The notes beneath the pieces were generated by a model. That model saw nothing but the letters and a program-made list of their open reading frames with translations. It ran no database searches and had not been told where the DNA came from. This document shows positions 1 to 39,654 of a DNA stretch of 39,654 bases, one piece after another (the first letter of the stretch is position 1; every line of letters begins with the position of its first letter). The translations under genes were made by a program, and so were the position numbers. The DNA lies in contig JACCZE010000080.1 in assembly GCA_013696105.1 (NCBI GenBank), positions 1 through 39,654 on the forward strand, read 5' to 3'. This DNA comes from Planctomycetota bacterium (lineage in GTDB: Bacteria > Planctomycetota > UBA11346).

Positions 1-711
1 CCCTTCCGGGATCAGCCGCAGCAGCTGCTCGGTGACGGTGCCGCGGGTCTCGGGGGTGAGCGGGGCGACGCAGGCGATGATCTCGTTGCCGGCGTAGAGC
101 TCCTCGACGGAGGCGCAGCGCTTCACGCCGCGGCTGGTGAACGCCTCATCGGGATCGAACGGGCCATAGGCCGAGATCGAGCAGCCGAACGGCGCGAGCA
201 GCTTCACCAGCTCGCGCGCCACGTTCCCGAAGCCATGCATGCCGACCCGACGCTCGAACAGCGAGCGGCTGGCCTCCGACGTCCGCTCCCACGCGCGCCT
301 GACGTGGATCGCGTCCTGGTGCGCGGCGATCAGACGCAGGCAGCAGAGGATGTGCACGAGGGTGTGCTCGGCCACCGTGCGCGAAATCACCGATCCCCAG
401 TTCGACACCAGCAGCCCATCGACGATCGCTTCACGCGGCACGATGTGCCGCACCGTGCCGCAGGCATGGCAGAGGTAGCGCAACTCGGGCGCACGCTTGC
501 GGACATCCACCGGCACCTTCGGCGTGCTCCACGCCGTGAGCAGCACCGGGGCCCCGGTCTCCTGCAGCTTCGCGACCAGGCCATCGACTCCGATCGTGGC
601 GTCGCACCGCACCATCTCGATGGTCGGGTCCCACTGCGCCATCGCCGGATCGAGGAACCAGGCGAATTCCTCGGGCGCCATGCAGGCGAGGACGCGGCGG
701 GGCGTGGTCAT
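1..711 (-). CDS. D-isomer-specific 2-hydroxyacid dehydrogenase (NAD-binding), C-terminus outside window
   Basis: Reverse-strand translation from ATG at 711: MTTPRRVLACMAPEEFAWFL...VGMHGFGNVARELVKLLAPFGCSISAYGPFDPDE...YAGNEIIACVAPLTPETRGTVTEQLLRLIPEG. GxGxxG-like Rossmann motif and the 'PLTPETRGT' signature of the 2-HADH family. Open to window edge; overlaps upstream gene stop (ATGA). Confidence 0.85.
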   Translation of the reverse strand, partial: MTTPRRVLACMAPEEFAWFLDPAMAQWDPTIEMVRCDATIGVDGLVAKLQETGAPVLLTAWSTPKVPVDVRKRAPELRYLCHACGTVRHIVPREAIVDGLLVSNWGSVISRTVAEHTLVHILCCLRLIAAHQDAIHVRRAWERTSEASRSLFERRVGMHGFGNVARELVKLLAPFGCSISAYGPFDPDEAFTSRGVKRCASVEELYAGNEIIACVAPLTPETRGTVTEQLLRLIPEG

Positions 712-1592
712 CGTTCGGTTCCTTGGGCGGCGCGCAGCCACCCGGTGAAGAGGCTGATATCGGCGGCGGTCTGATCGGCCACCTGATCGAAGTCGAGATC
801 GCGGAAACTGGCGCTGCCCTGGTATTCGCTGTGGAACGAGACCGGCCCATCGAAATGGACCCGGGCCAACACGGAGAGCACCGCGGGCCATGGGGTGTTG
901 CCGTCAGCGAGCGGGCAGAACTGCACGGAATTCGCGCGCCCTCCCGCGTACCCTCCCTTGCCGGGCACCCAGTGGAAATCCTTGACCGCGAGCATCGATA
1001 CGCGTTGGGCGACGAGATCCAGGGCCATCAGCCAGCCCTGGCTGCCGCCTTCGATCACGGCGTGGCAGGGATCGAGGTAGATGCCGATATCGCTGCGATC
1101 GATCCCATCGAGTGCGGAATCCGCATCGGCGAGATTGGCGCCGAAGTAATCGTCTGAATGGTTGTGGAAGCCGCCATGCACACCGAGCGCACGATTCATC
1201 GCGGCGATGTCCTTCAGGCGCGCGGCCACCTCACGCCGCTGGTCCCTGAGCGAACCGAATCCGCGATACATGAAGTAGCCGAGCTTGTAGGTGCGGATGC
1301 CCAGCCGCGCCGCGGTGCGCAGGATGCGCTCGCTCGCCGCATCTGCCTCGGTGATGCCGGTGGTCAGCATGCCGATGCGCACGCCGTGCGTCGCGAGAGC
1401 GGATTGCGCTGCGGGCAGGTCATCCTCGGCGCGCTCCGAGTCGACGTGTCCCTTGGGCCGCACCGTGAGGTCGACCGCTCCGACGCCGATGCGGTGGAGG
1501 CGCGCACCGATCGCCGAGCATACCTCCGCGACCGGACCGGCGGCGGCGATGTGCTTGCTGAACACCATCGAACGCTTGGCGTCGATCGCCAT
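708..1592 (-). CDS. Sugar phosphate isomerase/epimerase (xylose-isomerase-like TIM barrel)
   Basis: 294 aa ORF; 'LGVHGGFHNHSDDYFGANLADADSALDGIDRSDIGIYLDPCHAVIEGG' and 'SFHSEYQGSASF' resemble the AP_endonuc_2 / xylose isomerase-like family. Starts directly after the stop of the upstream gene. Confidence 0.85.
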   Translation of the reverse strand: MAIDAKRSMVFSKHIAAAGPVAEVCSAIGARLHRIGVGAVDLTVRPKGHVDSERAEDDLPAAQSALATHGVRIGMLTTGITEADAASERILRTAARLGIRTYKLGYFMYRGFGSLRDQRREVAARLKDIAAMNRALGVHGGFHNHSDDYFGANLADADSALDGIDRSDIGIYLDPCHAVIEGGSQGWLMALDLVAQRVSMLAVKDFHWVPGKGGYAGGRANSVQFCPLADGNTPWPAVLSVLARVHFDGPVSFHSEYQGSASFRDLDFDQVADQTAADISLFTGWLRAAQGTER

Positions 1593-3665
1593 TCAGCGCT
1601 CGATCCGCGAGGTGAAGGCGGTGCGTTTGCCGCCGAGATCGATCGAGCCACCCACGCTGCCGGTGAGGAACGAGATGGTCGCGTCGCCGATCGTCAGGGT
1701 GACGCGATCGCCGGCGACGGTCGCCGACCCGCGCGGAACCTGCGGCACGCTGGCGTCGGTGGCGGTCAGCACGTGCAGGAAATAGTCGACGGCAGCCGGC
1801 TGCGATGGGGATACCTCGATGCGGCACTCGGCGCATGGCCCATAGGTCGCGCGGGGCGGATAGTGGCCGCCGCCGTAGCGATAGAGCTCGTCCCCCTGAT
1901 GCAGAGTCACGCTCGCCGAGGCCGGCAGCACGGTCTGCACGTGCAGACGACCCTTGCCGTTGTCGATGACCAGGTGCGGAGCGGTCCCGGTCGGGGGCTT
2001 GGCCGCCTGCAGCAGCCAGGTCTTCTTGAATGCAGGATCCTTGGCTTTGACGCGATCGAAGATGACGAAGGTGCCTGGGCGGATGTACACGATCTGGCGG
2101 GTGAACCACTCGAGCTTCTTCGCCGAGTACGAGCGCGTGCAGTCGCCCGCGGTGTACATGAACGCGCCCGCATCCTGGAAGGCCAGGAGCTCGGCGATGT
2201 CGCCGAGCTCGGGATGCGCGCGCCAGGCATCGGCATCCATGGCATCGCCGTTGTGGCGGAAGTGCGTACCCGGCCACGGATAGGCCTGTCCGCCATCGTT
2301 GCCCATCGGTCCGGTGAAGGCGCGCACGTGCGAAAAGATCTCGGATGGATCGTGGACGAGCACGCTGTTGTGGGCGATGGTGCGCAGGTAGTAATTGCTG
2401 TCGTGCGGACCGCTGAAATCGACGTAGTGCCCGCCTTCAGACGCCAGCTCGTCGTGTTTGTAGATGTAGAAATGTCCGACATCGAGATGCTGGTGCGCGG
2501 TGAAGCGCTTGCCGCACTTGAAGAAGAAATAGGTCGCGTCCTCCTTCCATGAGGATCGCGCGTAAACGTAGCCTGGTCCGGGGCTGACGTGCGACAGCCG
2601 GAAACGCTCCAGGTCGCCCTGCTTCACCGCCGGGTCGAACCACAGCAGCTCGCGCCACGCGTTCTCGTCGGCGCCGACATGCGGGGTCAGGTTCAGGAAG
2701 GAGTTGATGGCCTGGTGATCGGAATCGTCGCGATAATGGGCGACGAGCATGCGGTTCGCGGTCAGGGCGCTGTCGCGTTCGACCTTGAAGAAGCGGCCGC
2801 GGCCGTCCCCGACGCAGATCGGACGGCGGGAGCCGCGCTCGCGGACGCCGGGGTACTGCTCGAACGCCGACGCGATGGCGCGGCTGGCGTAGAATTCCGG
2901 CGCCGCCGCGAGGTAATCGGCGCCGGTGCAGCGGCGCATGGCTTCGCACGCGAACAGCCAATCCTGCATGTAGTAATTGACGTAGAAGCCCTCGGCGTAG
3001 CCGCCGCCATCGCCCGCGAGCTTCAGGGCATCGACGCACAGGGTACGGAACTCGCGATCGATGTTGTAGAGCATGAACAGCTCTTTTTCGGTCTCGTACA
3101 TCACCGCGAGCAGCGCGACGATGAACCCGGCGTTCTTGTATCCCCACCAGCCGTCGTGGAACGGCGACATCTCCTCGTCGACGTTGTTGTCGCGGCAGGC
3201 GATCAGGAACGTGTGGTAGCGCTTGCGCTCCTCCTCGGTCCAGTGCTCGTGGCAGAGATCGTAGACGACTCCGCACACCCCGCAGTCGTGCCCGAACGGC
3301 ACATGGCCGATCGGCAGCGGCTTGTCGAGGTAGTGCTGCTTCACCAGCTCGATGGCCGTGCGCCCCGCTGAACGGTCCTCTTCGATGGCGCACACCAGCG
3401 ATAGCGACATCAGCTTGCTGGTGACGCTGATCTGGGCTCCGAAATCGGCATTGGGATCGCCCGGATGAGGGCCGTTGGTGATATCGCGAGCTGAGATCTC
3501 CTTGGTGCGCCGGTAGGCGTCGGGGCGCTCCTTGGCCAGGGCCTGCAGGCGCGAGCGCGGACCGAGCAGGCGTGGATGCTCGCGCGGCACGTGGCGGGTC
3601 GCCAGCGACGAGAACAGGGTGTTGCCCATGCTGGTGTGGTGGGCAGGGCCTGCAGGTATGGTCAT
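1593..3665 (-). CDS. Heparinase II/III-family protein (polysaccharide lyase-like)
   Basis: 690 aa ORF; C-terminal 'KCGKRFTAHQHLDVGHFYIYKHDELASEGGHYVDFSGPHDSNYYLRTIAHNSVLVHDPSE' typical of heparinase II/III-like domains. Confidence 0.8.
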   Translation of the reverse strand: MTIPAGPAHHTSMGNTLFSSLATRHVPREHPRLLGPRSRLQALAKERPDAYRRTKEISARDITNGPHPGDPNADFGAQISVTSKLMSLSLVCAIEEDRSAGRTAIELVKQHYLDKPLPIGHVPFGHDCGVCGVVYDLCHEHWTEEERKRYHTFLIACRDNNVDEEMSPFHDGWWGYKNAGFIVALLAVMYETEKELFMLYNIDREFRTLCVDALKLAGDGGGYAEGFYVNYYMQDWLFACEAMRRCTGADYLAAAPEFYASRAIASAFEQYPGVRERGSRRPICVGDGRGRFFKVERDSALTANRMLVAHYRDDSDHQAINSFLNLTPHVGADENAWRELLWFDPAVKQGDLERFRLSHVSPGPGYVYARSSWKEDATYFFFKCGKRFTAHQHLDVGHFYIYKHDELASEGGHYVDFSGPHDSNYYLRTIAHNSVLVHDPSEIFSHVRAFTGPMGNDGGQAYPWPGTHFRHNGDAMDADAWRAHPELGDIAELLAFQDAGAFMYTAGDCTRSYSAKKLEWFTRQIVYIRPGTFVIFDRVKAKDPAFKKTWLLQAAKPPTGTAPHLVIDNGKGRLHVQTVLPASASVTLHQGDELYRYGGGHYPPRATYGPCAECRIEVSPSQPAAVDYFLHVLTATDASVPQVPRGSATVAGDRVTLTIGDATISFLTGSVGGSIDLGGKRTAFTSRIER

Positions 3666-3814
3666 GGAGATCCCGATCGGTGGCGCGGAGGGATGGTTGC
3701 ACGTCGGGACGCAAACTCAACCGCGCTGAGCTCGTGAACCCGATTTTCGCCCCTTGCCCGCTGTGAGCGCATCGCTGCAATGCTGCGCGCCGCACCACCC
3801 GGCGAAGGACGCAC

Positions 3815-4831
3815 ATGGCCAAACCGACCTCTCGCCATCGACCCCATGTCGCCGTCATCGGCGCGGGCGACATCTCGCAAGGGTACCACCTGCCCAGTCT
3901 CCAGCACCTGGCCGCCACGGGCCGCTGCACCTTCGCGGCCATCTGCGACCTGGATGCCAAGCTCGCTGCCGCGATGGCCAGGAAGTTCGGCGCGCAGCGC
4001 TCCTACACCGACTACGTCGAGATGCTGCGGACGGAGAAGCCCGACGGCGTGGTGGTGATCACGCCCATTCCGGTGACCGCGCGCGTTGCCGGATCGGTCA
4101 TGCGCATGGGCTTTCCCGTGCTGCTCGAGAAGCCGCCCGGAGGCTCGTCGAAGGAATGCCGACAGCTGATCCGCGCCGCCGAGGAGAGCGGCATGCCCAA
4201 CTGCGTCTCCTTCAATCGGCGCTTCTGTCCGGTGCTGGTCCAGGGTCACGACGAGATGGCCAAGCGCGGACCGGTGAAAGGCGCTTCGGCGCGCATGTTC
4301 CGCCTCGATCGCACCGACGAGGAGTTCTTCTTCGGGACCGGCATCCACAGCCTCGACACGCTGCGCTACCTCGGCGGCGACATCGTCTCGGTCGAGACCG
4401 AACGCCGGGTGGTGCGCGCCGGCGAGCGTCCGACGTTCTCGCTGATCCTCGGTTACGCCAATGGCGGCGTCGGGACGCTGACCATCCGACCGCAGGCCGG
4501 CATCCAGCTGGAACGCTACGAGGTCTTCGGCGAGCAGAGCATGGCGATCATCCACGCCGGCGTGGGCTGGCTGATCGACAAGCCAGGGTCGTGCGAGGTG
4601 TACAGCGCCGGCAAGCCCGTGCGCCTGCCCGATCCCCTCAAACCCTACCGCGCATTCACCGGCAAGCTCTACGACGCGGCGACCGGCGGCTTCTATGGTT
4701 CGGAAGCCAACTTCGTCGAGTCCCTGCGGACCGGCAACGCGCTCTCCCCCGACCTCGCGGAGAGCCTGCAATCGGTTGAGATCGCCGAAGCGGTGCAGGC
4801 GGGTCGCAGCTGGAAGGCGCGCAGCCGGTGA
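3815..4831 (+). CDS. Gfo/Idh/MocA-family oxidoreductase
   Basis: 338 aa ORF; 'HVAVIGAGDISQGYHLPSLQHL' Rossmann N-terminus, 'VVVITPIPVTARVAGSVMRMGFPVLLEKPPGGS' (EKP motif). Confidence 0.9.
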   Translation: MAKPTSRHRPHVAVIGAGDISQGYHLPSLQHLAATGRCTFAAICDLDAKLAAAMARKFGAQRSYTDYVEMLRTEKPDGVVVITPIPVTARVAGSVMRMGFPVLLEKPPGGSSKECRQLIRAAEESGMPNCVSFNRRFCPVLVQGHDEMAKRGPVKGASARMFRLDRTDEEFFFGTGIHSLDTLRYLGGDIVSVETERRVVRAGERPTFSLILGYANGGVGTLTIRPQAGIQLERYEVFGEQSMAIIHAGVGWLIDKPGSCEVYSAGKPVRLPDPLKPYRAFTGKLYDAATGGFYGSEANFVESLRTGNALSPDLAESLQSVEIAEAVQAGRSWKARSR

Positions 4832-4833
4832 AC

Positions 4834-4868
4834 GTCCGACGTCCGGAGTCCGACGTCAGACGTCGAGA
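4834..4868. repeat. Heptamer tandem repeat patch after the Gfo/Idh/MocA gene
   Basis: GTCCGAC GTCCGGA GTCCGAC GTCAGAC GTCGAGA; begins 3 bp after the stop codon. Confidence 0.85.
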
Positions 4869-4974
4869 CATCGAAACGACGTAATCGATCTGGGCTCGGG
4901 TCGGCAGGTGGTGGTGAATGGCGTCCGACTTGCCCATCGGTCCCCGAGGGGATCATCGCAAGACCGGAGCAACC

Positions 4975-7344
4975 ATGCGTGACGTCGCCTTCGCCGATCA
5001 GCGGACCGCAACCGACGAGGAATTCCTCGCGCATCTGCGCCTGCCCGGAGTGCACGGCAAGCGCTTGAAGAGCGCGATCAGGAGCGGGAATCGCGCCGCG
5101 CTCGCGGGCGCGGTCGCGGATCACTTCCGCACGCGTACGGGGCCGCGCTGGCCGTTCTACATGCACGGCTCGCCGTGGATGGAGATCAATGGCCGCGGCA
5201 ACGCGCTCGACAAGGCCAAGGCGCTGCTGGCGAACCGTTTCCGCAGTTCGTGGCCGCCCTACCAGGAGGAGGATCTCTCGACGCCCGCAGGCGGAATCGA
5301 CTGGCAGAAGGGACAGGACCGGCTCCATGGCTCGGTGTCGCGCAATGTGATGATCGTCGAGCTGTCGACCGCCTTCTCGCTGACCGGTGACGCCGCGTAC
5401 CTGCGGAAGGCACGAGACATCCTGCGTTCGTTCGTCGACAGCAACCCCTTCGTTCTCGAAGAGGGATTCTTCGAAGACCACGACCGGTATTTCGGCGGGG
5501 GCGTCAACAATGCCGGCGACGTCTTCCTGCGCTCGAAGCGCTGGCTCGACCTGATGCACTGCGGCGCGCTCCACGTGCCTGGCATCTTCATCGACGAAGA
5601 CGTGTTCTGGCTGGTCAAGCAGCTGTGGTTCTACGCCATGCAGTATTATCGGCTGGTCGGCGATCCGCTGCGACGAGACAACCACCACCTCACGGATCAT
5701 GGCGGCGCGGCGCTCTTCTATGGGGTGATGTTCCCGGAATTCACCGTTGCGCGTGCGCTGCGTGCAGAAGGCGTGCGCGTGGTGCGCCACCATGTCGCGG
5801 CGAACCTGCTCGACGACGGCTGCTACGCCGAGCACTGCACCAAGTACCTCTACCACATCACCTACATGCTTGGCCAACCCGTGGCGCTGGCGAAGGCCAA
5901 CGGCATCCCGCTCTTGAGCGCGAAGCAGGAGCGGCTGTATGCGCGTTGGATGGAATTCTTCGCCCACTCCTGCAAACCAGACGGCATCCAGGTCGAATTC
6001 GGCGACGAGTTCGGGGGATCCCTCGCGCAGCTGTTCTGCATCAACGCCACGCCCGTGATGTCGCCCCGGCTGGCGGCGATGGCGCGCGCCCTGGGCTACG
6101 AGCCGGGGAAGCTGTCCTACCAGACGCCCGCCGAACTGGCCCGGCGCTTCGCGCGCTGGGAGCCGGGAACGCCCACCGGCATCGGCCTCTCGCCATGGTT
6201 CACCCATGGACGCCAGGCTGCCAAGCCCGCGCAGAAGGCACTGCCAGGGTCGACCGTGCGCTATCCGAAGAGCGGATTCAGCTTCTTCCGCAGCGATTGG
6301 ACGCCCGACGCGGATTACCTCGCGGTGTCGCATTACGCTGATTCCCTCCCCCATTCGCATACCCACTGGGACATGCTGTCGTTCGTGCTGCACACCCGAG
6401 GGCAGACGCTCTTCGGCGACCCCGCGACCTGGCTGTACACCGACCAGCGCACCGTCGATGCCGACACCGCGCGCGAGAACCGCGGCTATCTGTACAGCGT
6501 CGATGCCCACAGCTGCCTGGTGATGAACGACGACACGCTCAAGCCGCTGAAGGCCCTGGGCCACGGTTGCTCGTGGGGCGGCTACCCACCGAAGCACGGG
6601 ACCGGGATCATCGAGACGGGTGGACAGATCGAGGTCAACGAACTCTGGCACGACGCTTATGCGCCGACGCGACATCGCCGCTTCGTCGTCCATATCCGCG
6701 ACATCGGCTTCGCGTTCGTCGACATCCTCGGCCGTCAAGGACTCGACCTGCGCCCGCATCAGTACTCGCAGCGATTTCATTGCGAAGGTGACGTCACTCT
6801 CTCGACGACCGCCCCCGCGCCCGGTGACGCCCTGCGCGCCTCGCGCGCAGGAGCATCGGCGCTGATCCTGCCCGGAGCCGAGGCCACGACCGCGTGGAAG
6901 ACCTGGCAGGACCGCCGCCTCGATGGACTGTACGGGGTCCCGGCGTCGACCGTCCGTGGCGGACCGTGGGTCGCGGAGCTGACCCGCCGCATCCAGGGCC
7001 CCTCGGTCTTCACCACCTTCCTGCTGACCCGCGGAGTGACGGCGGAGGCATCTCCGCGCGCACGCTACCTCGGGAACAAGCCCGCCATCTGGGAATTCCA
7101 ACAGCACGAGGGATTCAGCGCCAACGTCGTGGACCTGGGCGAGCACGGCCGGCTGCTGATCGCCAGCTGCCCCTATCAGGCGAACCTCGAGCACGCCGAG
7201 TTCGCGACCGATGCCGAGCTCGCGGTCGCGCTGATCGACACCCGCGGCAAGAGCATCGCCTGGGCGATGGCCCGCGGCTCCCGGTTGAGCGTGGGCGACA
7301 AGCGCCTCGCATCGGGACGACGACGCGAGTGGCAGGCGCGTTGA
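4975..7344 (+). CDS. Heparinase II/III-family / alginate-lyase-like protein
   Basis: ATG at 4975 chosen over 4918 (790 aa, MRDVAFADQRTATDEEFLAHL...). N-terminal all-helical lyase-like region; C-terminal 'HSHTHWDMLSFVLHTRGQTLFGDPATWLY...YSVDAHSCLVMNDDTLKP...FVVHIRDIGFAFVDILG'. Confidence 0.8.
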   Translation: MRDVAFADQRTATDEEFLAHLRLPGVHGKRLKSAIRSGNRAALAGAVADHFRTRTGPRWPFYMHGSPWMEINGRGNALDKAKALLANRFRSSWPPYQEEDLSTPAGGIDWQKGQDRLHGSVSRNVMIVELSTAFSLTGDAAYLRKARDILRSFVDSNPFVLEEGFFEDHDRYFGGGVNNAGDVFLRSKRWLDLMHCGALHVPGIFIDEDVFWLVKQLWFYAMQYYRLVGDPLRRDNHHLTDHGGAALFYGVMFPEFTVARALRAEGVRVVRHHVAANLLDDGCYAEHCTKYLYHITYMLGQPVALAKANGIPLLSAKQERLYARWMEFFAHSCKPDGIQVEFGDEFGGSLAQLFCINATPVMSPRLAAMARALGYEPGKLSYQTPAELARRFARWEPGTPTGIGLSPWFTHGRQAAKPAQKALPGSTVRYPKSGFSFFRSDWTPDADYLAVSHYADSLPHSHTHWDMLSFVLHTRGQTLFGDPATWLYTDQRTVDADTARENRGYLYSVDAHSCLVMNDDTLKPLKALGHGCSWGGYPPKHGTGIIETGGQIEVNELWHDAYAPTRHRRFVVHIRDIGFAFVDILGRQGLDLRPHQYSQRFHCEGDVTLSTTAPAPGDALRASRAGASALILPGAEATTAWKTWQDRRLDGLYGVPASTVRGGPWVAELTRRIQGPSVFTTFLLTRGVTAEASPRARYLGNKPAIWEFQQHEGFSANVVDLGEHGRLLIASCPYQANLEHAEFATDAELAVALIDTRGKSIAWAMARGSRLSVGDKRLASGRRREWQAR

Positions 7345-7351
7345 GGTACCG

Positions 7352-9007
7352 GTGATCGGTCGGGGCGTCGCGCTCCAGTGGCGGCTGTGGCGGTCGGCAC
7401 TCAACGTGCTCCGACGCTTCATCCGCGAACAGCGCCTGCGCTGCCTCGCCGTGGCCGTCGTCGTCGCGGTGATGTGGGCGCTGGTGGCAGCGCTGGTGCT
7501 TGGATTGCTGGCCTTCCTGGGCCAGCCCGAATATGCCGCACTCAAGGACCGGCTGGTCGAAAGCCTGCTCGCGCTGTTCTTCTTCGCCCTCTTCTTCCTG
7601 GTCGCGTTCTCCGATGCGGTGCTGGTGTGGTCGGCGCTCTTCCGCACGCGCTCTGCGGTGTTCCACGCCTCGCTCCCGGTGACCGACTCATCGATCTTCT
7701 GGGCCAGTTATCTCGAAGGCGGCTTCTGGGCCAGTTGGGCGGTGCTGGCCCTGGCCGTTCCCCTGGTGCTGGCGCTGGCGACCCAGGCCGTCCATCCGCT
7801 GGGGTATGCGCTGGGATCCACCCTGGCGATGCTCGCCTTCGTCGCGTGCTGCATGTCGACCGGATCGGTGCTGGCGTTGGCGATGGCGCGATTGCTCCCG
7901 GTGCTGCGCCGACATGCACGCCTCGTCCTCGCCATCGGGGCGGCCGCGCTCGCGGGACTCGCCTGGCTGGTTCTCGCGACCTATGCGGGCGATGCCGCCG
8001 GTCGGGTGATCGGCGATGTGGTCGGCCGATTGCGCTTCGCAGAGAATCCGTTCCTTCCCCCGGCTTGGGCGCAGCAGGCGATGATCGCCTCGCTCTCTGG
8101 CCGTTGGCGGGATGCCGCCTACTTCATCGCGCTGTTGGCGACCTGCGCCGGCGCGCTGGCGGTGGCGGCCGAGTGGATCGCCGGGCGACGATTCCGCGCG
8201 GATCTCGACGCGCTCGCCGGGCGACTCGAAACGCGGGATCGCACGGCCAGCCGCCCCTGGCGCCTGCTGCCGCTGATTCCCACCGATCTGTCGCTGCTGG
8301 TGGCCAAGGATCTGCGGCTGTTCCTGCGCGATCCTGCGCAGCTCATGCAGTTCAGCATGTTCTTCGGCATGCTCGCCTTCTACATGCTCATGCTCCCGCG
8401 CCTGGGTCACGCCTTCCGCGAACACGACTGGTGGCGTCCAGCGGTATCGCTCTTGAACCTGACCGCGGTGGCCATGGCGCTGGCGACCTTCACCGGGCGC
8501 TTCGTCTATCCCATGCTCAGCCTGGAAGGTCGGCGGCTCTGGATCTTGGCGCTCGCACCGTGGCCGCGCGAACGGGTGGTCACGGCCAAGCTCGCTTTCG
8601 CGCTGCTGGTCGGCATGCCGGTGAGCGTAGGACTGGTGGCCATGTCCGGCATCCTGCTCGAACTCTCGACCGCGATCATCTCCTATCAGGTGCTGGTGAT
8701 CGCCAGCATGGCGGTCGGACTGTCAGCCTGCGCATTGGGATTGGGCGCGCGCTTGGCCGATTACGCCGAGGACAATCCGGCGAAGCTCGTCGCCGGATAC
8801 GGCGGCACGGTCAACCTGCTGGCCAGCCTGGTCTACACCGGGCTGCTGATCCTCGGCGCGGCCGTGCCGCTGATCGCCCACCAGAGCCGACTGTCCTGGC
8901 TCGTCGGCATCGTCTGGACGTTGGGCATTTCGGCTGCATGGACCACGGTAGCCATGCGCGTGGCCTGGAGCTGGTTCGGTCGGCTCGACGGGACGCGCCA
9001 TTCCTGA
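7352..9007 (+). CDS. Polytopic membrane protein, putative ABC-2-type exporter permease
   Basis: 551 aa, GTG start 7 nt after the previous stop; many hydrophobic segments; 'LSLLVAKDLRLFLRDPAQLMQFSMFFGMLAFYMLMLPRL' resembles ABC-2 permease-like exporters. Confidence 0.65.
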   Translation: MIGRGVALQWRLWRSALNVLRRFIREQRLRCLAVAVVVAVMWALVAALVLGLLAFLGQPEYAALKDRLVESLLALFFFALFFLVAFSDAVLVWSALFRTRSAVFHASLPVTDSSIFWASYLEGGFWASWAVLALAVPLVLALATQAVHPLGYALGSTLAMLAFVACCMSTGSVLALAMARLLPVLRRHARLVLAIGAAALAGLAWLVLATYAGDAAGRVIGDVVGRLRFAENPFLPPAWAQQAMIASLSGRWRDAAYFIALLATCAGALAVAAEWIAGRRFRADLDALAGRLETRDRTASRPWRLLPLIPTDLSLLVAKDLRLFLRDPAQLMQFSMFFGMLAFYMLMLPRLGHAFREHDWWRPAVSLLNLTAVAMALATFTGRFVYPMLSLEGRRLWILALAPWPRERVVTAKLAFALLVGMPVSVGLVAMSGILLELSTAIISYQVLVIASMAVGLSACALGLGARLADYAEDNPAKLVAGYGGTVNLLASLVYTGLLILGAAVPLIAHQSRLSWLVGIVWTLGISAAWTTVAMRVAWSWFGRLDGTRHS

Positions 9008-9052
9008 GGCACTCGCGCTTCCCCGTCGGTTCCATGGGCGTACGACAAGCCC

Positions 9053-11329
9053 ATGGCGATCGCCCCCTGCCGCTGGAATCGCTTCCTGATCCTGCTGATC
9101 GCCTGGTCGGCCGCTGTGGCATGGTCCGCCGATCCCACCACCACCGACAACCCCGCGGCCAAGCCCGCCAATACCGTTCGCGTCGAGGTCGACTCCGAAC
9201 TCCTGAAACTGACAGAGCCACAGCGGCAGAAGGCCCTGGCCGAATTGATCGCGCCGACGGCGGTGCGCTACTCGGGTGGCAAGATGCGTCTCGCCGATGC
9301 CGTGGCGCTGCTCACCGCCTCCGGGAATGCGACGGCTCTGGATGCCAGCGTCGACACCCAGCGCGAAGCAGTCCTTCCCGCGCTGGTCGGCACCTATTGG
9401 GACGCCGTGAGCGCCGTCTGCGACACCTTCGAGCTCGACATCAAAGCGGGGATCCCGCGCGGTGCCGCCCAGGCCAGGGCCGATCGCGCCATTGCGGTCC
9501 AGTGCGGAGCGCTCGAACTCCGGGATCGCCCCGCGGGACGTCGGGCGACCCTCGTGGCCAACGGCGCGGTCTTGGGGATCATCGACGCGTGCGAAGTCCG
9601 CCATACCGTCGGCGCCCGGCGCGAGCATGTGGCCGAACTGATCATGGCGCTGCGGCTGGAGCCGAAGATCGACCCCGACCGCATCGGCGGCGCCGCCATC
9701 AGGATCGGACGCATCGAGGACCTCGCCGGCCATGCACTGACACCCGAGCAGGACACCGGGAATGACAACGATTCCGCCGACCGCGTCCGCCTGCGCATGA
9801 AGGTCGGGCAGGACCTGTCCGGGCTGGCTGTCTCCGGAGACATCGAGCTGCTGCTGGTCGAACCCTGGCACATCAACGTTCCCCTGCGGCTGGGCGCGAG
9901 CGCTGCCATCGCATGCGGAGGCGCCACCCTGAACGTCAGCCTGGTCGATGCCGAGCACGTCGGCCTGAGTGGCAGCCAGGGGCCGATGCTCGAGCTGCTC
10001 TTCCCACGCGACAGCCAGCAGGTCGATCCGCGCATGCGCCTGATCACCGGCGGCAAGACGGTCCAGCATCGTGGCAGCGGTGGCAGCCAGACGGGATCGG
10101 GCCGTGTTCTGTTCTCGACCTACCATGCGCTCGCCGACGCACCGTACGACGTCTCGATCGCCGGAACGGCGAAGCTGAAGTCGACGCGGCTGGAGCTGAA
10201 AGTGCCGATCGATTTCGCGCGCATTCCTCCGGCCGCGCCGACGACCGACAGCGACGTCACCTTGTTCACTCCCAGCCGCATATCCTGGGCCGCGGGGAAG
10301 ACGACGCTGCAGCAAGCGGTGAGCCGATTCTCGTCGACCGGCAATCAGGTCCTGCTGCAACTCGGCGCCAATGAACAGCAGGAACGCGACCTGACGGCAT
10401 TCTCGGGAACCTTCTGGGAAGGCGTCCTCGCCGTATGCGCCGCCTTCGATGTCGCGATCATGCCACCGACCGCCCCGCCGATGGGCATTTCGACCGATGG
10501 GGACGGGTCCGCGGCCCTCGCCGGAGGACCGGTCAGCCTCGGGCCCAAGGGACCGTCCCCCGGCCGCCACCAGGCCAACGGTCCATTGCTGGTGGAAGTG
10601 GCGAACGTCACCGTGACCACGGCCCGCGGCATCCACGGCACCGCGCGTGAAGCCGAAGCGGTGTGCCACTTCCGTCTCGAACCCCGCGTCGACAGCGAAT
10701 TGGTCGGGTCGTGCTCGGTAGCGGTCAACACCTTCGCGACCGACGATCGCGGCCGCACCGTCTCGACCGATGAACCACCGGCCAGTGCCGGCGAACCCAG
10801 CGTGCGCACCATCCGCAACATGCGCATGCAGGTGGTGATGGGCCGCATCAACCGGGTCTACAACGGTGACGACACCACGCCCCGGTACGACATCCCCCTG
10901 AGCGTGGGCGACCTGGCATCCGACGCCGCCTCGTTCCGCGCCACCGGTCAGGTGCGCCTATCCGTGCATCGCCAGGTCAAGGCCGAGGCCGCCTTGTCAC
11001 CGGGAGTCAGCACGCTGCTCCCCTTCGGCGACGCATCTATCACCGCGACCCTGTACGATACCGCAACCGCCGAAGCCGCGGGCTTGCGTCAACCCGGCCT
11101 CGGCCTGATGGGACACGGCAACTTGAGCGAGAGCGGCATGCGCCTGATTCCGCCCTCGGGTGCTCAGATCACCACCAACGGCCATGGCAGCTGGGTCCAC
11201 CATGGCCGCCAGGAGATGCTGTACTTCTACCCGATCACCGAAGAGGGGCAGTACCGGCTGGTGATCAACGACGTGGTGCACATCGCGGATGTGAAGCTCC
11301 CCTACACCGTCGAGATCGCCCTTCCCTGA
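9053..11329 (+). CDS. Large secreted/periplasmic protein with two repeated STN-like modules, function unknown
   Basis: 758 aa; N-terminal hydrophobic signal 'RFLILLIAWSAAVAWSAD'; two homologous segments (see findings). Confidence 0.75.
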   Translation: MAIAPCRWNRFLILLIAWSAAVAWSADPTTTDNPAAKPANTVRVEVDSELLKLTEPQRQKALAELIAPTAVRYSGGKMRLADAVALLTASGNATALDASVDTQREAVLPALVGTYWDAVSAVCDTFELDIKAGIPRGAAQARADRAIAVQCGALELRDRPAGRRATLVANGAVLGIIDACEVRHTVGARREHVAELIMALRLEPKIDPDRIGGAAIRIGRIEDLAGHALTPEQDTGNDNDSADRVRLRMKVGQDLSGLAVSGDIELLLVEPWHINVPLRLGASAAIACGGATLNVSLVDAEHVGLSGSQGPMLELLFPRDSQQVDPRMRLITGGKTVQHRGSGGSQTGSGRVLFSTYHALADAPYDVSIAGTAKLKSTRLELKVPIDFARIPPAAPTTDSDVTLFTPSRISWAAGKTTLQQAVSRFSSTGNQVLLQLGANEQQERDLTAFSGTFWEGVLAVCAAFDVAIMPPTAPPMGISTDGDGSAALAGGPVSLGPKGPSPGRHQANGPLLVEVANVTVTTARGIHGTAREAEAVCHFRLEPRVDSELVGSCSVAVNTFATDDRGRTVSTDEPPASAGEPSVRTIRNMRMQVVMGRINRVYNGDDTTPRYDIPLSVGDLASDAASFRATGQVRLSVHRQVKAEAALSPGVSTLLPFGDASITATLYDTATAEAAGLRQPGLGLMGHGNLSESGMRLIPPSGAQITTNGHGSWVHHGRQEMLYFYPITEEGQYRLVINDVVHIADVKLPYTVEIALP

Positions 11330-11400
11330 CCGGCAAGGCCGGCGATTCGCCGCTGGACGCCTCGGCTCGGGAGCGAAGACTTCCCCGCCGCGAGGCACCC

Positions 11401-13029
11401 GTGATCCAGGTCTTCAATACGCTGACCAGACGCAAGGAGCCGTTCACGCCCTTGGTCCCGGGCGAGGTCGGACTTTACGTCTGCGGTGTGACACCGTACG
11501 ACGACTGCCACATCGGCCACCTGATGGGTCCGGTGCTGTTCGACGCCGTGGCGCGTTGGCTTCGCGCTCGCGGCAACCGCGTGCGCTTCGTCAACAACAT
11601 CACTGACATCGACGACAAGATCATCAACCGCGCGAACGCCACCGGAGAATCCTGGCAGGACATCTCGCGGAGATACACGGATCAGTACTTCACCTTCCTC
11701 AAGCGCCTGCGCATCGCCACCGTCACTGATCACCCGCGCTGCACGGAATTCATCCCGCAGATGATCGCTTACATCAGCGATCTGATCGGACGCGACCGCG
11801 CCTACGTGGCCGCGGACGGCGTGTATTACGACGTGCAGAAGCAGGATGGCTACGGCAAGCTCAGCGGTCGGCGCCTCGACGAGATGATCTCGGGGTCGCG
11901 CGTCGAGCGCTCGTCTGGGCTCAGGCATCCAGCGGATTTCGCGCTGTGGAAGCTCGCGAAGGCTGGGGAGCCGAGCTGGGAGAGCCCCTGGGGAGCCGGT
12001 CGCCCCGGTTGGCACATCGAGTGCAGCGTGATGTCGCGCGAGACCCTCGGCGGCAGCTTCGACATCCATGGTGGCGGCGATGACCTGAAATTTCCGCACC
12101 ATGAGAACGAGATCGCCCAGGGAGAGGCCCACGGCGACGCGTACGCGCGTTGCTGGATGCACAACGGTTTGATCCAATACGAGGGCGTCAAGGTCGGCAA
12201 GTCGGATCCACGCATGAAGGACCCGGCCTTCGCCGGGCGCTTCAAGGCGGGATTCCTGGTCGATACCTACGGTGCGGCGACCATCCGCTTCCTGATCCTG
12301 CAGGGCCATTACCGCCGACCGAACGAGTTCGCGGAAAAGGCGATCATCGCCGCGCGCACCGCGCTGGGCAGGCTCCATCGCCAACTCGGCGCGTCGCTCG
12401 ATCAGGCTCCGACCGACTCCGGAGGCGAAGCCGAGGCGTTGGCCGCGGCGCTGGCGGCGAGCGTGCCTCCGTCGATCGCCGCCCACCGCGAGGCGTTCGT
12501 CGCGGCGATGGACGATGACTTCGGCACCGGCAGCGCCATCGCGTGCCTGTTCGGCATGGTCTCGGACATCCAGAAGCTGCCGGCCCAGGAAGCGGCTGCT
12601 TCGCTGCGATTGGTCAGGGATCTCGGCCGGCTCATCGGCATCTTCCAGCCCGGCGACGCGGCGGACACGACCTCCTCGGCAGAGGTCGCTCCGGCGAGCT
12701 TGTCGGACATCATGGCCCTGGTCCTGCATCTACGTCAGCATGCGCGCGCGCAGCGCGCCTTCGCCACCAGCGACCGCATCCGCGCCGCGCTGACGGAAGC
12801 GGGCGTCGCCGTGAAGGACGCCAAGGACGGCGCGACCTGGGAGATGACCGGCCCAGCAGAGACGGCGATGGCCCGGGTCATGGAACTGGTGATCGCCCTG
12901 CGTCAGCAGGCTCGCGCCGACAAGGATTTCGCAGCCTCGGACCGCATCCGCGACGCGCTCGCGGGTGCGGGCATCGCTCTCACGGATGGGCCAGCGGGCA
13001 CCACCTGGGGAGCTGCGGCCAAAGGGTGA
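11401..13029 (+). CDS. cysS: Cysteinyl-tRNA synthetase
   Basis: GTG start; 'YVCGVTPYDDCHIGHLMGPVLFDAVARWLRARGNRVRFVNNITDIDDKIINRA', 'GWHIECSVMSRETLGGSFDIHGGGDDLKFPHHENEIAQGEA' are diagnostic of CysRS. Confidence 0.95.
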   Translation: MIQVFNTLTRRKEPFTPLVPGEVGLYVCGVTPYDDCHIGHLMGPVLFDAVARWLRARGNRVRFVNNITDIDDKIINRANATGESWQDISRRYTDQYFTFLKRLRIATVTDHPRCTEFIPQMIAYISDLIGRDRAYVAADGVYYDVQKQDGYGKLSGRRLDEMISGSRVERSSGLRHPADFALWKLAKAGEPSWESPWGAGRPGWHIECSVMSRETLGGSFDIHGGGDDLKFPHHENEIAQGEAHGDAYARCWMHNGLIQYEGVKVGKSDPRMKDPAFAGRFKAGFLVDTYGAATIRFLILQGHYRRPNEFAEKAIIAARTALGRLHRQLGASLDQAPTDSGGEAEALAAALAASVPPSIAAHREAFVAAMDDDFGTGSAIACLFGMVSDIQKLPAQEAAASLRLVRDLGRLIGIFQPGDAADTTSSAEVAPASLSDIMALVLHLRQHARAQRAFATSDRIRAALTEAGVAVKDAKDGATWEMTGPAETAMARVMELVIALRQQARADKDFAASDRIRDALAGAGIALTDGPAGTTWGAAAKG

Positions 13030-13085
13030 TCGAAACGCTGGCTGGGTTGTCGGCCGTCGGCGCTGACCGCGTCGTCCGATATCCG

Positions 13086-14177
13086 CTAAGCGGCCGGTTC
13101 GCGGGACTTGAGCAGGAATGATGACGGCTGCGCGGTGCGCGCGGCCTCGGCAAGCTCAGGAGCCGCAGGGCCTGCGGCCTTGGATTCGGCGAGCGTCAGA
13201 CCCTTCACCACGTGCTCTGGCACCGGCTTCAGGTCGCGCACCATGCGCAACCAGCTCTGGACCACGAGCAGGTAATAGCTGACGTCGATCTCGTACCAGC
13301 GGAAGCCTTGACGAGCCGTCGACTGGTAGTGGTGGTGGTTGTTGTGCCAGCCCTCGCCGAGCGTCAGCAGCGCGAGCAGGAAGTTGTTCTTGCTGGTGTC
13401 CGAGGTCTCGTATCGGCGCGTACCGAAGACGTGCGACAATGAGTTGATGGTGAAGGTCGCATGCGCGGTGAACACCGTCGAGATGACGAAGCCCCACACC
13501 AGCATCTGCGCGCCCGAGGTCTGGTAGCCCCAGTGCTGCAACGCCATGCCCAGGCCGAAGCACGCGAAGCCGAGGATCGTCGGCATCACGCAGTCGAAGC
13601 GGTCGAGCCAGACGAGCTCGGGGTATTTCGCGAGATCGGGCACGACCTCCATGTTCGAGCGGTAGTTGGTCTTGGTCAGGAACCACGCCATGTGGCTCCA
13701 CCAGAAGCCGCGCTGCTTGGGCGAATGGATGTCCTCGGGCTCATCGGAGTACCGGTGGTGGTGGCGGTGGTGAGCGGCCCACCACAACGGACCGCGCTGG
13801 GCCGACGAGTTGCCGACCGAGGCCCAGAAAAATTGCCAGAAGCGGTTGGTCTTGAACGTGCGGTGCGAGAAGTAGCGGTGGTACCAGCCGGTGATCGCAT
13901 GCATGCGCACGACATAGAGCGCGAAGGCGACGATCAGCGCCGGCCAGCTCCAGCCCACGAAGACGACGGCGAAGCACGCGAGATGCAGCAGGAAGAATGG
14001 GATGCAGCGTACCCAATCGATGCGGTCTGACGCCAGTTTGGCAGTCGCCGCGGCGGCGATCTGCTCATCGGTCACGGGCTCGGCCTGGGTCACCAGCTCG
14101 GCGCGGCCATCGTGGCTATCGATCGCGGCGATGCAGCGTCGGCGGAAATTTCCGAAAAAACGACGGACAGACGTCAT
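13086..14177 (-). CDS. Acyl-CoA/fatty acid desaturase (delta-9 type)
   Basis: 363 aa; histidine boxes HRYFSH, HHRHHHRYSD and HNNHHHYQ; hydrophobic segments. Confidence 0.92.
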   Translation of the reverse strand: MTSVRRFFGNFRRRCIAAIDSHDGRAELVTQAEPVTDEQIAAAATAKLASDRIDWVRCIPFFLLHLACFAVVFVGWSWPALIVAFALYVVRMHAITGWYHRYFSHRTFKTNRFWQFFWASVGNSSAQRGPLWWAAHHRHHHRYSDEPEDIHSPKQRGFWWSHMAWFLTKTNYRSNMEVVPDLAKYPELVWLDRFDCVMPTILGFACFGLGMALQHWGYQTSGAQMLVWGFVISTVFTAHATFTINSLSHVFGTRRYETSDTSKNNFLLALLTLGEGWHNNHHHYQSTARQGFRWYEIDVSYYLLVVQSWLRMVRDLKPVPEHVVKGLTLAESKAAGPAAPELAEAARTAQPSSFLLKSREPAA

Positions 14178-14353
14178 GGCACCCCGTGCGGCTCGGGTGG
14201 GGAAACCACCCAGGTGGACGACAGCGATCGATCAGACCGCCGTGGCGCCCAGCGTGGGCCTGCGCCATCCTGGACAGCGTATGACGAAATCGACGATTTC
14301 CACCATTTGTCATCCACCGGCAACGTTCGAACCGGTAGCGACCAATGCATGCA

Positions 14354-14374
14354 TGTCCCTGGAGCCCAGGGACA
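14354..14374. terminator. Perfect 9-bp stem-loop downstream of cysN-like gene
   Basis: TGTCCCTGG-AGC-CCAGGGACA, 26 nt 3' of the minus-strand stop at 14400; no clear T-tract. Confidence 0.45.
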
Positions 14375-14399
14375 AGGGCCGAGAACCAAGGGGTGGGGT

Positions 14400-16220
14400 T
14401 CAGCTCAGGATGCGGCGCTGGGCGAGCAGGTCGACGACGCGTTCGACCACCTGGCCCTCGGGCTCGTCGCCGCGGATGCGCAGGTCGCAGGTCGCGGTGC
14501 TCGCACCCGTGGGGTCGACCTCGATGACCACGCTCGGCGTGTCGCCGATCAGGGCCTGGACCGCACCGTGGTCGGCCAAGCCGATCGCATTGGTGGTCGA
14601 GACCACCAGCATGCCGGCGTCGAGCAGGATGTGCACGACCTCGCCGAACCGGCGCACGAGTTCGGCCCGCGCCGTATCGACGGCCAGGTCGTGATCGACT
14701 CCGAGCAGCACGTTGGTGCCGTCGAGCATGTACGATTGCCGCCCGCCGGAGAACAGCGCCTTGTCGAGCATCCGCGCGTAGCGGACCTTGCCGACCCCGG
14801 CCTTGCCGACGAACATGATCAGCGCGGAGCGATGACGATACTTCGCGGCGCGCTCGTTGGGAGTGACGCCACCCTTGACCCAGTTGAAGTCGCGCAGGCG
14901 CGCCTCGGCGCGCAGGTCGTCCTGGGCGTCGGCCACCGAACCAGTGACGATGCCGCCGCCGGCCACGTCGTAGCCGTCGACGATGACGAAGCGGCCGGTG
15001 GCCTCGCAATCGCCGATGAGATCGAACGGGATGGGCTGGCGGCTCTCGAGGATGACGTCGGCGACGTCATGGCGGCCGACGTGGTCCTTGATCAGTTCGC
15101 CGCTGCGTTCGGAGGCGTCGATGACCTTGAGCAGCTTGTGGATGCGCACCGGCGAGGCGACGGTGCCGATCTTGATCTTGTAGTCCCTGCCTTGGACGAA
15201 CGGCTTCTTGCCCAGCCAGATGAGGTTCGCGCGCAGCCGGGTACTGACCAGGGGCGCGTGCTCGGCGTGGCTCATGATCTCGCCACGCGTGATGTAGATC
15301 TCTTCGGCGAGGGTGAAGCCGGTCGACCAGCCGGCCTGGATCTCGGTGCGCGGTGCGGAGTTGAAGGCCTCGATCGACCTGATCAGGCTGGTCTTGTTCG
15401 ACGGGCTGAAGACGACCTTGTCGCCCACCTTCACCCGGCCCGCGTCGATGCGGCCTGAGACGATGCGGCGATCATCGCCCTGGCTGGTGAACTTGTACAC
15501 CGCCTGCACGGGCATGCGCAGCGGCTGGTCCTCCTTGGTCTTGGCCTTGGCGAATCCATCGAGGGTCTCGAGCAGGGTCGGACCCCGGTACCAGGGCATG
15601 GACGCGGCACGGTTCGACAGATTCTCGCCGTTGATCGCCGCGATCGGGATGAACTGCTTCGGGCTGACGGCGCCGATGTCGCTGAGGAACAGGCGATACT
15701 CGGCCTCGATGCGGGCGAAGTGCTCTTCGCTGTGGCCGACCAGGTCCATCTTGTTCACGCACACCACCACCTGCTTGATGCCGAGCATCGAGAGGATGTA
15801 GCCGTGACGACGACTGTTCTCGCGCACACCCTCCTTGGCATCGATGATCAGCGCGGCGGCCTCGGCGCGCGCGGCGCCCGAGATCATGTTCTTGAGGAAC
15901 TCGATGTGGCCGGGCGCATCGATGATGATGTAATCGCGGTGGGGCGTCTTGAAGAAGCAGCGCGCGGTGTCGATGGTGATGCCTTGATCCTGCTCATCCG
16001 ACAGCGCATCGAGCAGGAACGCATACTCGAACGGTTTGCCCGTGCGTTGGCACTCCTTGCGCACCGCGTCGAGCTTGCCCTGCGGCAGCGAGTCGGTGTC
16101 CGACAGCAGTCGGCCGACCACGGTGCTCTTGCCATGATCGACGTGGCCGACGATCACGATGTTCATCTGCTCGCGCGATTCCACGCCCGGAGCGGTGGCG
16201 GTCTCTGCCTGGGTGGTCAT
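14400..16220 (-). CDS. cysN: Sulfate adenylyltransferase subunit 1 (CysN GTPase) with degenerate APS-kinase-like C-terminal domain
   Basis: 606 aa; '[20 protein letters not shown]', '[16 protein letters not shown]', '[31 protein letters not shown]', 'VNKMDL' translational GTPase motifs; C-terminus '[37 protein letters not shown]'. Confidence 0.9.
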
Positions 16221-16251
16221 GCCGCCACCTGTTCATCTTCAACGGCGGTCA

Positions 16252-16282
16252 GACCGAGGACGGAGGACCGAAGACCGAGGAC
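16252..16282. repeat. Heptamer tandem repeat patch between cysD and cysN
   Basis: GACCGAG GACGGAG GACCGAA GACCGAG GAC; period 7. Confidence 0.85.
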
Positions 16283-16287
16283 GTTTC

Positions 16288-17190
16288 TCACATGTACCCG
16301 TCGCGCCTGAGCTCTTCCAGCCCGTGCTTGCCGTCCTGGAGGCGTCCCGAGCGCTCGGCGATGTTCCGGAGCTTGCCGCTCTTGAGCTCGGCGATGATGT
16401 CGTCGACGTTCTTCGCGGTGGATTGGATCGGGGTCTGGCACGGACCGCAGCCGAGCGACCGGTAGCGGGTGCCTTTGCCCTGATCGTAGTAGAGCGACAC
16501 CGTGGGGATGTTCTCGCGCTTGATGTATTCCCAGATCGTCAGCTCGGTCCAATCCAGGAGCGGGTGGATCCGCACGTGGGTGCCCGGAGCGAAATCGGTC
16601 TTGAACTGGTTCCAGAATTCAGGCGGCTGATCGCCGACGTCCCAGGCGTTGTTCTTGTCGCGCGGCGAGAAGTAGCGCTCCTTCGAGCGGCTCCCCTCCT
16701 CGTCGGCGCGCGCACCGACGATGACCCCGTGGTAGGGTTCGAGGTCGCGGTCGGGCTCGTAGGCGCCGGTATCCCAATTCAGGCGGAAGCGCTTGCCGGT
16801 GCCCTGGAGGGTGGCCTTGAGGGCGCCGGCCTTGAGCATCCCGCAGCACTGGGTGCGGTCGACCTTGTCCGGATGACCGTCCGGCAGGTGCTGGGTCGCC
16901 GGGAAGGTGCGCTTGGCGGCGATCGCCTCGGCATCCTGACCGACCACCATGTGCAGCCGGTATTCGGCGGCGAGGCGATCGCGGTAGGCGATCATCTCGG
17001 GCAGCTTGTAGCTGGTATCGATGTGGACGAGCGGGAACGGCACGTGTCCGAAGAACGCCTTGCGCGCGAGCCACAGCAGCACGGTCGAGTCCTTGCCGAT
17101 CGACCAGAGCATGCACAGACGCTCGAAATGCCGGTAGGCTTCCCGCAGGATGTACACACTCTGCTGCTCGAGCAGTTCCAGATGATCCAT
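16288..17190 (-). CDS. cysD: Sulfate adenylyltransferase subunit 2
   Basis: Start [48 protein letters not shown] (SGKDS-like PP-loop variant); '[46 protein letters not shown]'. Longer ATG at 17247 possible. Confidence 0.92.
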
Positions 17191-17313
17191 CGACCAGGGG
17201 CCCCTTCGTTGCAGTCCTGCATTGTCTCGGCGGCGGCCCTGGGGCAAGCGGGGGAACGCGCGACTTCGACTCGTGCCCTAGCGGGATCTGGGCGGGTTGG
17301 CCGATCCGCCCCT

Positions 17314-17469
17314 AGCAGGCTGTTGAAAAACAACAGCCTGCTATCGTTGAAGAAACCCCGGCGCGACCTGCGGTCGCTATTTTGCCGAGGCTTCTTCAAC
17401 TTCGACTTTTTGTCCAGGGGGCAAAATGCCCCCTTCAACCCCCAGCAGGCTGTTTTTCAACAGCCTGCT
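17314..17469. mobile_element. 156-bp MITE-like non-autonomous palindromic element
   Basis: Perfect 17-bp terminal inverted repeats AGCAGGCTGTTGAAAAA (17314-17330) / TTTTTCAACAGCCTGCT (17453-17469); internal hairpins; no coding capacity. Confidence 0.6.
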
Positions 17470-17487
17470 CGCCGTACCTTCCGCGCC

Positions 17488-18225
17488 GTGCGCCGGGCGT
17501 CGTTCCTCCTGCTCCTATGCCTCTTTTCGCCATACGTCTGGTCCGAGGCCACCTGGTCCGGGCTGATCATCATCGAGGAGACGATCAACGGCCCGGACGC
17601 CAGCGGCGGCGACCAACACGAACTGGAACGTTTCGCCCACATCATCGAGAACCGGCTCAAACAAGCGCGGATCCAGCTCCTGCAGGCGCCTCCGATGATC
17701 GCCCGGGTCATCCGCGAGGACATCGGGTTCTACGAGGCCGAACTCGAGCGCGTGGTGGCCGCACGTGGCGGAGCTTTCCGCATGGGTCGCACCAATTACA
17801 TCGTCAAGGGCGAGCGCATGCTGCTGATCGCCGACGGCGCCAAGCTGCTCGTCGATCGGGTCACGGGCGAAGCGGCCGGACAGGTCGAAGGCCACCAGAC
17901 GATGAGGAAGCTCCAGCCGATCCCGGAGCCGACGTCGCTCGACGACCATCCCCCCGGCCCCGACATGCTCGGCTATCCGACCCGCCACCTGGTCAGGCGC
18001 ATCCGCGGAAAATCCTATGCCATCGATGTCGCGGTCGGGCTGCCCAATCCCTACGCGATCGGGCTCTTGGAAGGTGGCCACGAGAACGATCTGGTGCGCG
18101 AGCTCGCCGAGATGCCTGGGTTGCCGATGATGGTGAGCGAGGTCGGGGGCGAAGCCGTCCGCAGCCTGTGCGTGGTGCGCGTCGACCGCCACGAGGTCGC
18201 GGACCTCGTCTTCCAGGCCCCCTGA
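17488..18225 (+). CDS. Secreted protein of unknown function, DUF4412/LolA-like appearance
   Basis: GTG at 17488 gives VRRASFLLLLCLFSPYVWSEATWSG (signal peptide); '...GAFRMGRTNYIVKGERMLLIADGAKLLVDRVTGEAAGQVEGHQTM'. The longer ORF (from 16159) is open only by chance through the cysD antisense and the MITE. Confidence 0.65.
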   Translation: MRRASFLLLLCLFSPYVWSEATWSGLIIIEETINGPDASGGDQHELERFAHIIENRLKQARIQLLQAPPMIARVIREDIGFYEAELERVVAARGGAFRMGRTNYIVKGERMLLIADGAKLLVDRVTGEAAGQVEGHQTMRKLQPIPEPTSLDDHPPGPDMLGYPTRHLVRRIRGKSYAIDVAVGLPNPYAIGLLEGGHENDLVRELAEMPGLPMMVSEVGGEAVRSLCVVRVDRHEVADLVFQAP

Positions 18226-18284
18226 TCGCACCCCTGCTTGCGGCAGTGCCCAGCGCTCGGATAGTCCGCCGCGCGAGGAACCCC

Positions 18285-19106
18285 ATGGCATTGCACGAAG
18301 ACATCGGCGCTCTGGCGGATCAAGTCAGGAAACGCTGCGATCTGGTTCCCAGCGTCGCGCTCCTGCTGGGCACCGGGCTGGGCGGCGTCGCGGAGCGGCT
18401 CAAGGCCGTGTGCCGGGTGCCGTACGCCGAACTCGCGGGAATGCCGAAGTCGACCGCCGAGAGCCACAAGGGGGAAGTCGTCCTCGGGCATCTGTCCGGC
18501 ATCCCGGTCGTCGCCTTCAGTGGACGGCTGCACGCCTACGAGGGCCATTCGTCCGCCGACGTCGTCGTGCCGGTGCGGCTCGGTCGTCGGCTGGGCGCCC
18601 ACAGCCTGATCATGGGTTCGGCGGTGGGCGGATTGAATCCCCAGTATCAGATCGGGGACATCGTCGGCATCGAGGACCACATCAACCTGATGGGCGTCAA
18701 TCCGCTGATTGGACCGAACGATGACCGTGTCGGCTCGCGCTGGCCGGACATGATCCATACCTACGACCCGAAGCTGCTGAAATTGGCCGGGGAGGTGGCG
18801 ATGGATGCGAAGATCCGGCTGCATCGCGGCGTCTATGTCGGAGTCCTCGGCCCCAACCTCGAGACACGCGCCGAATACCGCATGCTGCGCACGCTCGGTG
18901 CCGACGTGGTCGGCATGAGCACGGTGCCCGAAGCGATCGCGGCGGTGCATTGCGGCATGAAGACCCTGGCCTTCGCCATCGTGACCGATCGCTGCCTGCC
19001 CGATGCGCTCGAACCCGCCAACGTGCCCGCGATCATCGCGGCCGCCAATGCTGCCGAGCCCGTCCTCACCACGCTGATCACCGCGCTGCTTCCGCGCCTG
19101 GGCTGA
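18285..19106 (+). CDS. Purine nucleoside phosphorylase
   Basis: 274 aa; 'LLLGTGLGGVAERL', 'FSGRLHAYEGHSSADVVVPVR', 'GVLGPNLETRAEYRMLRTLGADVVGMSTVPEAIAAVHCGM' trimeric PNP signatures. Confidence 0.92.
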   Translation: MALHEDIGALADQVRKRCDLVPSVALLLGTGLGGVAERLKAVCRVPYAELAGMPKSTAESHKGEVVLGHLSGIPVVAFSGRLHAYEGHSSADVVVPVRLGRRLGAHSLIMGSAVGGLNPQYQIGDIVGIEDHINLMGVNPLIGPNDDRVGSRWPDMIHTYDPKLLKLAGEVAMDAKIRLHRGVYVGVLGPNLETRAEYRMLRTLGADVVGMSTVPEAIAAVHCGMKTLAFAIVTDRCLPDALEPANVPAIIAAANAAEPVLTTLITALLPRLG

Positions 19107-19164
19107 GCCAGGCGACAGCCGGCCGCTTCCATCATCGCATCAATCATCGCCTGCATGGGGATCT

Positions 19165-20586
19165 ATGCTCGACTGCATCATCGACGCCAAGCCGATCAAG
19201 AAGCCCGACCTGACGGTGGTCATCGTCGGTCATTCCGCCGCCAAGTTGCCGAAGCTCATCGAAGCGCAGGCGGCGCGCATGGCCAAGGGGAATGGCGGCG
19301 GTCCGTCGAACATGATCACCGCGGATGGACGGTACCTGCTGCTCAAGCCCGATGAGAAGGCGTGGCTGGTCGGCGGCGAGAATTGGCGTCTGCTCGGCCG
19401 CGACATCGCCGATGCGCTGCGTTCGGGCAAGCTCGAGTCGGCCCTGGTGCTCGCCCATGGCCGCAGCGCGAACGTGCAGGCGCTGGTCGAGGGCATCGCA
19501 CTGGGCGACTATCGCTTCAACCTGTGCCGCAGCGGCAAGGAATCCAAGCGCTCGCGCATCGAAGTGCACATCCCCGGTCATGGTCCCGCCATCGAAGCCG
19601 GCCTGCTGACCTCGGGCGCGCAGAATCTCGCCCGCGAACTCGCCGACACCCCGCCCAACCTGCTGAACCCCCAGACCTTCGCCGCCCGCGCTCGCGCCGA
19701 ACTCAGCGGCACCGGCATCGATGTGCGCATCACCAGCGGCGCCAACGCGCTGCGCAAGGCGGGCTTTCCCGGCCTCGCCCAGGTGGGCATGGCGGGTTCC
19801 GCCGAACCTTGCCTGGTCGAAATGCACTACAAACCCGGCAAGAAGCGCAAATCCAAGAAGGACGTCCGCTTGGCGCTGGTCGGTAAAGGCATCACCTTCG
19901 ACAGCGGCGGCATCAGCCTGAAGCCGGGCGACAAGATGTGGGAGATGAAGGGCGACATGAGCGGTGCCGCGGCGGTGCTCGGAGCCATGTCCTGGATCGC
20001 CGAGCACGAACCCGGCATCCCGATCAGCGGATACCTGTGCCTGGCCGAGAACATGCCCGACCGCACCGCCCAGCGGCCAGGTGACATCTACCAGGCGCGC
20101 AACGGCAAGTGGATCCACGTCGACAACACCGATGCCGAAGGACGGCTCGTGCTCAGTGACGTGCTCACCTACGCCGGCGAACGCGGCGCAACGCACATCG
20201 TCGATGTCGCCACCCTCACCGGCGCCTGCATGGTCGCACTCGGCGATCGCATGGGCGGATTGATGGGGCGTGGAGACGCCTTCCTGCAGTCGGTGCGCGC
20301 GGCCGGTCAGGAAGCCGGCGAAGAGTTCTGGCAGCTCCCCCTGTACGGCGAGTACCGCAGCCTGCTCGACCATCCGCACGCGGACCTCAACAACATCGGT
20401 GGGCGATTCGCCGGCGCGATCACCGCCGGGATCTTCCTGTCCGAGTTCGTTCCTGAGAACACGCAGTGGGCGCATCTGGATATCGCGGGCCCCGCCATCC
20501 AATCGGGTGGGTGGCGCTATTATGCCAAGGGCATGACGGGCTTCGCCACGCGCACCCTCATCCGCTTGGCGCAGAAGCTGGGCTGA
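19165..20586 (+). CDS. pepA: Leucyl aminopeptidase (M17)
   Basis: 473 aa; 'VGKGITFDSGGISLKPGDKMWEMKGDMSGAAAVLGAM' and 'VDNTDAEGRLVLSDVLTYA' (NTDAEGRL active site). Confidence 0.93.
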   Translation: MLDCIIDAKPIKKPDLTVVIVGHSAAKLPKLIEAQAARMAKGNGGGPSNMITADGRYLLLKPDEKAWLVGGENWRLLGRDIADALRSGKLESALVLAHGRSANVQALVEGIALGDYRFNLCRSGKESKRSRIEVHIPGHGPAIEAGLLTSGAQNLARELADTPPNLLNPQTFAARARAELSGTGIDVRITSGANALRKAGFPGLAQVGMAGSAEPCLVEMHYKPGKKRKSKKDVRLALVGKGITFDSGGISLKPGDKMWEMKGDMSGAAAVLGAMSWIAEHEPGIPISGYLCLAENMPDRTAQRPGDIYQARNGKWIHVDNTDAEGRLVLSDVLTYAGERGATHIVDVATLTGACMVALGDRMGGLMGRGDAFLQSVRAAGQEAGEEFWQLPLYGEYRSLLDHPHADLNNIGGRFAGAITAGIFLSEFVPENTQWAHLDIAGPAIQSGGWRYYAKGMTGFATRTLIRLAQKLG

Positions 20587-20614
20587 GAGATCGGCTGAAA
20601 GCTCGGCTGGTGGA

Positions 20615-20656
20615 TTGTCGGTGAGCGATGGCCGACCAGGCCACCATCACCGACAA
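20615..20656. terminator. Compound stem-loop between convergent genes (putative bidirectional terminator)
   Basis: Outer arms TTGTCGGTGA/TCACCGACAA (10 bp perfect), inner TGGCC/GGCCA, loop GACCA; sits between pepA stop (20586) and MDR stop (20667). Confidence 0.55.
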
Positions 20657-20666
20657 CCAGACCACC

Positions 20667-21683
20667 TCACCCGCGCCAATCGAAGATCGTCGACAGCGTC
20701 GGCGTGCGCTGGTGCATGAGGTCCTGGTAGGCCTGCTGGGCCGTATCGGGCGACACCAGGTTCGCCAAGCCCTCAACGTCGACGCGCCCTTCCGCGATCC
20801 AGCGCATGCCGGCGGCATAGTTGCCGAGGTGGCTGTTCGGCCGGAAGTCCGTCGGGTGCACCGGGACTTCCCATTCCCACCCGCTGCGCACCACGGCGAA
20901 GCGGTGGAATATCTCGGTCATCAGGTCGAATGCGGAGATGTCGGTCTTCTTGCTCCACGGGGTGCCCGCGAGCACCACCTCGCCGCGGCGGCGCACCATC
21001 TTGCACGCATCCAGCACGGAGCGCTCGTGTCCCGAGCAATCGATCACCAGGTCGGCCTTGCCGGCCACCGTCGCGTCGTCGAGCGGCGCGGTCGAGGCGG
21101 TGCGTATGCCGACGCGGTCCAACGACTGCCGACGCGCGGCGACGGGATCGCAGGCGATGACCTGGTATCCGCAGCCATGGAAGACCTTGGCGGCGAGGTG
21201 CCCGACCAGACCGAGTCCGGAGACCACCACGATCGACGGTGGACGCGCGGTGGTGGTGGTGAGCGCGGCCATGCCGATGCCCATCAGGCGGCAGAAGACC
21301 GCCCGCTCGGGAGCGAGGCCCGCAGGCACCAGCACCACATCGGCAGCCTGATGCCGCTGCCAGGACCGGTGATTACCGCTGCAGAACACCCGATCTCCGG
21401 GTTTCAGCCCGGTGACGCCGGAACCCGTGTGCTCGATCTCGAAGATCGCGGCGTAGCCGGAGAGCTGCGGATACGGGCGATTGGTGGCAGCCGGCGGCGC
21501 ATACCCCCACGACAATTCCGTCCCCGACGAGATGAGCGACACTAGGGTGCGGCCTTCGACCTGCAGCTCGCCCAATGGCTCCTCGGCCGCATCGCACGGC
21601 AGCAATTGCGCGGTCTCGCGCGCGGTGAAGGTGACCGCGCGCTGGACGCGTGCGGCGGTTCTGGTGGCGGTCGCGGCGGTCAT
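20667..21683 (-). CDS. Zinc-type/medium-chain (MDR) dehydrogenase
   Basis: 338 aa; 'LISSGTELSWGYAP...LSGYAAIFEIEHTGSGVTGLKPGDRVFCSGNH', 'VVVSGLGLVGHLAAKVFHGCGYQVIACDP', 'DLVIDCSGHERSVLDACKMVRRRGEVVLAGTPW'. Confidence 0.88.
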   Translation of the reverse strand: MTAATATRTAARVQRAVTFTARETAQLLPCDAAEEPLGELQVEGRTLVSLISSGTELSWGYAPPAATNRPYPQLSGYAAIFEIEHTGSGVTGLKPGDRVFCSGNHRSWQRHQAADVVLVPAGLAPERAVFCRLMGIGMAALTTTTARPPSIVVVSGLGLVGHLAAKVFHGCGYQVIACDPVAARRQSLDRVGIRTASTAPLDDATVAGKADLVIDCSGHERSVLDACKMVRRRGEVVLAGTPWSKKTDISAFDLMTEIFHRFAVVRSGWEWEVPVHPTDFRPNSHLGNYAAGMRWIAEGRVDVEGLANLVSPDTAQQAYQDLMHQRTPTLSTIFDWRG

Positions 21684-21973
21684 GGCGTGTTCCTCGTGTG
21701 GTCGCTCTTGGCGGGCGGTATCGGCGCAGGTGTCGCAGGATCCGAGCAGGAATCCCGCGCTTGCTCGCTGTATCCAACCCTAGCGCACAGACGCTCGTGG
21801 CCATGGCGCCGAATCGATGACCGCATGTCGCCGCCTATCATGCTGGTGAAAACAGTCGCCTGATGGCCATCACGACTGTCTCCACCGGTTGGCTGGAACC
21901 GCCCTCCGCCTCCCGCAGGCGCTATTGCGACCCCCTGCTATCGCCGAGGGGCATTTTCCTTACCCTGCGGGCG

Positions 21974-22984
21974 ATGGCGTTCTCCCGTGCATTCTCCCGT
22001 GCTTTCTCCCGGACAATGCTCAGCACCGGTGCCGTGATCGCAGGCGTGATCGCGGCGTCAGGCGCGCTAGTCATCGTCGGGTCGCTGACCGCCGGGCTCT
22101 GGTATCCCGGCCAGCTGTGCCGGCATTGGTCCGCTCATGCCACGCTCTCATTGCTTCCCGCGCTGCTCTGCTTCGGCCGTCGTCCCATGATCGGGGTCGG
22201 GATGCTGACGGCGATGGTAGCGGGGGCCTGGCCGTGGCTTTCGGCCGCGCACGACGACCGGGCACCGCGGCAGGCCGGCCAGGGCCTGAGCGTGGTCACC
22301 GCGAACATCTATTCCAAGAATCCCACGCGCGCAGCGGCCGTCGAGCAGGCCTCCACCGACGCTCCTGAATTGCTCTGCCTGGTCGAAACCACCGGCATCG
22401 ATCGCCAGGATGTGCTCGCAGATCCGCGATGGCCGCACCAGATCTGGGCCAAGCAGGTGTCCGGCATCTCCCTGCTGAGCACGAAGCCATTCGCATTCGA
22501 GAAGATCCATCCCAACAACGGCAATCCCTTCATCGAAGCGGTGATCACGCTCGATGGCGTCGCGGTGCGCGTGCTCGCGGTCCATGCGGCATCTCCCCGC
22601 AGCCAGCGCGAGATCATCGAGCGCAACCGCGAACTCACCCGCTATGCGACGCTCATCGATCAGGACGGCATGCCCGCACTGGTGCTCGGAGATTTCAACA
22701 TCACCGTCGCCGATCCAGCATGGCCAATCTTTTGCCGTCGTTCCGGAGTCCGCCGCCCGCCTGGTCACGAACCGGCCACTTGGCCATCCGTGCTCGGTCC
22801 CTTCGGGATCACCATCGATCATATCCTCGCGCGCGATCTCGCCCTCGATCCCGTGGTCGCGATCAGCCTGGTGGGAAGTGACCATCGTGGCCTGGCGACC
22901 CGCGTCGCCCTGCCGCGGCCGACAGCCCCAGAGCAAACAGCGCGCGCCGAGATCCCAGGTGTAGACACGCCTCGCGTACCGTAA
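21974..22984 (+). CDS. Endonuclease/exonuclease/phosphatase (EEP) family membrane-anchored protein
   Basis: Alternative start 21863. N-terminal hydrophobic segments, then 'LSVVTANIYSKN', 'ELLCLVETT', 'ALVLGDFNI', 'ITIDHILARD', 'VGSDHRGLATRV' EEP motifs. Confidence 0.85.
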   Translation: MAFSRAFSRAFSRTMLSTGAVIAGVIAASGALVIVGSLTAGLWYPGQLCRHWSAHATLSLLPALLCFGRRPMIGVGMLTAMVAGAWPWLSAAHDDRAPRQAGQGLSVVTANIYSKNPTRAAAVEQASTDAPELLCLVETTGIDRQDVLADPRWPHQIWAKQVSGISLLSTKPFAFEKIHPNNGNPFIEAVITLDGVAVRVLAVHAASPRSQREIIERNRELTRYATLIDQDGMPALVLGDFNITVADPAWPIFCRRSGVRRPPGHEPATWPSVLGPFGITIDHILARDLALDPVVAISLVGSDHRGLATRVALPRPTAPEQTARAEIPGVDTPRVP

Positions 22985-23017
22985 GGCGTAGCCCTGAAGA
23001 ACGGGCGCCGAGCGGCG

Positions 23018-23134
23018 GTGGCGGCATACAATCGCGAAGCGATGCCGCCACGATTACGGAGGCGAAGCCGAAGTAATCGAGTCGCGACAAAGCCCGGGGG
23101 TAGGCCCGCACGGGCCGTAGGGGCGCCAGCCCCT
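23018..23134. repeat. Array of four consecutive hairpins between convergent genes
   Basis: GTGGCGGC...ATCGC-GAA-GCGAT-GCCGCCAC (23018-23051); CGATTAC..GGC-GAA-GCC..GTAATCG (23051-23079); GGCCCG-CA-CGGGCC (23103-23116); AGGGGC-GCCA-GCCCCT (23119-23134). Confidence 0.75.
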
Positions 23135-23137
23135 GAA

Positions 23138-24409
23138 CTAAAAGTCGGGCCAGCCAGCGACCGCGAGCGGCGGCGCTGGAGCCGGACCGGTGTGGAACAG
23201 CACGTCCTTCACCGAGGTGGCGCCGACGACCACCGCGATTCCGCTGCTCCCTGGGACCTGCTCCTCGACCAGCTTGGCGCCGGACCGCTCGAGCGACAAC
23301 CGTCCGCGATGAACGGACACGTTCAGCGGCGACGCGATCATCGGCGGACCCGCCAGCGGGATTTCCCGTGAGGTCTCCCCCGGCTTGTCGACGATCAATC
23401 GACCGGGAGCGAACCGCAGCCGCAGCCGCTCTGCTTGCGGGTCCCTGACCGACAGCTCGACGCGATCGGCCGCATCCTTCCAGACGATGGTTCCGCAGTA
23501 GCGCCATTCGGGGGTGAGGTCGCTGGTGACATCATCGGCCACCGCGCCAGATACATGCGTCCATGCGAAGCCGGTGCCTCCGCTGCTGGCGCGCCCGGCT
23601 TCCAGGCCCATCGCGGTGAGCGTGGCGTGACCGCGCGCGACACCCACCCGGCTGCGGTTGTCCTCCACCGCGAACGCGAACACGCAACCGGGATCAGCGC
23701 GGATGGTGTCATCGGGAAGTCCGCAGACGAACCCGGCGCGTGCAGATGCCCACGCAGCGCCATTGGTGAGCGACAGGCCGGCGGTCTGCGCGACGGCATT
23801 GGCGGGACCGGCGATGACCGCACGCGAACCATCCATCCAGCGCAACGACAGCTGGCTGCCGGTGGGCACCACCACCTGGCGGCGGTCGATGCGCGCACCG
23901 GCGACCAGCACCTCGCCACCGAGCGTCGCCTCGCCCTGCACGTCGGACACCTCGCAGACGGTGTCTCCACCCGGTCCACGTCCGATCGCTGCTACCGCGA
24001 GCGCGCCGAGGAAGATGAGCACGGCCAGCAGCAGGAACGGCCACAGCGACAGTTGTCGTCGCGACGGCGCGGCAGCGACCGGCTGCAATCCCGGCGGCTC
24101 CATGCCTAGGCGCACGCGCATGGAGCTGGTGAAGCGGTCGCTCTTCCCCAATCCAGAGATGCGATGACGGATCTCATCCTGGAACAGCGCGCCCAGGCCA
24201 GAACGCAGATCGGTCACGACGCCGAGCTGCTGCCACGCGAGACGCGCCGCCGCCGCGCCGGCATCGCCCGGTTCGCGCAGGTAGTCGTAGAGTTCGCGCA
24301 ATTCGACATCGCCGAGTTCGCCGAGCGCGAATCCGACCGACAGTTCCGAGATGCGCGCTTCGCGCGCGGCGGCGGCGTCCGGATTCGCCGGAGGCGCTGG
24401 TTCGGTCAC
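23138..24409 (-). CDS. FecR-domain / anti-sigma-like single-pass membrane protein
   Basis: GTG start at 24409 overlapping the sigma-factor stop (GTGA): VTEPAPPANPDAAAAREARISELSVGFALGELGDVELRELYDYL...; TM 'LWPFLLLAVLIFLGALAVAAIG'; then 'CEVSDVQGEATLGGEVLVAGARIDRRQVVVPTGSQLSLRWMDGSRAVI' FecR-like. Confidence 0.8.
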   Translation of the reverse strand: MTEPAPPANPDAAAAREARISELSVGFALGELGDVELRELYDYLREPGDAGAAAARLAWQQLGVVTDLRSGLGALFQDEIRHRISGLGKSDRFTSSMRVRLGMEPPGLQPVAAAPSRRQLSLWPFLLLAVLIFLGALAVAAIGRGPGGDTVCEVSDVQGEATLGGEVLVAGARIDRRQVVVPTGSQLSLRWMDGSRAVIAGPANAVAQTAGLSLTNGAAWASARAGFVCGLPDDTIRADPGCVFAFAVEDNRSRVGVARGHATLTAMGLEAGRASSGGTGFAWTHVSGAVADDVTSDLTPEWRYCGTIVWKDAADRVELSVRDPQAERLRLRFAPGRLIVDKPGETSREIPLAGPPMIASPLNVSVHRGRLSLERSGAKLVEEQVPGSSGIAVVVGATSVKDVLFHTGPAPAPPLAVAGWPDF

Positions 24410-24957
24410 GGGGTCCCTTCGATGCGGCGCTCGGCGCATTCCTTGAGCCGACGCTGCAGCCGCGACAGGCGCTGCCGGCAGGCGTCGGGACGGATGCCCA
24501 TCGCCTCGGCCGCGGCATCGCTCGACATGCCATCGCCGTGCACCAGTTCGAACAACCGCCGGTGCTCGTCGCCGATCTCGGCCATGCACGCCTTCAATGC
24601 CACCAGGCGTTCGACCTGCTGAGGATCATCTGGCGGCTGATGGCGCAGGAGCTCCTGGCGGACCAGCTCGCGCAGATGCCTGCGGTCGCGGTCCTGCCGC
24701 CGATGGTACTCCATCAGCTGGCTGCGGGCGATGGTGATCAGCCAGGCGCGGGGGCTGGATCCGGGCCGATACTGCTCGCGCTTGACCCACGCGCGCGAGA
24801 GGGCTTCCTGGGCCAGCTCGTCCGCCAGTTCGGGATCGGCGGTTTCGCGCAGCATGGTCGCGCGGATGAGGTGGTGGCAGTTCTCGACCACCTGCGCGAA
24901 GGCCTCCTGGTCTCCGTGCTCGCGCGCTCGCGTCATCCAGCCATCGAGGTCGTCCAC
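24406..24957 (-). CDS. ECF-type RNA polymerase sigma factor
   Basis: 183 aa; 'DPELADELAQEALSRAWVKREQYRPGSSPRAWLITIARSQLMEYHRRQDR' region 2; 'GMSSDAAAEAMGIRPDACRQRLSRLQRRLKECAERR' region 4 HTH. Confidence 0.9.
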   Translation of the reverse strand: MDDLDGWMTRAREHGDQEAFAQVVENCHHLIRATMLRETADPELADELAQEALSRAWVKREQYRPGSSPRAWLITIARSQLMEYHRRQDRDRRHLRELVRQELLRHQPPDDPQQVERLVALKACMAEIGDEHRRLFELVHGDGMSSDAAAEAMGIRPDACRQRLSRLQRRLKECAERRIEGTP

Positions 24958-25072
24958 TGCCCCTCCCGCCCCTACTGTTCACGACCGAAGCGCTCCTGCA
25001 ATCGCGCCCTGCGCGTTGTGCCGGCCACCCAGGTCACACCCTGTAGCGGAGCCATCACCCGGGGAGAGGGCC

Positions 25073-26089
<1,017 letters not shown>

Positions 26090-26102
26090 GCCCGGTGCTC
26101 TG

Positions 26103-26993
26103 GTGAGCCTGCAGGGCGACGTCCACCGCCAGGTGCTCGAGCGCCTCGGCAACGTCTTCGTCTCGGCGCGCCAGGCGGTCGAGTCGGTCCTCTCCGGCCA
26201 GCACCGATCGGTGCGGCGCGGTCTGTCGGTGGAATTCGCAGGTCACCGCCCGTACCAGGCCGGCGACGACATCCGTCGCCTCGACTGGCTGGTGTATGCG
26301 CGTTCCGACCGCTACGACGTGCGCGTCCACGAGGAGGAGACGCGGCTGCGCGCGACCCTGATCGTCGATGCGAGCGGATCGATGGGCTATGCGGGAAGCT
26401 CGGGGCGGTCGAAGCTCGATCATGCCAAGGTCCTCGCCGCGGCGCTCGGCTTCCTGATGGTCCGTCAGAGCGACTCGGTGGGACTCGTGACCTTCGACCG
26501 CGCGGTGCGCGACCATCTGCCGCCCGCGACGACCATGGGCAACCTGCTGGTGATGCTCGACCGACTGGAAGCCCTGGCGCCCGGCGGCGAAACCGGCATC
26601 GGCGCGGTGCTCAGCAGCCTGGCGCCACAGCTCACGCGCCGAGGCCTGGTCATCCTCATCACCGACGCCTTCGACGATCCCGACCGCATCGCCGAAGCGC
26701 TCAGCCTGTTGCGCTACCGCAAGCAGGATGTGCGCGTGCTGCAGGTCGTCGATCCGTTGGAGCAGAGCTTCCCGTTCCCGGCAGTCATCTCCTTCCGCGG
26801 ACTCGAAGGCGAACCGACGATCACGCTCGATGCCGACCGCATCCGCGGCTACTACCACGAGTCGCTCGCAGCGCATCGCCGCGCGCTGGCCGAACGTTGC
26901 CATGCCATCGGCGTCCAGCTCGAGACCCTCCGCACCGACGAGGACCTCGCGCTCTCGCTCATCCGCATCCTGATGCAGGGCCCGGCGACATGA
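26103..26993 (+). CDS. DUF58 domain protein (VWA-like)
   Basis: 296 aa, GTG start; 'RRGLSVEFAGHRPYQAGDDIRRLDWLVYARSDRYDVRVHEEETRLRATLIVDASGSM'. Confidence 0.92.
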   Translation: MSLQGDVHRQVLERLGNVFVSARQAVESVLSGQHRSVRRGLSVEFAGHRPYQAGDDIRRLDWLVYARSDRYDVRVHEEETRLRATLIVDASGSMGYAGSSGRSKLDHAKVLAAALGFLMVRQSDSVGLVTFDRAVRDHLPPATTMGNLLVMLDRLEALAPGGETGIGAVLSSLAPQLTRRGLVILITDAFDDPDRIAEALSLLRYRKQDVRVLQVVDPLEQSFPFPAVISFRGLEGEPTITLDADRIRGYYHESLAAHRRALAERCHAIGVQLETLRTDEDLALSLIRILMQGPAT

Positions 26994-27034
26994 GGCCCCG
27001 GTATCCCGTGCGGACTCCCGTCTGCCGCTCGCCC

Positions 27035-27069
27035 GATGTCGGACGTCGGACGTCGGACTTCGGACGTTC
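27035..27069. repeat. Heptamer tandem repeat patch upstream of the BatA-like gene
   Basis: GATGTCG GACGTCG GACGTCG GACTTCG GACGTTC; period 7, ends 4 nt before the ATG at 27073. Confidence 0.85.
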
Positions 27070-27072
27070 GCC

Positions 27073-29289
27073 ATGATCTCACTCGCCAATGCTCTCCTGC
27101 TCGGCGGTCTGGTGGCGGTGGCGGCACCGGTCGTGGTGCACATCGCGCATCGTCGTCGCACGCGTACCATGGATTGGGGGGCGATGCGCTTCCTCATCGA
27201 GGTGGTGACGCGGCGCCAGCGGCAGATGTCGCTCGACCATCTGCTGCTCCTGGCGGTGCGGATGCTGGCGATCGCCTGCATCGCGTTCGCGCTGACGCGC
27301 CCGCAGCTGAGCTTCCGCGCCGCGGGTCTGGGAGACCTGATCTCGCGTACCGGCCGCACCGCGGCGGTGATCGTGATCGATGACAGCCTGTCGACCTCCG
27401 CTCCGCGCTCCGACCCGGCATTCGTCACGATGAAGCGCTTGGCGCACGCCTACATCGATACGTTGCGAGCCGGAGACGAGATCAGCCTGGTCGCCCTCTC
27501 GCGCCTGTCGGAACCCGCCGCGGATCCCATCTTCGACCTCGTCGGCGCGCACGAGTACATAGATCGGCTGGTCCCCACGGCGATCGCCAGCGACATGCCC
27601 GCGTTGATCGAGGCCGGTGTCGGACGATTTTCGCGCCATATGAACCCGCATGCCGAACTGGTGATCGTCACCGATGCGCGTGCTTCCGGGTTCTCGGTCG
27701 AGTCCAGCGACCGCTGGAGCGCCCTGCGCGGCCGGCTGACCGGCGCGGTTCAGGCCGCAGTGGGCACGCGTTCGCGGCCGCAGGTCATACTCCTCGCCGC
27801 AAGGCACGAGCATCCCCGCGGCAATCTCAGCGTCGCCGAGGTCGCCATCGACCGCACGCTCCTGCCTCCCGGACGACCGGTGACGATCATCGCCCGGCTG
27901 ATCAAGGACGGTGCTCAGCCGGTATCCGCAGCCCTGGTGCGACTGATGATCAACGGCCGGACCATCGAGGAACGCACACTCGATGTTCCCGGCGACCAGT
28001 CGCGTCAGATCAGCTTCGTGCACTCCTTCGACGAGCCGGGCAGCCACCTCATCGAGGTCGCTGTGGAAGGCGCGCGAGACGCGCTCGCCGAGGATGACCG
28101 CCGATCGCTGGCGGTCGAAGTCGAATCCGTCCTGCCGGTCCTGCTGGTCGAGGGCCGCCCGGGAACCGGTCTCGACGGTTCGCTCGGACTGCTCGCCGCC
28201 GCACTCGCGCCCAGGAACGTCGCGGGCGCTACGGGCAGCGGGGATCTCTTCGCGGTGAGCCGCGTCGGAGCGGATGGGGTGACCGAGCGTGCGCTCTCCC
28301 ACGCGCGCGTCGCCGTTCTCGGCGACGTTCCCGCGCTGGATGCGGAGGCCGTCTCGGCATTGGAACGCTTCGTAGTCGCCGGCGGCGGCATCTTCATCGT
28401 CGGCGGACCGGACACCGATCGCGATCTCGCGAACCGGTTCTGGTCCCGCGGAGGCGATGGCTTCCTGCCGACGGCTCTGGGAGCGCCCAAACGGGTACCC
28501 TCGGCGCATCCCGTGACCACGGCGGCGAGCCACCCCGCGGTTTCGGCATTCGCGGTCGGTGCCGCTGCCGCGTTACGGGAAGTCGCCGTGTCGCAGTACC
28601 TCGCGCTCACCGATCTGCCGCCCGATCTCGAACGGATCCTGGAACTGGATGACGGAAATCCCCTGCTCGTGACCCGCACCCGAGGCCGAGGCCGCGTCGC
28701 GCTCTTCGCGAGCTCGCTCGACGGCGCGTGGAACGACCTGCCCTACCGCAGCGCTTTCGTTCCCCTGTCGCGATCCCTGGTCGGCTGGTTGGGGGGCAAC
28801 ATCCTCCCGCCACGCAATCTGATCGCAGGCGACCGTCTCGCCTGGTTCCCGGCTGCCGATGGCTCGCTCGGTGACGTTACCGCCCAGGGTCCGGACGGAC
28901 AAACCCTGCCGCTCATGCGCAGCGCGTGGGAAGGGCACCCCGCGCTGGTCAGCGCGCCACTGACACGCATCGGCGCATACGCCATCCGCACCGGCGCCAG
29001 CCGACGTCCGATCTGGTTCCAGGTCGGCTTGGCCAGCGCGGAATCGCGACTCTCGCCCCTGACCGACGCCCAGCTCGAGGGAATCCTGGCGGGAATCCCA
29101 CGCCACGATGTGGCGGATCCGGCGCAGGTGTCAGGCCTGTTCACCATCGCGGGGAACCGCACCCACGAGCTGTGGCGCTGGCTGATCGCTGCCGGCATCC
29201 TCCTGTTGATCATCGAAACCGTTATCACGCAGGTCCAGTCGAAGCGCGAACGCAGCTACCCGCAGCCGGCGACCGGACGACCCGCATGA
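27073..29289 (+). CDS. BatA-like membrane protein: N-terminal double TM, VWA domain, glutamine-amidotransferase-like region
   Basis: 738 aa; 'LANALLLGGLVAVAAPVVVHIAHRRRTRTMDWGAMRFL' BatA N-terminus; 'VIVIDDSLSTSAPR' MIDAS; 'ALERFVVAGGGIFIVGGPDTD'. Confidence 0.85.
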   Translation: MISLANALLLGGLVAVAAPVVVHIAHRRRTRTMDWGAMRFLIEVVTRRQRQMSLDHLLLLAVRMLAIACIAFALTRPQLSFRAAGLGDLISRTGRTAAVIVIDDSLSTSAPRSDPAFVTMKRLAHAYIDTLRAGDEISLVALSRLSEPAADPIFDLVGAHEYIDRLVPTAIASDMPALIEAGVGRFSRHMNPHAELVIVTDARASGFSVESSDRWSALRGRLTGAVQAAVGTRSRPQVILLAARHEHPRGNLSVAEVAIDRTLLPPGRPVTIIARLIKDGAQPVSAALVRLMINGRTIEERTLDVPGDQSRQISFVHSFDEPGSHLIEVAVEGARDALAEDDRRSLAVEVESVLPVLLVEGRPGTGLDGSLGLLAAALAPRNVAGATGSGDLFAVSRVGADGVTERALSHARVAVLGDVPALDAEAVSALERFVVAGGGIFIVGGPDTDRDLANRFWSRGGDGFLPTALGAPKRVPSAHPVTTAASHPAVSAFAVGAAAALREVAVSQYLALTDLPPDLERILELDDGNPLLVTRTRGRGRVALFASSLDGAWNDLPYRSAFVPLSRSLVGWLGGNILPPRNLIAGDRLAWFPAADGSLGDVTAQGPDGQTLPLMRSAWEGHPALVSAPLTRIGAYAIRTGASRRPIWFQVGLASAESRLSPLTDAQLEGILAGIPRHDVADPAQVSGLFTIAGNRTHELWRWLIAAGILLLIIETVITQVQSKRERSYPQPATGRPA

Positions 29290-32200
29290 ACCAGGATGGT
29301 TGGAACATCGTCCTCGTTGGAATCCCCTGGTGGGTGGTTCTTCCGGCTGCGTTCGCCTGCGGATCCCTGTTGCTGGTGCTGCAGCGACACGAGATCGCCC
29401 ACCTGTCGCCGCGCCGGAAGGCATCCCTGCGCGCGCTGCGCCTGATCTCGGTCTCGGCGGTGCTGCTCCTGCTGCTCGAGCCGACGCTCACCCACGACCG
29501 CTCGCTCAGCCAGAAGCCGGCGATCGCGGTGGTCGTCGACACCTCCGGGTCGATGGCCGCCACCGATGCGCACATGGCGGCGATCCACCGCCTGGACGAA
29601 GCGACCGCCCTGGGCCTGATCGAACCGAACCTGCGTCCGGATGTGATGCGCCGTGCGGCGGACGCGCTGGTCGAAATCCGAGCCGAGATGCCGACGATGA
29701 TCGCGGCCGCGTCAGTACCGAACACAGCACGCGCGCGTGCCAGCGCCTCCGCTGCGCGCGGCCGCATCGCGAGTGCGTGCGCGACGCGCGCGCGGATGCT
29801 GAGGGACCTCGTCGGCGGTTTGGCCGGTCACCCCGAATTCGCGCAGCACATGGGCGCGCATCTGGCTATCCTCGATCGGGTGGCCGCAGCGCTATCGGCG
29901 GATGCGCCAGGCAGCCCCGTGGACCCGGCTCTGGCCAGCGACGCCGCAGCGCTCGGAGAAGGGGCGGGAGCCATCCATGACCGGCTCCTCGATGCGCAGG
30001 CCGCCGCCGATGCCGCGCTGGTGTCCGGTGCGGATGCGGCCTCGCCGATCGCCCAAGGCCTGGAGCGCTTCTCGCGTCTGTCCCGCTGCGAGCGCGCGAT
30101 CCGCCTGGTGCGGGACACCATCGTCCCGGAACTGGAGAAGGTGGCGGAGGTATCCGTCGTCGCGCTCGCCGATCGCGCGCCGCGTCTGGACCTCGACCCG
30201 GCGCATCGGCCGAATCCAGGCGGTACCACCGATTTCTCGCAGGGGCTGTCCTACCTCGCGCGGGAATGGCCACAGGGCAGCACCGCCCATATCGGCGGCG
30301 TGGTGCTGGTATCGGATGGCCGGCAGACGGCGGGATCCGACGCGATTCCCGCGGTGCGAGCTCTGGCCGCGCGCGGCGCTCGCGTCGCCACGATCTGCGT
30401 CGGCGATCCGGATGTGCCCCGCGACGCGGTGGTCGCTGAACTCAGCGGATCGCCCGAGGTCTTCAAAGGAGAGATCGTGCGCCTCGATGCGCGGGTGCGC
30501 ATCAGCGGTTACGGCCAGACCGATTGGGACCTGGTGCTGTCATGCGACGGCATGGAGGTCGATCGTCGGACGATCCGCGGCACCGGCACCTGGCAGAGCG
30601 AACGGTTCGAGAATGGCGATGCGGTCGCGGGTCTGCATACCTGGGAAGCGCGGCTCGAACGATCGAGCGTCTCCGCCAGCCTGGTGCGCGCAGGCGGTGG
30701 TCTCAATCGCGAGGTGTGGTCCGGTATCGCTGGCGCATCCATCCAGGATCTGCTGATCCAACCGGGTTTCGACCAGAGGCCTACGGAATCCGCGATCGTG
30801 GAATCGGTGGACGTCCAGGATAATCGTGAGAATTATGGCGAGCGTCTGCGCGGATACGTCATACCGCCGGCATCCGGTTGGTACACGTTCTGGATCAGCG
30901 GCGATGATGCCTGCGAATTGCGGCTCGCGCTGGGCAGCGACCAGTTGGAAACCCGCGTCCTCGCCAGCGTCCCGGAATACACCGACACGAAGATCTGGGA
31001 TAGATTCGAATCCCAGCGATCGAAGCCGGTGTTCCTGCAGGCGGGCAAGGCCTACTACATCGAGGCCCTCCATAAGCAGGGCCTGGGGGCGGGACACGTC
31101 GCCGTCGGTTGGCAGCTTCCCGACAACAAGCTCGAACGGCCGATCCCCGCCATCCGTTTGGCGCCAGCGGAACGGGCTGTGCCGGCACAACCAGTCGACA
31201 TCGCCGACCAACCCGAGGCGAGCATGGCGAACAACGTGGCGCGATGCTCGATCGCCGTCATCGACGACCCCTTGAAGGTGCTGGTCGTCGATGCGACTCC
31301 ACGCTGGGAATCCCGCTACCTCGTCGGCCTGTTCGAACGAGATCGACGCGTAGATGTCGATCGCAGATACCGCAGCGTCCGCTTGGCGCGCGCCGAGCAC
31401 GTCCTCCTGCCTCAAACCCAGGGGGCGATCGACCTGTATGACGTCATCGTGATCGGCGACCTCACCGCGACCGAGATCACCACCGAGGACCAGACCCGCC
31501 TTGAACGCTTCGTCTCGAATCGCGGCGGCTTCCTGGTCTGCATCAGCGGTCCACGTGGAATGCCCGCGAGCTTCGGGCTCGGCGCCCTCGCGAGCGTGCT
31601 GCCGGTGCGCACTGGTACCGCAGCCACGGCAGCCCAGGGACCAGTGACGGTCGCACTTCCGACATCGGACGCCGGGGGATCCCACGATGCGATCACAACG
31701 GTGCTGGACGATCCGGCGCTCAATCGCCGCCTGTGGCCCGCACTGCCCCCTCTCCAGTGGTCGATTCCGGGAGTGACGGCGAAACCAGGTGCGCTGGTCC
31801 TGCTCGAAGGCCACGGAGCGCTTCCAGGACCGATCGCGGTGGCGAACCGCTCCGGTGCCGGACGCGTGCTGTGGATGGGAAGCGATGAGACCTGGCGGTG
31901 GCGTGACAAGCTGGGCGATCGTGTGCACCAGACCTTCTGGCTGCAAGCGGTGCGATGGGGCGTGGGCAGCCGATTGCGGGGACAGGATGTGCGACTCCAG
32001 GCGGCCATCGATCGCATCCTCATCGAACCCGATGAATCGGTCGAGCTGCGTGCCCGTGCACGCCACGGCGACGGTTCCGAAGCCAGCGTCCCCCGCGCCA
32101 CCCTGTCCGCCATCGACGATCGCGGAACGGTCGTCGCGATGAGCGAGCAGCAACTGGCCCTGCAGCCGGTGATCGACGCCGAGGGCATCTACCACGCATC

Positions 32201-32555
32201 GATCGGATCCTTGACCGAGGGGCGCTGGCGGATCGTGATCACGAGCGACCATCCCCAGCACCACGGCCTGAGCGAAATCCGCGAGCTCATCGTGCGGCAG
32301 CGCGGTAGCCGCGAAGGAATCGAGCTCGCTTCGGACCCCGCGCACCTCGCGCACCTCGCGGCTGCGGGGGGATTCCGATCTGGGGGAATGGATCAGGCCC
32401 GCGCGATCGCACGGGACCTCGCTCGCGGCCTGAGGCCGACGCTGACCTCCAAACGCTCGACCTGGAGCCTGTGGAACGGCTACGGTGCCTTGGTGGTGAT
32501 CACCGCGCTGCTCGCTTGCGAATGGCTCTGGCGCAAACGCCTCGGATTGCCGTGA
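29286..32555 (+). CDS. Large membrane VWA protein with embedded PA14 domain and GATase1-like region
   Basis: ATG at 29286 overlaps previous stop (ATGA), giving 1090 aa; 'PAIAVVVDTSGSMAATD' MIDAS; 'EVWSGIAGASIQDLLIQPGFDQRPTE...YGERLRGYVIPPASGWYTFWISGDDACELRL...LQAGKAYYIEALHKQGLGAGHVAVGWQLP' PA14; C-terminal TM 'YGALVVITALLACEWLW'. The N-terminal part of the longer ORF (from 28926) overlaps the upstream CDS. Confidence 0.85.
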   Translation: MNQDGWNIVLVGIPWWVVLPAAFACGSLLLVLQRHEIAHLSPRRKASLRALRLISVSAVLLLLLEPTLTHDRSLSQKPAIAVVVDTSGSMAATDAHMAAIHRLDEATALGLIEPNLRPDVMRRAADALVEIRAEMPTMIAAASVPNTARARASASAARGRIASACATRARMLRDLVGGLAGHPEFAQHMGAHLAILDRVAAALSADAPGSPVDPALASDAAALGEGAGAIHDRLLDAQAAADAALVSGADAASPIAQGLERFSRLSRCERAIRLVRDTIVPELEKVAEVSVVALADRAPRLDLDPAHRPNPGGTTDFSQGLSYLAREWPQGSTAHIGGVVLVSDGRQTAGSDAIPAVRALAARGARVATICVGDPDVPRDAVVAELSGSPEVFKGEIVRLDARVRISGYGQTDWDLVLSCDGMEVDRRTIRGTGTWQSERFENGDAVAGLHTWEARLERSSVSASLVRAGGGLNREVWSGIAGASIQDLLIQPGFDQRPTESAIVESVDVQDNRENYGERLRGYVIPPASGWYTFWISGDDACELRLALGSDQLETRVLASVPEYTDTKIWDRFESQRSKPVFLQAGKAYYIEALHKQGLGAGHVAVGWQLPDNKLERPIPAIRLAPAERAVPAQPVDIADQPEASMANNVARCSIAVIDDPLKVLVVDATPRWESRYLVGLFERDRRVDVDRRYRSVRLARAEHVLLPQTQGAIDLYDVIVIGDLTATEITTEDQTRLERFVSNRGGFLVCISGPRGMPASFGLGALASVLPVRTGTAATAAQGPVTVALPTSDAGGSHDAITTVLDDPALNRRLWPALPPLQWSIPGVTAKPGALVLLEGHGALPGPIAVANRSGAGRVLWMGSDETWRWRDKLGDRVHQTFWLQAVRWGVGSRLRGQDVRLQAAIDRILIEPDESVELRARARHGDGSEASVPRATLSAIDDRGTVVAMSEQQLALQPVIDAEGIYHASIGSLTEGRWRIVITSDHPQHHGLSEIRELIVRQRGSREGIELASDPAHLAHLAAAGGFRSGGMDQARAIARDLARGLRPTLTSKRSTWSLWNGYGALVVITALLACEWLWRKRLGLP

Positions 32556-32620
32556 GGCCGTCGGAGACCCGATGTTTCCGGCTCACATCAGCAAACCAGC
32601 CTGGTAGCCCGAGCCGGGCC

Positions 32621-32652
32621 CCGTTTTCGCGATAAACCGTTTTCGTGATAAA
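32621..32652. repeat. Tandem 16-bp direct repeat
   Basis: CCGTTTTCGCGATAAA followed directly by CCGTTTTCGTGATAAA (1 mismatch). Confidence 0.85.
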
Positions 32653-32654
32653 GA

Positions 32655-32677
32655 GTCCGGCATTCCGGAATCCGGAC
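32655..32677. promoter_or_regulatory. Near-perfect 23-bp palindrome, possible operator
   Basis: GTCCGG-C-ATTCCGGAAT-CCGGAC, 3 bp after the direct repeats. Confidence 0.45.
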
Positions 32678-32769
32678 CGTTCACGGGCACCGGGTGCAAG
32701 CTGGGTGGGGAAACTGTGCCCGTGTGATGGTCGATCGGGTATCATGCCGGCTGCCGATCAGGAGGCACC

Positions 32770-33720
32770 ATGACGCTCGTTCCAACTCTGGCCACAGCCG
32801 CGGCTCTGATCCTCTGTGCCGGCATGGCCAAGGCCTGCGACCACCACGAGATCGCCGACCACGGGCCCACCAGTGATCGCGCCGCGCACATGCACGACAA
32901 CAAGGTGGGTTCCCTGCGGGGAAAGGGTGTAATCGCAGCACACGGTCCACACGAGCCGGTGTCGTTGGCCGGTGCTCCGGGTCGACCGGCCACGAATGAT
33001 CGCGCCTCCGGTGAGGGTGAGTCGATTGCCGACCGTCACCCAGACGTTGGCCAGTCGGGTGCTCCGGCTCTCTCCGACGGTATCCCCGTTGCCGTCCGCG
33101 CGACCCTGCGGCGTGAACAACCGGACGCAGAGCCGTCCCGCCTGCGACGTTCGAGCGAGAACGGGCGCATCGTCTATCAGGCACGTTACCAACGCGAGGG
33201 TCGCGATCTGGAATTGAAGGTCGCCGAAGACGGGTCGATCGTGTGGCGGAACGATCTCAAGGAGCAGGCACGCCGGGAAGAGAACGCCCTACGGGAAGGA
33301 TCATCGGGGAGCGGTCGGTCGCCCGAAGCGACGCAGGACAACAAGCCCACCGCTGATGGCGCCCCGGGCGGGGACCGCGACAGCGGGGCTGATTCTCCGC
33401 CGGTCGGCGAAACCCCGAAGCCCCAGGACGATCCGCTGGAGCGCAAATTGAACGAATCGCAGGCGCGGTCGGCGGATTCGTCCACCGACTCCACGGACCA
33501 GGAGGAGCCGCCTCCGACCGGCAAGCGCCTGGCCATCGAGCAGGTCCCCGATGCCGTGAAAGAGACGATCGTGCGCGAATCTGCCGGTCTGGCGATCACC
33601 GACATCCGACGCGACAGTGACGACGGCCGCACCTGGTATCGCGTGAAATTCCGCGTCCCGGACGGCAAGGACATCAAGCTGAAGGTCGCCGAGGACGGGA
33701 CCGTGATCTCGCGAAAGTGA
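32770..33720 (+). CDS. Secreted protein with two PepSY-like repeats separated by a low-complexity linker
   Basis: AGGAGG RBS at 32760-32765; signal peptide; repeats 'DLELKVAEDGSIVWRND' and 'DIKLKVAEDGTVISRK'. Confidence 0.75.
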   Translation: MTLVPTLATAAALILCAGMAKACDHHEIADHGPTSDRAAHMHDNKVGSLRGKGVIAAHGPHEPVSLAGAPGRPATNDRASGEGESIADRHPDVGQSGAPALSDGIPVAVRATLRREQPDAEPSRLRRSSENGRIVYQARYQREGRDLELKVAEDGSIVWRNDLKEQARREENALREGSSGSGRSPEATQDNKPTADGAPGGDRDSGADSPPVGETPKPQDDPLERKLNESQARSADSSTDSTDQEEPPPTGKRLAIEQVPDAVKETIVRESAGLAITDIRRDSDDGRTWYRVKFRVPDGKDIKLKVAEDGTVISRK

Positions 33721-33724
33721 GCGC

Positions 33725-35158
33725 TCAGGACCTCGGCAATCCGAAGTCGAAATAGGCTGCGGCGTTCCGGTAGCAGATGTCCGCCACCATCTCGCCGACC
33801 ATGGCCACGTCGTCGGGCAGCTGGCCGTCTGCCATCTCGCGACCGAGCATGCCGCAGAGGATACGGCGGAAGTACTCGTGACGGGTGTAGCTGAGGAATG
33901 AGCGGGAGTCGGTGAGCATGCCGACGAATCGGCTGAGCAGGCCCATATTCGACAGCGCGTCGATCTGTCGCTCCATTCCGTCCTTCTGGTCGAGGAACCA
34001 CCAGCCGCTGCCGAACTGCAGCTTCCCGGGAACGGTGCCGTCCTGGAAGTTCCCGAGCATGGTGGCGAGCACCTCGTTGTCCCGAGGGTTGAGGTTGTAG
34101 AGGATGGTGCGAGCCAGCCGATCGGCGGAGTCGAGGCGATCGAGCAGGCGCGACAGCGGCGCTGCGTAATTGGCGTCGCCGATCGAATCGAACCCCTGAT
34201 CCGGACCCAGTGCCCGTCCCTGCCGGGTGTTGTTGTTGCGCATCGCACCGATGTGGTACTGCTGCACCCAACCCTTCGCGTGGTCCATCACCGCCCATTC
34301 ATAGAGCATCGCCGACTTGAAACGCCGGGATTCCAACTCGTTTGGTGCCTTTCCCGATCTGACGGCCGCGAAGATCGCATCGATATCCGCATCCGAGTAC
34401 GGTTCGGCATACACCGTGTCGAGGCCGTGATCCGACAGACGACAGCCGAGCGCATGGAAATAGTCATGCCGCTTGGCGAGCGCATCGCGGTACTGCTGCA
34501 TCGTCGCGATCGCGGTATCCGAGGCTTCCTCGAGACGTGCGATCCACGCATTGAACGTGGCGGGATCATCGATCGCCATGCCCTTGTCCGGGCGCCAGGT
34601 GGGACGGACCTGGACGGCGAAGGAGGCATCCTGGGCGATCGCGCGGTGGTGGTCGAGCGAGTCCACCGGGTCGTCGGTCGTGCAGACGACGGCGACCTGC
34701 ATCTGACGCATGATCCCGCGAGCGGTGAAGGCGCTTTCGGCGAGCCGTTCGTTGCAGGCATCCCAGATACCGCGCGCGGTGTCGGGCCCGAGCAGGCGGT
34801 CGGAGATGCCGAATGGCCGCTTGAGCTCGAGATGCGTCCAATGGTAGAGCGGATTCCTCAGGCACTTCGGCACGGTCTCGGCCCAGCGCTGGAACTTCTC
34901 CCAGTCGCTGGCGTCTCCGGTGATGAACCGCTCGGGAATGCCATTGGTGCGCATGGCCCGCCATTTGTAGTGGTCCCCGGCGAGCCAGATGGCCGACAGG
35001 TTGGCGAAACGCCGATCGGTGGCGATGTCCTGCGGCGACAAATGGCAGTGGTAGTCGACGATCGGCTGATCCTTGGCGAAGCCATGGTACAGTTCGACTG
35101 CGCGCGGCGTCGACAGCAGGAAATCCTCGGTGATGAAGGCGTCTGGGCGTCGTTCCAT
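33725..35158 (-). CDS. uxaC: Glucuronate (uronate) isomerase
   Basis: 477 aa; '[67 protein letters not shown]', '[35 protein letters not shown]' diagnostic. Confidence 0.96.
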
Positions 35159-35304
35159 GGATGTCCCCGCTGCACACGGTCAGCTGCAGCCGCTGGGACA
35201 CAAGCGGAGCCCTTTCAGAGGGCGTGGCTACGGGTGCTTTGGTTCTTTATCCGCTCACACCAGAGGTAGTTTGTGCGGCCGCTCGGAGCGAGTCCGGGAC
35301 GCCT

Positions 35305-37209
35305 ATGCTCGAATCGCTCCACGACACCTCCATCCAACGGACCGCGACCCCGGCATCCCGACCGGTGGTCGCAGCGTCGGAAGCTGAAGCTCCAGGGCCG
35401 GTCGCCCGCAGGCTACCGCATGCCGAGTGGAGGCCGCTGCGGACATCGCACCTGACTCTCGCGGCGGGGTTGTGGTTGCTGGTGACGATCGCCGCCCTCG
35501 CTTCGCGACCGCTGCTACCGGTGGACGAGACCCGGTATCTCGCGGTCGCGTGGGAGATGTGGAGCAGCGGAGACGCCCTGGTGCCGCGTCTCAATGGAGA
35601 GCCCTACGCGCACAAGGGCCCGCTCCTGTTCTGGCTGATCAACGCTGGATGGTTGCTGGTCGGGGTGAACGAATGGACGGCGCGATTGACCGCCCCGCTA
35701 TTCGGCCTTGCCAGCGTGCTGATGACGGCACGCCTCGCACGTCAACTGTGGCCGGACCTGCCGCACGTGCGCGCTGCGGCGCCGCTGATCCTCGCGGGTG
35801 GCGGATTCTGGATCGTCTTTTCGAGCTTGACGTATTTCGATTCCCTCGTGACGTGCTTCACGCTGGTCGGCCTGTCTGGGATTCTCGAGATCGGCCGTGG
35901 CAGACTGCTCCGTGGCGGCCTGATGGCGACCATCGCCATGGCGTGCGGTCTGCTGACCAAAGGGCCGGTCCTGCTCGTTCACCTCGCACCGGTCGCGATC
36001 TGCGCGCCGCTCCTCTGCGGAGCGTTTTGGGGTGCGCCCATCGATGGTCGCGCACGCTCTCGTGGAGCTTGGTATGCGACGATCCTCGTCAGCCTGGTGG
36101 CCGGGGCGCTGATCGCGCTGGCGTGGGCACTGCCAGCTGCGGCCGCTGGCGGTGAGGATTTCGCACGCTCCATCCTCTTCGGTCAATCCGCCGACCGGGT
36201 GGTGAACTCCTTCGCCCACCCCCGTCCGGTGTGGTGGTACCTGGTGATCATCCCTCCCTTGCTGTTTCCATGGGTGTGTTGGCCCGCGCTCATGCGCGCT
36301 GCAGGCGCGTGCATCCGATCCGCGGTACGACCGGCCAGCGCAGCTGCTGTGAACGGCGCAGCAGCTGCCGACAGCGGACCCGCGACCGTCCTCGCCGAGC
36401 CGGGAACGCGTCTGTGCGTGATCTGGGTGGGCGGCGTGGTCGCGGCCTTGAGCCTGGTGAGCGGCAAGCTCCCCCATTACCTGATGCCGACCCTGCCCGC
36501 ATTCGCATTGCTGATCGCTCGCATCATCCCTCTCTGCGAGGCTCGCGGCGGACGCTACGACCGTGTCCCTGCCGCGATGCTGATCCTGATCGCCGGTATC
36601 GCAGCGACCGCTCTCGGCATCGCCGGGTCGGCCAAGGCACCGGAATGGCTCCTGCGCGCCGCCCTTCCCGGAGGCCTGGTCCTGATCATCGCGTCGATAA
36701 CCCTGCTCTGGGTACGCACACGCGCGACCATGAGCTGGGTGCTGTCCACCACGGCGATCGTGTCGCTGATGGTCGCGGCGCTGCACCTCGCCATCGCGCC
36801 GGCGCTGCGCGACGGGTACGATCTGAGTCCGGTCGCCGAACGGATCTCGCGGTTCCAGCAGTCGGGCGTGCATGTCGGCCACCTCGGCCGCTACCATGGC
36901 GAATACACCTTCCGTGGCCGACTGCAGCCGCTCGAGATCATCGAGCCATACCAGCTCGACGCGTGGGCGATCGCGCATCCCCGCGGGGTGATCGTCGGTT
37001 CCTATTCCGGTCATCCATGGCAGGACATGGCATGGCCCGAGTATCGACGCAGCTTCCGCGGAAAGAGCACCGTCGCGTTGTGGAGCGCCGACGAGGAACG
37101 CTACCGAGCGCTGCGGCAGCCCGACAGAGGGCCAGAGCCGACCCCACGGGAATATCGTGACCTCCGACGAACCGTCCTCTCCGGGTCGGGCGATGCCAAC
37201 AGTCGTTGA
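35305..37209 (+). CDS. Glycosyltransferase family 39 / ArnT-like membrane transferase
   Basis: ATG at 35305 (635 aa), 35161 also possible; 'LLPVDETRYLAVAWEMWSSGDALVPRLNGEPYAHKGPLLFWLINAGWLLVG', 'KLPHYLMPTLPAFALLIARI'. Confidence 0.88.
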   Translation: MLESLHDTSIQRTATPASRPVVAASEAEAPGPVARRLPHAEWRPLRTSHLTLAAGLWLLVTIAALASRPLLPVDETRYLAVAWEMWSSGDALVPRLNGEPYAHKGPLLFWLINAGWLLVGVNEWTARLTAPLFGLASVLMTARLARQLWPDLPHVRAAAPLILAGGGFWIVFSSLTYFDSLVTCFTLVGLSGILEIGRGRLLRGGLMATIAMACGLLTKGPVLLVHLAPVAICAPLLCGAFWGAPIDGRARSRGAWYATILVSLVAGALIALAWALPAAAAGGEDFARSILFGQSADRVVNSFAHPRPVWWYLVIIPPLLFPWVCWPALMRAAGACIRSAVRPASAAAVNGAAAADSGPATVLAEPGTRLCVIWVGGVVAALSLVSGKLPHYLMPTLPAFALLIARIIPLCEARGGRYDRVPAAMLILIAGIAATALGIAGSAKAPEWLLRAALPGGLVLIIASITLLWVRTRATMSWVLSTTAIVSLMVAALHLAIAPALRDGYDLSPVAERISRFQQSGVHVGHLGRYHGEYTFRGRLQPLEIIEPYQLDAWAIAHPRGVIVGSYSGHPWQDMAWPEYRRSFRGKSTVALWSADEERYRALRQPDRGPEPTPREYRDLRRTVLSGSGDANSR

Positions 37210-39654
37210 GCCGGTTCTCGAGATCGAGGGAACCCCGGCGAGTCGCCTGCGCGAACACGCTCCGCTGATCGTTCTCGCCGCGATCTTCGCCATCGCTGCC
37301 GTGGTGGCGCATCCCTACGACGAGGCGTGGAGCCACCTCCTGCGTTTTTGGAAGGGCCTCCCCCGACCCATCGCCGATGAAGGCGTGTCCGCCATCCGCT
37401 CGCTCGGCAAGGGCGAGGTCGCCGTCGTCTTGGCCCTGGCCTTCGGTGCCCTGGGGCGACGTCGCGAGGCGTGGCGCATACTGTGCGCCCTTCTGATCGT
37501 CGGCGTGGTGGTGACGCTGATGAAGCACGGCTTCGCACGCATCCGGCCCTCGGGCGGAGCGACGTATTCGTTTCCCAGCGGGGATTCCGCCACGGTCGCT
37601 GCGGTCTTCTCCACCCTGATGGTGCGGTCGTGGCGATTCGCTCCGCTGTATGCGCTGCCGATCCTGGCCGTCGCATTCGGACGCGTGCACGAGGGATACC
37701 ATTATCCTGCCGACGTCTGCGCCGGGATCTCGCTCGGCATCCTCGCGAGCATCGCAGCGAGCTGGGCGCCCAGGCCGCGCTGGGGCTGGATGAATACGCG
37801 CGGATGGCTGATGCTGCTCATCGCGTTCCTGGGCGTGGTGTGGGCGACCCAGGAATGGACCGAGAGGAACCATCCCTTCGCGCGCCCCGATGTGCGGATG
37901 TTCGTGCTGGTGTTCGGGCCCGTGCTCGCGTGGCGGATCGCGCTGAAGCACCTGCGCATCGGCTGGTGGCGGAACTCCAGCAGATGGAACCTCCCCGCCT
38001 GGGCCGCTCCCGCGCTGCTGACCGTGGCGATACTGGTGCTATCGCTGTGGTTCAGCGGACGATCGACGCTGTGGGATCGGGACGAGCCGCGCTTCGCGCG
38101 CGCGACCGTCGAGATGGTCGCCAGCGGCGATTACCTCGTGCCGAGCTTCAATGGCGAGCCGCGCCTGCACAAACCGGTGCTCTCGTACTGGCTGATGTCG
38201 GTTCCTGTCCGCTTGTTCGGCTCGCAGGAGTGGTCGGTACGTCTGCCCGCGGTGCTCGGTTCGATCGCGACCTGCTGGCTGCTGTGGTGGACCGCGCGCA
38301 CGTTCCTCGGTTCCCGAGCGGGACATTGGCCGATCGCCATCTTCGCCACCTGTCCGCTCGTGATGGTCTGTGGAACCGCCGCGACCACCGACGCGGTGCT
38401 GGTCGCGTTCATCACCGCGGCGATGGCGCTGTTCGCCGCGCGCCTGGTCACGTCGCAGCCGGAAGAGGCCGTACGTCCGCACTGGGGCACGACCCTCCTC
38501 ATGGGGACGGCGATCGGGTGCGCGCTCCTGGTGAAAGGACCGCTGGGCCTGGTCGTACCCGCCCTGGCGTTCGCGATGACCGCGTTGCTTCTGCGTGGAT
38601 CCCGGACGTTCTCTGGCGCCTTCTGGTGGCATGTCGGCGGAGCGTGCCTGATCGCGCTCGCGCTGTTCTTCGCCTGGGCCATCCCAGCGAACGATGCGAC
38701 GCACGGGCAGTTCCTCAGGGAAGGATTCGGCAAGCACGTCGTCGGCCGCATGGGCACCAGCTTCGAGAGCCATGGCGGCGGATTCTGGTACTACGCACCG
38801 GTGGTGCTCGCGACCTTCTTCCCGTGGATCATGCTGCTGCCGGCAGCGGTGTCATCCCAGCTCGCGAAGCGCCAGGGTCCCCTGCTGCGCGCGTATCTGT
38901 TCGCCTGGCTGATCCCGTCCTTCGTGGTGATGAGCGCGGTGGCGACCAAGCTGCCGCACTACATCCTGCCGATCTTTCCCGCATTGGCCTTGGCGACGGC
39001 CGCCCTGGTGATGCTGCCGCGGTGCGAGCTGAGCGCGCGCGACCGTCGATGGCTCGCGGTCGGCCGATGGCTGGCGGGAATCGTCGGCGTCGCCCTGGTG
39101 ATCGCCCTCATCGCCGCTCCATGGGCACACCTGCTCAAAGCGCTCGAGCTGCCACCACGCCTGGCCAAGAACGTCGCGCGCGTGCCGCAGATTCCCGGAT
39201 TGCTCGCACCTGCGCTGTCGCTCGCATTGATCATCGGCGTGATGATCCATGCGGCGTGGCGCTATCAGGGAACCCTCCGGCTGCGGGGAGCCTCGGCGAT
39301 CCTGGCCTCGGGCATGACGGTGTGGGCGATCGTGGTCGGCTGGCAGGCGCTGCCGGTCGTCGAGCGGCTCAAGCTCTCGAAACCCCTGGCTCAGCAGATC
39401 CGCGAACACTCCGCCGCAGACGTTCCGATCGTGGTGTCGGGGTACGACGAGGCGAGCTTCCACTTCTACATGGACCGTGGACCCATCCCGCGTCTCGGCT
39501 CGACGTTCGAGGAATGGGCCGCAGCGCCAGGCCGGAGCATCCTGGTGACCACCGACGAGCATCTGCGTTCGCAGCCCGCGCTCGCGCAGGCGCACGTGGC
39601 GGTGATCGCCCGCGTCGAAGGCGTCAACATCGCCAACGGGGCGCTGCTGCGCCT
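37193..39654 (+). CDS. PAP2-family phosphatase fused to GT39/ArnT-like glycosyltransferase; 3' end outside window
   Basis: Manual translation from ATG 37193, no stop to window end (absent from ORF track, probably because it has no stop). N-term: KHGFARIRP / FPSGDSATVAAVFS / GRVHEGYHYPADV; C-term: 'LWDRDEPRFARATVEMVASGDYLVPSFNGEPRLHKPVLSYWLMSVPVRLFGSQEWSVRLPAVLG', 'ATKLPHYILPIFPALA'. Confidence 0.87.
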   Translation, partial: MPTVVEPVLEIEGTPASRLREHAPLIVLAAIFAIAAVVAHPYDEAWSHLLRFWKGLPRPIADEGVSAIRSLGKGEVAVVLALAFGALGRRREAWRILCALLIVGVVVTLMKHGFARIRPSGGATYSFPSGDSATVAAVFSTLMVRSWRFAPLYALPILAVAFGRVHEGYHYPADVCAGISLGILASIAASWAPRPRWGWMNTRGWLMLLIAFLGVVWATQEWTERNHPFARPDVRMFVLVFGPVLAWRIALKHLRIGWWRNSSRWNLPAWAAPALLTVAILVLSLWFSGRSTLWDRDEPRFARATVEMVASGDYLVPSFNGEPRLHKPVLSYWLMSVPVRLFGSQEWSVRLPAVLGSIATCWLLWWTARTFLGSRAGHWPIAIFATCPLVMVCGTAATTDAVLVAFITAAMALFAARLVTSQPEEAVRPHWGTTLLMGTAIGCALLVKGPLGLVVPALAFAMTALLLRGSRTFSGAFWWHVGGACLIALALFFAWAIPANDATHGQFLREGFGKHVVGRMGTSFESHGGGFWYYAPVVLATFFPWIMLLPAAVSSQLAKRQGPLLRAYLFAWLIPSFVVMSAVATKLPHYILPIFPALALATAALVMLPRCELSARDRRWLAVGRWLAGIVGVALVIALIAAPWAHLLKALELPPRLAKNVARVPQIPGLLAPALSLALIIGVMIHAAWRYQGTLRLRGASAILASGMTVWAIVVGWQALPVVERLKLSKPLAQQIREHSAADVPIVVSGYDEASFHFYMDRGPIPRLGSTFEEWAAAPGRSILVTTDEHLRSQPALAQAHVAVIARVEGVNIANGALLR

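Follow-up and report, generated by a model that had tools for sequence, protein, structure and literature searches.

The 39,654-nucleotide stretch of planctomycete DNA analyzed here (the window) ends in a gene that fuses a PAP2 phosphatase to an ArnT-type GT39 glycosyltransferase (Table 1). The fusion is genuine. We propose, with a probability of roughly 0.55, that its product is a bifunctional enzyme of the inner membrane that faces the periplasm and exchanges the phosphate of an envelope lipid, probably lipid A, for a sugar.

Both domains lie in one uninterrupted frame on the + strand, as the initial annotation had stated. The frame is cut off at the window end because contig C288 (39,654 bp) stops at that very position. 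Contig C219 of the same genome overlaps C288 by exactly 127 bp and completes the frame, supplying 10 more residues (ending ...LVALGRNLPE), with the stop codon lying 31 bp beyond the window; counted from the ATG, the completed protein has 830 residues. The stand-alone GT39 gene upstream, also pointed out in that annotation, overlaps the fusion by 17 bp from the ATG or by 53 bp from the GTG, and the two genes are likely on one transcript. A second GT39 gene also occurs near the fusion at loci L038, L039, and L065.

Table 1. Features of the fusion locus (positions in the window)
Feature	Position	Strand	Remarks
PAP2::GT39 fusion protein	37193..39654	+	820 aa within the window from the ATG; 832 aa from GTG 37157
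Possible 12-residue N-terminal extension, alternative GTG start	37157..37192	+	N terminus of low confidence in the model
PAP2 domain	37469..37771	+	Pfam, motifs, structural match to Aquifex LpxE 6EBU
Linker, two predicted extra transmembrane helices (residues 202-226, 233-254)	37796..37954	+	AlphaFold model
ArnT-type GT39 domain including C-terminal periplasmic-like part	38003..39654	+	Pfam, structure, ArnT residue matches
Stand-alone divergent GT39 gene, 682 aa	35161..37209	+	Directly upstream of the fusion; Pfam/NCBIfam

The head-to-tail fusion recurs among relatives of the family, complete in genomes G002, G005, G013, G015, and G019 and truncated by contig ends in G001 and G021, and it is present at ten further loci in other PVC lineages. 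This recurrence excludes a frameshift and a chimera, and an assembly or frameshift artifact is likewise ruled out by the single contig and the open frame in independent assemblies. A split frame, named beforehand as one way in which the fusion might be refuted, was thus not found. Neither did the other, that the fusion is already common and characterized, apply: it is uncommon, 197 Planctomycetota genomes yielding 5 complete copies, and a literature search for PAP2::GT39 fusions returned no paper. Unfused same-strand GT39-PAP2 gene pairs occur in Phycisphaerae, many of them overlapping by a few bases. In these split operons GT39 precedes PAP2, the reverse of the order in the fusion, which rules out simple stop-codon loss or fission as its origin. 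A 1,748-aa frame at L088 was considered as a triple fusion and set aside, as the ~920 residues ahead of its PAP2 domain resemble non-coding read-through of high-GC DNA.

A domain search confirmed both halves of the protein (PF01569, PF02366, and PF13231). The PAP2 match spans residues 93 to 193 (E 6e-10; 39.4 bits against a gathering cut-off of 27.2) and, together with intact C1 and C3 motifs, places the protein in the PAP2 superfamily. C1 (KX6RP) comprises K111, R118, and P119, and C3 (RX5HX3D) comprises R164, H170, and D174. Both motifs, and NGEPRLHKP in the GT39 half, had been read correctly in the initial annotation, which did not mention that C2 is PSGD (S129, G130, and D131) instead of PSGH. 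Of the 17 distinct fused proteins, 16 have (P/V)SGD at C2, as do 16 PAP2 genes that lie downstream as partners in related operons without the fusion. PAP2 genes neighboring GT39 in convergent or divergent orientation carry PSGH, not PSGD, and PSGD is absent from the readable PAP2 proteins of relatives other than the fusion. The motif is not required for PAP2/GT39 pairing, because L118, an unrelated PAP2::GT39 fusion, has the ordinary PSGH, as do the co-directional PAP2 partners in L043, L086, and L123. Since the fusion, overlapping genes in the opposite order, and the PSGH fusion of L118 all exist, coupling of the two activities was probably selected more than once.

A literature search for a PSGD motif in PAP2 proteins returned no paper. 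LpxE of Aquifex aeolicus, a PAP2 lipid A 1-phosphatase, reads SFPSGDTA in the alignment; this enzyme has the same His-to-Asp change in C2 and accepts lipid A, C55-PP, and PGP as substrates (PMC6581854). The fusion shares with it (PDB 6EBU) the fold, the K/R/H/D catalytic set, and PSGD instead of PSGH, and A. aeolicus is believed to replace the phosphates of its lipid A by a sugar. Aquifex LpxE stands alone, whereas in the fusion two extra helices and a GT39 domain follow the PAP2 domain; the two are 23% identical in the structural alignment, and the substrate of the fusion is a prediction. The fusion PAP2 lies far under the cut-off of the NCBIfam LpxE equivalog NF007159 (11.1 bits against 177), which argues against our reading, as does the promiscuity of LpxE-type enzymes. 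Aquifex LpxE itself is only about 14 to 17% identical to other LpxEs (PMC6581854). E. coli LpxT was considered as a phosphotransferase model, but its C2 is FPGDH, not PSGD, which indicates no special kinship.

The altered C2 motif also bears on a coupling at the donor side, in which PAP2 would be a C55-PP phosphatase feeding or recycling undecaprenyl phosphate beside GT39 while the acceptor keeps its phosphate. Loss of the C2 His fits a pyrophosphate substrate, because the His-to-Ala change in C2 of E. coli PgpB leaves 27% of the activity on C55-PP and 0.09% of that on PGP (PMC7413402). C55-PP is also hydrolyzed by LpxE enzymes, the undecaprenyl-diphosphatase SepP ranks first for the fusion among PAP2 NCBIfam models, although with weak similarity, and in seven loci the fusion is followed by a DedA/VTT gene. 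We nevertheless regard this explanation as unlikely. GT39 turnover yields polyprenyl monophosphate, and its own cycle therefore needs no phosphatase; there is no clear reason for fusing a general C55-PP phosphatase to one GT39; and in Aquifex LpxE, PSGD coexists with lipid A phosphatase activity (PMC6581854). Since GT39 turnover needs no phosphatase, carrier recycling is the weaker half of the coupling envisaged in the initial annotation. Its other half, coupling of dephosphorylation to glycosyl transfer, is favored by the conservation of the fusion, the unfused pairs, the model matches to LpxE and ArnT, and the conserved catalytic residues.

These matches come from an AlphaFold model built from 49 sequences (pLDDT 91, pTM 0.91), an earlier 6-sequence model having been poor (pLDDT 66). 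Its PAP2 half superimposes on Aquifex LpxE 6EBU with a TM score of 0.79 on the target (2.4 Å), and its GT half on ArnT 5F15 with a TM score of 0.80 over nearly the whole length. As the predicted linker helices are even in number (two), both active sites should stay on one side of the membrane. The predicted topology puts them at the periplasmic face of the inner membrane, like those of ArnT and LpxE, and not at the outer membrane face as initially suggested. The structural comparison also bears on glycolipid synthesis, in which PAP2 would dephosphorylate phosphatidic acid or a related phospholipid and GT39 would glycosylate the resulting diacylglycerol or headgroup. PA or PGP is often the substrate of PAP2 enzymes, the PGP phosphatase YodM is the top PDB sequence match of the fusion PAP2, and some unfused PSGD PAP2 proteins carry a PEMT/ICMT-like domain, which could indicate a lipid other than lipid A. 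However, the model agrees better with LpxE than with YodM (TM 0.79 against 0.62), the GT half matches ArnT nearly end to end, and the neighboring LptF/G and LAB_N genes point to LPS, making a role in glycolipid synthesis improbable.

In the GT39 half, Pfam identified PMT_2 at residues 326 to 493 (1.2e-18) and PMT at residues 293 to 494 (9e-13), and the motifs D297-E298, NGEPRLHKP, and TKLPHYILP are present. Residues D297/E298/R300, K327, and D400 correspond to D55/E56/R58, K85, and D158 of ArnT, and K448, R519, and Y590 to its K203, R270, and Y345 (residue roles from PMC8306577 and PMC7801869). The functional residues of ArnT are kept except E84, which is H326 here. The Pfam matches (PF02366 and PF13231), the GT-C fold, the D-E motif after TM1, and the equivalents of K85, R270, and Y345 thus make this half GT39/ArnT-like. 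The fusion shares the GT-C/GT39 fold of Cupriavidus metallidurans ArnT (5EZM/5F15) over nearly its whole length at about 20% identity, while that enzyme has no PAP2 domain. It falls short of the equivalog for ArnT proper, NF009784, with a partial match over residues 275 to 649 (162.5 bits against 567).

In ArnT the phosphate itself receives the sugar, and such an acceptor would be at odds with a partner that takes phosphate away. Alternatively, the two halves could act at different positions of lipid A, GT39 on a phosphate as in ArnT and PAP2 elsewhere, for example by removal of the 1-phosphate and addition of a sugar to the 4′-phosphate. All residues said to orient the acceptor phosphate in ArnT (D55/R58 and D158/K203) are kept in the window protein, and such activities are combined in the arnT-lpxE-eptA clusters of Xanthomonas (PMC8306577). 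The R58 equivalent is, however, not kept in every fused relative (Phe in L039), and we consider action at two positions quite improbable; the sequence appears to hold no acceptor-specific signature separating a hydroxyl from a phosphate, and hence this arrangement from phosphate-for-sugar exchange.

For phosphate-for-sugar exchange, we infer the lipid A substrate, the hydroxyl acceptor, the order of the steps, the identity of the sugar, and the periplasmic topology. The N-terminal half would be a PSGD-type lipid phosphatase resembling LpxE. Through a phospho-His170 intermediate, it would dephosphorylate an envelope lipid, most likely Kdo-lipid A at its 1- or 4′-phosphate. An ArnC-like GT2 would make a polyprenyl-phosphate-sugar, and the C-terminal GT39 half would then attach the sugar of this donor to the hydroxyl left by the phosphatase. 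The polyprenyl phosphate set free in this step would be flipped back across the membrane, a task that in some lineages probably falls to the neighboring DedA/VTT protein. More tentatively, both periplasmic sites might serve the same lipid molecule, with the intermediate passed on unreleased. Precedents for the exchange are LpxE, LpxF, RgtD, and RgtF: in Rhizobium, Mesorhizobium, Oligotropha, and Aquifex, PAP2 enzymes act before a GT39 that puts GalA where a lipid A phosphate had been. In Aquifex, GalA takes the place of the lipid A phosphates, and a 1-phosphatase must act beforehand. These are separate proteins, unlike the fusion, and the likeness concerns the described steps, not the Rgt sequences. 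The best explanation of the fusion may be that it joins the LpxE/LpxF-then-Rgt steps of Rhizobium and Aquifex in one protein.

Gene neighborhoods in relatives and the lipid A genes of the hosts are consistent with this exchange. An ArnC/PgfS-like GT2 gene is linked to the locus in some relatives (L039, L043, L057, L063, L068, L069, and others), LAB_N genes are among the neighbors, and in seven loci a DedA/VTT gene and then LptF/G follow; GT2 and LAB_N-type homologues are linked to arnT in other species (PMC8306577). In the window itself no GT2 gene is linked to the fusion, and its genome (79% complete) has only partial ArnC-type matches. The arnT-lpxE-eptA cluster of Xanthomonas resembles the pairing seen here in that its GT39 and PAP2 genes are neighbors, but they are separate genes and its LpxE keeps the C2 His. 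The lipid A pathway that the exchange requires is present, with LpxC in 21, LpxK in 22, and a WaaA domain in 21 of 22 genomes, that of the window included. In most of the family's genomes, lipid A genes are present and no fusion was detected, which weighs against our reading; in a literature search, no solved structure of lipid A turned up for this lineage or the PVC group. The reading is supported by the conservation of the fusion, the unfused pairs, the fold matches, the conserved residues, and the lipid A genes.

The phosphates of lipid A are main points at which polymyxins and innate immune receptors make contact, and the enzymes with which bacteria strip or cover these groups are encoded separately. 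To our knowledge, known bacteria carry out phosphate removal and sugar addition with separate enzymes. In the fusion, the phosphatase and GT39 domains, elsewhere on separate proteins, lie on one chain, which is found repeatedly in the Planctomycetes–Verrucomicrobia group. Aquifex LpxE also ties the PSGD subgroup of PAP2 proteins to a likely function. The fused phosphatase-glycosyltransferase predicts a phosphate-poor, sugar-bearing lipid in these environmental PVC bacteria.

The gene at the window end was read as a single open frame from either of two start codons, ATG or GTG, to the final base. The initial annotation had described an uninterrupted PAP2-GT39 frame, and this description held: Pfam placed PAP2 at residues 93 to 193 and PMT_2/PMT at residues 293 to 494, all above curated cut-offs. 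The 17-bp overlap proposed with the upstream GT39 gene was also found, counting from the ATG. As the contig, C288, is the window in full (39,654 bp), its end interrupts the frame. The end of another contig of the same genome, C219, shares exactly 127 bp with that of C288, a typical assembly-graph overlap, and supplies 10 further residues and a stop, 31 bp beyond the window. The completed protein has 830 (ATG) or 842 (GTG) residues.

Coordinates of the fusion gene and related features
Feature	Position	Remarks
PAP2::GT39 fusion	37157 (GTG) or 37193 (ATG) to 39654 (+)	window end
Divergent GT39 gene		682 aa; 3′ end within fusion start; overlap 17 bp (ATG) or 53 bp (GTG)
UxaC (glucuronate isomerase)	33725-35158 (-)	
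MoxR ATPase, DUF58/VWA and BatA-like genes	24731-29289 (+)	in a row; aerotolerance-type cluster
Split PSGD PAP2	L057:6729-8162	C-terminal PEMT/ICMT-like methyltransferase domain
Split PSGD PAP2	L072:1781-3313	C-terminal PEMT/ICMT-like methyltransferase domain
L118 fusion	L118:5533-8241	independent; PSGH; more distant GT39
DedA/VTT, then convergent LptF/LptG	L051, L052, L053, L054, L059, L071, L080	7/7 loci

A frameshift or assembly junction splitting the frame, a concern raised initially, was ruled out by complete head-to-tail copies in five further genomes from the family (G002, G005, G013, G015 and G019; 36 to 43% identity); the copies in G001 and G021 end at contig ends. The protein of locus L050 is that of G015. 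An alignment-query scan of named genomes also identified the fusion in Verrucomicrobia, Victivallales/Lentisphaerae, further PVC MAGs and another planctomycete. Nor is the fusion common in Planctomycetota, as had been considered: complete copies numbered 5 among 197 sampled Planctomycetota genomes.

An AlphaFold model of the fusion (49 sequences) had a mean pLDDT of 91 and a pTM of 0.91. By Foldseek, its GT half matched ArnT (5F15, TM 0.80), and the best membrane PAP2 match of the other half was Aquifex LpxE (6EBU, TM 0.79, 2.4 Å), with YodM at TM 0.62. After correction for the numbering of the deposited chain, which is shifted by three residues, ArnT D55/E56/R58, K85, D158, K203, R270 and Y345 (roles from PMC8306577 and PMC7801869) correspond to D297/E298/R300, K327, D400, K448, R519 and Y590, and E84 to H326. 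Two extra helices, 202 to 226 and 233 to 254, are predicted to bridge the halves. By helix count, the D297-E298 loop of the GT half would lie on the same membrane side as the C1, C2 and C3 ends of the PAP2 helices; both connecting loops are rich in Arg and Lys, which would fit a cytoplasmic placement.

The C2 motif of PAP2 enzymes is PSGH. The fusion reads PSGD, a change absent from the initial annotation. Of 17 distinct fused proteins, 16 carried (P/V)SGD, as did 16 partner genes lying downstream in split loci; among the readable PAP2s of relatives, none outside the fusion had PSGD. PSGH was found in convergent or divergent neighbour PAP2s and in three co-directional partners (L043, L086 and L123). 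The motif bears on a rival reading, a donor-side C55-PP phosphatase: the C2 His of PgpB is required for PGP and dispensable for C55-PP (PMC7413402). Aquifex LpxE, which reads SFPSGDTA when aligned to the fusion profile, carries the same His-to-Asp change and acts on lipid A, C55-PP and PGP (PMC6581854). Thus, PSGD is consistent with phosphatase activity on lipid A, but the motif alone does not settle which substrate is used.

Many Phycisphaerae carry the two as separate genes: a PAP2 gene comes after the closest GT39 gene on the same strand, and the stop codon of the one often overlaps the start codon of the other. PAP2 and GT39 are therefore tied twice over, by neighbourhood and by fusion. 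The split order is the reverse of that in the fusion, which rules out an origin by stop-codon loss in such an operon. The PAP2 domains of the fusions formed one clade (SH-aLRT 98-99) and the PSGD PAP2s of split loci another (97), with a low support of 64 for the joint group. The fused GT39s were scattered over several places in a well supported 57-row clade; their monophyly was weakly rejected (AU p 0.022, for a group partly picked after the data were seen). L118 is a separate fusion.

In L039, an ArnC/PgfS-like GT2 gene separates the fusion from a second GT39, and in L043 such a gene adjoins the PAP2-GT39 pair; LAB_N and GT2 genes occur near loci of several Phycisphaerae. In seven Verrucomicrobia-type loci, a same-strand DedA/VTT gene directly follows the fusion. 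DedA proteins flip undecaprenyl phosphate. In the window and in three relatives (L038, L041 and L044; 67 to 71% identical), the UxaC gene is adjacent either to the fusion or to the partner GT39. It may hint at uronic acids, but UxaC is normally catabolic.

Neither half is of a new kind, nor is the cooperation of PAP2 with GT39, and arnT and lpxE are already on record as neighbouring genes (PMC8306577). A literature search that covered subscription journals sparsely gave no report of a PAP2::GT39 fusion, nor of any PSGD group linked with GT39. As the fusion scores below the curated cut-offs of the ArnT and LpxE equivalogs, it should be called LpxE-like/ArnT-like rather than ArnT or LpxE. Among the genomes searched, including the window's own, LpxC was present in 21/22, LpxK in 22/22 and a WaaA domain in 21/22, such that phosphorylated Kdo-lipid A should be expected in the host. 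Sequential dephosphorylation and glycosylation of the same lipid is our best reading, at a probability of 0.55 because substrate and acceptor were assigned solely by homology and context; its rivals are a donor-side C55-PP phosphatase, a glycolipid pathway and a two-site remodelling enzyme. In the preferred reading, the PAP2 half would first remove a phosphate from lipid A, and the GT39 half would then place a sugar in its stead. In Aquifex, GalA replaces both lipid A phosphates and, by inferred chemistry, a 1-phosphatase must act first. The proposed exchange would be the same as that of Aquifex and of LpxE/LpxF with RgtD/RgtF, but carried out here by one chain.
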